Source of the DNA: Hyaloraphidium curvatum
Lineage: Eukaryota > Monoblepharomycota > Hyaloraphidiomycetes > Hyaloraphidiales > Hyaloraphidiaceae
NCBI GenBank assembly: GCA_025558095.1
Contig: JAIVFI010000036.1
Location: 62,001 to 126,000 of the forward strand
Reading direction: 5' to 3'
Length of the DNA: 64,000 bases
Under the pieces are notes generated by a model, which did no database searches, had not been told where the DNA came from, and saw nothing but the letters and a program-made list of their open reading frames with translations. A program made the translations under genes and the position numbers. Shown one piece after another: positions 1 to 64,000 of this stretch (positions are counted from its first letter, which is position 1; every line of letters starts with the position of its first letter).

Positions 1-71
1 AGCGTCCCCGTCGCCGACAGGCCGTCAACCGGCACCGACCCGCGCGGCCCCCCAGCGAAGTCCGCGCCGCC

Positions 72-2387
72 ATGGCCCGCCGCGCCGTCCTCACCGCCGC
101 CGTCGCGCTCGCGGCCCTCGCCGTCCTCTGCACCGTCGGGCGGGCGACGGCCTCCCCCCGCCGCCCCCTTCCGCCCACCCACGTGGCCGATCAGGAGAGG
201 CTCAACAAGCGCCGCGGCGCGGCCCTCGGGCCCCGCGCGCCCGCGCCCAGGCCCGACAGGGGTCAGGGCGGCGCCGGCGCCCCGCCGGCCATCTACGGCG
301 GCACGAACGTAGACTCTGTCGACAAGTACCCGTTTTTTGTGTCGCTCTACGCGGACCTTGGCGAGGTCGACGATGGCGGGAATCCCGTGCTTCAATTGTT
401 TTGCGGCGGCACGCTGATACAGCCCCGCGTCGCCCTGACGGCCGGTAGGGCTCGCAACGGCCCGGTGCACCGCATCGCGTCCTCATGCTTCGGCAGCCCA
501 CTGTGTCGACTTCTGGGAATCCGCAGGTGTCATCCGTAGCGTCGTTCAAGTCGGCCGCGTCAATAGGACCAAGACCGTCCAAGAGGAGGGCGCTTGGGAG
601 TTCAACGTCACCAGCGTCGACATCCATCCCGATTACGGCCAGGGGGGCTTTAAGACCAACGACGTCGCCCTCTTGTACCTTTCCGAACCCACCATCAGCG
701 GCTCTGGGAGCCTCGCGACTGTCGCCATTAGCTATTCGGAAGACGACCCGGCACCCAACACGACCACCACGGCGATTGGCTTCGGTATGGCGAACACCAC
801 CGCCAACGGCTTTTTCGAGTCCCCAGCAGTTGGGTTTCCCATGGTGCGTCGTCCCTGACCTGCAACGAACTGTCCCGAGTCAAAGATATCCGCTCGTCTA
901 CAGATCCTGCAGGAGGTCAATTTGACGGCAAGATCGAACGATGACTGCATCACGAACTTCTTCCAGTTCTACATCCCACAAAACATGCTTTGGACAGCGG
1001 AAAATCACCACCCCAGCTACCTCTGCGCCGGTGATCCCCCCAAGGACACATGCCAGGGCGACTCGGGCGGCCCTTTGCTGCAGTACTCGGACAGCGGGGT
1101 GCTTGAACAGGTCGGAATCACGAGCTGGGGTCCCACGTGCGGCCTGACGTACACTGTCTACTCGCGGCTGTCCTACCTGCGGCCGTGGATCGAGTTTTCC
1201 CTGAGCGTCGCAAACGGCTCCGTGACCGCGACGACGCAGACCACCGCCACGACGACGTCCTCGGCATCCAGGACGCCCTCGGTGAGGCTGCTTCTTGTTC
1301 GCCATCCTGTCCCGCTGACCACGCTTCCGTCTCAAGGCCACCTCCACGACGTCGCCCACCGAAACCAGGACCTGGGTATGGCTGCTTCTTGTTCGCCGGC
1401 CTCCCCTGCTGACCCAGCTTCCGTCTCGAGGCCACCGCCACGCCAGACCCGGGAGTCGCGCGCTACTGCTCAGTCGTGGATGCGGATGTGTTCTCGTCCG
1501 AGCCCCGTTACTTCGTGCTTCTTGTTGAGAACACCGACCCGGTCGGCGGTGTGAGGAACGTGGAGCTCTACTTCGACACGCCTTCCCTGCCCTCGGCAGA
1601 CGTGGGGATATTCAGCAACCGCTCCATCGTCGCGGGGTTTCCCGAGGGGTTTCTCTTCCGGTCGGCACCGGCCAACGGCTGCGGAGCTCGCCCCGCCAGC
1701 GAGCCCCTGGTCTTTACCGACAGCGCGGTTCTCCCCTTCGTCACCGACATGGTCATTAACTTGGTCAATGACTTGGGCCTGACTGTCGATGAAGCATGTT
1801 TCGGCGACAGCTACCGTCCCACGAACCCTTTGGCGCTGCTCCTTCCTGACCGGGCGAGCGGTGCAGTCGGCACTTATGTCCTCAGCGTGACGATCAGAGA
1901 CGCCGAGGGTTTCCTGCATCTGAACTCGTGGTGCATCTCGTTCGGCCCGTTCGTGCCGGGAACCTCGGCTATGCTCCCCACCATCACGGAGACGGTCACG
2001 GACTTTGAGACTGTCACGAACTTTGTTACCACGACCTCCGTCACGACCTCCGTCACGACCTCGGTCTCGGTCTCGACCTCGATCTCGACTTCCATCTCGA
2101 CCTCGGTCTCGACCTCCGTTTCGACCGTGGTCTCGGTCGTCAACGGGGCCATCGTCACCTCGACGCTCGTTCTACCCCCGGTCACCGCAACCGTGACCTC
2201 GGTCCCGCCGCCTGTTACGGTGGTCCCGCCGCCGGTGACTCTCACCAAGTCGGTCACCACGACCAAAGTCGCCACAAGGACGGTCGCCAAGACCACCGTG
2301 TTCCGCACCAGGACCTCCACCACGGTCAAGACCGTTGCCAGGACCACCATCCGAAAGACCATCACGATCCGGGCCAAGCGGGGGTGA
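72..2387 (+). CDS. Secreted trypsin-like serine protease (S1) with Ser/Thr-rich tail
   Basis: Chymotrypsin-fold endopeptidase, predicted secreted: the N-terminus has a hydrophobic signal peptide, then a basic propeptide ending before IYGG, the usual activation site. The catalytic triad is visible as His in TAAHC, Asp in NDVALL and Ser in GDSGGP. Asp six residues before that Ser (KDTCQGDSGGP) is the trypsin-type S1 pocket residue. Five exons fit: 72-444, 497-843, 904-1281, 1337-1375, 1431-2387; phases agree and give 697 aa. After the protease domain comes a ~150-residue domain I do not recognise, then a long low-complexity Thr/Ser/Val tail that turns basic at the end. The ATG has a good context (GCCGCCATGG). 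Two adjacent introns and the 13-codon exon between them are near-copies (see repeat). Trypsins are patchy in fungi, so acquisition or lineage-specific retention is possible. Confidence 0.88.
1282..1444 (+). repeat. Tandemly duplicated intron (94-bp offset) inside the trypsin gene
   Basis: The intron at 1282-1336 and the one at 1376-1430 are close copies offset by exactly 94 bp. Both start GTRWGGCTGCTTCTTGTTCGCC-like, both end in CCGTCTC(A/G)AG, and both are followed by GCCACC. Each copy is 55 bp long and phase 0. The 39-bp exon between them looks like a product of the same duplication. Confidence 0.8.
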
Positions 2388-3081
2388 AGCTGGGCGCCGG
2401 AGGGGGAGGGGGCTTGGGCGGGAACCGAAAACGCCATCCATCATCTTTGGGAGAAGGAGGACGAAGAACGTAGTTATGTACTGAATTGGACGCTGGAAGG
2501 AGCACAAGATGGCCTGTCGGGACTCGCGCTCCTCGCAGTGATGCTTCTCGGCCGGGCGTCCGAGTGTTTTCGATCGTGACGTCTGGTCACCGTAGGAGAT
2601 TGCCATCTGGTCCGCAGTGTCCAACCTCTTGAAACTGCTCTTCCTCGATGGGATATGTGGATTCACAGCTCGATTTCAACAAGTGCGACGAAGGCGTCGA
2701 GCACGTCGTCGCGGCGTGATTGGTCGTGCGTCCCCGGCCGCTGGGGCGGGGGACCAGACTGGAACCGCATATGTCTTGCATGCCACGCTCAGGTACTTCG
2801 TACCGTTCGTACGATGCCTCGCCAGAAAGGCGGCGCGGACTCTGTTGGACGCCCGCGGCGATCGGGGACGCCTGCGCAGGCGGTGACGGCTGGGGAGGGC
2901 TTGGACGCGGGAGGACTTCGGTATCGCAGCACACGGCCACGAAGGGGCCGGGCCGATGAGCGCGATGGACATGCTGAGCGCGCGATGCGCAAGCGGAGGC
3001 GGGCAGTGGTCGTATGGATGGATAGCGCCATCGGGCGCAGTGCGGGCGTACATGTAGTCGGATCCTTCGGGCCGGCCCTCT
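2388..3081. other. Intergenic, no gene seen
   Basis: This is the 3' flank of the trypsin gene. Short open frames exist on both strands but none shows family motifs, splice continuity or consistent codon bias. The last five bases (CCTCT, 3077-3081) are one copy of the target-site duplication of the neighbouring element. Confidence 0.5.
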
Positions 3082-3159
3082 AGGGCCCCCCTGACCCCGT
3101 TGCTGCTATCCCATCGCCAATATGTCCAAACAGACGCCCGCAAAGGCTCAAATTTTCGA

Positions 3160-3300
3160 AATATAGGCCGTACAGGTTGATATAGGCTGATATAGGCCGA
3201 TATATAGGGGGACCAAGGCCGCGAGCAGCAGAGGGGGCAAAGGGTGCCATAGGCTGGAATAGGCCGCTATAGGCCGGCAAAGGACGATAAACGACGGCAA
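3160..3300 (+). repeat. Left subterminal cluster of TATAGGC/ATAGGCC motifs
   Basis: About six copies of a 6-7 bp motif (ATAGGC, often TATAGGCC) occur here, for example around 3163, 3180, 3191, 3250, 3261 and 3270. They lie inside the left end of the non-autonomous element. Such subterminal motif arrays are commonly transposase-binding sites; that role is inferred. Confidence 0.5.
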
Positions 3301-3995
3301 AAGACGACACATGAGGACAAAATGAACGATTCTGGAGCGTTTTCAAAGAGCTGTTTACGTGGGTGTGTTGCCGGTGGAGACATTCGGCCGAGCCCGGCCG
3401 ACCCGGGTCGGCGGTCCCGCCGGCTGTCCGCCTCATCGCGGCGGCGGCCCGCAGAGCGCATGTACGGCAAAACAGGTCTAGGCGAGGAGCGCCGTGGAGC
3501 GCAGATTGTCGCAGGAAGTTGGACCGATGTGCTGAGTTTGCGCGACTCGCGCGCGGGAGCGGAGTTCGACGCGCGTTCGGAGTTCGCGTCGCTCAATTCC
3601 CACCGGGTAACGCGGAAACCATGGAGCTGCGCCGGTCCTTCCACGCAACGCGTGCTGGTGCAGAGCGCTTTTAGGTTGGAGGATCGCGGCGTTCAGTTCT
3701 GGCCACCTCCTGGAGTTAGCCGGACCTCCCGCCCAACGCCGGGTCGACATTCCTGGTCTACATTCCTTGTCCACATCCCATTACCCTGGGCACTCTCCGG
3801 TAGAAAAAGACGGAAAACATCAGGTAGAAAACGCCTTGCGAGGCGCGTCGCGCCCTCGCGGGAGCGGTAGGAATGGGTGGTTCGGACTTCGGACATTCGT
3901 TACCAACCGGCAACATTTGCCGCGAGAAGTCCGATGAGCGAGACCGGTCCCCGGACGTTGGAGAATGCTCGTAGAACCATTTTGGATTGTAAAGG

Positions 3996-4155
3996 TGTAA
4001 TATAGGCAGATATAGGCAGCCATAGGCGCCATAGGCCGGCAAAGGGGGTCCAAAGGGCACCAAGGGCGGAACAGGCCGGCATCGGGAAATCCCGCGAGCG
4101 GTCGATATACGCAGCCATAGGCGGTCATAGGCGGGCCATAGGCTTGACATAGGAT
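3996..4155 (+). repeat. Right subterminal cluster of ATAGGC motifs
   Basis: Roughly eight ATAGGC copies in the same orientation as the left cluster, including ATATAGGCAGATATAGGC near 4000 and a looser series to 4154. A CCGGCAAAGG string follows the motifs in both clusters (3275 and 4038 regions), so the two ends share subterminal sequence beyond the TIR. Confidence 0.5.
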
Positions 4156-4590
4156 GCCATTGGGCCACAGGGGATAGCAGCAACGGAGTCAGGGGGGCCC
4201 TCCTCTCCATCGAGCAATCGAGATACTGCCCTGCAGACGTAGCGTCGCCGTCATCCTGAGCACCCCTACCCGAGGTGGGAGGCTGCGTCGCCATCAGACG
4301 CCGCATCGAGGCCGCTCCTGGGTCCTAAATCCAGGCGGTGGCAGCGCTCCGACGATCTGACGCTCCACGAAAACTAAGGATCGCCGGCGTGGTTTGCGTG
4401 ACTTCTGCTCACTCTTGTCTCGCTTCACCAAATGGTTGGGAAGTGCGCCCTGCAAGCTTCAAAGCAGACCTTGCGATACAGGATCAAAGCCAACGATCCG
4501 GGCATCACCGCAGCGGGCGGCAACCGCGGGGGCGCACTCCGCGGAACCCCCGCCACGGCGCCTCGCCCCGCCCTTCTCCCGCCCGCGGAG

Positions 4591-5709
4591 CTAGGAGTCC
4601 GAAGTCGGCGGCGGCGGCTCCGCCGTGGGCTGCCACTCCCCGATCGCCGGGGGCTCCGGCGGTTCCGGCAGCCCGGCGAGGGCCCGCCACGCGGCGTGCT
4701 CCGGGCCGCTGCCCTCGATGTCGACGATCGATACCTTTCCCACGCGTTCCCTGACGGAGGCAATGACGCGGACGAAGGCGGTGTCGGGGATGCAGGGGCG
4801 GAGGTCGCGGAGCTCCAGCAGTTCGGCGCGCGGGATGCCGCGGAGCAGGGCTGCGGTGGGCAGGCGGCGGAGGGCCAACCTCCTGAACCGCGACCGGAGG
4901 AGCGCATCCCACAGATGGTCCGGCACCGTTTCCGCGGCGCCGCAGAAATGCAGCTCCAGGTCCTCGGGCGGAAAGTCCGGATGGTCGGCCAGCGCCTCCG
5001 GGACGGCCCCCGCCCGCGCGCGGAGGCGGCAGAGCTTCTCCACGAGACGCGGGTGGTTCCCGACAAGCTGGCCGAGGAAGAACCCCAGCGTGCCCTCGTG
5101 GGGCGACAGCAAGAGCTCCAGCGTCTCGAGCCGCGGGCACCCCCGGTCGATCCTGTCCAGCACCTCGGGGGAGGGATCAAAGGCCTGCGAATCGATCATC
5201 TCGATGGAAACGCGCCGCAGCGAGGGCGGCAGCTCCATCCCGTTGAGAAACCCCGTGCCGGGCCCGTCGTCGCAGAGCACCTCGAGGTCCTCCAGGCCCT
5301 CCAGCGGGGCGAGACACCCGCGGTCCGGGAGCAGCCTGCCGTACGCCAGCCGGATCCGCAGCTTCCTCGTCGCCGTCGCAAGGCGGAGGCACGTCCCGGC
5401 GTGGGTCCGCCCGAGCATGCCGCCGAGGTCGAGCTCCCTGACCATCCGCGCGAGGCGCGGGTTGGCCAGCGCGCGCTCCAGGGCGGGGAAGTGAGGCCGG
5501 GCGGGGCGCAGCGTGCGCAGCAGGACGGGCATCGCGGCGGCGTGCAGGGCGCGGCACGCGGCGGCGCAGCGGGCGAGGTCGCGCGGGCGCAGGTGGCGGA
5601 GGACGGCGGGGAGCAGCTCGGCGGGGAGCGTCGCGAGCGTGGGCGGCGGAGGCTCCGCGGCGGGCATAACCGGGTCCGCCGGTGAGACGGCGCCCTCCTC
5701 GATTTGCAT
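4591..5709 (-). CDS. F-box/LRR-like protein
   Basis: Single-exon protein of 372 aa. After a short Pro-rich N-terminus, residues ~24-62 (LATLPAELLPAVLRHLRPRD onward, ending in CRALHAAAM) fit an F-box, the Skp1-binding motif of SCF ubiquitin ligases. The rest is Leu-rich with LRR-like helices and strands (LEDLEVL, PRLETLELLL) but no clean repeat register. The C-terminus is Pro-rich. It is likely a substrate receptor; the target is unknown. It is divergent from the RNase H-like gene, with 107 bp between the start codons, so the two probably share a promoter. Confidence 0.7.
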   Translation of the reverse strand: MQIEEGAVSPADPVMPAAEPPPPTLATLPAELLPAVLRHLRPRDLARCAAACRALHAAAMPVLLRTLRPARPHFPALERALANPRLARMVRELDLGGMLGRTHAGTCLRLATATRKLRIRLAYGRLLPDRGCLAPLEGLEDLEVLCDDGPGTGFLNGMELPPSLRRVSIEMIDSQAFDPSPEVLDRIDRGCPRLETLELLLSPHEGTLGFFLGQLVGNHPRLVEKLCRLRARAGAVPEALADHPDFPPEDLELHFCGAAETVPDHLWDALLRSRFRRLALRRLPTAALLRGIPRAELLELRDLRPCIPDTAFVRVIASVRERVGKVSIVDIEGSGPEHAAWRALAGLPEPPEPPAIGEWQPTAEPPPPTSDS

Positions 5710-5816
5710 CGGCGCGTTTGGGACGCGTCAGAGGCCGATGGTCGCCCCGCGTGCGTGCGTCTGGTTGTTTGGGCGTCCGATCGCTGCCACTCCAACTCCC
5801 GGTTTAACTCCCGCCA

Positions 5817-6808
5817 ATGGCCTCCGTCTCCGCCGCGGCGTACTTCGACGGCGCATCGTCGCCCAGCTCCGCCCGCGCCGGCTGGGGCGTGCGCCTCCTG
5901 GCCCCGTCGAGGCCGGGCGGCCCGCAGACCGGGACCGACCACCGCGGCGCCCTGGGCGAGGCGGCCCCCGCCGCAGCCGACTACGCCGCGCTGATCGAGG
6001 CGCTGTACCTGCTCGCCGGCCTGGGCCCCGCCGTCGACGCCGTCGTCTGCGGCGACTCGGAGCTCGTCGTGAAGCAGATGGCCGGGACCTATGCCCCCGG
6101 GCCCGAGCACCGCGCGTGGCACCTCGTCGCCGGCGCCGCGGCGGGCAAGCTGAATAGCGTGGAATTCAGACACGTCGCTCGCGATTTGAACGTCGCCGCG
6201 GACGCCCTGGCCAACGCGGACGACCCCGCCGCGACGCTGTACAGGCCCAACCTCGCCCAGATCGCCTGCCTCAAGGTCGACGGCAGGGCGACGGTGGGCT
6301 CGAACGACTTCATGGCCATGAACTCGACCGAGCCGTACCACTTTGTCGACGCCGGCTTCCTCCTCCCCCTGCCCTCTGGCCCGGACCTCCTCCGCACCTC
6401 TTCGACCAGGCCCCCGACTCGCTTGCTCCGCGGCAAGGCCAGCATGACCGTCATCTGCGCCCTCCCGGAGCTGAACGTGCGCCTGTATTCGCCCAAGGAC
6501 CGCCGCGCGCGAGGCGGCTCCATCCCAGTCCTGCTGAAGGGCGTGCTCGTGGTCGAGAACTTCCCCGTGCCGGGCACGTATCCTTCCGCAAGGCCGCAAA
6601 GGACGGCGAGGCCTGGGCGGCGGCGGCGCTGGGGATGGGCGCGTTCGGGCCCGGTTCGGCGGGCTACGGCTTCATGGACGCCGAGACGTCGCTCGAGCCG
6701 GAGAAGTTCCCGGTCGAGTACAGGAGCAGGCCGTTCTGGGCGTCGAACGACGTGGTCATCGGCGCGCCCGCGCCGCACACCGGGAACGGCAGGGTGTTGG
6801 CCTTGTAG
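5817..6808 (+). CDS. RNase H-like domain protein, with a probable 1-nt frameshift
   Basis: Residues 1-~125 are an RNase H fold of the RVT_3/plant-type kind. Visible elements are YFDGASSP (first Asp), GWGVRL, ADYAALIEAL, GDSELVVKQM (Asp) and the final FRHVARDLNVAADALAN. It would cleave RNA in RNA/DNA hybrids or bind nucleic acid. A C-terminal region of ~190 aa is unrecognised. The frame changes near 6583: upstream reads VENFPVPGTYP, and the continuation KAAKDGEAW...GRVLAL to the TAG at 6806 is in the next frame. Adding one base in the CC at ~6582 gives a smooth GTYPFRKAAKDGEAW. A small intron is the alternative. Confidence 0.65.
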
Positions 6809-7025
6809 GCATTGTGCTCACGGGGCGGCAAGAGGTCGATTCCCTGTCGAAGTACCGAACGATGTATCTATTTCTTGCTACCCATATCATCGACGGGGTC
6901 GCTGGAAGGATCTTCGCCGCAGGCTTTCGCCGCTCGAGAGGGTTGGACCCGTCGCCGCGCGACCGGCCGGGAGACAAGCATCCGTTCCGCTCCCCATCTC
7001 CCTCCCCTCGCCCCCCTCATCCGCG

Positions 7026-8047
7026 ATGAAAGCGGCGGTCATCGACGCGTTCGGCGGCCCCGACGCGATCCGCATCGCCGACGTGCAGTCGCCCACCCCG
7101 GGCCCGGGCGAGCTGCTCCTCCGCGTCTCCCACGCGGGCGTGGCCGTCTGGGACCCTCTGGAGCGAGAGGGCGCTTTCGCCGGGCTGTACAAGCAGCTCA
7201 ACGGGCGCGATGTGACGTTCCCTCTCGTCCTCGGGTCCGAAGGCACGGGGAAGGTGGTCGCCGTCGGCGAGGACGTGTCGGGGTTCGCGGTCGGCGACGA
7301 GGTGTACGGCGGCGCGCTGGTCATCCCCCAGGGCGGATTCTACGCCGAGCACGTGGCGATCGATGCCAAGGTCGTCGGGAGGGTGCCGCGCGGGATGCCG
7401 GGGGAGCAGGCGGCGGCGATCGGGGGGGACGCGACGACGGCGGTCAGGGGCTTGGAGGACGTGCTGAAGGTGAAGGAGGGGGAGACGGTGCTGATCTTTG
7501 GTGCCGGTGGGTCGACGATGGCACGAAGAACGTGTCTGTTGCTCATCTCATTTCGCGGCGGACAGGCGGCGGCGTGGGCCACATGGCTCTCCAGTTTGCG
7601 AAGCGCCTCGGGTGCCGCGTCTTCGCCGTCGCCTCCCGCCCCACCGGCGTCGCGCTCGCCCTCCGCCTCGGCGCCGACGCCGCCGTCGACGGCCGCGCGG
7701 AGGACGTCGTCGCCGCCGCGGCCAGGTTCGCGCCGGGGGGCGTCGACGCGGCGCTGTTCACCGCCGGCGGCGCGGCGGCGCAGGAAGCCGTCAAGGCCGT
7801 CAAGCCCGGCGGGAGGATCGCGTGGCCCAACGGCGTGGACGACCCCCCAAAGGCGCCCGAGGGCATGCGCGGGGACGTGTTCGACAACGAGATTGACCCG
7901 GCACTGATGGCCCGCGTGAACGAGGTCGTCGAGATGGGGCCGTTCGAGGCGCACGTGGCCGAGGTGTTTGACCTGGAGAGGGTGGCGGAGGCGCAGAGGA
8001 GGGTGCTGGAGCACCACCTCGGCAAGATCGTGCTCAGGATACCGTGA
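7026..8047 (+). CDS. Zinc-independent MDR / quinone oxidoreductase-like protein
   Basis: Medium-chain dehydrogenase/reductase of 320 aa in two exons (7026-7506, 7566-8047; 59-bp intron, phase 1). The catalytic-domain signature GSEGTGKVVAVGEDVSGFAV is followed by VGDEVYG. The Rossmann nucleotide-binding motif GAGGGVGHMALQFAK is formed across the splice site, which supports the intron. The Cys/His ligands of zinc-dependent alcohol dehydrogenases are not present, placing it with quinone oxidoreductases, which use NADPH to reduce quinones or enones. The end ALMARVNEVVEMGPFEAHVAEVF is the usual MDR C-terminus. Substrate unknown; probably cytosolic, since no targeting signal is seen. Confidence 0.85.
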
Positions 8048-8107
8048 TCTTCATTCTGTACAGCTTCTTCGCGACTACCACAGTCTGCTTTCTCTTCTCC
8101 CTGAACG

Positions 8108-9218
8108 TCAAAGCGCCACCCTGCACATGGGACAGTCCGCCCTCGCCTCCAGATGCCTCCTGAGGCACCCTTCGTGGAACGCGTGCCCGCACGGCATCCC
8201 CGCCGCATCCGAGCCAACAGCAAACTCATCCCTGCATATCGCGCACGGGTCACCCGCGGGGGCGGGCACCCCGACGATGCGGGCGAGCTGCGCGGGGTGG
8301 CGCCGCGGGATGGGGTCGGGTCGGAGTCGAATTGGGAATTGAGCGCGGAGATGCCGGCCCCCATGTCGGAGACGGCGCCGCCTGGAGAAGGGCCGCAGCT
8401 TTAGCTCACGAGGCGGAAGAAGACAAGGACGGGGGCGGGCCGGGACCCACCGAATTGAAACGCCATGGTGCGGAGTGCGTTGGCGAAGGTAACAGCGAGC
8501 AGGTTGGCCGAGGGCAGCAGGATGGCCGCGTCGCGGACGTGCGATCCCGGGCGGTCCGAGTGCGCGGCGACGTAGAGCGTCAGCGACGACACAAAATTGG
8601 TCAGGATACGGAAGCATGCCCCGAATATCTTGACCACGCGCGGGGTGAAAAACCTGCCCGTCCCGAGCTCCGGCCCGGCGATGTACCCTTTGCCGACGCT
8701 GTATCCGCACGCGAACTGCGCGTATCTCGCAAGGATTCCAAGCACCGCCAGGATGCCGAGCCATGGGCCGCAGCCGGATCCAAAGAGGTTGCGGGCGACC
8801 GAGAGGGAGTACCAGTTGGCGCCGACGAGGCGAGGCACGCGTAGGACCAAAACAGGTTGGCCGAGTCAATGAGGTGCCCGGGAGCGTCCGCGAGGTTGGA
8901 CACGTGCGCGTGCGGAGGCGGGGCGTCGCCGTCCTCGGACGGGGCATCGGCATCGTCGTCCTGGCCGCCCTCGGCGCCAGCGGACGCGTTCGGTCGCCGG
9001 CGGACCACCGCGATCGGCTCATCAGAAGTATCCTGGCGGATTTCGGTGGACCGCTGTGCCTGCGGCGTGGCGGCCGGCGTCGGCACTCCGTTCGCCAGCC
9101 GCGTCCACGCGGGCGGGCTGTCGACCCTTTCCACCCGGGACACCGTCACGGGATTCGGCGACGGCCTGAATAAAATGGTGAGGCCCTCGGAGCCGCGGGA
9201 GGAAGGCTGGGCGGACAT
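8108..9218 (-). CDS. Membrane-anchored RING-H2 E3 ubiquitin ligase (HRD1/AMFR-like layout)
   Basis: The C-terminus carries a complete RING-H2: CAIC, then CGHAFHEGC, then CPMC, ending in RVAL-stop. Upstream are several hydrophobic helices (around FWSYACLA, PWLGILAVLGILARYAQF, and LLAVTFANALRTMAF) and an acidic N-terminal ~120 residues starting MSAQPSSRG. Membrane spans followed by a cytosolic RING-H2 is the plan of ER-associated degradation ligases. An intron (GTGGGT or a nearby donor ~8450, acceptor at 8382) separates membrane and RING parts. Two frame breaks remain: near 8822 (SYACLASSA to ANWYSLSV) and near 8298 (RGATP to AQLARIVG). Each is cured by one added C/G, so they are either sequence errors or early decay. 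Confidence 0.65.
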
Positions 9219-9334
9219 CGCTGCGGCGCGAAGGAAACGAGAAACGAAAAGGAGATTCGACAACTGGGCCTCTGAGACGACTTGACGCGGCCCGGCGGCA
9301 CGATCAGCGCCCGTCGCAGACCGAATTCGCCGCG

Positions 9335-10849
9335 ATGTCAGTCGGAAAGCTGTCATACAAAGCAGTTTCTTCTGTTGCGTCGTCGGACGGGGCGGTCGAG
9401 CGGCCACCGTGGCCCGCCGGCGAGCTCATCCGCTTCCTGCACACGTCTCCCGCGGATGGCGTCTTCCCCGGCGTACGCCGCGAGGTCACCGTCTACGTAC
9501 CCGCGCAGTATGCCGGATGTTCGCCCGCCTGCGTTTTTGTCAACCAGGACGGCGTGCTGTGGGACGCGCCGGCGCAGCTCGACCGGATGGTCCACGAGCG
9601 CCGGGTGCCTATACAGATCGGCGTGTTCGCCACCGCGGGAATTTCGATGGCGGAGGACAAGGAGAGGGAACAGCACACGTTCGCCCGCTCCCTGGAATAC
9701 GACTCGCTGGGGGACGCCTACGCGCGCTTCCTCCTCTCCGAACTGCTCCCCCTCGTCGAGACCCTCCGCACCTCGGACGGCCGCAAAATCCTCCTCTCGC
9801 GGGACGGCAAGGACCGTGCCATCGGCGGCCTGAGCAGCGGCGCCGCGTGCGCTTTCACCGCCGCGTGGGAGCGCCCCGGCGATTTCTCGCGCGTGTTCTC
9901 GGCGTGCGGGTCGTTCGTCGCGCTCAGGGGGATGCACGTGATGCCGCTGCTGCTGCGCAAGCATGAGCCCCGGCGGATCAGGGTCTACATCCAGGGGGGG
10001 ACCAACGATCTGAACAACGACTACGGAGATTGGTGGATGGCTAACCAGGCCATGGTGCGGTCGCTCGCCTACGCGGGCAACGAGGTACGGCACGACTTTG
10101 GGGAGGGCGGGCACGATGCGATCAGGGGGACCGAGGTGTTTGCCGAGGCCATGGAGTGGCTTTGGGCGGGATGGCCCGCGCCGGTCGGGTTCGCGGCCCC
10201 GACGCGGAACGAAACCCTGCGTGCGATCCTGATCGACGGCGAGGACTGGACGAGATCCCCGCTCACGCTTGAGGACGTGCGAAGGGGCAAGCAACGCGCC
10301 GCCGACGGCCTCCCCACCGCCGACCCCCGCCTCGCGGCGCTCGGCCCGCCCACCGACATCCTCCGCGCCCACTCGGGCCACACGTACCTTACCACCCCCT
10401 CGGGCCTGTACCACCTCCCCCCCACCGGCCCTGCTGTCCTCGCATCCCCGCACACGGGCCGCCTGGCAATCTCCCCGGACCATTCGAGGCTGTTCCTCTC
10501 CACGCGTTCGGACACCCTGAGCTTCCGCCTCCGCGACGGGGCACCGTGCGAGCCGCTCCCGTATTTCTCACTGCACGGCGCCCCAAACGCGGGCGGAATC
10601 TGCGTCGATCTGACGGGTCGGGTGTACGCAGCAACACCGATCGGCGTCCAAGCGTGCGACCCCGTGGGCAGGGTCGCCGCGGTGCTCCCGCTCCCGTCGG
10701 GTGGGGCCGGTGCGGAGGACGTGGGGTGGGCGGAGGGCGGGAAGATGGTGGCGGTGGCGGCGGACGGGGCGGTGTGGGAGAGGAGGGTGAAGGCGACGGG
10801 GGTCAGGGCGTGGGAGGGGGGGCGGAAGCCGCCGATGCCGAGGTTGTGA
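9335..10849 (+). CDS. Putative esterase (esterase-D type) fused to a SMP-30/propeller-like domain
   Basis: Intronless, 504 aa. The N-terminal ~290 residues are an alpha/beta hydrolase of the esterase-D/enterochelin-esterase type: VTVYVPAQYAG, nucleophile in GGLSSGAAC, and catalytic His in GEGGHDA. The C-terminal ~190 residues (DPRLAALGPPTDI onward) contain short repeated strands such as GLYHLPPTGP, GRLAISPDHSRLFLS and AGGICVDLTGRVYAATPIGV, the pattern of a gluconolactonase/SMP-30 beta-propeller. The same two-domain order is known from bacterial proteins. Function is probably hydrolysis of an ester or lactone; no signal peptide is seen. The ATG at 9335 starts just after the divergent RING gene's 5' end (116 bp). 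Confidence 0.72.
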   Translation: MSVGKLSYKAVSSVASSDGAVERPPWPAGELIRFLHTSPADGVFPGVRREVTVYVPAQYAGCSPACVFVNQDGVLWDAPAQLDRMVHERRVPIQIGVFATAGISMAEDKEREQHTFARSLEYDSLGDAYARFLLSELLPLVETLRTSDGRKILLSRDGKDRAIGGLSSGAACAFTAAWERPGDFSRVFSACGSFVALRGMHVMPLLLRKHEPRRIRVYIQGGTNDLNNDYGDWWMANQAMVRSLAYAGNEVRHDFGEGGHDAIRGTEVFAEAMEWLWAGWPAPVGFAAPTRNETLRAILIDGEDWTRSPLTLEDVRRGKQRAADGLPTADPRLAALGPPTDILRAHSGHTYLTTPSGLYHLPPTGPAVLASPHTGRLAISPDHSRLFLSTRSDTLSFRLRDGAPCEPLPYFSLHGAPNAGGICVDLTGRVYAATPIGVQACDPVGRVAAVLPLPSGGAGAEDVGWAEGGKMVAVAADGAVWERRVKATGVRAWEGGRKPPMPRL

Positions 10850-10988
10850 TTCGACCGTGTGGGTCTTGGAGTGCGCATGTGTGCATTGATGGCTCCTGCT
10901 CATGGACACGCTCCATTCGATTCCTCGTGAAATGGTATTCTGCGATTGTGTACAGCAAAGAGGAGAATATGGGGCTCCCACGAGTCCA

Positions 10989-12267
10989 TCACGCTGCCTT
11001 CCCAATGCGAACCTTGTTCAGCAAGTCCGCGAGTTCTTCCTCCGCCGCGTCCGAAGCCGGCTCCGGCCGCACCAGCACCTGGAGCTCGGCCAGCGCGGCC
11101 ATCGCTGACCTCTCACCCGCCGGATCGCCCAGGAGGAGGTTGACGAGCTGCATGGCCTTGGTCGCGGCTTCCATCTCGCGGGTCGTGGACACCCGGCCCA
11201 GTTCGCGCTGGAGCCGGTCGGGATGGAACCGGAGGCGCAGCTTGTCGGCATCCGAAGCATGCAGCTTTCCCACCGCATCCATCATCTGCCTCCAAGAAGG
11301 CGAGGCCGGCAGCGGGGCAGAATCAGGGCGTGCTGCCTTTGCCGTGATCCGAAGGGCAGAGAGAACGTCGAACGTCGACGAGGGGGCTTGGGGCACGGGA
11401 TCCGAGGAACGGTTGCCGCGGCGAGCAACATCGAACAGGGCCTCGAGCTTGCCCATGACGTTGCACTCGATGATGGATTGCACCATGTCGACTGCAAACT
11501 CGTGGATCTCAACCTTCTGGAACCGGGCATCGCCGAGCTGCGACCTCGAGATCCATTCCAAACGCTTGGCGCCTTCCTTTCCGGCGGTCCGAATGTCCAC
11601 GTCGGCGTCGAGCTCATCTGTCAGCTCGTACAGGTGGAGCACGTACTTGGACCTGGCCGACCAATGGACGAGCGGGAAGCCATCGCGGCGCATGGCGGCG
11701 ATCGTGTCACGCCTGAGCGCCCCCACGGTCTCCTTGTCGAGCTTCCCGATCGCCACGTCCTCAGATTTCTGCGCGATTAGGTTCCGCTTCCCTCCGACGA
11801 AGTCGAGCTTGTCCCCGCCGGCACCGTCGTTCACCCGCTCGCGGAACTCGGGCGCCATGAGCAGCTCGACCTCGCCGCCCCGGCGGCGGAAGAGCAGGAC
11901 CCCGGCCGCAGCGAAACCCGCTTCATCCTCCGGCTTCAGCTTGGTGTCGACGTAGCTCGAGAAGGAAACGCCGCCCTTGAGCGCGCGGAACCTGCCGCAG
12001 TCGCGGCGGACCTCCTTTCCGGCGACCGGGTCCTTACCGGTGCACCAAGCACACCCGCTGCAAGCGTTCCTTCCGAATTGTGGTCTGTAGCCGGCACTGG
12101 CACCTCTTGTCAGGACGGGGCGCGGGGGACCCGTAAAGACCTGTGTTGACGACGTTGAGGAGTCACTACACAGCACTGCGCCTAGTCTTCCCTCGCCGGG
12201 GACCACCGTCCCCCTTGCCCCGACGCCGGCGCGTTACACCTCTCCCGCGGAAGCTGCCTCTGTTCAT
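10989..12267 (-). CDS. Nudix-like domain protein with C-terminal J-domain-like module
   Basis: Two exons, 12267-12238 (MNRGSFRGRG) and 12140-10989, with a 97-bp GTAACG...ACAG intron, give 393 aa. A small Cys cluster (CSGCAWC) precedes a Nudix-like fold: AAAGVLLFRRRGG, LDFVGGKRNL, then a helix that lacks the classic REUXEE box, so diphosphatase activity is doubtful. Near the C-terminus LRLRFHPDRL contains an HPD tripeptide in the setting of a DnaJ J-domain (helix II-loop-helix III), followed by AATKAMQLVNLL. J-domains recruit Hsp70. The combination is unusual. The reading frame has no ATG near its 5' end without the first exon, which supports the splice model. Confidence 0.55.
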
Positions 12268-12478
12268 CTTGGCGAACGCAGGAACACCGACGGGGTTTGT
12301 GTAATCTGGGGCGCTGAGTTGTACTGAGCGGACAGAATGCGGACAAACACCAAACATGCGCACCTATCTCTTCGTGCCGGGGGTCTCCCGCACCCTATAG
12401 CCCTCTCCGCGTTCCATCCAGCACCGTACAGTGCGTCTGCTCCCGAACGGAGTGACTCAAAAGCTGATGGATGCGTCA
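12268..12478. other. Intergenic 5' flank of the Nudix-like/J-domain gene
   Basis: The frame of the first exon stays open upstream with earlier ATGs (e.g. MRMFGVC at ~12363), so the start at 12267 is a choice made on context (AAGATGAA). No other feature was seen. Confidence 0.35.
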
Positions 12479-13195
12479 TCAGTTGATTCCTCTTGCCACT
12501 GGGATCAGTTCATTGTCTTCGCCATCCTCCACGCTCCCGTCTTCTCCACCCTCTCCATCATCCTCGTCGACATCATCCCACTCGTCCTCCGAATCTTCCC
12601 CGTTGCCCTCCTCTTCCAACGCGAGCTGCGCCGCCAGCTGCTCCGGGAGCGAGGTGTCAACATCGGCCCCGGCCGCCTTCAGATGCTTCAAAAGGTCCGT
12701 TGATAGGAAGGATGAAAGCATTTGCCCGCCAAACTTCCACAAGACCACGCAGTTGTTCCTCGACAAGGCGTCGATTGCCTTTTTTTTAAAATGCTGTGGT
12801 CTCAAAGGTACAAAGGTGTCGGCCGACAGCTGCAAAGTCCGCAAGGGCAATCTGTAGATCGGCGACGGACGGTCAGCTCAACGACAAGAGATCACTTCCA
12901 GAGCGTCCACCGTTTCCTTTTCGTGCTGCACGCCAAGGAAGCGCACCATGTGCCGGCACGAGATGGCGCCGTGCGGGAACCACGGCAGCCCGACGGAGAT
13001 ATCGCGGAGGAGCTGACATGCGCTCTCGACGTGCAGACGGGTTCTGAAAGCGGCGCGAGCGCGGGGAACGGCGTCCTCATCGGGCAGAAGCATGTCGGAG
13101 AACGCGGCGGCCAGGATTTTGGCAATGACTTCCGTCGGAAGGGCGAGGAGCGCGAAGAGGTGCTGCAGATGTCCGGAGTCGGACAAGACGGGCAT
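12479..13195 (-). pseudogene. Internally deleted copy of the 15.6-17.1 kb F-box-family gene
   Basis: The first ~100 residues (MPVLSDSG... LLALPTEVIAKILAAAFSDM ... LPWFPHGAIS) match the N-terminus of the intact paralogue at 15569-17140. The last ~110 (CVVLWKFGGQMLSSFLSTD, DVDTSLPEQLAAQLALEE, acidic tail) match its C-terminus. About 300 middle residues are missing. A short middle piece survives: after an acceptor-like CTACAG at ~12860 the frame IALADFAAVGRHL aligns with IPFADLAAVGRHL of the intact copy, just after that gene's intron. A one-base frame change and TTTTAAAAAAAAGG follow. Two internal deletions plus the shift make function unlikely, though a truncated F-box-like peptide could be made. 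Confidence 0.7.
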
Positions 13196-13230
13196 TTTTT
13201 TGGGCTTCCGAGCAAACGGCGGTCTTTGCT

Positions 13231-13272
13231 GGCGTGATGGGTGATCCTGGAGGACAGAGAGTTTGCATGGAG
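13231..13272 (-). promoter_or_regulatory. Shared upstream block of the F-box family, copy 1
   Basis: GGCGTGATGGG followed by CTGGAGG and GAGAGTTTG lies 36-77 bp upstream of the ATG of the deleted F-box copy. It matches 17176-17216 and 18261-18300 in the same position relative to their genes. It is either a core promoter element or simply flanking DNA carried by duplication. Confidence 0.55.
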
Positions 13273-13504
13273 GGGCTTTCGCGCGTCGTCGCGTTCTCCG
13301 TCGCTTTCCCGTTGTTCGGGCTCCGCGTCACCTCGCTTCATCCACCTAATCTTAGGCGCTTTATTCGTCTTGCAAAGAAGGAGATTCTGTTGCAAAACAA
13401 CATCCCTTGGCCAACATCCCCATTTCCTCATCGCCATCGTTGTACAGACCAAAGGCAGATTTATTCCCCAGCAATTGTCATTGTGGATCAGTCTATGGAC
13501 GATT

Positions 13505-13625
13505 CATCCACTGCCTCCGAGTTTCCGTCTTCTCCGGCCTCCGGCGTCTACTTCTCCGTGGACAGGAAGGCGAGAGCAATGGGCAGCAGAACTTCCACGA
13601 GACCACGCTTGAGTGAGGAGAGAGG
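13505..13625 (-). pseudogene. Short C-terminal fragment of the same F-box family
   Basis: On the minus strand GCGTGGTCTCGTGGAAGTT...CTTCCTGTCCACGGA is a clear relative of the segment encoding CVVLWKFGG...FLSTD in the deleted copy next door and CAVVWKLGS...FLAAE in the intact gene. It is followed by a degenerate Glu-rich stretch. Only ~120 bp align and no frame is kept. It is probably a relic of the tandem duplications that built this locus. Confidence 0.6.
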
Positions 13626-13697
13626 AGATAGGCCCAGCATATAGGCGGCGCCAAGCTTAGCCACCGGGTGGGCACCGAAACCGCAAACCACCCAACG

Positions 13698-15489
13698 ATG
13701 CCCGACGGCGATGCCTCTGCGCCCAGCGGCGGCGACGTGCCCTACGTCCAGCCGACGACCTTCCCGCCTCTTCTCGAGGTGCACGGCGGGCGTCACGGCA
13801 ACATCTACCAATGTGCGGCCTCCCGTGTCTCCCGCCGCGCCGCGAGTGCCAATCCGACCCCGCAGGGCTCGCCGACCGCGCGGATTACAATTCTAGTCAC
13901 GGGGCTAATGGACTTTGGAGGGTGCACGACGGATTGTATGATTTGAACGAGTTTGTCGACAAGCACCCAGGTGGGAAGGAATGGTTGGAGCTCACGAGGG
14001 GGCACGACATTACCGAGGTGGGGGGGCCGCAGCCGGCAACGAGGGGGTGCCGAAAGGGCGCATCGGCTATCCTGTTGGCTCGGGCGGAGGTCTGACCAGC
14101 ATTCTGCCAGCTCTTCGAGTCGCACCACCCCGACATCGAGCCCGTGCGCAAGATACTGGAGAAGTACCGCCGCGGGACCGCAACCTGGCCGCGCGAGTCG
14201 CCTCTGACCTTCAAGGTGATTACCTTATCCTCCCCTCGACTCGAAGCCGGCTAACGGTCTGAACAGCCTGACGGCTTCTACTCCGTCCTCCGCGAGCGTG
14301 TCGTCAAGACCATCAAGGAAAAGGGCACCGCTCCCAAGCTCTGGAGCAAGCTCTTTGTCGACGCCCTAGTCATCTCCTACCTCGCCTGCGTTATCCGCTC
14401 CGCCCGCCGCGGCTCTCCCGCCTTCGCCGCCCTCGCGGGGCTGCTGGGGGGATTCATCGGCTTCGCGGGACACAACTACCTCCATCAAAAGAACAATTTC
14501 AGGATGTGGTACGAGGAGCTGACGGGGGGCAGCCATGAGACGTGGCGGATCCACCATGCCATCGCGCACCATCCCTATCCCAATTGCTCGCTCGATGTCG
14601 AGTACACCATGTTCGAGCCCGAGCTCTTGTTCTTCCCGACCCTCGCGCGGCGGAGCCCGGACACGCCGGTGCTCAACTTCCTGCGCGTGCAGAAGTTCTA
14701 TCTGGGCCTTGGGGCCAAGAGTGCCGTTCTGACGCTCCTGGGAATGCTGATGGGGAAGGTGAAGCCGAGGAGTTGGCAGAGCTTGTTGACGTACGCGACA
14801 TGGGCGGCGATGATCGCCATCAGAATGAGGTCGCCGGGAGCGAATGGGTGGAAGGGGGCGCTGCAGGCTACGTGCGTGTCGTGATGCTGGTTGATCTCCG
14901 CGCGCTGATCGTCTTCCTGGCTTGAATCCAGCGGACTCTACTTGCTCATGAGGACCGTCGCGAGCTACTACGGCATCTCCATGGGTCTCTATGCCGGTCA
15001 GTCTGCTCTCTACCCCAGCGGAACCCCAGACCTCCAGCTCACTTGTTTGCCCCACCCCCAGGCCATCACTCGGACTTCATCTACCGGCAAGACGACGCGT
15101 ACGCCCCGCCCCTTGACTTTGGCCTGTACCAGCTCGAAGCGACGGCCGACCGCGTGGAGGTCTACTCCTCCACCTCGGTCCTCTCCCTCCCCGGCGTCCT
15201 CGTCACCCTGGGCGACCACACGATGCACCACCTCTTCCCGACCATCGACCACGCGTACCACCGCTTCCTGTACGCCGACCTCGCGCGGACGTGCAAGGAG
15301 TTTGGGGTCAGGTTCGAGTTCACGACCCTGTGGGACATGATCAAGGGGTTCTACACGTCGCAGTCGAGGACGGAGCTGAATTCCGAGCCGAGGCGGGTGG
15401 GGAGGAGGGGGGAGGGGAAGGCGTACAAGGGGTGGGTGGACCCGAAGATGGGCGGGGTGGAGGGGTGGGCCGACGGCTTGCCTGAGTGA
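13698..15489 (+). CDS. Cytochrome b5-desaturase fusion (cytochrome b5-related protein type)
   Basis: Six exons (13698-13812, 13866-14017, 14111-14215, 14267-14871, 14932-14996, 15062-15489) join in phase to 489 aa. Residues ~40-105 are a cytochrome b5 domain: [13 protein letters not shown], haem-ligand HPGG, GHDITE, and second haem His in LFESHHP. The remainder is a membrane fatty-acid-desaturase domain with His boxes [19 protein letters not shown] and [28 protein letters not shown] and FEPELLFFP closely resemble, from memory, the animal cytochrome b5-related (Cyt-b5-r) proteins rather than classic front-end desaturases. It would draw electrons through its own b5 domain in the ER. Substrate unknown. 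Confidence 0.85.
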
Positions 15490-15568
15490 GAGGGCCTGGC
15501 TCTGGGTATCGCTTATCTTTGGATCACATAGAACGGAACTCGGATTCGTGCGGCAAACATCTTCGAGC

Positions 15569-17140
15569 TCAGTTCACGGTCGCATCCTCCACGCTCCCGT
15601 CTTCGTCAGCTTCATTCTCGTCGACGTCCTCCCACTCGTCCTCCGAGTCGACTGCGCTAACCCCCTCTTCCAACGCCAGCTGCGCCGCAAGCTGCTCCGG
15701 CAAGGAGGTATCGACATTGGCCCCATCTCTCCTCAGCTGCTCCAAGAATTCGGCAGCCAGGAAGGATGACATCCTGTTGCTGCCGAGCTTCCAGACGACG
15801 GCGCAATCACCCCTCGACACGACCGCGATCGCCCTTTCGAACCGCTCGTAGAGAACCAGGTTCGCCGGATCGACGCCGCGCCCAGCGTTTAGCAGCTCCA
15901 CCGTGGGCGTGCACGCGATCGACAGGGTCTCGAGGCCGCCACGCACGAGCGCTTCCAGCTCCCGGTCACCGTGCACGAGCAGCCCGGCCTCGAGGACGTT
16001 GGTGAAGCCGTTGCTCATCAGGTGGCGGAGCTTGGGGCAATGCGCGCGTAGCTGACCGAAGCGCGGCAGGCCGGGCCCGTGCACGGTGAGGATGTCGAGC
16101 GAGGGGAACAGCGGGCCGTGCGTGGGATCGACGAGGTCGAACGAGGAAGGCGAGGCGAAGGCGACGCCGCCGTGCTGGTCGGGGCAGAAACACGGGGGGT
16201 AGCGCAGGCCGATCTTGCGGATCTCGGGGAACGGGGCGATGGGCTTCCGGGGAGCTGTGACGCGGATGTTGTCGGTCTCGAGATTCCAGAGGTGCCGGCC
16301 GACGGCTGCGAGGTCCGCGAACGGGATCTGGTGAGGCCGACAGTTAGGTGAGCTGCCACACTGGAGCCGTGTCGACCATACCGTGGCCTTGTTCGTGCAC
16401 GGCGCCATGATGTGGTTGATCTTGAGCTCGCGGAGCGCCTCGCTTCCCCTGAGCCCGCCCAGCGCAGCGCCGATCGCCTGCTCTACAAAGCGCCCGTCGT
16501 CCCCGGATCCGTTCCCTCCGATCGCCAGCTTGAAGGAAACCATGTCCTTGGCGCAGGCCGCGACGACGTCCGCGAGCTGCTGGTGCGACATCTCTTCGTT
16601 GCGCCTTTCGAAGTCCAGGTAGACGTACTCGACCGACCAGCCCCTGATGAGCGGCTCGTACAGGGCTTCCTCGCAGCTTGTGATGGTCAGCGACCGGATG
16701 ATCGGCAGCGTGGCTCCTGCGGGCGTCTTGATATCCCTCGCCGCCTCAATCAGCCTCGCGGCAACGTCCTTCCGGCAGCGTATCCCGAAGTCGAAGCCTT
16801 GCACACCGCGGAACCTGCGCGGCTCGCCAATGAAAAGCACTTCCATGGCCTGTGTGGTCCTCTTCTGACGGCGCTGGTGCAGAAGGCGGAGCATCTGGGG
16901 GAACGAGATGTCCCCGTCGGGGAACCACGGCAGCCCGACGGAAATCTCTCGAAGGAGCCGACACGTGCCCTCGACGCGCAGGCGAGTCCTGAAGGCGACG
17001 CGGGATCGCGGGATGGCGTCGTCGGTGGGCAGGAGCATGTCGGAGAACGCGGCGGCGAGGACCTTGGAAATGACCTCGGTCGGCAGCAAGAGGAGCGGGA
17101 AGCCGCAGCAGAGACCACAGGAATCGGTCGAGTTGGACAT
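15569..17140 (-). CDS. F-box-like/LRR protein, intact member of the local family
   Basis: Reads as 523 aa unspliced, or 505 aa if the 54-bp GTATGG...CACCAG segment at 16381-16328 is removed. That segment is a multiple of three without stops. The deleted paralogue has a splice-acceptor-like end at the same place, so it is most likely an intron. The N-terminus (PLLLLPTEVISKVLAAAFSDML) fits an F-box-like helix pair. The middle has LRR-like strands (LRELKINHI, LFPSLDILTVHGP). The end is VDTSLPEQLAAQLALEE plus a strongly acidic tail. Probably a ubiquitin-ligase substrate adaptor; target unknown. Confidence 0.68.
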   Translation of the reverse strand: MSNSTDSCGLCCGFPLLLLPTEVISKVLAAAFSDMLLPTDDAIPRSRVAFRTRLRVEGTCRLLREISVGLPWFPDGDISFPQMLRLLHQRRQKRTTQAMEVLFIGEPRRFRGVQGFDFGIRCRKDVAARLIEAARDIKTPAGATLPIIRSLTITSCEEALYEPLIRGWSVEYVYLDFERRNEEMSHQQLADVVAACAKDMVSFKLAIGGNGSGDDGRFVEQAIGAALGGLRGSEALRELKINHIMAPCTNKATVWSTRLQCGSSPNCRPHQIPFADLAAVGRHLWNLETDNIRVTAPRKPIAPFPEIRKIGLRYPPCFCPDQHGGVAFASPSSFDLVDPTHGPLFPSLDILTVHGPGLPRFGQLRAHCPKLRHLMSNGFTNVLEAGLLVHGDRELEALVRGGLETLSIACTPTVELLNAGRGVDPANLVLYERFERAIAVVSRGDCAVVWKLGSNRMSSFLAAEFLEQLRRDGANVDTSLPEQLAAQLALEEGVSAVDSEDEWEDVDENEADEDGSVEDATVN

Positions 17141-17175
17141 TGTTTTCGGTTTTCGAACGAGCGGTGGCCCTTTCT

Positions 17176-17216
17176 GGCGTGATGGGCGGTTCTGGAGGTC
17201 CGAGAGTTTGGAGGCG
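17176..17216 (-). promoter_or_regulatory. Shared upstream block of the F-box family, copy 2
   Basis: GGCGTGATGGGCGGTTCTGG with AGGTCCGAGAGTTTGGAGG lies 36-76 bp upstream of the ATG of the intact F-box gene. It matches the blocks at 13231 and 18261. Confidence 0.55.
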
Positions 17217-17453
17217 CTTTTCTCTTGTCCGCGGAGGTATAGTCGGAGGGCGCAGGCTGAACAGCGACACCCATCAAGGCGCTCTATGGCGCGCGACAGA
17301 AAGAAACATGCAGCAGTGTCATTTGCAGAACGGCGCTGACTCTCTTCGTATCGCGTATCACAAGCAATTTTCCTTACATCGCGCCACGTCCGCAGCTCCT
17401 CCATCGCGACACGAGACAATCCGTAACTCCGTCACTACGCTGCCAATTCCCAG

Positions 17454-18224
17454 CTACTGCGGTGTCTTGCTTTCGCCAGGGCCGGCACCTCCTCCCTCCG
17501 AACCATCGCTGCCTCCCTCATCGTTGTCCGATCCTTCCGAACCATCTTTGATGCTCTCGGCGTCGGAGACGTCCGATCCTTCGCCGCACGCCTCTCCGAA
17601 AGTGAAACCAGCAACGTCCTTGCCTTCCAGCCACTCCTCGGAAAGATCGAGCCTTTTGAAGTCCTCGTATGAGTCCGCCATCCACTGTTTCGTCTTCATC
17701 AAGAGCCTCATGGCGTGGGGCTTCGTGCGGGCGCGGATACAAGGGCGCTCGCCGCAAGCAGGGCAGATGTTTGCGATCCGCCAGAGAGCTTCCTGGGGAT
17801 CGAAACCGGCCTCCACGAACGCTGCCGTGGCTTCCGCGCAGAGTGCGCCAGCCGCCTCCAGGCTCTCGGCAAGTCGCTTGACGCTGTGCCTGAGCATCGA
17901 GAACCCGATCTCCACCCAGTCCCTGCGCGCTCCCCGAACAAAGGCCGCGTCGTATGCTTCGCGAAGGAACGTCTCCGACTTGAGCTCGAAGCGCAGCTCT
18001 ACCTCCCTCTTCGCCAGGCCCGCGAGCGTTTCGGCCATCCTGCGGCGCGACGGTTCTCCCACAGAAGTGCGGATTGCTTTGCAGGTCCACAGGAAGGGGG
18101 CGAGGTCCTTCAATGGCAGCCTGTCCGCGATTTCGCAAAGCAGCTCTGGGGCGAGCCCGTCGAGGCGCAAAACGTCGTCGGCCGGCGCGGGCGCGAGCGG
18201 CGCGGCGGTTGTCGTGGTCTCCAT
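17454..18224 (-). CDS. F-box protein with acidic C-terminus
   Basis: Intronless, 256 aa. Residues ~18-52 (VLRLDGLAPELLCEIADRLP then LKDLAPFLWTCKAIR) are a clear F-box. A helical middle contains ICPACGERPCIRAR, a CxxC-x4-C cluster that could bind metal. The last ~45 residues are Asp/Glu/Ser/Gly-rich. Its coding sequence is not obviously homologous to the neighbouring F-box gene, yet the 40 bp upstream are shared. Confidence 0.75.
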   Translation of the reverse strand: METTTTAAPLAPAPADDVLRLDGLAPELLCEIADRLPLKDLAPFLWTCKAIRTSVGEPSRRRMAETLAGLAKREVELRFELKSETFLREAYDAAFVRGARRDWVEIGFSMLRHSVKRLAESLEAAGALCAEATAAFVEAGFDPQEALWRIANICPACGERPCIRARTKPHAMRLLMKTKQWMADSYEDFKRLDLSEEWLEGKDVAGFTFGEACGEGSDVSDAESIKDGSEGSDNDEGGSDGSEGGGAGPGESKTPQ

Positions 18225-18260
18225 TGCCGATTCGCGAGGTGCCCGAGCGGAGGCCTCTTT

Positions 18261-18300
18261 AGAGTGATGGGCCGTCCTGGATGTCCGAGAAATGGAGGCG
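18261..18300 (-). promoter_or_regulatory. Shared upstream block of the F-box family, copy 3
   Basis: AGAGTGATGGGCCGTCCTGG, then ATGTCCGAGAAATGGAGG, 37-76 bp upstream of the ATG at 18224. It is more diverged than the other two copies but keeps the same order and spacing, and is followed by the same GCGCTTTT run as copy 2. Confidence 0.5.
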
Positions 18301-18567
18301 CTTTTGTTTTCCCCGAAGTCCGCTCATCCATTGTTGCTGTTTCGGCCACGATCTCTGACACGGATCATTGGAAAGAGCCCACTGACCGGGATGCCATTGG
18401 TACGCCAGCTTGGGACAGCCCTGCTGCGGGCAGCGGCGACTACGAACGGCGATCTATCTTTGCACCCATCAGCGCTCTATTTTCCATGCGAAAGAATGCA
18501 ACAGTGCAGCCGTGTACCCATACAACAACGCGCTGCTTTCCTCCCTTGTCGCCGAACTACCACTCGA

Positions 18568-20067
18568 TCACTTGCGCCCGCACGTGGCCCTACCCGCCCC
18601 GCACCTCCTCCTCAGCTTGGGCTGCTCCACCGGGATGCTCCCCTGCCCCGTCGCGTCGCCCTCGCGCACGTGCGTGCGCAGCAGCACGTACTCGTCCGCG
18701 AACGCCTTGGGCACGCCCGGAACGCCGTCGGCCTCGTTGGACGACACGGAGCGGGCGGATTCGTGGATCGGGGGGGCACCGTCGCTGAGCGGGGGGCCGC
18801 CGATGGCGGGGCGTTCGAGCTTGCCGGTGGAGACGTGCTGCGATCGGATGTCAAGCAGATGGAGGAGGCGGGCGGTCCGAAAGACGAACCTGGAGGTTCT
18901 GCAGCTGGAAGGGCACCTTGGCGCCGTTGTTGTCGTAGTTGGTCTCGGGGAAGGTGCGGTCCGGGTTGACGGTCACAGAGAGGATGTACGTCTTGCGGGC
19001 GTCAAGATTGGCGTCCGTAATGTCGATCCACTGTGTGCCAGGCGATGGGTGTTTAACTTCCATCCGCACGACCTCGACGGCCTCAAGACCCACCTGGCAA
19101 GCCAATCCGTCGTCGTAGTAGTCCGAGCAGCCAGTCGTAATGCCCTGCACCACGCAGTCGTGGGTGCCGTTGGTCCCGGCGGGGCAGATCGAATCCATGA
19201 GGCAGAAGCCGTTCTTGTGGCCGGTGACGACGGTCGCGTTGGTGTCGGGGTTCGTGATACTGTAGTCCGCGTAACCTGTACGGGAGCGTGAGCTCTCAAG
19301 ACGACACGACCCGAATGTCCGCCCTCACCGACGCTGCACCCCGGCGGGAACGGGCAACGAGCGGAGCGAGGAAGGGAAGGGAGCGGCGGATTAGTGATCA
19401 TGTCGTGAAACGCCGAATCCGCTTGGACAATCACTAATGGAAATGTTGATGGCAGGTGCTGTAGACGAACCACGGCGGCGCCGGGGAGGTCGGCGTGGCC
19501 GGAGTCTCGCCTACGACCGCGTTGCCGGGTCCGAGATTGTGAATGAGCGTGCCGAAGCGGAGGACGGTGCGCATTCCGGTTCCCGAGAGGCATTTCTGGA
19601 TGAGAGAGATAGAGAGATGGACGAGAGAGTGTGTGAGGGGTGGAGAGGGAGAGAGAGAGAGAGAGTGAGGCGCCCCGGACCGGTGTGAGTCAGCGAACGA
19701 AGACAGCCCGACGTCCCTCGCAAACGCCCACCTCCTCAACCAAGCACGGGTCGGCAGATCCGTTGACGATGTCGACGTACATGGTGTAGTTCAGCCACGG
19801 GCCAGAGACGGAAAAGTCGGGTTTCTCGGCGCCGTCGGCGATGGGGATGACGAAGGGCGTCGAAGCAGCCGCCGCCTGAGTCGACGTAGCCTGAGCTCCC
19901 TGTCTCGGGGCGGGCGGACACGTGGCTCCCGCGTGCGGCACGCACGACGGCGACCAGCCGCCCAGGAAGCTGTCTCCGGCGACCTCCTGCGCGACCGCCG
20001 GCCCGGCGAGGAGCGCCGCCGCGACAGCGAGCGCCGCGGCGGCGCCGAGGAGGGAAAAGCGCACCAT
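18568..20067 (-). CDS. Lysyl oxidase-like secreted protein
   Basis: Five exons (20067-19732, 19595-19435, 19292-19094, 19030-18890, 18837-18568) give 368 aa with all phases consistent. A signal peptide (MVRFSLLGAAAALAVAAALL) starts the protein. The lysyl oxidase domain follows: LRFGTLIHNLGPGNAVVG, copper-site CHQHFH, GHKNGFC, CSDYYDDGLACQWIDITDA and VNPDRTFPETNYDNNG. This is a copper enzyme that oxidises lysine or other amines outside the cell. The acceptor of the third exon is the least certain: the TACAG at ~19283 would create a stop, so GAGAG at 19293 was used. The tail ends in a basic Cys-containing stretch (LRRRCGAGRATCGRK). Wall or matrix cross-linking is a plausible role. Confidence 0.85.
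19643..19668 (+). repeat. (GA)n microsatellite in a lysyl oxidase intron
   Basis: A GA-rich run, purest at 19649-19665, inside the 136-bp first intron of the lysyl oxidase gene. On the coding strand it forms a (CT)n polypyrimidine tract ahead of the acceptor. Confidence 0.85.
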
Positions 20068-20119
20068 AGTGGGAGCAGAGGGCGGCCGATGCGAAGTGCG
20101 AGGTGCCTGAGGAGGTGAG

Positions 20120-21285
20120 TCAATGAGCAGTCCGCCGTCGAGGGCGCCGGCAGCGGGCCGCCAGCTCGAGAGCCGCGGTCGAGCCAAGCTCACCGGTGAG
20201 CTCTCGAGGTCTTGCCGGTATCCGTGGGGCAGGAGCAGGCGCGAATGTGTTTTCTGCGTCGAATGGGCTGGGGTTCGGCAGAACTTCTGGGCTTTCGTGC
20301 GGTGACTGTTCCGGTGGCAAGTGCACCTCACGCGGGAATCGCTGGCGAAACAGCACGGTGCCACCACTCGCATAAAAGTAAAAGAATGGTTTGTCGTGTC
20401 CTTCGCTGCACGATGGAACCGAGTGGAAATGATTGTGTATTTGCCTTTCCGGGGTATCGCTAGTCGGCTCCCACTTCCGACGGGCTCGTGAAGGAGAGAA
20501 AAAGAGCAACGGCAAAGACATCCACCGCCGAGAAATCAGTCCAGAACATTCTACGTAGCACTGCACGAGCGCCTCCTCGTAAGCCTCGTCAAAGTCGATC
20601 ACCTCGACCTTGGACGGTAACGCCATGATCTGCAGGGTCATGCGCGACAAAAAGTCCGCGGAATCGTCCCGGCAGGTGTCGTCCGACCGCAAGCTCGAGC
20701 CTGCGCCGGCCGGTTTGCCCCCGGCTCCGTGAACGACAGCGCTACGCGGCGGCTGCGCCGGCGGGGACGGCGTAGGGTGTCCATCCGACTCGAGATCCAT
20801 CGACTGGGCTTCCGAGCTCGGCGGAGACCCCGTCGGGATATGGATGGGTAAGGGAGCGACCGTCCGCTGGGCCAGCCAGGGAGCCGCGGGCGTCCGAACC
20901 GGCAAGGGCACGTCCGCGGCCCCGGGCGCCGTAGGCACGGGCGACCGATCGAGCAGCCTCCATTTCGAGTCCGCCCCGAGCGAGCAGCAATCCCCGTGCT
21001 GGTGCACCATCTCCCACGCCATGTCGAACATGTGCCCGTCCGGCCAGACGTCGAAGTACAGCTCGCCCAGCGTTGCCGTCGAAACAGGGTACTTGGGGGG
21101 CAGCAGTAGGTGGATGCGGTCCTGGAAGCCGGGAGTGTCGAGCTCCCCGAGGGTCGCGTGGCGCGTCAGGAACAGGGGTCCGTCCGGGTTCCTCACGACG
21201 CGCGGGCGGTCGCGCTCCTCGGTGATCTTCTCCAGGTAGCGGGAAAGCGTCTCCAAGAACGCGACAAAGTCACTGCTCGGCTCAC
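20120..21285 (-). CDS. Unrecognised protein, second of two tandem modules
   Basis: I do not recognise this family. The readable part begins DFVAFLETLSRYLEK and continues RHATLGELDTPGFQDRIHLL, then LYFDVWPDG, HGDCC, a Pro-rich linker, and ADFLSRMTLQIMALPSKVEV. Each of these matches, in order, a segment of the module at 21271-22158. There is no ATG at the start, so it is either a later exon of that gene or the second half of one decayed protein. Adding one C to the CCC at ~21283 would join the two modules in frame. The 3' end close to the lysyl oxidase start is uncertain and may include read-through. Confidence 0.4.
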
Positions 21286-22158
21286 GGGAACGACGAAGAC
21301 GGAACTGCTGTTTGCAGAGCAGAGTTCGAAAAGATAGTCCAACGGGACGAAGATCGAACGCGACCTCAACGAAACAACGACGGCCTCCACCAATTCGTCT
21401 GGCAGAGGATCCGGGGCAATCCCGCCATTGATCACCGGGTTTGGCTCTGGCACAGCTCGCCGATCAGGTGACGGTGAGCGAACCCTCTTGGTTCCTCGGG
21501 GGGATGCCGCTGGGGGATCCGCACTATCCGCTGCCGGCTTAGGAGGAAGAGGCGGGGCCGGCTTCTCCTTCCGCAACTGGGCAGCGTCTGGAAATCTGCC
21601 AAGCACAGTCCATCTTCCGTCGGGGTTCACGCGGCAGCACCCTCAGTGTATCTTCGACATGCCCTCCTTGAAGAAAGGCAGCCCTTTGCGCTCGCTGGGC
21701 CACATCATCCTGAACATCTCGTAGAGAACTTCCACCGGCAATGTAGACCCCGGCACTATCGTATGTATCCTTTGCCGGAAGCTCGTGTTCCGCAATTCCG
21801 CTTTCGTAAAGTCTCGCGTCAAGTACGACCAACTGTGGGAGAAGACAACGACATTCAAATGCTTGGGATGTCGCATCCCGTATTTGTCCACGAACGTCCG
21901 GAAGGTTGACCCTGTTGCTTCCATGAGACTTCGAAGGTCTTTGTCGCTTCCATATCTCTTCTTGTAGCGGACCAAGGCTTCGCCTCCGAGCGTGAAGGGC
22001 AGCTTCGCAACCTTCGCCAGCTTTCCTAACACGTGGTCAAGCTCCTTTTCGTCTGGTATTCCCGGTCCGGAGTCCTCGCTCTCGCTATGTTCGCTCTCAT
22101 CGATCTGGTTCGGCGAGGCCGGTGGAGACCCGGCCATCGATGGAGAGCAGGATCCCAA
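21271..22158 (-). pseudogene. Unrecognised protein, first module, broken by an in-frame TGA
   Basis: It starts at ATG 22158 (MGSCSPSMAGSPPASP), with an acidic region then KLAKVAKLPFTLGGEALVRY. The module NTSFRQRIHTIVPGSTLPVE...LYEMFRMMWPSE matches TPGFQDRIHLL...LYFDVWPDG of the downstream module. At 21645-21643 a TGA interrupts the alignment (H-stop-GCC against HGDCC). The same frame then continues with homologous sequence (NPDGRWTVLGRFPDA, later PDELVEAVVVSLRSRS). The stop is therefore probably a recent nonsense change, or the product is a 171-aa truncated protein. Confidence 0.5.
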
Positions 22159-22465
22159 AAGAGCGACGGCACGCGCTCCGGTAGTTCACGATAAGATTGC
22201 TCAGTCTAAAGCCGTCGCGTTCATGGAGGTGGCCACTGCATATCGGGTCTCCACATCGGCGTCAAGGGGTTGCGCGCGCGAGAACCGGCTTCGGCACGAC
22301 GAGCTTCCCGGGACGTTCGCCATCCCCGACGTCCGAGACTTCTTGACCACCGCAACCTGCAGTAGTGAAACCGGAGAGCAAAGGTGGACGGGACCGAGCT
22401 CGCGGTCGCACGTCAGGTTGCTCAAGCACGCCTGTCTCCACCTCGTGTCGACCACGCGGAAACAG

Positions 22466-24069
22466 ATGACGGCGCCTCTGAAGGGTATCAAAATCATCGA
22501 AATCGCGGGCATTGGGGTGCGTTCCGTCGCTCTCGGTCGTTTGTCGGTCTGTACAATTGCTGACATGTCGTTCCAGCCCGGCCCGTTCTGCGGCATGGTC
22601 CTTGCCGACTGTTGGTGTCATCCGCACCTTCTGACTCCGTCAACAAACTCACCTTCTTTGTGTTTTCTTCTCTTCTCCAGACGGTGCCGATGTTGTCAGG
22701 GTCGAGAGGGTTGGCAACCAGCCCGGACCTAGCATGCAGCGGTGGGTTTATCCGGAACCCGGAAGCTGTTCTTGCCGCTAATCCGACCGTTCAGCGGCAA
22801 GCGCTCCATCGAGGTTGACCTCAAGTCCAAGGAGGGCGTCGAGCTCGTGCTGAAGATGTGCGAGAAGGCCGACGTGATCCTGGAGCCTTACCGTCCCGGT
22901 GTCATGGAGCGCCTCGGCCTCGGGCCCGACGTCGTCATGAAACGCAACCCCAAGATCATCTACGCGCGGATGACCGGCTTCGGCCAGCAGGTCCGTGCCA
23001 GATTCTCGACGCGATTCGTTGTTCTGACAAACTTCGCTCTCCAGGGCAAGTACGCCAACATGGCCGGCCACGACATGAACTACGTCGCGACCTCCGGTCT
23101 CCTTTCCGCCATGGGTCACCCGGCCGGTCCCCCGTCGACCTCGCTCAACCTGGTTGGCGACTTCGCGGGCGGCGGCCTCATGCTCGCCTTCGGCATCACC
23201 ATGGCGCTGTTCGAGCGCGACAACCAGAAGACCGGCAGTGGAAAGGGCCAGGTCATTGACTGTGCCATGTGCGATGGCGCCGCCGTGGGTTTTGGTCCGT
23301 GGCAAGGGTTTCTGCCGGATAACGATTCCGCCTGTTGGACAGTACGTGGCCACCTTCCTCTACCAGGCCCGCTACAACGGCGGCTGGGGTGAGCGCGGCA
23401 CCAACATGCTCGACTACGGGGCTCCTTACAGGTGAGGCTACCTGGACGAACGTTTTGATAGGCAATCGGCTAACCCTTTCCCCCCAGCCAATCGTACGAG
23501 ACTGCCGACGGCGGCTTCATGTCCGTGCAGGCCATCGAGCCCCAGTTCTACGCCGAGCTGCTCCAGCTCCTCGGCCTCCCCGAGTCGATGCGCAAGACCC
23601 AGAACGACCGCGCGACCTGGCCCGAGACCAAGCGCAGGATCGCCGGCGCCTTCCTCGGCAAGACCCGCGATGAGTGGGAGAAGATCTTCATGGGCAAGGA
23701 CGCCTGCACTGTGCCGATCTTCTCGCTCGAGGAGGTGCTCCCCATCAAGGGCAAGAACGGCCGTGACACGGACATCGCCACGCACGCCGCCGAGAGGCAG
23801 CTGCTCGGCAAGCGCGAGGGAACCGACGGCAGCCAGCCCAGCCACGTTAGTCGCTGCCGTCCTCCCCGGCGAGAATGGTCCTCTGACATCTTGCTGCGCA
23901 GTGGGAACCCCGCCCGGCCCCGCGTTTCTCGCGCTCGGCCCACATGCCCATCCGTCCTGCCCCGGTCACCGGCGCGCACACTAAGCCCGTCCTCCAGGAG
24001 TGGCTCGGCCTCGCCGAATCGGACCTCAAGGCGCTGCTCGACCGCAAGGTTGTCGTTTCGCGCCTGTAA
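22466..24069 (+). CDS. CoA-transferase family III enzyme, alpha-methylacyl-CoA racemase-like
   Basis: Eight exons (22466-22516, 22577-22610, 22681-22741, 22795-22990, 23045-23284, 23343-23431, 23488-23845, 23902-24069), all GT-AG and in phase, encode 398 aa, a typical length. Family motifs: GPFCGMVLADYGADVVRVER, GKRSIEVDLKS, LEPYRPGVMERLGLG, IIYARMTGFGQ, AGHDMNYVATSG, NLVGDFAGGG and QVIDCAMCDGAA. AMACR interconverts R and S 2-methylacyl-CoA esters for beta-oxidation of branched lipids. The last three residues are SRL, a type-1 peroxisomal targeting signal, which fits that role. The intron at 22991-23044 is 54 bp and stop-free, so retention would be silent in frame. Confidence 0.92.
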
Positions 24070-24205
24070 GCGGGCGAAGCCTCCCAAGCCTGGACTTCGA
24101 AATAATGCCCTTCCGCGCCGGTCCGAATAGTTCGGATGAGTAGGCGAGAGGATATCTTTGGCTCTGAACTAGAGACACAGATCAAAATTCAGGGTATCGT
24201 GTCCA

Positions 24206-24956
24206 TTACACCATTAGCCGCTCGATTTGGTTCTTCACGTTGAGGATTTGCGACTTCAGCTCGGAACCCTCGTTGGTCGTCACAGAGCAGGCAATGACTG
24301 GCCGCGAAACCCCACAGGCACGGCCCAGGGCGGCCTTCGAGGGAACGAAAACGTACGGGACGTTCTGCGCAAAGGTCGTCGTGAGCATTCGACCAAGCCA
24401 GCGCGCCCGACGGATGCACCTTATCCTCGCACAGGAGCGGGAGGTGCAGCAGGATCTCGAGCGGCTCCGTGTCCGCCGTCAGCACGATGAACTCGGCGAT
24501 ACCACGGTTGAGCGTCTTGGTCGCTGAAAGGGCATGGATCAGCCGCGGGTTCTCAGGCCAAAGCCGTCATCGAAGGCTTCATTTCCCAGGAGGGAGGTGA
24601 GCGATGCGAGACAAAGTGTGCCGGATCCAAATCCCCGTTTCCATGCCGCTCCTTCCAAGGCATTTCTTCAAGCACCGCTCTCGCTCAGCACGCACCTTCG
24701 TTCGCGCCCTTCTTGAGCTGTTTGTAGTGGCTGGCCTGCTGGACCAGGTCCATGATGGTGTTGGTCAAGGCGGCATCGGCCAGCGGGAACGCTTTCGGGT
24801 TCGGTGCAGACTGTAGGAAGAGAAGAGAGTGAGCAAAGGTCTCGCAGCAGGAGCCGGCCGACCGCGGACAGAGTGTCCAGAGTCTTGGGCAGGAAGCAGC
24901 GCCCGGCGGTCTGTCGGCCCACACCCCACCAAGGCCGGTCCACCGACGTCAAACAT
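24206..24956 (-). CDS. SNU13: SNU13 / 15.5K, L7Ae-family snRNP and snoRNP protein
   Basis: Binds kink-turns in U4 snRNA and box C/D snoRNAs, acting in splicing and rRNA modification in the nucleus. Exons 24810-24696, 24523-24420 and 24364-24206 give [59 protein letters not shown] and [20 protein letters not shown], then [16 protein letters not shown], a near-complete match to SNU13. With a nine-base first exon ATGTTTGAC at 24956-24948 the protein is 128 aa, the same length as the human protein. That first exon has a weak donor (GTCGGT) and is the only doubtful part. The 172-bp second intron is long for this genome. Confidence 0.93.
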
Positions 24957-25424
24957 GTGACCGCAAGGTGGTAGGCAAAGTGCTCCGTGGCCTCCGAGAT
25001 GTCCACTCCGTTCCTGGCGCTCCAGCGGGCGAGTGCGCGAGCCTCTTCTGCGCAGCTTCCCCCACCACCCATCGCGCCCCAACCGCCCCAATCGAGGAGG
25101 GCAAAGGCACCATCGTGCCATCGAACGCGTGTTCTGCACGGCCGCACTCTTCTACTGACCATTCTGGCGCAGATGTCCCTCCCGGCTCTTTTCTTTGTTG
25201 TGTAGGCCCGGCCTTAGCGCGCCGCGTCTATTTGGGTCTTCTAAAGGCCCAGCTTCCGATCCCCCTCGCGATCCTGTCGCGGAGGGGTCTCCTTGCCTCG
25301 TTTTCCCTCCTCCGCATCTTTCTTGGGACCGCGACCCTCTCGGCCGGCCGATTGCTACGTTTCCCTAACTCGACCGGAGTCTGGTTCCGGGGATCGCGAA
25401 TCTGGACGTTTCCCATCTCCCACG
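24957..25424. other. Intergenic between divergent SNU13 and ankyrin-like gene
   Basis: 468 bp between the two start codons. A long open frame on the plus strand runs through it but lacks family motifs. It presumably contains both promoters; no clear TATA box was seen. Confidence 0.4.
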
Positions 25425-27017
25425 ATGCTTCCTGCGGACATTCTCATAATGGTCCTTGACATGCTTACGGCGGAGATCCATGGGCTCAAGTCGATTCCGC
25501 CCCCTCGCGAAGAGAGGTCAACACACCGCCGCCCGAAGCCGGACGCGTCTCCCAGCAAGTCGGATCGACGCGCTACCACCTCTCCGGACCCGACCGCCCG
25601 ACGTGAGCTCGTGCACAAGGTCAAGGAGCTCAAAAGCACGCGGCTGAATCTCCTCGTCGCTGTCTCCAAGAGCTACCCGGATGTCCGCGCGCACTCCAAC
25701 ACCTTGGGCCATGGCATCCTCAAGCTGTGGACTCCGCCCTTCTCCGTACCTGCTACCACGGGCCCACAGACGTCCCACGTCGATATGCTGCACAGCGACA
25801 GTGCGAACGAGAGGCTAATGGTCATCGGATACACCACCCCGTTCGACTCACACAACCCGATCGACCACGCCTTCGAATTCTACCCGACACCGGCCGTGCA
25901 CGTCGACGGCATGCAACCTGCACCGTGGTCGGCGCGCACGTGGGGAAACGACCACGCTTTCGGCTCTTTCTTTCGAAGGCTCGGGTCGTGCCATCCTGCG
26001 CCCGATGTTCGGGATCGGATCCTCAGGCGGACGGTCGAATCGCACTTCGCGAGGGGCGGCTCCGTACAGCCCGAGGACTGGCCGGCGTTAGTGGTATGGT
26101 CAAGCTATTGCGGCTACCATGGGACGCTCCTGCACGTGCTGGGAATGGAACCAAACGTATCCGGTTTCCACTTTTGGTCGTCGCCGCCGATTGGAGATCC
26201 CAAGATTGTCTTGCGCTGCTTCCGCGGGCGGACGGCGCTCCTGTCCGCTGTTTGGACGGGCGAATTGCCGGCAGTCGAGATCCTGCTCGCCTTTGCCGCG
26301 CACCACTCAGGATCGGACGGCTTCGAACTGCTCGGCGCCATGCTGACGACTTCTTCGAGGGTGTCATTCAGGCTGAAGGGCCACTTCAAGTACCGGCGCT
26401 GGCAGATCTGCATGCTGCTCCCCCTCGGCGCGGCCATCCTCCTCGGCTACGAGGACATTGCCCGCATCCTCCTGCGCGCGGCACTGCAGGCCGGCCACGC
26501 TCCCCGCGAAGAGTCTTCCAAGTTGGCAGCCGCGGGCGACCTCTTTCTCTCCCTGGACCTCCCCTCCCTGTCGGATCTCCTCACCGGCCCCGACGAGGAC
26601 TCGGAAATCACCTCCTTCCTCCTGGAACGCCTGCACCGCCTCCTCCGCTCCCTCCCCCTCGCCGCACCGCTCCACGACGCCATCGACGGCGACTGCCAGG
26701 TCGCCGCCGCCGTGCTCCTCTCGCACCCCTTCGGCCACCTGTTCGGGCCCCTCCGGCGGGAACCCCGATCCCAGGACGGCGGCGGCAAGCAAATGGGAGT
26801 GCTCCCTTTGCACCTCGCGATCCAAAGGCGGAGGCTGTACCTCGTTGGCGCGCTGCTGGCGGATCCGAGGTCCGCGGCGGCGCGGGAGGCGTTCGCGGAG
26901 GGGTTCTTCGAGAGGAGGGGGGACGGGGAGTTTTGGGGGAGGATGCTGGAAGGGGCGGGGGGGATGGGGGACACGGAGGTCATCATGGGGCTTGTGAGGA
27001 ACTGGGTCGGGAAGTAG
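25425..27017 (+). CDS. Ankyrin-repeat-like protein with F-box-like N-terminus
   Basis: The ATG at 25425 begins MLPADILIMVLDMLTAEI, which resembles the first helix of an F-box (the open frame extends upstream without an ATG). 530 aa, intronless. Weak ankyrin-type units are visible: GRTALLSAVWTGELPAVEIL, ILLGYEDIARILLRAAL, and MGVLPLHLAIQRRRLYLVGA. The repeat register is irregular, as in many fungal orphan ankyrin proteins. Probable protein-binding or ubiquitin-adaptor role; no specific function can be given. Confidence 0.62.
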   Translation: MLPADILIMVLDMLTAEIHGLKSIPPPREERSTHRRPKPDASPSKSDRRATTSPDPTARRELVHKVKELKSTRLNLLVAVSKSYPDVRAHSNTLGHGILKLWTPPFSVPATTGPQTSHVDMLHSDSANERLMVIGYTTPFDSHNPIDHAFEFYPTPAVHVDGMQPAPWSARTWGNDHAFGSFFRRLGSCHPAPDVRDRILRRTVESHFARGGSVQPEDWPALVVWSSYCGYHGTLLHVLGMEPNVSGFHFWSSPPIGDPKIVLRCFRGRTALLSAVWTGELPAVEILLAFAAHHSGSDGFELLGAMLTTSSRVSFRLKGHFKYRRWQICMLLPLGAAILLGYEDIARILLRAALQAGHAPREESSKLAAAGDLFLSLDLPSLSDLLTGPDEDSEITSFLLERLHRLLRSLPLAAPLHDAIDGDCQVAAAVLLSHPFGHLFGPLRREPRSQDGGGKQMGVLPLHLAIQRRRLYLVGALLADPRSAAAREAFAEGFFERRGDGEFWGRMLEGAGGMGDTEVIMGLVRNWVGK

Positions 27018-27075
27018 ATGATTCCGAGGAAGTCGCTGTATCGCACTGCTGCACAAACACAAAATCGATTTCATT

Positions 27076-28355
27076 TCAAGCGTCGAGGATATCGTTGAGG
27101 GCGCGGATCAGACTGCAAAGCCAAAGTCAGGCGCGAATGGGCTCGATGGCAATCGCCCTTACCGGCTCATCGTCCCGCAGACCCGAATTACCTCGTCCGC
27201 GAACCCCGGCGCCGCCACCTCGCTGTCCTTGAACTTCTTCCCAACCGTGAACGACTTGAGCCTCAGCAGCTCGATGTCCTTGTGGTCTTTGGGATACCCC
27301 CTCGGCGCGGTCTTGAGCTTCTTGCTCCCACCACCTTCTTCCCCTTCGTCCCCCGAATCCGTCAGCGATGTCCCGAACACGCCCCGAAACTCGTCGTCCT
27401 TCTTGGCGATCCGCCGCAGCGCGCGGCCCTCGTCGGTCTTGCGGTCGATGTGGTCGCGCAGCTTGGCGAGGACGGGGCCGCCGGGCTGCCACAGGCCGCC
27501 GCCGACGAAGGAGCGGTTCCCGGGCTGGATGTGCTGGAGGATGGCGGTGAGCATGTGGGAGGGCTAGGGAAAGGAGGGTGACGCACGACGTAGTAGACCG
27601 CGGCTTCGCCGTTGGTCTTGCGCCCCTCGCGCGAGAGGGCGAAGGAGATGTTGGGCTTGTACGGCGGGCCGCCGAAGCGCACGTCGCGGCTGCGCGACAG
27701 TCAATCGCGTGCCGACAAAGGCGAAACGAGAAACCCACTAGATGCGGAAGACGGCGTCCTTCCCCTCCTGGTCCCTGACCGTGGGGTCGTGCTCCCGCCG
27801 CACGCCCTGGATCACGTACGACGCGAACCGGACGAAGGCGTCCTTGATGGCGTCGAACTCGGGCTTGCGCGGATGGAACCATTCGCGGTCGTTGTTCTTT
27901 TCCAGTTCGGCGAGGAAGCCGAGGGTCTTGTCCGAGATGGCGGGGGCGCCCGAGGAAGAGGCGCGGCCGGCGTTGCTGCGCGACGGGGTGGAGGACTTCT
28001 TGGATTTGGCCTTCTTGCGGGGCTGTTCGTCATCCTCCGAGGCGGCGTCGATCTCGTCTTCGTCTCCCGAGTCGTCGTCCGACCCGGAGTCGGGGCGCGA
28101 CTTGCGCTTCTTGCCCGACGACCTGCCAGTCGCCTTCTTGCCCTCGCTCTTCTTCGATCGCGACTTTGATTTCGGCCGCTCCTCCTCCCCTTCTTCGTCC
28201 GCAGATCCAAAGTCGTCCGAGTCTTCCGAGTCTTCCGACGCGTCCGACGCGCCATCGAACGAGCCGTCGGCGTCCTCTCCCGCCGAGGACGCGTCATCGC
28301 GCTCCTTGAGCTTAGATTTCGCCGCCGAGGCGGCCTTGCGTTTGCTGGCAGACAT
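27076..28355 (-). CDS. DUF2461 (TIGR02453) family protein with long charged N-terminus
   Basis: Four exons (28355-27739, 27689-27587, 27533-27163, 27112-27076) fit in phase to 375 aa; the last uses a consensus GTAAGG donor and TTTGCAG acceptor. Residues 1-~150 are low-complexity Ser/Asp/Glu/Lys with several KKRK-type nuclear signals. The family domain follows: TLGFLAELEKNNDREWFHPR, KDAVFRIYRDVRFGGPPYKP, HIQPGNRSFVGGGLWQPGGP and the C-terminal LIRALNDILDA. The biochemical function of DUF2461 is unknown. The charged N-terminus suggests a nuclear protein. Confidence 0.9.
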
Positions 28356-28435
28356 CAGAGCAGCTGCATCCGCAGGCACTCGAAGGGTCTCTGAGACGCG
28401 CCCGAAGACGACGACCACTCCCGTTTCTCCCCGCC
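28356..28435. promoter_or_regulatory. 80-bp bidirectional promoter region
   Basis: The start codons of the DUF2461 gene (minus) and the Clr2-like gene (plus) are only 80 bp apart. The gap is CG-rich without a TATA box. Coordinated expression of the two likely nuclear proteins is inferred. Confidence 0.5.
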
Positions 28436-31084
28436 ATGCCGCCGAAGGGCGCGTCCGCGGCCGACGAGCCCGCGCTGATCGCGGCGCCGACGTACTCCGA
28501 CGGCACGTCCGCCGCGCCGCACTCGACGACGGCGCGCAGCGGCGACAAGGCGACCAAACGCCTCAACTTCTACGAGCCGCTGACCGGCGAGAACGGCACG
28601 CTGCGCGTGTGGCTGCTGAAGCTCGGCGCGCTGCTCGCCGACCACAGGAAGGACAGGAACGCCGCCGGCCGCGCAGGCGCCAAGCTGGGTGCGTAACCCC
28701 CACCGCGTTTCTCACGTCTTCTAACGCCCATTTCCTACCCCAAATACAGCCTGCCCCGCCGATGCCTTGAAGCGCAACCAGATGCTGGCGCAGCTGCCCA
28801 CTGGCTTCGGCCTGTACATGCAGCACTTTACCCCCAGCACGTCGGACGCTGCCAGCACTTCAAAGGACCCCGTGACCGGCTGGATGGTGCGCACGGACCC
28901 CTACATGCTGGGCCACCCGCACAGTGCCAGCGACAGGTGGGTCTCTCCTTTTGTAGCTCACCTGGACGTCATGTTGACCAGATCTGGCCTCCCAGGTACC
29001 GGAGCCCGAACGAGTTCGCGCCCCATCTGCTGTGGCTCGAGGACGTCGCCAACGGCCACATCACCGACCCCGACGGCGCCGGCCGCGCACGGTGCCAGTG
29101 CAAGCCGTGCCAGAAGATGAGCCGCTCGGGCAGCGCCGCCGGCACGCCGAACCCGCGCACGCCCAAGGCCGCCGCATCTTCCGCCAAGACCGGCCGCTCC
29201 GCCAAGTCGGGCAAGTGGGCGGCCGCCGCGACGCCCGTGTCGCCGGCGGCGCGCAAGGGCAGGAAATCCCGCGCATCCGAAGCCCCCGACGAATCCGCCG
29301 ACGACGCGCCCGACGATACCCCCGCCGCGCCGCCCCAGCGCGGCCGCCCGCCCAAGAAGCGCCCCGCCGACGACGACTCGGAGCCCGAGCCCGATCCCCT
29401 CCGCCCCGTCTCGAAAGCGAAGCGGTCCCGGCTCTCGGCCGGCGCCGCGCCGGCCAAGAAGTCGGCCGCGCAGCTGATCCGATCCCCGTCGCCGCCGCCG
29501 CCCGGGGAGAACGCGCCCACGTGGAAGGTCCTCGGCCTCGCGGAAAACAACCAGTTCACGACGGGGGACTACGTCTACGTGCCCGTGTCGATCGCCAGCC
29601 AGGAACCGCACCTGGTGCTCACCTACGCCGAGTTGGACGTCGACTCCGCAGACACGGCCGGGCGCGAGGTGCTCTGGTGGCCTGCCAAGGTCAAGACGAT
29701 GATGCCGACGACGGACAGCAACACGCAGGAGAAGCGCTGGAAGTACAAGCTCATCATCCTGCCCTCGGCCGCGCCCGACGCGCCGCAGCCGATACCGTTC
29801 GCGATCTTTGACGAGGCCAAGGACGAGTACGTGCCCGTCGAGACGTGGCCCGAATTCGAAGAGCACCAGATCCGCCCCGCGCTGCGCTTCCTCCCTGGCA
29901 CCACGGACCCCTGGCTGCCCTCGGAGGGCGTCGCCAAGCTGGATCCCGCCAACAAGGAGACCTACGAGCGCGGCGTGCACGAGGTCCAGAGCGACCGATA
30001 CAAGGTCACGGACCTCAACTCGGAAAAGAAGGATGCCGGGCAGAAGCCCAAGTGGGTCATCGTCTGGGGGCCTGAGCTGATCCGCATCGGCCACGCGGTG
30101 CGGCTCAAGCTCCCCGGCGCGCAGCCGGGCGACATGCCGTGCGATGTCATGGTCATCCGCGACATGAAGCTGGACCAGGAGACGAGGGAGGGCACGCTGG
30201 TGGGGAACATCTTCAAGGGCAGCAAGAACGCCGAGGGCGGCATCACCTGGACGAAGGAGAAGCACCCGTACCCCGTGCACGTGCCGTCGCCCGACATCCA
30301 GGGGAGGTTCTACTGGCGCATGGAGGACGACCTGCACGCGCTCGGGAGCTGGTCCAGGGACACGAGCTTCCAGCCCGCCCCCGGGCTGCCCGAGGACCGC
30401 GCCGAGGAGCACGAGCAGACGCCCGAGCTCTCGGGCGACCTGGTGCCCGAGACGCCCGAGGCGGCGGGGGACAACTTTTGGACGCAGGAGATGGAAGGCA
30501 ACGGCAACGGCGCGGGCGGGCCCGGGGCGAACGAGGCGGCGGCGGACGAGGGCGGCGACGGGCCTGCGGGGGACCACGACCAGACGCAGGCCTTCTTCGA
30601 CGCACAGTCGCAGACCCCCGTTACGGCGGTGGCGGCGGCCCCGGTCGAGGTGCACTTCGACGCGCACGTGCCCGAGAACCGCGCCAACGAGGACGACAGC
30701 AAGCTCCCCGTGCTGGACCTCGACTCGAACCGCCGTGTGCTGCTGGACCTGTCGAGCAGGAACGTCAGCGAGAGCCCGCTGCACCTCGCCATGGAGATCG
30801 TCCGCGCCTTCTCCAAGATCCCGCCCCGCGGCGATCCCGAGGTGATCCTGCCGCAGCAGCTGCGGAAGAAGCTCAAGAACGAGGAGGTGATCCTGCCCAC
30901 GGACATCGGCCTCTGCTTCGTCAACTTCCAGGGCAACGTGGAGAGCGTCAAGAACAAGGGGCCCGTGACGCCCAAGGCGCAGGACGCGGAGATGCAGAAA
31001 GTCTTTGCCAAGGCCATGTCGGCTCGCGTGCGGCTCGGCGGACAGAGGTGGCATGCGGAAGAGGTCAAGCTTGAGGACGATTGA
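28436..31084 (+). CDS. Clr2-like transcriptional silencing protein
   Basis: Three exons (28436-28688, 28750-28936, 28996-31084) give 842 aa. The N-terminal region has LPTGFGLYMQH and, across the second splice, SDRYRSPNEFAPHLLWLEDV followed by CQCKPC. A segment 'FxPHLxWL...CxCxxC' is the hallmark of fungal Clr2, a subunit of the SHREC deacetylase-remodeller complex that silences heterochromatin. A Lys/Pro-rich linker with GRPPKKRP (AT-hook-like, nuclear signal) follows. Then comes a large conserved-looking domain from GDYVYVPVSI to ~WRMEDDLHALGS, which may be the BAH-like/MBD-like region of Clr2. The C-terminus is acidic then helical. Assignment rests on the N-terminal motif. Confidence 0.72.
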
Positions 31085-31199
31085 ACGTGGCGGCTTTTCC
31101 AAAAGCGGCCGAGGACACGGACGAAGTGCGATCTTTGGGGGGGGGGCAAGAAGCCCGGGGATCTTCATCTGCTTGCCTGTACAATACGACAGCAATCTG

Positions 31200-32899
31200 T
31201 CAGACTTTTGTCACGTCCTGGTTGCCACTTTTCGCGGCGCCGTCTTCATCGCCCAACTTCGTGTACGCTTCGTCGTCGATGATCTCCTTTCTCCGCAGAG
31301 TCCGATCTGGCGATTCTCGAGCTCAGCAACCGTCCTATGGCGAAGCAGTTCGGCAACTCACCTCCAGCAAACGACACGCACGTCCCTGCAAAGAGCGCCA
31401 TTCCCACCGTCACCCAATAGACGATGGTGTACGATCCCGTCCTGTCGTAATCCACGGCAGCGAGGTACGTCCCGGCAAAGAAGCCGAGCTGGTGCACGCC
31501 GAACATGATTCCGGTGATGGTCCCCAGCCAGCGCGTGCCGAGGATGGAGGCGACGAGTGACGTCGTCGGCGGCACGGTCGACAGCCACGAGAGGCCGAGG
31601 ATGGTGCAGATGACGAAGAACGCTACGGCGTTGGCCGGGATGACGATGAGGAGTGTGACGAGAAGAGCGCGGGAATACTGCATGCGGAGGCGTCAGGATC
31701 GGCGAACTATCGGGTAGAAGGAGCGAACGTACGTAGATGCCGGCCAACATCCACTTGACGCGGAGCTTCTTGATCACCGTAGGAAGGAATCCTGCCAGAA
31801 ACGTGCCGACGGTCGACCCTATCCCCACGCAAGATAGGCACCATGCTGCAAGCTCCGGGCTCAATCCGCGATCCTGCAGATCCGCAGGAATGCTGGAACC
31901 GAGGAAGCCAATGTGCCCTGTATGCCAGTATCAGTTGGCTGACGGATTCAACCGACGACAGCACTCACATCCGCAAGTGAAGTACGCCAACGAAAGGAAG
32001 ATGATTGGCGTGTGCGTGAAGGCCTCCTTGATTGCCTGTGCGGCCGTCGGCGGCTCGGGTACCGCGACGTACTGCGGTCCAACTGCAAAGGCTTCCGCCA
32101 GCGGCTGTGGTCTCGGCTGAGGTGCGTCGGCCGGTTTGGATGCCGGGGAGTTGGATGCGGAGTCGTCCGACTTGAGCTCAACCGGTTTGTCGATAGAGTC
32201 CGACGGGAGCTCCTCTGCCGCAGCTGGCGGAAGCGCGGGCTTGCTGCCGCCGCGCGCCAACATGGTCTCCAAAGACGGCGGCGTCTTTCGCCGCACGAAA
32301 AAGACGAGGGGAATGAGAAGGAGGGACTGATAGCCGAGGATCATCGCCGCGGTGGTCCATCCGAACGACGAGATGAGCGCCCTCGTGATGGGAGTGTAGA
32401 TGAACTGCCCCGTCTGCCCGATGCTGGGAACGACCCCAAAGAGAAGGCTGCGCTTCCGCTGGGCGGCGGGATCCTGCGCGGGGTACAGCCTGCCCACTTG
32501 GGCGAGGAGGTTGCTCATGCCCATCCCGGCCGAACCGGTCCCGACGAGCAGTCCGACGCCCACGACCCATCCCGCCTGCGAGATGTACGGCGCAAAGGCA
32601 AAGAGAAAGTTCCCAGCGATGAGCAGGCACGAGGCCGCAAGGAAAGCAAGGCCGGGGCGGTGGAACGTCTCGATGAGAGCGCCCCAGAAAGGAGCAATGA
32701 GCCCCATGAGAAGTCCCGAGATGGCAAGCGAGAGCGAGAGGACGCTGCGCGGCCACCCCATGGACTGCTGAATGGGAACCTGGAAGACCGCATAGGAAAA
32801 ACGGCCGCCGATGGTCTGCAGGCCGATCAGGCACACCGCGATTGTCGTGCCAATGGGGCCGTCGACGAACGCCCGGAACCGGTTCCACGCGGTGGCCAT
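31200..32899 (-). CDS. Major facilitator (monocarboxylate/oxalate:formate-type) transporter
   Basis: Four exons (32899-31969, 31917-31733, 31677-31362, 31306-31200) join in phase to 512 aa. About 12 hydrophobic helices are visible. The first half includes TIGGRFSYAVFQVPIQQSMG, SLAISGLLMGLIAPFWGAL and GVGLLVGTGSAGMGMSNLL; after a ~90-residue Pro/Ser loop the second half includes YFTCGWHIGFLGSSIP and TGIMFGVHQLGFFAGTYLA. The FGxxxQ helix-1 pattern and TGxFxGT region are typical of the monocarboxylate/oxalate carriers. Substrate cannot be told. The C-terminal tail (RRKEIIDDEAYTKLGDEDGA) is cytosolic. It converges with the Clr2-like gene, 115 bp apart. Confidence 0.88.
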
Positions 32900-33186
32900 G
32901 TTGTCGCGGTCAAAACTCCGCTGCCACCGGCTACGGGCCGACGGGAAGGCTCCCGTCCCGCAAGCTACGCCGCGAAGATCCGCAGACGACCAGGATGGCG
33001 CTGATTCTCGGCGAGGGAGAGGGAGCGGAGCGGCGGCCGAGGAGTTTCGAGAGTGCGGCGGAATCTCGGAAACCGCGCCTCGCCGCCGAAACCACCGGCG
33101 CTCACTCCACGCCACCAGATGATTTCGAATCATCCTTGCTCCGCACGCGAATCAGAGGTGGATGTCTTCGTTCTATCCCTCTCCAG

Positions 33187-34230
33187 CTACTGTTCCGAAG
33201 CTGCGAAACCAGCCACGTACTCGTCGATCTCGTTCAGGTACCGATCCCTCTCCTCCTCCGGTATCCAAGCGATCTCGAACGAGTTCCTCGCCAGCTCCAC
33301 GATCTGCCCGGGCGTCATCCCCGCCTTCTCCGCCAGCGCCTCGAAGTTCCTCGCGGCATAGGCCCCGAGCATGTAGGCCGGATCGTCCGAGTTGACAGTC
33401 ACTTTGACGCCGGCTTCCATGAGCCGCAGCATCTCGGGCGCCTTCATCGTCGGGGTGACGAACGAGTTGCTGACGGGGCAGCAGGTGAGCCCGATCCCCT
33501 TGTCCGCGAGGTACCGGACCAGGGCCGGGTCCTCGACGACGTTGGTGCCGTGGTCGAGCCGGTCCACGCCGATTTCGAGCAGCGCCTGGCGGATGTGCTC
33601 GATGCTGTTGGGCTGGTCGATGTCGGCGTGCGCGGTGAGCTTCAAACCCAGCTCCCGCGCGCGGGTGTACACGGCGGCAAACTTGGCGGGCGGATTCCCG
33701 CGCTCGTCCGAGTCCAGTCCGATTCCGAGCAGCAGGTCGCGGAAGGGGAGGGCGTATTCCAGGGTCGACATGGCGCTCTCGGCAGATTCCTCCCTCAGGA
33801 AGCACATGATCAGCGCGGCCGAGAGTCCGTACGAGGCAGCGTCGGTGCAGGCGCGGTGGTATCCCCGAATCACTTTCTCGATGGGTACTCCGCGACGGGT
33901 GTGGGCTTGCGGATCGAAGAAGGCTTCGACGCGGCGCAGGCCTTCGCGTTCGGCCGCGCGGCGGAAGAAGGACGACGCGAGGTCGTAAAAGTCCTGCTCC
34001 TCGACCAGCAGGTCGATGCCGCCGTAGTAGACGGCCAGGAAGCTCGCCAGGTCGTGGAAGCGGTACGTCGCCTTGATGTCCTCGACGGTTTTTTGCACGA
34101 GGTCGATGCCGTTCCGCGCGGCGAGCTGCAGCTTGAGCTCCGGTTCGAGGCAGCCTTCCAGGTGCACGTGGAGCTCGGCTTTGGGAAGTCCGGCAATGAA
34201 GCTCGGCGAAACCGAGGACGGAAGAGGCAT
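33187..34230 (-). CDS. Adenine deaminase (AAH1-like, ADA superfamily), altered active-site motif
   Basis: Intronless, 347 aa, the usual size for fungal AAH1, which converts adenine to hypoxanthine. Conserved features: PKAELHVHLEG (metal His21, His23), EEQDFYDLASSFFRRA, FFDPQAHTRRGV, IMCFLREESAESA, HGTN (His227), CPVSN, and SDDPAYM (Asp282/283). The third metal His is in LTAHADIDQ at 201. In related enzymes this reads HAGEE, where the Glu protonates the purine; here it is Asp-Ile-Asp, so catalysis may be changed. The Met at 34230 was chosen because it starts just before the conserved PKAELH; the frame is open further upstream. It is divergent from the next gene. Confidence 0.82.
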   Translation of the reverse strand: MPLPSSVSPSFIAGLPKAELHVHLEGCLEPELKLQLAARNGIDLVQKTVEDIKATYRFHDLASFLAVYYGGIDLLVEEQDFYDLASSFFRRAAEREGLRRVEAFFDPQAHTRRGVPIEKVIRGYHRACTDAASYGLSAALIMCFLREESAESAMSTLEYALPFRDLLLGIGLDSDERGNPPAKFAAVYTRARELGLKLTAHADIDQPNSIEHIRQALLEIGVDRLDHGTNVVEDPALVRYLADKGIGLTCCPVSNSFVTPTMKAPEMLRLMEAGVKVTVNSDDPAYMLGAYAARNFEALAEKAGMTPGQIVELARNSFEIAWIPEEERDRYLNEIDEYVAGFAASEQ

Positions 34231-34435
34231 GCTCCGGCCTTCTTCGGCGTGCCGATTCGAGAGAGAGGCGTGTCTCCCAGATGAGTCTCCCCCCAATGAC
34301 ACGGTCGCGAATCTCGGTCTCGCGCGAAATGTCAAGTCGGTGACTATAGTGTACGCGCGTTCTACGGTTCGGACGAGCCAGAGACGCGACCTGCGGGCGT
34401 GCGATTGGATGCAACTGGACCGGAGACGCTGAGAG

Positions 34436-36184
34436 GTGTCAAAGTCAGCGATCATCGTCGGCCGCGATGGGCAGCCCGTGGACCTCGATGGCCTTTACTC
34501 TCGTTTTGTGCGGCGCTTCCGCGAACGGATCGCGGTGGCCTGGGCTCTTGGCGTCGCGGCCCACCTCCAACACTGGCTTCAGCTGTGCACCGAAGCCGCC
34601 GCTGTCAACGCTCCGGCCCCCGCGCCGGTCGCTTTTGGTTTGAATGTAGATGAGGAGCTGATTCTTGGGGCGTAGGGGGATTTCTACGGTGGGATTGCTA
34701 GCTCCTCATTACATACAGTCAGCGATTGTCAAACGCCGATCTGATCGCGGCTCTCAAGTCGCGGAGCCGCCGATGTGCGGCCCTGGGCGAGATGGCGCGC
34801 GCCAGCAAGTACTCTCGTGCGGTTCTCGCCGTCGAGGGCCACGACAGCCAGATCACGCGCATCGAGCACCTGCGCGACGCCGACATACCACCGAACGACA
34901 TCTACATCGAGCTGGGCGACGTGCTGGGGGGCGCCGCGCCGGTCAACGTGGTGCAGCCGTCCACGGGGGAGAAGGAAACCGCCCGCAAGGCCGCCGCCCG
35001 CCGCAATGTGCTCAAAGTGCTCCATTCTGCGTCGACCGCGGGATACCTGCGGAAGAAGGCCGCCATCGAGCGTGCTAGGCCGCCGAACCAGCATGTCAAA
35101 CCCCGGCACCTGGAGGACGCGGTGGAGAATCTGGTTTCGGGGGGATGCCTCAGGAAGGAGAAAAAGGGGCAGAGCGGCTGCCTCTACTGACCGATTCGTC
35201 TCCTTCCGTGACTTCGCCCGGCCTTTCCGCCCGCGCTCTATCATTCTCCTCCGATGAGGGCTCGGAGGACAAAGAAGAGGAAAGCGAAGACGAGAACAGG
35301 ACGAGGTCATTCCCCTTGCGGACGATGACGACGACGTGGTCATCTTCAGCGAGGGCCCCACATCGCCCGTCAAGCCCGCGCGTCACGAAGGTGACGGTAG
35401 CGACCCCCGCTCGCCCATCCGAGCTTCGGAGCCCCCTCAACCCGCCACGGGCCCGGCAGACGGAGCACCCGGCCCGGCGGATCCCGTGCAACCCCCGACG
35501 ACCAGCGACGAGGAACTCGCGCGGATCCTGCAGGAGCAGGAATACGTGGCGCACGACTGGCCCGTTCCGGCGTTGAACCCGCTCGTTCGCCCTTACATCA
35601 ACCCGCTTTCGTTGTTCAATCCGTTCCTACCACCCCCAACGCCCGGCGCTCGGCCCCAAGCGGCATTGGCATTCGCTCCCAGACACGTGGGGACGGGGTC
35701 GCCCCGCAAGCCCGGGCCGGCAAGAGGGAAGGGCAAGGAGCGGCGGCCGTCGGGCGCCGCGGCTTCTCCGCCGCCTTCCGCGGACCCTGCTCCGGCTGAT
35801 CCTCCTGACCCGCTCGAGGATGCCCAAGAACCGGATCAACCCGAACAGCAGCAGGTTCCAGATCAGCAGCAGGCACCCGAACCGCAGCCGGCGCCCGCAC
35901 AGCAGCAGGCACCGCTCAAGCCCGATCCCGCCCCCATACCGGCACCCGCAGCACCCTCCTCCATCGCGGAACCCTCGATCGTCGTCAAGTCCGACCCCGC
36001 GATCAAGCCCGACCCCGCGATCAAGCCCGACCCCGCGATCAAGGCGGAACCTGCACCGTTCCCGGCTGCTCCCGTCGTGCTGATCCTCGACGGCCCGGTG
36101 CCGGATGCCGAGCCGCTCCTCGTGAAGCAGGATGTCAAGGTGGAGGTGAAGCGGGAGAGGGAGCTGTTCGTGATCGACGATTGA
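34436..36184 (+). CDS. Unrecognised nuclear-type protein rich in SUMO-acceptor motifs
   Basis: Start not fixed: the reading frame before 34436 is stopped at 34430 and has no ATG, so an upstream exon is needed (an ATG at 34329 with a weak donor is one option). Exon to 34671, 47-bp intron, exon from 34719. The middle (NADLIAALKSRSRRCAALGE, IEHLRDADIPPNDIYIELGD) matches nothing I know. Two frame changes near 35168 (GGGG run) and 35300 (AGG) are each cured by one added G, giving KEKKGAERLPLLTDSSP and SEDENRDEVIPLADDDDD. The last ~200 residues are Pro/Gln-rich and contain seven psi-K-x-D/E sites and SIM-like acidic-hydrophobic patches (VIPLADDDDDVVIF, LFVIDD). SUMO-linked regulation is inferred. 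Confidence 0.5.
35993..36046 (+). repeat. Three tandem 18-bp units encoding DPAIKP
   Basis: GACCCCGCGATCAAGCCC is repeated at 35993, 36011 and 36029 (the third ends GGCG). Each copy encodes Asp-Pro-Ala-Ile-Lys with a following Pro or Ala, so each adds one psi-K-x-D/E site. Confidence 0.95.
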
Positions 36185-36209
36185 GGCGCCGTGCCGGAGG
36201 ATAGCCGGT

Positions 36210-36876
36210 TCAAGTGCCGCTGGCAGCCGTGCTGTACTCTGGGGCCAGGTAGAGGCCGACGGCCGGCCCGTGCGCCGAGAGGAAGGTCACAAGCCACGAA
36301 GCCCGCGCGGCCCCATCCGCAGATGGTTCCACGGAGGATCGCATGGCGTCCACGAGGTCAGCAGTCCCGCAGGGGTGCACGAAATAGTAAGGGGTGCCGT
36401 AGATTGGATGTTCCTTTGGCAGGGGTGAGAAGAGGAAAGAAGGCTCGAGTAGGGCCGGCGGACCCACAGTCTGCGAGACAATGACATCGCCGCCTGGAAC
36501 TGATTCTTTCCCTTCCGTCTTTGGTCGCAAGAGCAGGTCGTCCGCGTGCCCGCCCCCGTCTGGACGAGACGGTCAAACGGTGATCCTGAACGCGCCAAAC
36601 GCGACCCGCACCGGCACTGCACACGTTGAGCAGCAGCATGGGCACCGCGAACGAGCTGCTGAACACGACGTGGTACGTCCAGGTCCGGACGTCCCCCGAT
36701 TCCGCGGTCCGCACGACCTCCTTCGCCAAGTGGCCGTCGGGCCCGCCGCGGGGCGACGGACGCGTCGGGATCCACTTCCACCCGTCCGCGAGGGAATCGG
36801 ACACGTCGATAAGCAGCTTCGCGTCGCGCTTGAACTGTTCCAAGGGCGTCATATGAGGGCGCGCGCCGATCAACAT
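36210..36876 (-). CDS. ATG10: ATG10-like autophagy E2 conjugating enzyme
   Basis: Two exons (36876-36579 and 36499-36210, 79-bp intron) give 195 aa. ATG10 is the E2-like enzyme that links ATG12 to ATG5 in autophagosome formation. Diagnostic segments: FKRDAKLLIDVSDSLADGWK, TWTYHVVFSSSFAVPMLLLN (the YHxVYSxSyxVP core), and after the splice HPIYGTPYYFVHPCGTADL, where the Cys of HPCGT is the catalytic thiol. WLVTFLSAHGPAVGL is the usual C-terminal helix. The start could also be the in-frame Met at 36852 (MTPLEQF), which fits the family better. It ends 25 bp from the convergent SUMO-motif gene. Confidence 0.82.
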
Positions 36877-36897
36877 GTCAACAAAGCTGCCTAGTCG

Positions 36898-36917
36898 CAC
36901 ACATCGCCTCTGCTACT
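36898..36917 (+). repeat. Left candidate terminal inverted motif
   Basis: CACACAT, seven unrelated bases, GCTACT. It is the mirror of 45520-45539 and lies 26 bp upstream of the transposase ATG. Confidence 0.4.
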
Positions 36918-36942
36918 AGCTGTTTCCGCCGGCAGCGCCCCA

Positions 36943-39417
36943 ATGCCAGTGGCCTTGGCATCTCCATCTGCAAACTCTGCGCCTCGGGCTTCTTCACAAC
37001 TACCTGTGCCCCGGACGCCAATGTTGGTGGACGGCCCCGCCATCGCAACTCGGCTCAAGCAGACTGGGAAGCTGAGCTCGGCGGAGATTTCTGCGTCGTT
37101 GGGAGTACATCGCACGACCTATTTTCGTTGGATCAAGTGGGCATCGCTGCCCCCGGCATCGAGAGAGGGAGTTCGCAAGGTCCGGAGCCGCCGCAAGGTC
37201 ACGGACCAGATGGTCCAGGACATCGTACACGAGGCAAAAAGCCAGGTCAGGGTCACCCAGCAGGAGCTAGTTCTTTTTCTGGCAGAAAAGTACGGGATCC
37301 GCGTCTCCCAGCAGCACGTTTCGCGGCTGCTGAAGGCAAATGGCGTCACTAGGAAGAGGCTCACCGTCAAGTCTTCCGAGGCCTTACGGCAACCGGAAAG
37401 GCATCTTCTGTTTCATAGTCGCATCGAGAATGTGCCTATGGAACGCATGGTCGCACTGGACGAAACGGCTTTCGAGCTCAACGACCCGGGCAGCCACGGG
37501 TACTCGGACCGCGGAAGCCGCGCTGTTGTCTACCTCCCGCGGAATAGAGGTCCAAAGGTGACTCTGTGTCTCGCAGTGTCACCAAGTCCTCGTCCGGGAG
37601 CAGTTGCTGGAACGGTGATCTCGTATGTGATCTACCGTGGCAATATGAACACGGAGCGATTCTGCGCTTTCTTGAGGTCTGTTAAGGCAGACGGACAGGG
37701 CCCCAAGAACGCGCTGAACATTGTGATTGACAATGCTGGTTACCATGGATCCCCTTTGAGGGCAAAGAAGACCGCAAATGGTACTGCGATTGTAGAGAAC
37801 ACCTCCGGCAAATCGTTCCTCGCGGTTCAGGCGGTGGCGAAAGCCAACAACCTCAACCTCGTGTACCTGCGACCCCGTACTCCCGAGTTCAATGCGAGTG
37901 AGCACGTGATAGGGCGGTTGAAGCGCCTTGTCCGGCGAGACTGTCCCTCCACTGTGGCCGATCTGATTGACGCTGTCGAGAGGGCGATACGAATTGTTGG
38001 GGAGAGCGATCTCTGTCCCACTTTTCGGCACTGCATCAAGCTCAGCGCGGAAGAGAAGGCGCGCATTCAGCGGGAGATGCTTCGGTCCGACAACCTTGGT
38101 TCCACGAGCGGGTGCATACAACCGGAAACGGCAACTGGCGAGATCACGGGAGACACAAACTCGACCCGCATGGACACCGGACCGGGTCCCGGGGCCGCGC
38201 CCAGGAACGCGGTGGACGACGGCATCGCTGCTCGAGAAGCGGCCCGCCTGCTGCAGGAGGTGGGGAACTCGTCGCCGTCGTCATTGACGCGTGCCGACCT
38301 CCGTTTGACTTCCCAGGCCCGGGAACTCGGAGTGGCCGAGGTCGACGTCCACAAGGCCTACGATGTGAACCAGCTCTATGGCCGACTACGAGGACTCAGT
38401 AATGGAGGTGCTTTCGGATCGGCGTGGAACACGTTTCTGGACGAGCTGCAGAACGCCCGCGCCACCGCCTCCAAGGACGTCATCGGCACCCTCACCTCCC
38501 TCCCTCCCGACCAGTTCCGCGGAATATGCTCCGCAGTCGAGAAAGGCAAAGGCAAGGAGGTCCGCGCGGCCCTCTGCCGGAAGCTGCGGAACTTCGTCGA
38601 GCGACGTCGGCTCCCCGCGCCCGTCGCCGACGAACCATCGCCGGCCACCGCGGGCACCCCTTCCGGCCTCTCGCCGCCTCCGCCGCTCTTTCCAACTGTT
38701 TTAGCGAACCCGATTTTCGCTCCAGCCGTTGTCGGAGCCCCGGGGGCGCAGCTGGACGCTCTGCTGGACTACGCTCTGGAGCCGACCGTGCCCAAGGACC
38801 TGCGTGAGGCTGTCAAGTACGCGTGCTGTGCCGGGCTTTCCGACCTGGACCAGGGTCGTCCGGACGGCAGTTACTCGTCCCTCTCCGCGACGAGGAAGGA
38901 ACGACTTTTTGTCTCGCGCCTGGTGGCGGTCGACCGTGAAGGAGGCTTCCACCGCTGGACGGCAGCGACCGAGATCCGTCTGCGTGGGCGGCTGATGGCG
39001 AGTGATGCGGCTCGTTTGGATGATTTCGTCCATTCCGTATTCCTTGCTCGAGTGCGGCACTTCGTTCGCCAGCCGGAAGCCGGGCTCATACCCGTGGAGG
39101 ACTTCGAGCTCCCAGCCCAGACCCACCTCCGCCGGCCGCAGAACTGGCGCAAGATCCTGGAGGACGCCCTCGGCGCGCTCAAGAACGCGTCCGGGAAAGC
39201 CCTGTGGGATCGGAGGAGTCGTTCGCTCGAGGTTGCGCTCGCCAGCCTGACTCTGGAAGAGCGCATGGCGCTCGTTGTCCGCACGGACTTGCCCAAGGAC
39301 ATTGCCTTTCAGCAGGCTGAACAGCGCCGCATCTTCTTCGAAACCTTCCTCTGGGGCCCCATGAAGGCCAACGAGGCGCTCCTGGGCATACCGGATCGTG
39401 GTCCGGTGCCCGCGCTG
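36943..39417 (+). CDS. Tc1/mariner-like DDE transposase exon with large C-terminal extension
   Basis: ATG 36943 opens a frame that stops at 39459 (838 aa) if unspliced; a GTGAGC donor at 39418 would instead join it to 39477. Residues ~43-66 (KLSSAEISASLGVHRTTYFR) form one helix-turn-helix and ~105-139 a second, as in Tc1/IS630 enzymes. The acidic triad is Asp173 (MVALDETAF), Asp263 (IVIDNAGYH) and Glu320 (RPRTPEFNASEH). The last spacing is longer than the usual ~34 because of an insertion. It would cut and paste the element. From ~residue 400 onward (38140) the protein is of unknown fold and codon use becomes much more G/C-ending, as if two genes of different age had been joined. Confidence 0.85.
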
Positions 39418-39476
39418 GTGAGCAACGTTCTGGCTTCCAGCTCCAGCATTCTGGGCTGACGGTGCACTCCTCGCAG

Positions 39477-40057
39477 CCGCTGACCTTCTACGAGATCTTC
39501 CAGCCCACGAAGGGGCTAAGAGGCGTGAGCGAAAGGGCGGACGCGGACCTCGGCTCGTTCTTCGACAAGGCTTTGGCTGCTGTGCACGGAGAGGAGGGGC
39601 GCTCGGTCCTGTTTGAGTTGATCTTTTCTGGCCACCCGATGCGCGACCATTTGCTGGACTATTGGGGGTTCGATTCGCTCGTGAACCCTGTCAGCGACGC
39701 CGCCCGTCGCGCGAGCGTCGCGTTCCACCTGAAGTTGGACGCGCTCGAAAAGGCCTTTGACGCCAAGCGCGTCGACATCTGTTCCCTCGGATGCCTTTAT
39801 TGTCCCTTCACAGTGGCGGTCGAGGGCCGGGTGCCGGCTCGGAACCCGGAGCGGAAGAGAAAGGACGCGAACGGCGCTACGGCCGGCAAGTCGTCGGATC
39901 AGCGCCAGTACGACGCTGGCGTGCGGCTCGGGCATCACGTCGCGGGGAAGCACTTTACGTGCCAGATCTGCCGCAAAGACGGCAGGCGTGTCACGTTTGC
40001 GTTCGAGGCCAAGTACCGGGAACACGTGGAAACCCAGCATGCAGATGCTCCTCTCCA
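39477..40057 (+). CDS. Zinc-finger exon linking transposase and Fanzor regions
   Basis: An open exon of 581 bp with no ATG near its start (the first is at ~39638) but a good acceptor (CTCGCAG, 39476) and donor (CA|GTAGGT, 40058). It begins PLTFYEIFQPTKGLRGVSER. Near its end CSLGCLYCPFTVAVEG and HFTCQICRKDGRRVTF...YREHVETQH look like Cys2-His2-type fingers, likely DNA-binding. Its phase matches the transposase exon before it and the Fanzor exon after it, so it reads best as an internal exon of one gene. Confidence 0.6.
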
Positions 40058-40111
40058 GTAGGTCTCCGCAAGAGATCCACACGGGGTCATTACTCATCCT
40101 CGCTGTCCCAG

Positions 40112-43100
40112 CCTCGTCATCCCCCGGGCCTTCACATCACGGCGCGGACTGCTGCTCGCCCAGGTCAACTACATTGTGCCGCACGCCTGCCGCACTCAAG
40201 CAACGGAAGCGGAGAGTGCTGCCGCCGGAGCAACGGCGATGGACGTAGACGGGGCGAAGGACGAAGGTTGCGCGGCAAAGGAGCCCAGGTGCCACCTCTG
40301 CCTGTCGACAACCCGGGGACACCGGCGAGGATGCCGGCCGGCTTTGCGGCAAGCTGCGGAGAATGCGTACAAGGCCGTCGGGGATGCGGAGCACGAGCGG
40401 CACGTGACCGAGCGCGCCATGTCGACAACCTGGTTCTTGCCCGAGGAGGCCCTCCACCCCTGGGCGATCGAGCCGCTCAAGAGCGTGGGGCTGCTCATTT
40501 CCCGCGCCGCAACCGGTGCGGCGTCCTTTGCAAAGCTCGTCTGGACCTCGGCGATGCTGGCAGTATACAACGGTCTGCTGGACAACCGCTCCGTTCCCCC
40601 TGCCATCCTGCGCAAGTTCCCACCTTCCGTCGTAGCGAACATGGCGATGCTGGTGGTTTTGAACGAGGGGGCGCTAAACGCCAACGCAGGCACACGCCGG
40701 AGGAAGAAGCCGCGCGGGGACATCGGCACGGATCCGGGCGTGGAGATCACCGCAACTGGCGCGGGACTCGGCACGGTCACGGAAATGGCGGAGGACGATG
40801 ACGAGCCCGCTGCCGAAGATGGGGAAGAAGAAGAGGAGGGCGGAGATTTCGGTGAATACGCCGGGTTCGCGGACTTCCTGGCCGGCGAGGGGGAAGCCGA
40901 CGGACCTGAACACGCGCTGGAAGCTCTGGGCGCCGGCTTCGGTGGCGACGGGATGGCCGACGACGGCGAGGTTTTTGACGGTCCCGGCACCCTCTCCGTG
41001 GAGGAGCATAACGCGGCGGCTGCGGTTCTGCGGGCGGTAGTCACCGACGCCTACCACGAGCTGAGGCCGGACCTGGCTTCCGAGTTTGCCGACTGGCACC
41101 ACTACCTGCTGCGCGGCCCGCTGCTCGGTTACTTCAGGAATCTTGCCGCAGGACGCCTCCGCACCGTCCCCATCCAGCTGCGCAAGGAGCTTTCGGACCT
41201 GATCCGCACCTTCCTGAAGGAGGAGCTGGACAACGCCGTGAAGCGGCAAAAGATTGGCCACATCTTGCGCTGCGTGCTGGCCAAGCTCGGGACGGGTGAT
41301 ACGAACTTTTTCGGCACCAGCTTCGCGGCCTTTGGCTGCAGCCCCGAGTTTGACGCGGAGGCTCGGCTTCGCCTGACCTGGCTACTCCTGCCGCTATCCG
41401 GACGCTCGCTGAATACGATCATGGACCTGCGGGAGCCCCGCGACCGGCCAAAATGGCCAGCGACTGTCCTACAGCGCGTGATGCTTTCGCTGAGGAAGCG
41501 GGACGTGGAGCTGAAGCGGTCGGCGATGGCGACGCGTATCCGCAGCGTCGCCATATCGCCGCAGAAGGCGCGCGGCAAGTCGCAGGACGAGGAGGACGCA
41601 AAGGCGGCGTACCTGCTGGATCTGCGCGACCGGGCCCAAGCCGAACTCCGCCGGATGCCGCCTGAAGCGATCAGGCAACTGCAGGAGGAGGAGCGGCACG
41701 AACTGGTCGAGACGTATGTGGCTGACAAGCTGCAGTTGCGTGGCATCCCCGTCGAGATCCCCTCCGTGCAGGGGGTTGGCATCCACCCCACAAAGAGCCG
41801 CTTTTGGGGGCCGGAGTGGACGGAGGGCCTGGACAAGGAGGCGCTGTTGCAGCGCTACGAGAGGGAGCTGCTCGATGAGAGGCAGAGGGCGCGTCAGCTG
41901 AGCACAGCTGAACTTCGCCTCGCGCAGACGGGCAAATGCGCGGACGCGGACGCGTTTGGCTCCGAGGCTCTCTTTCAGACTATGCGGCTGCGGGAGGAGC
42001 AGATCGCGAGGCTCAAGATGCGGCGATCGTCAAGCGTTGCCTCGACCGGATCTGAACCAAGCCCGACGGCCTTGCCGCAAAGCTCGACACCGACACCTTC
42101 ATCATCGAGTGCGGCGGACAGCGCTCGGCGCGTCGCCGCCAGCTTCACCACCGAGGCCGCAATGGACGTTGACCCTGCGAACGAGGCGGAGGGTGGTGGA
42201 CCCTCTGCGACTCTGTTCCGCGGAAGTGCCGCCGTGGACCTGCTTTGCGCGGACATGGAGTGCTCCGACTCGGAAGACGGCAATGTTGAGGCTGCTGACG
42301 ACTTCCCCACGATCGGCGGCGGGAAGCAGAAGTCGAAAAAGGGCCGACCGATCCGAGTGGACCCCAAGCCGTGGCCGAAGAACGGGGCACCCAAGCGATT
42401 CCATGGCTACGTCACGACGGGGAAGAAGCGGGCGCCGCTGTCGCCCGAGGGCAAGGTGAAGAAGCGATTGGGGAAGTCACGTGTGGCGGCTCGCCGATGG
42501 TCCAGCGCGGCCGGAGGGAGCGGGGAGAAGAGCGTGGGTGACGCGTTCTCTCCCGTGGTGAGGTCGTCATTCTGATACGTTTCATGAACAACAGCAGTCA
42601 AGGACCCAAGGCGGCACCACCGGAGGGACCTGGGCCGCGGGCGGGATCCGGCCGCTCTTGACCAGGATTTCCCTCACCCCCATAGCCCTGTACATAACCG
42701 CGAGCGATCTGCCCGACCTCTTCAAGATGCTCGGTGTTAAGCTCGGCCCCTTGGCACCGGACGTGGCCAAGATCAACCCCGATTACCTGTTTGGACACCT
42801 GTTCAACAATGGCAACAAAATTGTTCAGGACGAGCGTCTTTTCCGCCTCCATCAGGAGGGGAAGCGCTCCCCGGCAGGGCACGCGGACGCCTCACGGCCG
42901 ACCCTTCGCCGGTCGGGCGATGCGCTGCACTGCTCGTGCATTGCTGGCATGGTTCTTCGTGGCCCAACCTTTGCCATTGTCGAGGAGCACATGGCCGTCG
43001 TGCCCAGGGCTTCGAAGCCGAAGGCACCGCAGCAGCAGTGGACGGAATCTGAGCCCAAAGTGACGCCGCCCTTGGATTGTAGGTCCCCGTTCTTTCATCG

Positions 43101-45524
43101 GAGCTTCCGCGCCTAACCTGCTTCCCAACAGTCTTCCTCAGCGCGCCATCGCCCGAGCCGTGTTGGGAGTGTACGGAGCCAGAACAGCACGCCCACTGGC
43201 ACGACTTTTCGGCCCAAGATTCGTTCGGGATGCCCGCGGTCCTCGTGCCCACCCTTCCGCACGGTGCTCCGGACCCCCCGCCGGGCATGGCCGTCGTTGA
43301 TGGTATGTCATCCTTGCCGCTGCACTCAGCGCTGCTGATGTGTTCATCTTCAAGCTCACGGCTGGCTCCATGCTGGCGGGACCGTCTTCTTCCCCCCGCC
43401 CGCCATTACCGACGATGCCGAGCACTTGCTGGTAGATCCCGACTCGACTCCTTTCACGTGGATGGACGTGGATCAGGATTGGATCGGGCTCCCGCCTCCC
43501 GCCTCCATCCCCCCCGAACCCCCACCCGCAACATCACCGAACTCCTCCACATCGGTACCTTCCGAGTCTCCATCCTCCTTCACTCCCACCCTCGCTCCTC
43601 CGCCTCCTCTTCCCATCCCGACGGCCTCGCCTGTGGGTGCCGCAGGATCTTCTCCGCTTCCGCCCTCGTCTCCACCTGCCCCTGCTCAGCCTCCAACCTC
43701 CGCTCCTCTCCCACCGCACCCTCGCTCTACGTGCTCATCGATACCTCGTCCGCCTGTTGACTGGAAGACCTCTATACCGTGCTACAACTTTAGCCGGAAG
43801 GCGGACGCGGAGAAGCTAATGCCGCACTTCCTAACAATGGCAACGGAAGAGGAGATGTGGGATGCCGCCCAACGGGGCCTTCCCGTTTCTGGTGGCGTTG
43901 TCTTTTGCGATCCAAATCGCTGGTTCTATATGCAGGGCGGTCGACGACTTGCACCCGCGTTTGTGGCCCGCTGCCTGGACCCCGGCCCGGGGAGACGGTT
44001 CGACTTCGCCAACACCCACCTACCCGAGCTTTCGGAGAAGATCGTCGTCACCAACCCGGACGGCACCACATCGACATACATTCTTGTGCGCGCCAACGTG
44101 CCCAAGGGGTGCATCTCTGCGGGCCGCATCAAGGACATCCGGCTCGAACACTCCTGCGACGAGACGGCCCGCGTTGCGCGGGCGACGCAGGCGGCGCCGC
44201 GCAACATCCGCTGCCGACACCACCCGGACGGCGCCGCCAAGCTCTCGGCTCACCGCCCGACCAACCGCGGGCATGCGAACCGCGACGAGAAGCTGCGGAA
44301 GGCCGAACGGAACTGGACGCTTTTCCCCAACCCCGACGGCGGGTCCGATGCCGACGGGGACAGGTTCTGGGGTGGTATCGCCGGCTTTGGGCGCGCCGGC
44401 GTCCGCCAGCTTCCGGAGCTCATTCTCGGCGTGCCTGGGGACCTCGATCGCCGGATGTGTGGTTACCAGCACGCTTCTAGGAAACTGGCGTCGCTGCGCA
44501 AGTCGCACACCCTCCCCTCCGGCCTGACAATCGAGGCTTGGGAATCGGCACTGCCTTCGCAGCGGACGACGAGCTGCGAGCAGTTTCGCAAGTACGCCCA
44601 TGCCATCACGAAGGAGCTCTGCTCCGTCGTCAAGTTCTACTGCAATGATGAGATATGGTTTGTTCACGGCCAGCCTGCGTGATTGGGATGCAGCCTTCCT
44701 GACGCCTTCTTTTGCAGCCGCGACCGCGTCCGTACCATCCGGAGGCGTCGGCAGGTGCTCGACTGGATCGCCCGCGACCTGTGTCGCAACCCGTACTCGG
44801 GCAAGTTCGATTCCCAGACCACCTTCGCCTATGGCGCCGCCCGCTTTGGTCACGCAAGCAAGGGCGGTCCGGCTTCTCGGATTGTGCAGTTCAGGGCCGC
44901 GCTCGCGGCCGTTGGAATCCTCGTTTTGATCAACGAGTACCTGACGAGCCAGATGTGTTCAAAGTGAGTTTTCCCTCGTACTTCGCGCCTGATTTCGCGG
45001 CATTGATCGCCCTCTCGGCAGGTGCCTGACGACCTACGTTGTCCCCATCACCAACCCCGGGTGCCGTGGCGAGATCCGGGGCGCCAAGTACTGCCCGACC
45101 TGTCGCACGTACTGGATGAGGGACGTCAACAGCTGTCGGTCCATCGGGTACCTGTTCTGGTTCGCGATCGCTACCGGTGGCGAGCGCCCCTGGCCGTTCA
45201 AGCCTGACACCAGGAGGCGCAAGCCGTCGAAGCCGGCCGCGAAGTCCGCTGGTACGCTGATTTTGCTCGCTTTGGAGCGTGTGAGCTGATGGCGTTGCAG
45301 GCACCACTCTTCAGACCGGATCCGTTCCCACCGTGCCCAAGCGTCCTGGTGCGGTGGCGCGGGGACGCGGCTCTGCCAAGAAGGTCAGGCTGGACGGCCC
45401 CGGCCGTGGGTCTTCTTATCTTTCTTCTCTACAAATTGGCGGGTGGTGCGAGCCCTCGCCTGTGCCCGATTGTGGGCTTGATCGAGGTGGAGTCCGAGAG
45501 GACCGCCTTTTTGGTGGCAAGTAG
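40112..45524 (+). CDS. Fanzor (eukaryotic TnpB-like, RNA-guided) nuclease
   Basis: Exons 40112-42557, 42598-43078, 43132-43302, 43355-44657, 44718-44963, 45022-45251 and 45301-45524 all join in phase. From the ATG at 40239 the protein would be 1,657 aa, long for a Fanzor; alternatively it continues from the transposase. Conserved parts: helical N-terminus (VGLLISRAATGAASFAKLVW), ISLTPIALYITASDLPDLFK, RuvC-I-like HLLVDPDSTPFTWMD, then TTFAYGAARFGHASKGG, INEYLTSQMCSKC, GAKYCPTC and RuvC-III RDVNSC (Asp codon 45122). The CxxC...CxxC zinc ribbon followed by RDVN is the TnpB/Fanzor signature. RuvC-I has Asp-Pro-Asp where Asp-Pro-Gly is common, followed by a ~75-residue Pro/Ser insert. The tail is basic. 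The 40-bp intron at 42558 is the weakest junction. Confidence 0.85.
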
Positions 45525-45539
45525 CATTCCATATGTGTG
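45520..45539 (-). repeat. Right candidate terminal inverted motif
   Basis: On the minus strand CACACAT-N7-GCTACT, matching 36898-36917. It overlaps the last codons of the Fanzor and ends 27 bp before the next gene's ATG. Confidence 0.4.
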
Positions 45540-45565
45540 TAGCCACCCATTTGGAGACTGCCGCC

Positions 45566-47467
45566 ATGGCCATGACGGCACCGGGCCTCGCTTCCGCCCT
45601 CCTGAGGACTGTGTTGCGGACTTCACCTTGCTATTCTTCTCCTGCACGGACATTCGCTGCCTCTGCTGCCGCCCGGGACGGGGCAGCCTCGGGCGGACCG
45701 CCGCCGGAACGCTTCGACGCCGACAACGTCCACAACATCTACCTCCCCCTGTCGGCGTTCCTCGCGAACGATCCCGTCCCTTGGCAGCGCCGCAACCGCC
45801 CGTCGATGGCGGTGCTGGGCCACGACTCGTGGCACGAACCCGTGGCGCTCCAACCGCTGCAGCCCAACAAGATGCCGCCGGTGCCCAAGCAGTACTACGG
45901 CGCGCTGCCGACGGATACGGCACAGCAGTTTGCGCAGCTGAGGGTGCTGCTGAGGACGAGGGGCGATCCGGCGCTGGCGTGGGCGCTGTTCCGGTTCGCG
46001 ACGGAGAGCGAGGGCCGCGCTTCGTACGCGGCCCGGAAGCGCCGCCCGAAACCCGGCGATCCTTCCTCGGCGGATGACGCGGGCCACGCAACGAGCACGG
46101 CGGCCGAACGGGCCCGCTCGCCGGCCACGAGCCTCCAGCCCGACGACCGCACCGGCATGCTCGAACTCCTCCTCCTGCACCCCAACCCCCTCTTTGCCGT
46201 CCTCGCCGCCATGTGGGTCATGGCCTGCCCCGCCTACGCCCCCGTCGGCGATTCCTCCACCCCCGTGCCGCTGGACCGCCGCGACCTGCGGCTGCTCCTG
46301 TCCGTGCTCGCGAGGGGGGCGCAGCCGGACTACGCGCGCTACGTGTACGCGAAGCATTTCATCGGGCCCGAGGACGAGGAGGGGGCGGCATCGCGGTCGG
46401 TGCAGGCAAAGGGGAAGGCCAAGCCCGACCTGGTGGCCGCAAAGGCGGTGCTTGCTGCAATGGTGGACGGCGACCTGCGCCGCGCGGAGGGGCACGAGGA
46501 GCTGGACGCACCCAAGCGCTCCAAGTGGCTCGCTGAAACGGGGTTCTCCCGCGACTCCGAGTTCGACGGCGTCCTCGGCTGGTGGTCGTGGATGTGCGGG
46601 GACCTCGACGCGGCGCTGTCGGAATCCACCGCGGACCAGGGCAGCGGTTCGCCCGCCGCCCGCCGGCAGAAGCTGTGGCGCCAAGGAGACGGCGAAACCT
46701 GGGCGCTCCTCCTGACCTGGCTGGCCAGAACGGACCGCCGCACGGCGTCCCGCATCTGGGACTTCCTCCGCCTCCCCGGGCCCGAAGGCGACGGATGGCG
46801 GGACCGCCTCCTCCGCGACCGCCGCGTGTGGGAATCCGCCTTCCCGCTGTACCTCCAGCCGACATCCACGCAGTCTGCCCTCGCCGACGCCGCCCTCGCC
46901 TTCCTCGAGGAGATGCTCCCGCGGTGCCCCCCCGCCGAAACCACGCACGACGCGATCCTCTGCGGCATCGTCGACGCCACCCTCGCGTCGGCGGAGAAGG
47001 GCGCCAGGGAGGGCGTGCAGGCCGCCGAGTGGGCGTGGCGGGAGCTCGTCCTGCGTCCGCTCGTGCCCGGCGGGCCGGTGAGGCCGTTCCACAGCTCCGG
47101 CGAGGCGATGCTCAGGTTGTACGACCGCTATTCTGCCTCGGCGGCGGATGCGGAGCTGGAGGAATGCGCCGGGCGCGCGTGGGAGGTCTGGCAATTGATG
47201 GACGGGGAGCTGCGGCTCAAGCCGACGCTCGAGGCCGTCAACCGCGCTCATGCGGTGCTGCGAAGGGCGGCGAGGAGGCTCGGGGGGGAGGTGTGGCCGG
47301 GGAGGAGGGACGAGGTGGAGGCGATGCGGAAGGCGCTGGTGCTGAGGAGGGCCAAGGAGGAGGACAGGGAGGTGGAGCGGGCGAGGAGGCGGGATGGGGG
47401 TGGGAGGGGGGCTAGGCGGTATTCGGGGGCGGATGGAGGGGCAGGGCGGGGTGGACAGCGATATTGA
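45566..47467 (+). CDS. Putative mitochondrial protein with PPR-like helical repeats
   Basis: ATG 45566 in a strong context (GCCGCCATGG); the frame is open back to an ATG at 45533, but that overlaps the candidate element end, so 45566 is preferred. 633 aa, intronless. The N-terminus (LASALLRTVLRTSPC then SSPARTFAASAAAR) is Arg/Ser-rich without acidic residues, a typical mitochondrial presequence. The rest is Leu/Ala/Arg-rich helices in the style of PPR-like or mitochondrial translation/assembly factors, but no repeat consensus is clear. The last 80 residues are Arg/Gly-rich. Function not assigned. Confidence 0.65.
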   Translation: MAMTAPGLASALLRTVLRTSPCYSSPARTFAASAAARDGAASGGPPPERFDADNVHNIYLPLSAFLANDPVPWQRRNRPSMAVLGHDSWHEPVALQPLQPNKMPPVPKQYYGALPTDTAQQFAQLRVLLRTRGDPALAWALFRFATESEGRASYAARKRRPKPGDPSSADDAGHATSTAAERARSPATSLQPDDRTGMLELLLLHPNPLFAVLAAMWVMACPAYAPVGDSSTPVPLDRRDLRLLLSVLARGAQPDYARYVYAKHFIGPEDEEGAASRSVQAKGKAKPDLVAAKAVLAAMVDGDLRRAEGHEELDAPKRSKWLAETGFSRDSEFDGVLGWWSWMCGDLDAALSESTADQGSGSPAARRQKLWRQGDGETWALLLTWLARTDRRTASRIWDFLRLPGPEGDGWRDRLLRDRRVWESAFPLYLQPTSTQSALADAALAFLEEMLPRCPPAETTHDAILCGIVDATLASAEKGAREGVQAAEWAWRELVLRPLVPGGPVRPFHSSGEAMLRLYDRYSASAADAELEECAGRAWEVWQLMDGELRLKPTLEAVNRAHAVLRRAARRLGGEVWPGRRDEVEAMRKALVLRRAKEEDREVERARRRDGGGRGARRYSGADGGAGRGGQRY

Positions 47468-47578
47468 CGGTCGGGACCAGGGCTGTTGCCGCGACTGTGT
47501 TCCCGAAGGCGAGCAATCATGATCCGATTCCCCTTCTCTCTGCCCCTGGCGCGCTTCACACTCTCCATGCACCCGCGA

Positions 47579-49681
47579 CTAGATCAGCAGCGCCTTGATC
47601 AGCAGCTTGATCGACGCCCCCTCGATCGACTCGGTCTGCTTGTTCTCGTGGTTGATCTCCCACGTGCTCACGGTCGGCAGCGTGCCCAGCAGCGTGACCG
47701 TGTTGCCCGACCAGAAGCTCACGTACCCGTCCTCCTGCAGCAGCATGATCGCGTTCGAATTCCCCCCCGTCCCGCTGTTCCACAGGCCGTACTGGTACTC
47801 CGACCCCGCGTAGATGGCCAGCGCGCCGTCCTGCGTGAACATCGCCTTGCACTTGCTCCCCGCAGCGACGGCGGTATCCGACTGCCACACCCACGAGCCG
47901 TCCATGCGGTACATGATCAGGTCGCACGCCGTCGTGAAGTTGAGCGTGTACTGCGAGTCCGGGGTGCGCAGCATCTGTCCCGGGTAGAGCACCGAGCCGC
48001 CCGTCATGCTTGACCCGCGGACGACGTCGGTGGAGGTCTGCCAGGTGCGCTGGCCGGATTGGCTGGTGATCATGAGGTTGCCGTGGTCCGTCAGGGACAG
48101 GGTGTAGTTGCCTTGCGGCCCGGGCGTCCCGGCGATCCACACCGTGGTGCCGTTGGGCGCCACGAGAACCAGCTCCCCCGTCCTCTTGAGGACGAGGGTC
48201 GAGTTGGGGGCGCCGACCTCGTAGTAGTACATGGCTTCGGCGTAGTAGTTGTACTCCTGCACCAGGGGGGGAGCCGTCCAGAGCGGATTGACCGGGTTGG
48301 GGTTGTTCTGGTACAGCCAGAGGGAGCCCGTGGTCGGGGACAGGTAAAGCTTGTACAGGCCGTTGGAGGATTGGAGGAACCGCCCCGGGCGGAGCGCGCC
48401 GCCGGCAGAGATGCGGTTGTTGGAGCTCACGACGGGCCCGATCTGCCAGACACATTGGTAGTCGGCCGTGAACATCATCAGGTTGCCGTCGTTGGTGACG
48501 ACGACCTCGATGCCCCGGGTGTTGGAGGTGAAGGACTGCCACAACGTCCTGTTGCCCGCTTTGTTGAGCACGACGAGGTTACCGTCCCCCAGGAACTTCA
48601 TGTACGCGCCGGGGTTGCCCCAGGTGCCGGTCTGCCAGATGGGCGTCGAGGTCGGGGCGAAGTAGAGCGCGGCGTTGCCGTTCGGCAACATGGTCAGGCG
48701 GTAGAAGCCGTTGCCGGACACGAGCTGCTGGCCAGCCCGCAGGATCGACTTGGTGCCGTCGTTGGCCCTCAGCTGCGAGTTCTGTGGGTTGCTCGTGTAG
48801 GTCTGCCAGTAGAACCTGGACGGGTTGGTGCGGTTGAAGATGACGAGGTTGCCGTCCTCCTGCATCTGCAGCACGTTGCCCGCCGTCGGCCCGGGCGTCG
48901 AGGTCCAGAGCACCGTGCCGTTCGGCGCCCGCACCGACAGAACGCCCTGGAGGAAGCGAGCCGACGAGCCGGCGACCTCGGTCCTCGTCTCCCAGAGGAA
49001 GATTCGCGCGCCGGTCGAGGGTGTCTGGGCAAAGAGCTGCAGCGCCCCGTTGGCGTTCATCTGCAGCCAGTAGTACCCGTTCTTTGACCTGAGGAAGTAT
49101 CCCGGGCGGAGCCATTCGCCGGGGAGCAGGTTGGGCTTTGCCGAGCGCTTGGCCGCGATGCGCGTCGACCAGATGTGCGGCCGCTCGGGGCCGTAGCCGA
49201 CGACGGCGTTGCCGCTCATGAGCATGTACAGCGCGGCGCCGGGGTTGCCGGCCGTGCCCGCGGCGGACCACAGCGCCGACGCCCCGCCCGAGGCCATCAC
49301 GCCAAACATGCCCGAGGAGGTGACGGTGGCGTAGGCGCCCTTGCCGGTGGTGTTTGCCTGCCACAGCACGGCGCCGGTGGCGATGCGCGTCAGCGCGAGA
49401 TTGCCCGTGGAGGTCATGGCGAGCATGAAGGTGATGCTGGGGTCGCACAGGCAGTGGCCGCCGATGGTCAGCGTCTGGCCGGCGACGAGCGAGTCGTCCC
49501 AGCCGGGCTGCCACTGCGAGCCGCCGCAGCAGTTCGGCGCCGCGCCGGGGTCGGCCGAGGCGGGCAGCAGCAGCCCGGCGAGGAGCAGCAGCGCGAGTCC
49601 GAGGCGGGGCATTCTCCGCGGCGCGCGGTTCCACGCCATCGCCCCGGCGGGCGGCAGCGAAGCGGGTCCGGAGCGGGCCAT
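47579..49681 (-). CDS. Secreted bulb-type (mannose-specific) lectin-like multidomain protein
   Basis: The ATG at 49681 gives 700 aa; Mets at residues 15 and 24 are alternatives, the last leading straight into the signal peptide MPRLGLALLLLAGLLLPASA. The rest consists of repeated beta-prism II units of the bulb-lectin (B_lectin) type, recognised by QxDxNxVxY-like cores: LQMQEDGNLVIFNR, KFLGDGNLVVLNKAGN, VTNDGNLMMFTADY, LTDHGNLMITSQSG and LQEDGYVSFWSG, each followed by (T/L)WQ(S/T). At least six units are visible. Such lectins bind mannose-containing glycans; several cores deviate from consensus, so not all need bind sugar. Several NxT/S glycosylation sites occur. Confidence 0.85.
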   Translation of the reverse strand: MARSGPASLPPAGAMAWNRAPRRMPRLGLALLLLAGLLLPASADPGAAPNCCGGSQWQPGWDDSLVAGQTLTIGGHCLCDPSITFMLAMTSTGNLALTRIATGAVLWQANTTGKGAYATVTSSGMFGVMASGGASALWSAAGTAGNPGAALYMLMSGNAVVGYGPERPHIWSTRIAAKRSAKPNLLPGEWLRPGYFLRSKNGYYWLQMNANGALQLFAQTPSTGARIFLWETRTEVAGSSARFLQGVLSVRAPNGTVLWTSTPGPTAGNVLQMQEDGNLVIFNRTNPSRFYWQTYTSNPQNSQLRANDGTKSILRAGQQLVSGNGFYRLTMLPNGNAALYFAPTSTPIWQTGTWGNPGAYMKFLGDGNLVVLNKAGNRTLWQSFTSNTRGIEVVVTNDGNLMMFTADYQCVWQIGPVVSSNNRISAGGALRPGRFLQSSNGLYKLYLSPTTGSLWLYQNNPNPVNPLWTAPPLVQEYNYYAEAMYYYEVGAPNSTLVLKRTGELVLVAPNGTTVWIAGTPGPQGNYTLSLTDHGNLMITSQSGQRTWQTSTDVVRGSSMTGGSVLYPGQMLRTPDSQYTLNFTTACDLIMYRMDGSWVWQSDTAVAAGSKCKAMFTQDGALAIYAGSEYQYGLWNSGTGGNSNAIMLLQEDGYVSFWSGNTVTLLGTLPTVSTWEINHENKQTESIEGASIKLLIKALLI

Positions 49682-50313
49682 CGGCGCCGGGTGTTCGAGG
49701 CGCAGCACCTCCGCGCTGGAAGAGTTTTCCGGGAAGAAAGGGCCGGGGCTGTGTGGGGGGGCGAGGGACAGCAAGGGACGACGACGTCAGCCACATCCAG
49801 GATCGGCCGGCCGCACCGATCCCGCCCGCACCCAGCGGATCCTTCCCTGCGGCCATTCTGCAGGCATCGTCGCCTTTTGATCCATTCGGCTCTTCAGCAG
49901 GGTGGTCCGGCGCCAACAGACGCAGGGCTGCGGCCAGTGCGGGGTGCAACCTGGAAAGCCTCCAAATAGGAATGGTCCGCCGTGTCCTGGCCGCCGTGCC
50001 CCGGCTTTCCTCTGACACGCTCCGCTTCGGCGATGAGCATGCCCAGCGCACCCTGTGGTCTATTCTGGAAAGCGTGCCGCCCGGCGTCCGGGAGCTGGAA
50101 CCTCGATCTTGAAGCCCCGCGCGGCGGACTACATTCCCGAGGACCTTCTCGGGTCCATGAAGGGCCGTTGGACGTGGATCCGAAGCTGATCTCATGTTTC
50201 CGCGGCCGAATCGGCCATCGCGCACCCAAAAGACGTGGGTCATGCTGCTCTGTCTCTCTGGGCCTATTGGATCCCTTGCTTCAATCTCCCCTCCCGCCCG
50301 TCCGCTCGCCGCG
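49682..50313. other. Intergenic between divergent lectin and hydrolase genes
   Basis: 632 bp. Open frames occur on both strands (one at ~49930-50112 reads LQIGMVRRVLAAVPRLSSDT, possibly a relic), but none has an ATG with supporting motifs. It presumably contains the promoters of both flanking genes. Confidence 0.35.
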
Positions 50314-51858
50314 ATGTCCCTCAAACTCGCCGCGACCGGTGCGCATCGCGTGCTCCACGCGGTTCCCGGCGGAACCTGACGCGCCCCCGCCCCCGGCAGC
50401 GCTGGTCGTTGTCCCGTGGACGCTCGCGTCGGTCCCCGCCCGCCGCCTCCTCGAGTCGCTGGGCCTGCTCCCGCGCGACAAGAAGACGGGGCACTGGAAT
50501 CTCGTACAGGACCTGCTCAATGTGGGCAGACCCGGCGGCCGTAGGGGCGCGGAAACCTAAACGCGTGCCCGCCCGCCGGCAGACAATCATGCGGCGGCTG
50601 CTCGCCTACGCCAACGTGATGCGCCCGTCCGGCGCCGTGCCAAAAAGGAGAGCCCGGATCCACGGCTCGAAGGCCCGCCTCCCGGACGGCCTCGGCTACG
50701 CCACGGCGCTGGTCCCGCGCCGCAAGTTCGACGGCGACCCGCTCGAGGGGCTCGAGGACCCGATACAGGCCGAGATCGTAACGAGCGCCGGTCTGGAGGG
50801 CGTGCCGAAGGACGAGCAGATCGTGGTGCTGAACTTCCACGGGTGAGGTCGCATTTAGCGGATCTGCCGCGAGTTCCCATTCACGACGTCGGGTTCGTTC
50901 CAGAGGAGGCCACACGGTCGGCGACCCGACCCAAGTCCGTCCGACGAACGTAGAATTCGCCAAGCTGTTCAAGACGGCAAAGTGCGTAGCGCCGACCTAT
51001 CGGCTGGCGCCGGCCGAAAAGTACCCGTGCGCGCTGCACGACGCCGTGTCGGCCTACCTCGTGGGTCGCTGGCGAGCGTTTTCTGCCTGCCCCGCCGCTC
51101 ACTTCCTCGCCTTATTGCAGTGGCTCACGGAAACCGAAGGCTACCCGTCCTCCCGCATCGTCGTCGCCGGCATCTCCGCCGGCGGCAACATCGCCGAATC
51201 CCTCGTCCTCTACCTCCTCCAAAATTCCTTGCCGCTCCCCCGCGCCTGCATCCTCTTCACGCCGACCATGGACCTCACCAATTCGTCCCCCTCCCGGCGC
51301 ACGGCCACCAGCTGCATCCTGCCCGGCTGGCCCATCACCAGCGTGCCCGACGACCCGCCCTTCCTGCACCCCTACTCCCCCTCCCTCGCCGCCTCGACCG
51401 ACCCGCTCGTCTCCCCGCTGTTCGCGAAACCGGACCCGAGGCACCCGCCCACCTACCTGCAGACCGGCGACGTCGACCGCCTCCAGGACGAGGTCCTCAT
51501 CCGCTTCGTCCAGCTCGCCACCTCGGGCGTCCCCGCGGCCTGCGAGATCTACGGCGGCGGCACGCACACCGTGTCCAACGAGCTGCGGTTCAACCCGCAG
51601 GCGAGGAGGATCCACGAGCGGGCTGCTGCGTTCGTGAGGGGGGTGTTTTCGGGGGAGGCGGTGGGGGGCACGCTGAGCTTCGTGGATGGGGAGTGCAACG
51701 CGACGGATTTGGAGGGGTTGAAGGGGGCCAGGGAGTGGTTGGTCAGGGACCTGGACGAGTACGCCGGGCACGTGGAGGGGGGCAAGGAGAGGATCCGGAG
51801 GGCCTGGGAGCAGAACGGGTATCTGAAGGTGTGGGAGGCCGCGGTTGGAAGCGGGTGA
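50314..51858 (+). CDS. HSL-family alpha/beta hydrolase
   Basis: Five exons (50314-50338, 50400-50521, 50583-50842, 50904-51060, 51121-51858), all introns 60-61 bp, give 433 aa in phase. The oxyanion motif HGGG is created across the splice at 50842/50904, which supports the model. The nucleophile is in GISAGGN, followed by LVLYLL; the acid is Asp in TGDVDRLQDE and the His in GGGTHTV. This is the hormone-sensitive-lipase/steryl-acetyl-hydrolase-like group of esterases acting on lipid or steroid esters. The short first exon is hydrophobic (LVVVPWTLASV) after splicing and may anchor the protein in membrane. Substrate unknown. Confidence 0.87.
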
Positions 51859-51942
51859 TTGTTGCGGAAGCTTCGGTTTCTGAAGCGAGTAGAAGCGGGG
51901 TCGAGGTGACGTCACACCAACTCACCAACGGCCGAACGGGCG

Positions 51943-52560
51943 ATGGAGGAAGAGCTGGTCCCCGACCTCCCTGCCGAGGTCCTCTACCACATCGCGGAGT
52001 ACCTTCCGCGCCGGAGCGTGCTCGAGTTCGCCCGCGCCTCGCGGGCGACGCTGGGCCTGCTCGCCCCCGTGCTCCCGCAGATGGCCGCGTCCGCGGCCGT
52101 CATCATCGCCACCGAGCTCGTCGGCATCGTCGTCTACGTGTCCACGGGGGTTTGCATCCCCGCGTACACCCTGGGGGTCGCAGGGCTCGGGCTGATCGTG
52201 ATGGGGTATGTGCTGACCAACGCCGTGGTGGGCAACGCGCGCATCGCGCACCTCGGCTCTGCTCCTCTCCGCCTCGCTCTCCCTCCGGAAGCTCCTCTCC
52301 TCCCTCGAATCCTCCCCGCCCTCGCCGGCCGGGAGAGGCTCGCGCGCCGGCTCGCGGCGCACGCGGCCGTGCTGGACCGCATCGCGGACGTCCGCGGCGC
52401 CGGGGCGCGGCTGCTCGGGGCGCCGGTGACGGCCGGGCTGGCGAGGAGGCTGCTGGCGGGGGGGCTGACGGCGGGGTTCGCGGCGTGGACGGTGTTGAGG
52501 GCCACTGGGGTCGCGGTGACGATGCAGTGCGTGTGCCCGTCGCAGGGGGCGGCGGTGTAG
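51943..52560 (+). CDS. Small F-box-like protein with membrane segments
   Basis: 205 aa, intronless. Residues 6-36 (VPDLPAEVLYHIAEYLPRRS then VLEFARASRATLGLL) fit an F-box. They are followed by two or three hydrophobic stretches (SAAVIIATELVGIVVYVSTG, AYTLGVAGLGLIVMGYVL and one near the C-terminus), suggesting a membrane-anchored adaptor. Its ATG is 84 bp after the hydrolase stop, on the same strand. Confidence 0.6.
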   Translation: MEEELVPDLPAEVLYHIAEYLPRRSVLEFARASRATLGLLAPVLPQMAASAAVIIATELVGIVVYVSTGVCIPAYTLGVAGLGLIVMGYVLTNAVVGNARIAHLGSAPLRLALPPEAPLLPRILPALAGRERLARRLAAHAAVLDRIADVRGAGARLLGAPVTAGLARRLLAGGLTAGFAAWTVLRATGVAVTMQCVCPSQGAAV

Positions 52561-52949
52561 CGCGGGTATGGATGGTGGGAGCACGGCGCAATCGGATGCT
52601 ATTTTGGGGGCGACGTGTCCGATCCCGTGAACGCTGGTGGTTCTTTGCTGTCAACGCTCCCGAGCTTGGAAACAGAGTAGTCGGGACACTCCTGCTTGGA
52701 TGCTTTCCAAGTTGCGAGGGGACTTCGGCGCCCCGATGCATTGATCCGCATCATCTACGACTTGATGTCGCAGTAGCGTATGCCCACCTTGCCTGCATGG
52801 CGGGACAACTGACGGAACTGATCGAGCGATCGACCCACGGCCGGGCGAGCAGCGCGTCTGGGAAATGCCGAGAAACTCAACTTCAATAAGCAAATCAATC
52901 GATTAGATTACATTTTTCACTCCATTCCCAGAGCCAGAGCCCGTGTCCA
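52561..52949. other. Intergenic between convergent genes, no gene seen
   Basis: 389 bp of 3' flank of the F-box membrane gene and the chitin deacetylase gene. AT-richer than surroundings near 52890-52920 (AATCAATCGATTAGATTAC), consistent with 3' ends. No motif or open frame of note. Confidence 0.45.
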
Positions 52950-54275
52950 TCACGCCCACCCCGCGGTGCTGCAATCCGCGCCCGTCCAACCCGGCGAGCA
53001 CACGCACGCGCCGGAGACGCACCGCCCTGTGGCCCAGTACACGCCCTGGCCGCAGCCGGTGGGGCAGCCGGCGGCAGCGGAGGTGGTGGATGTGGTCCGG
53101 GAGGTGGTCTGCGTCAAGGAGGTGGCTCTGCGGGTCGTCGAGGAGATGGCGGTCGTCGAGGTCGTCGGGGACGAGAGGGTGGTGCTGGCTGGCTTGGTCG
53201 TCGTGGATGCGGAGGAGGAGGAGACTGAGGAGGTGGCGGAGGTGGCGGAGGTGGAAGACGACGAGGCGGTCGAAGAGGGCGAGGCGCTGGTAGTAGGGCA
53301 CTGAGTCACCGTCGTAGTCTGCGGAGGAATGCACCGTCAGTCAAGCAGTCCGACGAGAGACACGATCGCACGCACCTTGGTGACGTAGACGGTGATTGGC
53401 GAGCCGGTGACAGTGGCACTCGAGGCCGTGCTCATCGCCGAAGAGCTCGCGGCCGTGCTCGTCGAGCTCGCGGTGGCCGTTGTCGAAGAGCCGCCGCCAA
53501 ACATCGACCCCTCCTTGTACGCCTTGGCCCCCGTGCACTCCTCCATCGTCACCAGCGTGTACCCCTTCTTCCTGATCTCCACAATGACGTCCGCTGCGGC
53601 GTCCACCGTCCACGAGTTGATGTCGTGCATCAGCGCGATCGGCCCGCCCTGCGTCCCGGGCGCGGGCAGCGCCTTGGCCCACGACACCATCGCCGCGGCG
53701 GACTGGTCCCGCCAGTCGAACGAGTCCTGGCTCCACACGGAGATCGAGAGGTTGAACTTGCGGACGGCGGCGCCCGTGGGGGCGTCGATCTCGCCGTACG
53801 GCGGGCGCATGGTGGCGGGGCGGCGGGAAATGGCGGAGAAGATGGCAGTTTCGGTGCGGTTGAGCTCGGAGGTGACGGCGGAGGCGGAGATGGTGGGGAG
53901 GTACGGGTGGGTGAAGGTGTGCGAGGCGATCTGTCGCGCGGGGAGCGAAAGGTGAGCGCCTGCAAGGAGACGTCGCGGCAGCAATCTCACCTGATGGCCC
54001 TCGGCAAAGGCGCGGGCGACGACTGCGGGGTAGTCCTGCACGTTCTGGCCGATCACAAAGAAGGTGACGTGCGCGGCGGCGGCCTTGAGAGTGTCGAGCA
54101 GGCGCTCCGTGTGCTGGGCGGGGCCGTCGTCGAAGGTGAGGGCGAAATGCGCGGGGTTGATGCACTGCTTGAAGTCGAAGACGCCGGTGTCGGCCCAGTA
54201 GGCGCGCCGGGCGAGGGGGGCGGCGGCGGCGAGGGGCAGGGCGGCGAGGGCGGCGGCGGCGGCGAGGAGCTTCAT
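52950..54275 (-). CDS. Secreted chitin/polysaccharide deacetylase with Ser/Thr stalk and EGF-like tail
   Basis: Three exons (54275-53991, 53930-53376, 53318-52950) give 402 aa. Signal peptide MKLLAAAAALAALPLAAAAP. The NodB domain has motif 1 TFDDGP (catalytic and metal Asp), motif 2 SHTFTHP (metal His pair, formed at the splice EGHQ|IASH), motif 3 RPPYGEID, and the distal LMHD. These de-N-acetylate chitin to chitosan in the wall. A Ser/Thr-rich stretch follows, probably O-glycosylated, then a Cys-rich end CPTGCGQGVYWATGRC and CSPGWTGADC resembling an EGF-like or small carbohydrate-binding module. No GPI signal is seen. The first intron is 60 bp and stop-free. Confidence 0.9.
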
Positions 54276-54339
54276 CTTCGCGGGTGGTGGTTCGGTCGGA
54301 GTGTGAGTTGATGGCGATTGACGTCCGGGAAGGCCGTGC

Positions 54340-54345
54340 TTTATA
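54340..54345 (-). promoter_or_regulatory. TATA box of the chitin deacetylase gene
   Basis: TATAAA on the minus strand, 65-70 bp upstream of the ATG at 54275. One of few clear TATA boxes in this GC-rich window, consistent with a regulated gene. Confidence 0.55.
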
Positions 54346-54945
54346 CCTCGATGCGCGGTCCGTGTGACGGTACACGAGCGGAGTTTGGAGGGCGGTTACA
54401 CAAGCGACTCCACCGCGCCTGCACCGGACCACGCAGCCGGCTCCGGCCCTCCCGGCCCCAAGCATTCCCCGCACAATCCTTGTGTTTCTGCCTGCCAACG
54501 ACGTTCCATTTCGGTCTTTGAGGAAGCGTGAGGGGCACGAAGTTATTGCGCCGTAGCGGGTCGGATACACGGCAAGCTACCAATTGCAGAGTCAGAATCT
54601 ACTGCCACTGACTAACCAGGCACACGACATGCCGCCCATTAATGGCAGCCGACAGGGCCCTCTCCTGGTGCCTGATGTGTCCGACTTCGCGCCTCCAAAG
54701 CGCGTGCAGCGCCGCATGGGCAGCTTCGGGAGTCCCCCGTTGCCTCAACCGTGGATCACCCCACGGCTGCGGGTCGCTTTCGTTGCTCTCGTCGCTGCGA
54801 GGCAGTTGGCGGTCAAATTCGGCCGCGGGCACCGCGCGGCAAGCCCACCTGTCTATGTCCGAAATGGATGGTATGTCGTCGTCCGAGATGGAGTTGGCGT
54901 TGGCAAGGGGAACCTCGCTGGTCTCTACGTGGCGCATTCCTTCGT
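54346..54945. other. Region upstream of chitin deacetylase, with an uncertain small frame
   Basis: A minus-strand frame at 54937-54599 begins with ATG (MRHVETSEVPLANANSISDD) just after the BTB stop and encodes 112 acidic residues with no known motif. It may be a small gene or an unspliced continuation of the BTB transcript. Nothing else was seen. Confidence 0.25.
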
Positions 54946-55722
54946 CTAGTTCACCGCCGCTGTGGATCCCAGATGAAGGAACTGAGGGCTTTTTGCGTTA
55001 CGAGGAGGAGGTGCAACCCACCCGTCCGAAGAAGCGTCCGAATCGTCGTCCCCGAGGTACATGCCCACACGGTTGTCCTTGTTGCCAAAAGCTTCGCTCG
55101 TGCAGAGCCGCGCCCTGCTGTAGAACTCCCCGAACGCGCCCTTCATGTCGTCCATGCGCGCCTTCAGGATCTCGCATGCCACTTCCGGCGCGACGGCGGA
55201 CACGAGCCCGGAAGCACACTCGAACGGGCCCTGCCTGGCGGCCCGCAGCTTTTTCTTCAGGACGGCCAGCGTCCTGTGCAGGTTGTGCTCCGCGGCGACG
55301 GCCAGGAGCTCCGCTGCCTTCCTCGGAAACCCGCGTAGCTGCGACGCGGGGCCGAGGAGCACCCGGTCGGCCTCCTCGGGAAGATCGGCGACGCCGTACT
55401 TGTCGGCTACCTCGAGCAAGGCTCGAAGCTCTGCGTGGCCGAGATCCTCCATCCTGAAGGCGGGGTCGCGGTACATGAACCTGAGCATGAGGAGGACCAC
55501 CGGAGCCTCATCCTCAGGAAGGGTGCACCGGCCCGAGCGGCCGTCCTTGAAAGAGCCCCCGGCTGCGGCGGCAAAGAAGGGCGAGAAGCGGGAGAGGAAG
55601 ACGCGGTGCACGCGGAACTCGGCTGCGGCGGGTCCGCTGCCGACGACCAGCGTGAAGTCCGGGTGGCAGCCGGGCACGGAGAGGAAGGCCGGAGCAGCGT
55701 CGGATGCCGGGACCGGTTCCAT
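54946..55722 (-). CDS. BTB/POZ domain protein
   Basis: Starts at ATG 55722 (MEPVPASD; the frame is open upstream without a better start), 258 aa, intronless. The BTB fold is clear: HPDFTLVVGSGPAAAEFRVH then RVFLSRFSPFFAAAAGGSFK, LPEDEAPVVLLMLRFMY and LRALLEVADKYGVADL. A BACK-like helical region and an acidic end follow. BTB proteins of this build often act as Cullin-3 substrate adaptors, which here is inference. It is the third kind of ubiquitin-ligase adaptor in the window besides F-box and RING proteins. Confidence 0.85.
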   Translation of the reverse strand: MEPVPASDAAPAFLSVPGCHPDFTLVVGSGPAAAEFRVHRVFLSRFSPFFAAAAGGSFKDGRSGRCTLPEDEAPVVLLMLRFMYRDPAFRMEDLGHAELRALLEVADKYGVADLPEEADRVLLGPASQLRGFPRKAAELLAVAAEHNLHRTLAVLKKKLRAARQGPFECASGLVSAVAPEVACEILKARMDDMKGAFGEFYSRARLCTSEAFGNKDNRVGMYLGDDDSDASSDGWVAPPPRNAKSPQFLHLGSTAAVN

Positions 55723-55989
55723 CGCGTTTTGGGAAGCGAGCGGCAGAAAGGGGTTGAGAGGGGTTGAGAGCTCCGCGAGGGGGGACGACACCCACCTCCG
55801 CGTCCGGTGCCGCAATCGACTTCTCCACTATCGAAGCTGCGATGAGAAAGCCCTGTCTCCGACATCTGTGCATCGGAGGCCTCCCGATGCGTTTCCGAAT
55901 AGGGACCGTGCACTTGATTGATTCACGGGTCCAGACCCGCTGCGCGTTTCACGCAACCTGCTCCTACGACGACCTGAGCGGCATTCAAG

Positions 55990-57115
55990 ATGATGTCCGC
56001 CGAAGGAGCTCCGGGCACCGAACTCGAGGGCGCCCGCTCCGAAACTGCCGATCGCATCGCCGACCGAGAGCGCGCGCTCGCTGGAGGACATGGGCGTGGA
56101 GGTGAGTCCGCGTCCGCGCCGTCCCACCGCGGGCCCTGACCGCCGCCACCCGGAACCCAGGCGTTCTTCGCACGGCCGGCCCCCCGCGCGAAGAACGCGC
56201 AGACAGCCTGCTGGCCGCGGAGATCGGCGCCATCCGCGAGGACGCCCGCGCCGCGCTGGAGCAAGCGCGCAAGGCGCTCGAGGAGGGGCGCGCCGCCCGC
56301 GAGGAGGCCGTCGCCGCCCGTTCGCACGCGCTCGCAGGCACCGGGTCGGCCGAATCGGACGGCCCAGGAGGTGCCGCGGGCGGTCCCACGATCCCGTCTG
56401 CCGCTCCGCCCGGCCAAGCCGCCGGAATCGATGGACCGGAAGCCGACGCCCAAGCCGAAGATCACGAGGCCGATCCTCCCCCGTATGACGATGAAGGAGA
56501 AATCATGTTGGCGGAGGCCGTGACGGTACGACTGCTTGTTTCCCCGGATCGGAGCGGATTGCTCACGCGATGCAGACGCTGCACGCCTACACCGAGGCCG
56601 TGGCCGAACGCGCCCTTGTCGAGACGGCCCTGCGACACTGCAGCCTCGGTCGTCCCGAAACGGACTACGCCGCCAACGCCCACGTGGCCGAGCTCAGGGA
56701 CAACCACATACCCCGGCTCAGCCGCCAGTTCCTGGAAATGGTCCCGGCGGGGCAGCGCGGGATCGCGCTCGAGATCCTGCGCGAGGTCAGGGAGCACGCC
56801 GAGAAGCTGGGCGAGGCCAAGGGGTTCATGGTCTGCATGCCCGTGACGATCCGCGGGGCCGCCGAGGAAGAGGGCCCGGCGGCGGGGGATGCTATGCTGC
56901 GGGCTGCCGCGGCCGTGCAGATGGCCATCAACGTCGAGGGCGCGGCGGTCGACCGGATCATCACCATCGGCATCGCCCGGATCGCCACGACCGTCAGGTC
57001 CGCGGAGGATGTTGTGCACGATGCGATCAATTTCGCAGTAGTGCTGCTGAGCATCATGAAGCGGCGCGATGAAGGCGACGGCGACGGCAACAGCGACGGC
57101 AGTGAGAGCAACTGA
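55990..57115 (+). CDS. Unrecognised coiled-coil protein
   Basis: Three exons (55990-56101, 56161-56525, 56576-57115; introns of 59 and 50 bp) give 338 aa in phase. The N-terminal half is Ala/Glu/Arg-rich and strongly heptad-like (EDARAALEQARKALEEGRAA), a likely coiled coil. A Pro/Gly linker follows, then a helical domain (TLHAYTEAVAERALVETALR, LSRQFLEMVPAGQRGIALEI, INVEGAAVDRIITIGIARIA) and a charged end. I do not recognise the family. Confidence 0.65.
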
Positions 57116-57928
57116 GGCAAATGGAAGAAGAAGGCTCGGGCATGCAATGAGGGCATGTCTGGCTGCTGAGCAAGGAATGAGCCGACCGAACACATCCCTA
57201 CAGCGCGGTCCTCCGGTAGCATTGGAAGCCAATCATGTAATCATCAAACGTGCAGCTGATAAGGCCCATGGAAGCGGTCGGCAAAGGCCGGAGGGGTATA
57301 GTGGTGATCTCGTGGTTCGCCCGTCCCGCGTACTCAACAGTTGAATGAGACGGGTGGGGCAACGGCCGTAGATACTGGCGTAGAACGAGACCGTGGGGGC
57401 AAGCCATCGCAAAGGGAGACAGAGAAGTAGCAGCAGAGCGTGAAATGGGATCGTTAGGGTCCACCTGACGGGTCCACTTCCGCCCATCACTGTTCTCTTG
57501 CGGCTCCGCTGGCCCCGCGCCCGCCTGGAATGCGAAACGGGGCCCGATTCCAGAGGAACTCGGCGTAGCCGAAGCATAGGTGGGCCCGTGCCTGGCCGTA
57601 GCCTGGACTCCTGGCGGCGCGATTCGGTGCGGCACGCGATGCCCATGCGGCCGCACTAGCCGCCCGGGCGCATAGCTCGGAATGTTCCGGGGTCCGTAAT
57701 GAATTGCCGCGTGAAACGTCGGCCTTTCATAGTTGACATGTTCGTCTTTGCCGACTGTAGCGTATCTGGATTTTGAAGGACCCGAATCGTCTCTCGCCGC
57801 GCGAATCGGTGCAAAGCGGGTCAGCCAGGCGGGCGGGGTGGGTGGCCGGTGGTGGAATTGCACCGCAAGTCAGCTGATCGCCTCCATACGGCCACGACAG
57901 TCTCACAAGCGCCCCGGCGCCTCCCGCG
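57116..57928. other. Intergenic, no confident gene
   Basis: 813 bp with lower GC than the flanking genes. A minus-strand open frame (~57863-57198) is long but starts with GTG, lacks motifs and does not follow local codon bias, so it is not called. The 3' end of the coiled-coil gene lies at the left. Confidence 0.35.
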
Positions 57929-58831
57929 ATGCACACGCGCCTGATCATTATCGCCAGCACTGCCGTGCTACTGTCAGCCCTTCTTGGCGCGGCCGGGAGG
58001 TTGGGCCGCGGCTGCGATCCATTTGCGATGCCATGCTGAAGGAATGCCTCCCACGCGCAGCCCCGTCGAGACCGGCGCCGCATCGGCCGTTTTCAAGCGC
58101 TCCTGCGGCGAGTGTGTCGCAACTTCACAGTTCTGGTTCGCGCTCCTGCCGCGGTCCGTCTTCAGCCGATGGTTGATCATCACGCCGTCCTTCCCGACAC
58201 GCTCTACAGCGAGTTCACCTACCCCGGAGCCCCCGAAGGCCACGTAGCATGCGTCACATATAGTTCCTACCGCGAACTGTACCGCCGCTACGCGCCACCC
58301 CAACCGCCGGCCGCCGTCCTGGGGCAGCCCGACCTCCAGGCAGTGATCACCAACGGCGCGACCCTGTCGAGTAACGGCGAGAGAGTCGTGGCCGGCAGCT
58401 TCCAGACCCCTGCCAGCGGCAGGCTCAGGGTCGTTTCCGTCTCGATCATCGTCGGGATGGATTCGGCGGCCGGCCCTTCGCACACCGTGACCGGCCGTGG
58501 CTTCATCTCCCCCATCGGCGGCGGCACCCCTTCCATCGTCGGGGCCCTGACGACCTTCCCCCTATCGTTCACGGGCAGCGGGCCCAGCGTCTACACTCTG
58601 GAGGCGAGCCCCCCGATCACCCTTGATCCGTCGACGTCGTACTGGATGGGGGTGGATTTCGACGACACCACCTATGCGGCCTATTTCTACCAGGGCACAG
58701 CCGATCCGGCCGGACTCAACGATTCCGGCTACTCCTTCACCGGGTGCAGGGTATCGACCAACGGAGGATCGTCGTGGTCCAATTTTGGCACAACCTTCTG
58801 CCGCGTCGGGTTCCAGCTCCTCGCCGTCTGA
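57929..58831 (+). CDS. Secreted protein with a bacterial choice-of-anchor-like beta domain
   Basis: The ATG at 57929 opens a signal peptide (MHTRLIIIASTAVLLSALLG). A 42-bp intron (58000-58041, GTTGGG...CTGAAG) would bring it into frame with the main domain; a plain start at the Met at ~58169 is the alternative. The domain FQTPASGRLRVVSVSIIVGM, then PLSFTGSGPSVYTLEASPPI, DPSTSYWMGVDFDDTTYAAY and FCRVGFQLLAV resembles the exported choice-of-anchor R proteins of bacteria (from memory). Function unknown; probably extracellular. The first-exon model is tentative. Confidence 0.5.
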
Positions 58832-59071
58832 ATGAGGTGCTGCTGAGGAGCTACATGGTGCATCAATAGCAGTTTTGTGGCGCTTCGTTGACTTGACGAG
58901 GTGAATTGGGCGAGTCTTGTATATCTATCTTGCCGTTGGGGTCGACCACTTGTGAGACAACCAGAGTTGGGGGACGACTGAATCCCGCGAGAGCTCTACG
59001 CGTGAATATAGTCTCTTTCTCTTATTCGATGGAATGAAATTGCTGCTATCGTTCGGTCCCTGCCGCCTCTC

Positions 59072-60100
59072 ATGTCGACTCTCTCGCCCCCAGCCAGGGC
59101 TTGCGTCACAGCGCGCAGGCGCCGGTCCCCAAACACAGTCGCCCTCCGAGAATCGCAACGCCGGACAAAGGTTTCGGCACGCTCGCTCACGGGCCTTTCT
59201 CCGCCTGTCCCCCCGGCCGGTTTTTGGAGCTGTGCCAGCATGCCCGGAGGTAGAGGTCGCATGGCGCCGGGCGCCAGCTCTGCCCCCCGCAGAAAGTCCG
59301 CGCCGCCAAAGAAGCCGACCGACTACCCTCCTGCGGAACGCAAAGTTCTGGTATTTGCCGACGTCCGCCCTCCGGCCGCCGCCGACGCCGTCGCTGAGGT
59401 CTTCCTGTTCCCAATACGGGTCTATGGGAGCCTCCTCCGCTCGCTGCTGGGCATGGGATCGAATTCGAACGTTTCTCTTCCCGCGGGCTCCTTGGTCGTC
59501 ACAAACCCTGCCGCCACCTCGGCATTCAAGTTCCCCCCCGGCCACCCCGTGATGAGCAACGCGTACGTGCTGCATCCGCTTTCGAAGGACCGGTACATTC
59601 CGGCCGCCGCGTTCCACAGGGCCTTATTCGAGGAGAAGGTCTCGGAACTCATCACGCTGCTCGCGGCGCTCGGAGCTACCCGGGTCAGGGTGGCCGCGAA
59701 GCAGGGGTACAACAGCGCTGGCGGAATCAGCATCGGCATCTCCACGCCAAGAGGAGACCCTGCTGCCGGACAGCAAACCAAAAGCTCGAATTCGTCTTTG
59801 GCCATCTTCGAGGAGAGGTTCACTCCAAAGGGCTCGGCCAAGGTGCCTTCGAAGCTCTTGTGGTTCGAACACGAGCCGACGTGGAAGCACCTGGCCCAGC
59901 GGAGGATGAAGTACAAAACGACGACCTTCCAGGCCGAGCTCCGGTACGAGGACAGCTACGGGATCGACCGTAACCTGAAGGCGGGACTGAAAGGATTCGG
60001 GATCGAGTTTGGGCAGAACTTCACCGACTTCCAAACCACGGTATGGGAGTTCGAAGGAGAGTTTTCGGAACTGAAGAAGGAGGACTGCACCGTGATGTGA
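59072..60100 (+). CDS. Unrecognised protein with C-terminal CaaX box
   Basis: 342 aa from ATG 59072, or ~286 aa from the Met at 59240 (MPGGRGRMAP), which is the likelier start because the first 56 residues are low-complexity. The conserved-looking core is SNAYVLHPLSKDRYIPAAAF, EEKVSELITLLAALGATRVR, then WFEHEPTWKHLAQRRM and LKGFGIEFGQNF. No family recognised. The last four residues, CTVM, form a CaaX box, so farnesylation and membrane attachment are plausible. Confidence 0.6.
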   Translation: MSTLSPPARACVTARRRRSPNTVALRESQRRTKVSARSLTGLSPPVPPAGFWSCASMPGGRGRMAPGASSAPRRKSAPPKKPTDYPPAERKVLVFADVRPPAAADAVAEVFLFPIRVYGSLLRSLLGMGSNSNVSLPAGSLVVTNPAATSAFKFPPGHPVMSNAYVLHPLSKDRYIPAAAFHRALFEEKVSELITLLAALGATRVRVAAKQGYNSAGGISIGISTPRGDPAAGQQTKSSNSSLAIFEERFTPKGSAKVPSKLLWFEHEPTWKHLAQRRMKYKTTTFQAELRYEDSYGIDRNLKAGLKGFGIEFGQNFTDFQTTVWEFEGEFSELKKEDCTVM

Positions 60101-60126
60101 CACTGTCTGTTTCAATGGGCATGGAA

Positions 60127-61143
60127 TCACATCTTGGCCTCCTTCTTCGCCGCGACATCCTCCCTCGCCTTGGCATACCGGTCGTAGAACGACTGGTCAT
60201 ACATCTCCAACGGCGTCCGCCGCACCTCGGCGTCCAGCCACTCCGCGTCCTCGCCCACCAGGATTCTCCAATCCCCGCGCCGCACGCCGTTGAGGATAAT
60301 GGCAGCGGCCTGGTCCGGCGTCAGCCCCGACTTCTCAAAGTCCTCCATGGTCTTCTTGGAAACCCTGTTGCCGTACGCCTTGGCGGTGTTCTCGACGATC
60401 CTGGTGCCCACGTGGCCGGGCATGACGATCGCGGCCTTGACGTGCGGAGCGTTGATGCGGAAGTCCACGATCAGCGCCTCGGTGAACGCCTTCACGGCTG
60501 CCTTGGCCGCGCTGTAGCTCGTATGCGGAAAGATATCGTGGCCGTGGGAATGGTAGATGGCGTTGATCGAGGCCGTGTTGATTATGCGCCCGGCGGGGGA
60601 GGCGACGACCAGGGGGAGGAAGGTGCGGCACCCATAGTAGACGCCGTACCAATTGACGGCAAAGGTCCGTTCCCATTGCTCGCGCGAGGTCTTGTCCGTG
60701 AAGAAGCTGGTCGGCGGAGATCCCGCGGGAGACAGTCCATTCACGTTTCGCCAGCACATCGTGGACACCGAGAACCGTGGTCAGAAGACTTCGGACCCTC
60801 GAGACAACGATGCCGCCCACCTCCAACCCGCAGCAACACCCGCATTGTTGAAAATCAGGTCCACCTTGGACGCACGGTGCTTCGACACCACCTCGTCCCG
60901 AAACCTCTGCCAATCGCTCTCCTTCGCGACATCGCAGCCGTGTCCCGTCACGAGCACCCCATTCGGCGCGACCTCCATGGCTGCCTTCGCCGTTGCCTCG
61001 GCCGCAGCGGGGTCCAGGTCGCACGTGGCGACGGAGCATCCGTCCCGCGCGAGGGCGAGGACCAGGGAGCGACCCATCCCCGAAGCACCGCCGGTAACCA
61101 CCGCGAGCTTGCCGGAGAACGAGTACGGGGCCGGGGAAGACAT
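60127..61143 (-). CDS. Short-chain dehydrogenase/reductase
   Basis: Two exons (61143-60821, 60706-60127; 114-bp intron, phase 2) give 300 aa. NAD(P)-binding TGGASGMG near the N-terminus, CDL at the end of strand 2, NNAG, catalytic Ser in NTASINAIY and the YSAAK Tyr/Lys pair make it a classical SDR. HVGTRIVENTAKAYGNRV and the Lys-rich end (VAAKKEAKM) follow. Substrate unknown. It shares a 192-bp upstream gap with the divergent sulfite oxidase-like gene. Confidence 0.88.
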
Positions 61144-61335
61144 GGCGGTACGCGATTGCGTCCGTGGGTGACAGGAAGAGCTCCCGGATTTGCCGCCGGT
61201 GCTCTCGCTTTTGATACAGCCGCCCGAACCGAAGTGACCTGTTCGAGCGCGGCGGTTCGACCGAAGAAAGCCTGAAAGCGGACGACGCAGTCGAAAGAGC
61301 TTGTCGGAACGCGCTTGAGGGGACCCCGCGGGATA
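61144..61335. promoter_or_regulatory. Divergent promoter region between SDR and molybdoenzyme genes
   Basis: 192 bp between two outward-facing ATGs. No TATA box or known operator was seen. Co-regulation of two redox enzymes is inferred from position only. Confidence 0.35.
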
Positions 61336-62376
61336 ATGGAGGCGGCGAGCGACTCGGCCGGCGGACACGAACTCGACCCGCCCCCGGAAGTCGTCCTCGA
61401 GCCGCCGGGCCTGACGCGTCGGATCCCTCTCCTGCCGCACCAGATGACGGAGCGGATTACGCCCGCCGCGGATCTCTTCGTGCTCGCGCACCTGGGGGTC
61501 GCCCGCGCTGTGTCGCCGGAGTCGTGGACGCTCGACGTCGTTGGACTTGTTTCCAAACACCTACGGCTTTCCGTCGGGGAACTGAATGAAATGCCGAGGA
61601 CCCGCATCGAGGCCGTGCATCAGTGCGCCGGTTCTCCGCTCGAACCGACAGTGCCGACCCGCCGCGTCGCGTGCGTGGTATGGGAAGGCGTGCTGCTTTC
61701 CCGCGTCCTGGAACTCGCAGGAGCGCACGCCTCCGCGACGTACATCTGGGCAGATGGTGCCGACGCCGGCGAGTTCGTCCTCCCCGGCGAAGCCGCGCCT
61801 CGCCGCGTGCCCTGTTTCCGCAAGGACATCCCGATCTCCCGCCTTCCGGAGGACGTCCTGCTGGCCCTGTCGCTGAACGGGGCCCCGCTCCCGTCGCGGC
61901 ACGGCGGGCCGCTGAGGCTCGTGGTGCCGGGGTTCTACGGCACGTGTTCGGTCAAGTGGCTCACGAGGCTGACGCTCGCCGACCGGCGCGCGGACGGGCT
62001 GTTTGCCGCGGAGCTGTACAACGATCCTGTGCCGGGGGGTCGGAAGCCGGTGTGGAACCTGGCGCCGGAGGCGATCGTCGTGTCGCCGGCGCCGGGGGCG
62101 GTGGTCGGGCGCAGGACGCGCGTCAGCGGGTGGGCTTGGTCCGACTCGCCGGTCGTTCGGGTCGAGATCAGCAGCTCAGATGGGCGTGAATGGGCGGACG
62201 TGGAGCTTGAGCCTAGGAGGGAGCGGGAATGGCAGGCGTGGAGCGCCCTCCTCGACCTCGATCCGGGGGAGGTTCGGCTGATGGTCCGAGCGACGGACAA
62301 CTTGGGGAACGGGCAGCCGCTGGAGGGACAGCGGAATGCGGTGCACTCGGTCCAGGTGCTGGTGGAGGATCGATGA
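61336..62376 (+). CDS. Sulfite oxidase-like molybdopterin oxidoreductase
   Basis: ATG 61336, 346 aa, intronless. The molybdopterin domain includes LHL-type entry (SWTLDVVGLVSKHLRLSVGE) and EAVHQCAGSPLEP, whose Cys would coordinate molybdenum. YIWADGADAGEFVLPGE and LRLVVPGFYGTCSVKWLTRL follow, the latter typical of the active site. The C-terminal ~120 residues are the Ig-like Mo-co dimerisation domain (RTRVSGWAWSDSPVVRVEIS, EWQAWSALLDLDPGEVRLMV). There is no cytochrome b5 domain and no mitochondrial presequence. This resembles plant or peroxisomal sulfite oxidases, but no PTS1 is present. It oxidises sulfite or a related substrate. Confidence 0.88.
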   Translation: MEAASDSAGGHELDPPPEVVLEPPGLTRRIPLLPHQMTERITPAADLFVLAHLGVARAVSPESWTLDVVGLVSKHLRLSVGELNEMPRTRIEAVHQCAGSPLEPTVPTRRVACVVWEGVLLSRVLELAGAHASATYIWADGADAGEFVLPGEAAPRRVPCFRKDIPISRLPEDVLLALSLNGAPLPSRHGGPLRLVVPGFYGTCSVKWLTRLTLADRRADGLFAAELYNDPVPGGRKPVWNLAPEAIVVSPAPGAVVGRRTRVSGWAWSDSPVVRVEISSSDGREWADVELEPRREREWQAWSALLDLDPGEVRLMVRATDNLGNGQPLEGQRNAVHSVQVLVEDR

Positions 62377-62571
62377 AATGCTTTCGGCGCCTGCTATAGA
62401 GGTCTGACAGCGTTCAGGCGTGGGAGACGACCGTGGCGCTCAAGGGTCCGGCGGAGTCTATCCGTGTCTTTCCGTGGCGCTCTCCAAACCTCACCCTCCT
62501 GCACCTTCAAAAGACCTCATTGACCGGCGAATCGCGAATCGCGTTCCGAGCCGCCTCTTTCCACTGCCAGC

Positions 62572-63176
62572 ATGAAAGTCTCCACGACCTGCTTCTGCAA
62601 ATCGTGGGCACCCGCTCGGAGCGCGGCGCGGGCAACGCTCACGCGGGGCGATTCGCAGGGTTTCCGTGACGGCGGACGGCGACCCGGCTCTCATGTTCTA
62701 CTGCTGGTGCAATTCGTGCTCCAAGGCGCGTGGAGCGCGTCGGAGGTGGCGCGCGGCGGTAACGTCTCCAATGGCAGGCTTCGAGCGGCACTTTTGCGAC
62801 AATGGCCCTCTTTCCCCAAGAGGCCGTCACCATCGAAGGTCCGTCTTCTGCACGACTCCCGTCCCGACTGCATTGACACCACCGCTCCGCAGGACCCGTC
62901 GAAGAATCCAAAGTCACTGACCGCCCGACGGGCAACACGCGCCTCTCGTGCGCCAGATGCCACGCCCGCGTCTCGGCGAAGCCCATGAACGACATGCCGA
63001 TGCGCGTTGTGTTCCCCATTTTGACCGTGGGCGACGGGTCGTGGTTCAAGCCCGAGATGCACGTGTTCTGCGAGGACGCGCCGCCGTGGGCCAAGCCGAC
63101 GGATTTCAAGGACGGGCTGCCAAAGTTTGCGGACCTGCCGAAGGCGTTCGGGGGGACGGACAAGCTCATGGAGTGA
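62572..63176 (+). CDS. GFA (glutathione-dependent formaldehyde-activating-like) domain protein
   Basis: Four exons (62572-62603, 62659-62745, 62786-62838, 62893-63176) give 151 aa in phase; the 40-bp second intron is the least certain. The zinc-binding pattern of the family is visible: TTCFCKS, YCWCNSCSKA and LSCARCH, followed by SWFKPEMHVFCEDAPPWAKP and LPKFADLP. The family is the CENP-V/GFA group of small zinc proteins. Few have a tested activity, and true glutathione-dependent formaldehyde activation is known for one bacterial member only. Confidence 0.78.
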
Positions 63177-63376
63177 AACGGAGTTCGGAGACTGGGACAG
63201 TTTGCTCCGCAGGGTCGACGACGAGAACCCGGGAAGCTGGCGATGTGTAGCATCGGGCGCATGGGGAGCAACGAATCGTGTTCGCCGCGGTCAGAACCGA
63301 TACCCGCTCAGGGGCCGTACAAGGTTCTTGAGGAACCAGTTCTCCCACCTGTCGGCGACGGTCCGTCAGCCACGAA

Positions 63377-64000
63377 TCACCCCGCCGCCACGGGACCGAC
63401 CCACCTGTAGAGCGCCAGCCACCCCCTCCCGTCGAGCCACGGCCACGCCCTCTCCCCCGAATCCCAGCACCACAGCCACACCCTCGTCCTGCACAGGACC
63501 CTGTACGCTTTGCCCTTCCTGGGCAGCGGGTACCGCGCCATGTAGGCCGCGATGGCGGCCGGGTGCCACTTGTACTGGTGCACCCACGCCTGCACCTCCC
63601 CGCGCTGGTTGACCAGGTCGCCCCACGCGTTCTGCCAGTAGTGCGGGTTCGAGCCGACGGTGGCGCCCATGCCGAGCTCGTTCGAGTGCACGGTGACGTT
63701 GTGCGGGATGAGGCACGTGTAGTACAGGTAGTTGAGGATGCCCTGGTCGTTGCACCCCGTGCGCTCGATCTCGGAGGCCATCATGCCCACCAGGGAGGCG
63801 GCGGCGGCGCGGTAGCCGACCAGCATTCCGGCGCAGATGCGGGGGTACGGCTTGAGGCGGAGCATGGTGCCCGCGCCCCACCAGGGCTCGCCGCAGAGGA
63901 GCCATTGCCGGTGGTGGGAGCAGTCGCCGATGGCGAAGGAGGACCATTCGGTGGAGAGGGCGATGCCGTTCTCCGGGACGGGGTAGTCGAGGAAGGGGTG
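63377..64000 (-). CDS. Partial gene at window edge, possible glycosyltransferase
   Basis: The frame stays open to the right edge, so the N-terminus lies outside. It reads SFAIGDCSHHRQWLLCGEPW, PRICAGMLVGYRAAAASLVG, GCNDQGILNYLYYT and EVQAWVHQYKWHP before the stop at 63377. A DQ-x3-NYL turn and a late VHQYxxH resemble some eukaryotic glycosyltransferases, but this is a weak link and no catalytic motif is certain. Confidence 0.5.
   Translation of the reverse strand, partial: HPFLDYPVPENGIALSTEWSSFAIGDCSHHRQWLLCGEPWWGAGTMLRLKPYPRICAGMLVGYRAAAASLVGMMASEIERTGCNDQGILNYLYYTCLIPHNVTVHSNELGMGATVGSNPHYWQNAWGDLVNQRGEVQAWVHQYKWHPAAIAAYMARYPLPRKGKAYRVLCRTRVWLWCWDSGERAWPWLDGRGWLALYRWVGPVAAG

Follow-up and report, generated by a model that had tools for sequence, protein, structure and literature searches.

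Fanzors are the eukaryotic type of RNA-guided DNA-cutting enzyme, and CAST systems are RNA-guided Tn7-like transposons. In the P element, intron 3 can be retained, and the fully spliced form encodes the transposase. Insertion of the P element near transcription starts is described in the excerpted text of PMC7337890. Fanzor1 occurs in the Tc1/mariner elements PGv-1, PUl-1 and HMa-1, for which the main text of PMC3627910 describes separate proteins and a TA duplication; the words "fused" and "fusion" do not occur in that main text. Transposases of the IS630-Tc1-mariner group have spacings of DD34-41, or of DD78-111E in Sailor (excerpted text of PMC8533490).

Here we analysed a window of 64,000 nucleotides of Hyaloraphidium curvatum DNA (contig JAIVFI010000036.1), in which comparison with four other copies set the bounds of an 8,654-bp transposon at 36892-45545. 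This element, family A, is present in the genome in five near-identical copies. A second family, B, has 10 copies with a transposase 47-48% identical to that of A, and two decayed relatives, C and D, reside in the same genome. The order transposase, twin zinc finger, linker, Fanzor is common to all four families. Like PGv-1, PUl-1 and HMa-1, the element combines a mariner-type transposase and a Fanzor1-type RuvC/zinc-ribbon protein within terminal inverted repeats; unlike those elements, as far as the main text of PMC3627910 describes them, it has a single predicted spliced gene that also encodes zinc fingers and a long linker, its 2-bp duplication is not TA and its transposase is DD56E. We consider it probable, from sequence comparison, that this one gene has two products: the transposase alone or, by splicing, a transposase-Fanzor fusion.

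The element and its gene model

Features of the window (position 1 is its first letter):
36863..36872 (+), host target motif GCGCCGATCA, 29 nt upstream of the left end
36890..36891 (+), left 2-bp target duplication, CC
36892..45545 (+), complete family A element of 8,654 bp
36892..36917 (+), 26-bp terminal inverted repeat at the left end, in two parts (CACACA ... GCTACT)
37021..39417 (+), exon 1: HTH, DDE transposase and C-terminal extension (Pfam DDE_3, HTH_33); start Met common to B
37021..39459 (+), transposase-only frame with intron 1 retained, 812 aa and TGA
39418..39476 (+), intron 1, phase 0; in-frame TGA at 39457-39459 within the branch site CTGAC
39477..40057 (+), exon 2: a pair of zinc-finger-like units (each C-x2-C ... 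H-x4-H), from the alignment of A, B, C and D
40058..40111 (+), intron 2, which is phase 2 throughout the four families
40112..42557 (+), exon 3: linker region, 35-36% identical in B
42598..43078 (+), exon 4: N-terminal portion of the Fanzor region; runs on from exon 3 in B
43132..43302 (+), exon 5, from the spliced A model and the A/B alignment
43355..44657 (+), exon 6: Fanzor, including the RuvC-I Asp (CDPNRW)
44718..44963 (+), exon 7: RuvC-II Glu (INEY) and first zinc-ribbon Cys
45022..45251 (+), exon 8: remaining zinc ribbon and RuvC-III Asp (RDVNS)
45301..45524 (+), exon 9: C-terminal tail, basic, with the stop codon; the least certain exon
45476..45496 (+), 21-nt block without a difference between A and B, which share no longer exact match
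45520..45545 (+), 26-bp terminal inverted repeat at the right end
45546..45547 (+), right 2-bp target duplication, CC

About 16 of the 26 bases match between the two inverted repeats (counted by eye). Each element end gave five matches, all in the five complete copies, so that no truncated or non-autonomous A copies were found. The spliced A model, with eight introns (three named in the initial annotation and five others), reads as a single frame that starts with the ATG at 37021 and encodes 2,692 aa, and re-checking of the A sequence returned the open frames, junctions and phases that the annotation had described. Its count of 2,719 codons from 36943 keeps the same frame, but 37021 is the likelier start, which makes the protein 26 codons shorter (the remaining codon being the stop), because the ATG at 36943 is absent from one of the five A copies (C4), while the Met at 37021 aligns with a Met in B. 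The B model comprises ~2,697 residues, and the A and B products are collinear, the last ~70 residues aligning poorly. A high-scoring intron is also present near the C-terminus of B. The whole fused frame is intact in four of the five A copies, C4 having a frameshift in the Fanzor part; C and D are not working genes, because both carry frame breaks.

The A transposase matches Pfam DDE_3 (E 3.5e-12; 46.8 bits against a cut-off of 28.6), with HTH_33 scoring slightly below its cut-off, and the second D to E/D spacing is 56 residues in A and B. The 2-bp duplications of the A copies are CC, CT, GT, AC and CG, not TA, where GT and AC count only if one extra right-end base is allowed; in B a matching, varied dinucleotide flanks 8 of 9 testable copies. 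The label "Tc1/mariner-like" given initially thus holds for the DDE_3 core but not for the spacing or the duplication: this is not an ordinary Tc1/mariner element, and its transposase is atypical. With the IS630-Tc1-mariner hyperfamily, Sailor included, it shares the DDE_3 core, an HTH region and terminal inverted repeats; it departs from the members described in the excerpted text of PMC8533490 by a spacing outside DD34-41 and DD78-111, by a duplication that is neither TA nor TATA and by a C-terminal extension of ~400 residues. No PDB entry was matched by the transposase profile at E <= 0.1.

The Fanzor assignment was borne out: the RuvC D-E-D and zinc-ribbon motifs align and are conserved between A and B, and the TNB zinc ribbon PF07282 was found in four of four families at E <= 0.1 (in A just below the cut-off, 25.5 against 26.3 bits). 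The catalytic residues look intact in the alignment. PDB matches were LaTranC and TnpB-like L79 and, more weakly, Guillardia theta Fanzor1. Neither exon 2, for zinc fingers, nor the linkers of A and B gave a Pfam match. AlphaFold models of the Fanzor and of an OTU-like stretch of family C (mean pLDDT 40.4 and 38.8) were too poor for a fold search. Since the Pfam match of C to an OTU protease is below the cut-off (E 0.017; 16.0 against 23.3 bits), a self-processing polyprotein is only an idea. Protein searches found no relatives of the transposase or the Fanzor among 7,994 candidates scored for each; none of 31 pattern matches in viral contigs was confirmed as a relative, and phage records searched with one Fanzor exon gave no match.

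Intron 1 and the probable joining of transposase to Fanzor

Intron 1 was found in all four families, with lengths of 59, 57, 59 and 60 nt (A, B, C and D), always in phase 0 (the transposase frame of D at the donor being read by eye) and with a branch site beginning 38 nt from the donor. Its splice scores are 19.3, 19.6, 19.2 and 21.4, against 17.3-20.3 for 11 training introns, which we chose from the same elements as the scored introns; B was scored with the branch base seen in 11 of 13 reads of B loci. Among 1,429 further GT-AG pairs of the A and B elements, only 0.07-0.28% score at least as high as intron 1 of the four families, so that its signals go beyond chance. In the transposase frame itself, similarity to B reaches residue 852 of the 854-codon stop-to-stop frame of A. 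Coding similarity resumes at residue 1-2 past the acceptor (B copies match A exon 2 from residue 2), nine codons upstream of the ATG of B. The zinc-finger exon adjoins the transposase in all 15 A and B copies and was found nowhere else at E <= 0.01, a search in which C and D were too diverged to be picked up.

The initial annotation had proposed one polypeptide, or products of one transcript, and recurring intron 1, phase-2 intron 2 and the collinearity of A and B all support one gene. Fusion through splicing is well supported, because intron 1 recurs, similarity starts at its acceptor and readthrough cannot join the frames in A and C. Readthrough of the stop codon would suffice in B and D, where an intron of 57 or 60 nt leaves the zinc-finger and transposase frames in register, but not in A and C (59 nt each), where they are out of register; splicing yields phase 0 in all four. 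As the frames differ among families, we rejected readthrough as the joining mechanism and regard it as extremely improbable.

It is unlikely, though more credible, that the transposase ends at 39459 and that zinc fingers and Fanzor form a second gene with its own promoter or reinitiation. The TGA is conserved, B has an ATG 42 nt past it, C has an in-frame ATG overlapping it (TGATG, six codons upstream of the acceptor) that would permit reinitiation without splicing, and for mariner elements that carry Fanzor1 the main text of PMC3627910 describes separate proteins. However, conservation begins at the acceptor, upstream of the B ATG, which lies nine codons inside the exon 2 similarity; phases match in four of four families, with splice scores to suit; neither A nor D has an ATG close to where the conserved stretch begins, as noted initially for A, and the TGATG of D is out of frame. 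Nor does it seem likely, whatever the gene structure, that the Fanzor part is a passive passenger irrelevant to expression and movement. Its frame is broken in two copies, C4 of A and C35 of B, and the related transposases L016 and L017 have none of the 17 Fanzor-exon matches nearby, yet all 15 copies of A and B keep the main Fanzor exon, with RuvC and zinc-ribbon motifs conserved between A and B.

A stop codon in the branch site

The TGA that ends the transposase, conserved at 39459, falls inside the branch site of intron 1, and the tail upstream of it is exactly 13 codons in four of four families; in the four further introns that A and B have in common, the donor-branch distance varies by 4-11 nt between the two. 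A/B similarity is raised in the core of intron 1 (p 0.0115) and not in the other four cores (p 0.36-0.54); between C and D it is not significant in the intron 1 core (p 0.21). Because the tail is constant and similarity between A and B is raised in this intron alone, retention of intron 1 probably yields the transposase by itself. The fusion proposed initially would therefore stand as one gene but be incomplete, since the conserved stop implies that the transposase is probably made too. The case for retention is weaker than that for splicing. In-frame stops in introns are frequent, for other reasons too. An intron always spliced out, whose stop just flags unspliced RNA for decay, would fit splice signals that match the other introns in strength, and also the in-frame stop with which intron 2 of A opens; the constant 13-codon tail and the similarity raised in intron 1 alone speak against it, and we judge fusion as the sole product to be improbable.

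In the reading that we favour, with two products, transcription of the pre-mRNA would begin close to the left end, perhaps under a host promoter that the element has captured. Were intron 1 kept, translation would stop at the branch-site TGA, giving the transposase alone, ending in VSNVLASSSSILG; if it were removed, the transposase would be joined in frame to the twin zinc fingers, long linker and Fanzor, making ~2,700 residues. The transposase alone would carry out cut-and-paste, and the fusion would bring zinc fingers and RNA-guided nuclease into the same transposition complex. What the sequence itself shows is the recurrence of the intron, the phases, the collinearity and the catalytic motifs; we infer that both isoforms are made, that they divide this labour and that either enzyme is active. 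As in the P element, a retained intron with a stop would produce a second, shorter product; in the P element, though, the spliced form is the transposase, and here it would add a nuclease. The overlap of stop codon and branch point, if a switch, would be a compact one, comparable to gag versus gag-pol.

Insertion site and meaning of the proposed fusion

Upstream of most copies, at ~30 bp, lies a promoter-like motif specific to the family; for A, GCGYCGATC is present in five of five left flanks. This would resemble insertion of the P element near gene starts (excerpted text of PMC7337890), although here the spacing from the motif is near-fixed. CAST likewise pairs a transposase with a Cas12/TnpB-type protein and inserts at a set spacing from the sequence that it recognises, but here the target motifs are absent from the elements and the Fanzor catalytic residues look intact. 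Neither strand of the A element contains the 9-base A motif GCGTCGATC, nor either strand of the B element the 8-base B motif AAGGG(G/C)TT; with no motif-length match inside the elements, an internal guide for the target motif was rejected. A and B each contain a 7-base part, TCGATCA, a single time, within the 21-nt block, which is a possible guide-RNA scaffold or transposase site. The RNA fold at the right end is nothing unusual (z -0.27) and lends no support to a guide-RNA fold there. We raise, tentatively and with some doubt, the idea that the spliced product is a single targeted-integration machine, a DDE transposase with zinc fingers that read a host core-promoter motif and with an RNA-guided Fanzor in one polypeptide, switched against the transposase alone by an intron whose stop is its branch point.

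A DD56E transposase with a non-TA duplication widens the IS630-Tc1-mariner group. A covalent link between transposase and Fanzor, retained across four families, would, if true, imply that both work in the same complex and would offer a system for testing the role of Fanzor; such a natural fusion would also be a precedent for engineered nuclease-transposase fusions for targeted insertion.

Elements, copies and domains

Comparison with four other copies in the H. curvatum genome (31.9 Mb, 55 contigs) set the bounds of the window element, the reference copy (W) of transposon family A:

36892-45545: element A, 8,654 bp
39418-39476: intron 1, between the transposase and zinc-finger exons
39457-39459: TGA, the transposase stop

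The other four copies are each 99.75-99.98% identical to the window copy and, since they differ from it at only 2, 13, 10 and 11 places, family A is by this measure young. Searches with the ends of A gave five matches per end, every one within a complete copy. The termini of A and of a second family, B, are 26-bp inverted repeats with a CACACA-like outer part and a GCTACT inner part (matches counted by eye). Around position 36924, copies C5 and C16 carry a 9-base GCTAGAAAA segment that W and C25 lack, and a small deletion in copy C4 takes out the ATG at 36943. An adenosine deaminase gene (33190-34494, minus strand; Pfam E 5.6e-69) lies upstream of the window element.

The initial annotation proposed one spliced transposase/zinc-finger/Fanzor polypeptide, or a gene pair processed from one transcript. 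A single in-frame predicted product across GT-AG junctions was indeed recovered for A, where eight GT-AG introns of 40-60 nt yield one frame of 2,692 codons. For B, five introns yield 2,697 codons collinear with A; the five introns common to both families agree in place and phase (0, 2, 1, 2, 2). Because the alignment of the fused products is poor over about the last 70 residues and a sixth intron was seen in B near the C-terminus, the C-terminal end of the B model is provisional. Identity of B, which has ten copies, to A is 47-48% in the transposase, 37-38% in the zinc-finger exon, 35-36% in the linker and 44-45% in the main Fanzor exon. Two single elements on contig C2, relatives C and D, carry the parts in the same order, each with one frame break in the transposase core; D has an additional, unexplained frame change upstream of intron 1. 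Intron 2 is in phase 2 in all four families, judging from coordinates. A search with the Fanzor exon returned 17 matches, namely five A copies, ten B copies (one of which, C35, has an internal TAG in this exon), C and D.

By eye, the transposase cores of C and D are nearly identical, whereas their zinc-finger and Fanzor parts have diverged further, a pattern suggestive of gene conversion or an exchange of modules. Loci L016 and L017 encode related transposases that have a long extension at the C-terminus; short repeats follow, and none of the 17 Fanzor-exon matches is nearby. The B copy on contig C15 (right flank in locus L029) sits 12 bp before the ATG of an L016-type transposase gene, so that the elements are nested. 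Another Fanzor-type locus, L077 (G000:C5:335300-341300; PF07282), bears only weak similarity to A, B and C, and its helix-turn-helix transposase-like ORF (4396-5241) is on the opposite strand, so the parts there are not fused. A neighbouring ORF contains STDSDYL, a motif like that of flap nucleases.

The transposase matches DDE_3, and the second D and the E are 56 residues apart in A and B, outside both the DD34-41 and DD78-111 classes given in PMC8533490. Alignment revealed two C-x2-C...H-x4-H units in all four families; since no Pfam finger model matched this region, the name "zinc finger" rests on the motif. In alignment, the Fanzor part shows the RuvC D, E and D and four zinc-ribbon cysteines. 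With a threshold of E <= 0.1, PF07282 matched in 4/4 families, the lowest E-value being 9.4e-08; A scored 25.5 bits, just short of the 26.3-bit cut-off. Matches in the PDB were LaTranC (E 0.0003), TnpB-like L79 (0.0005) and, more weakly, Guillardia theta Fanzor1 (0.11). The A and B linkers had no Pfam match; that of C gave a weak OTU-protease match (L054:845-1567, minus strand; cysteine-protease motif GDCLF ... HYD), and the Cys of this OTU-like motif is missing in D. Structure predictions were too poor for use.

The transposase/zinc-finger junction

Splice scores of intron 1 were compared with a training set of 11 other introns of A and B, picked by eye in the same elements (17.3-20.3).

Intron 1 in the four families: splice score; other GT-AG pairs in A and B reaching it (n=1,429); length; branch motif containing the TGA; zinc-finger frame relative to transposase; first residues past the acceptor
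A: 19.3; 0.28%; 59 nt; CTGAC; out of register; PLTFYEIFQ
B: 19.6; 0.21%; 57 nt; CTGAT (11/13 B loci reads, whose branch base was scored, not that of the copy used); in register; LLSFPGLFQ
C: 19.2; 0.28%; 59 nt; TTGAT; out of register; AQTIEEAFA
D: 21.4; 0.07%; 60 nt; CTGAT; in register; ARTLQECAT

By coordinates, the join is in phase 0 on either side in all four families (the transposase frame of D at the donor was read by eye). The register differs between families because the intron lengths do, and splicing gives one frame in all four. Similarity begins at the first residues past the acceptor; in the zinc-finger exon, the matches between B copies and A run from residue 2 onwards.

In every family 38 nt separate the donor from the branch motif, which places the TGA in frame behind exactly 13 codons; in the remaining four introns common to A and B this distance differs between the two by 11, 4, 8 and 8 nt. 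A and B resemble each other in the inner part of intron 1 more than shuffles do (p 0.0115), the corresponding values for introns 2, 5, 6 and 7 being 0.54, 0.36, 0.52 and 0.45; between C and D, the similarity of this part was not above shuffles (p 0.21). The fixed distance, the 13-codon tail and the raised A/B similarity are moderate evidence that a retained-intron form, a transposase with a defined tail, would also be used.

We regard the transposase-Fanzor fusion itself as likely, and lean towards one gene that would yield both products, with intron 1 either kept or removed. Separate transposase and zinc-finger/Fanzor genes seem to us improbable. Relative C speaks for them, and against a fusion, as the ATG within its TGATG, six codons ahead of the acceptor, shares the reading frame of the zinc fingers. 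However, A has no ATG near the start of its zinc-finger exon, as the initial annotation had observed, and the ATG that D has at the branch site lies in another frame. The ATG of B lies nine codons into the exon, 42 nt past the stop.

Insertion sites and a possible role of the Fanzor

A 2-bp duplication of varied sequence flanks eight of the nine testable B copies (C35 is left out, as no left end was located for it). For A the count is 3/5 with ends as set and 5/5 allowing one extra right-end base in C5 and C16; a match is expected by chance at 0.074 per copy. All five A left flanks contain GCGYCGATC, starting 29, 29, 29, 26 and 14 nt upstream (for example, window 36863-36872); tested as a fixed 10-base block, the motif has p 0.0008. 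The B left flanks contain a block resembling AAGGGNTT, placed 32 nt upstream; its p of 0.0002 is the lowest value that 5,000 controls allow, and two of the nine copies, C5 and C6b, fit it poorly. Each family has its own motif, and in most copies it stands at an almost constant distance, about 29-32 nt, before the insertion point. Right flanks gave weaker signals in the same test (p 0.042 for A, 0.023 for B). ORFs that reach 60 aa, or that run on to the end, begin within 50 bp in 9/15 right flanks versus 4/14 left flanks, the baseline being 21% of random positions in A flanks. Many copies have a host ATG shortly past the right end. The genome contains 244 GCGTCGATCA sites, and 3 of 20 sampled from the head of that list (L061, L062, L068) lie, by eye, 37-66 bp upstream of a gene-like ATG. 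We infer from the flanking sequences that insertion occurs at host core promoters, and the element may therefore use a captured promoter; for Mu and P, precise integration close to transcription starts has been described (PMC7337890).

An identical 21-nt block near the right end (window 45476-45496; B element 8505-8525) is the longest exact A-B match and contains, on the minus strand, TCGATCA, part of A's target motif.

Mariner transposase and Fanzor1 are known as separate proteins of one element from PMC3627910, and PMC10711439 also states the association; here splicing would join them in one frame. A search of the Fanzor, TnpB and transposase-fusion literature, with most subscription papers outside its scope, found no transposase-Fanzor fusion. 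The element is mariner-like and carries a Fanzor1, but lacks two of the features that define Tc1/mariner. As for what the Fanzor does, the simplest guess is that it would make a DNA break through which homologous recombination could copy the element, as PMC10432273 describes for TnpB.
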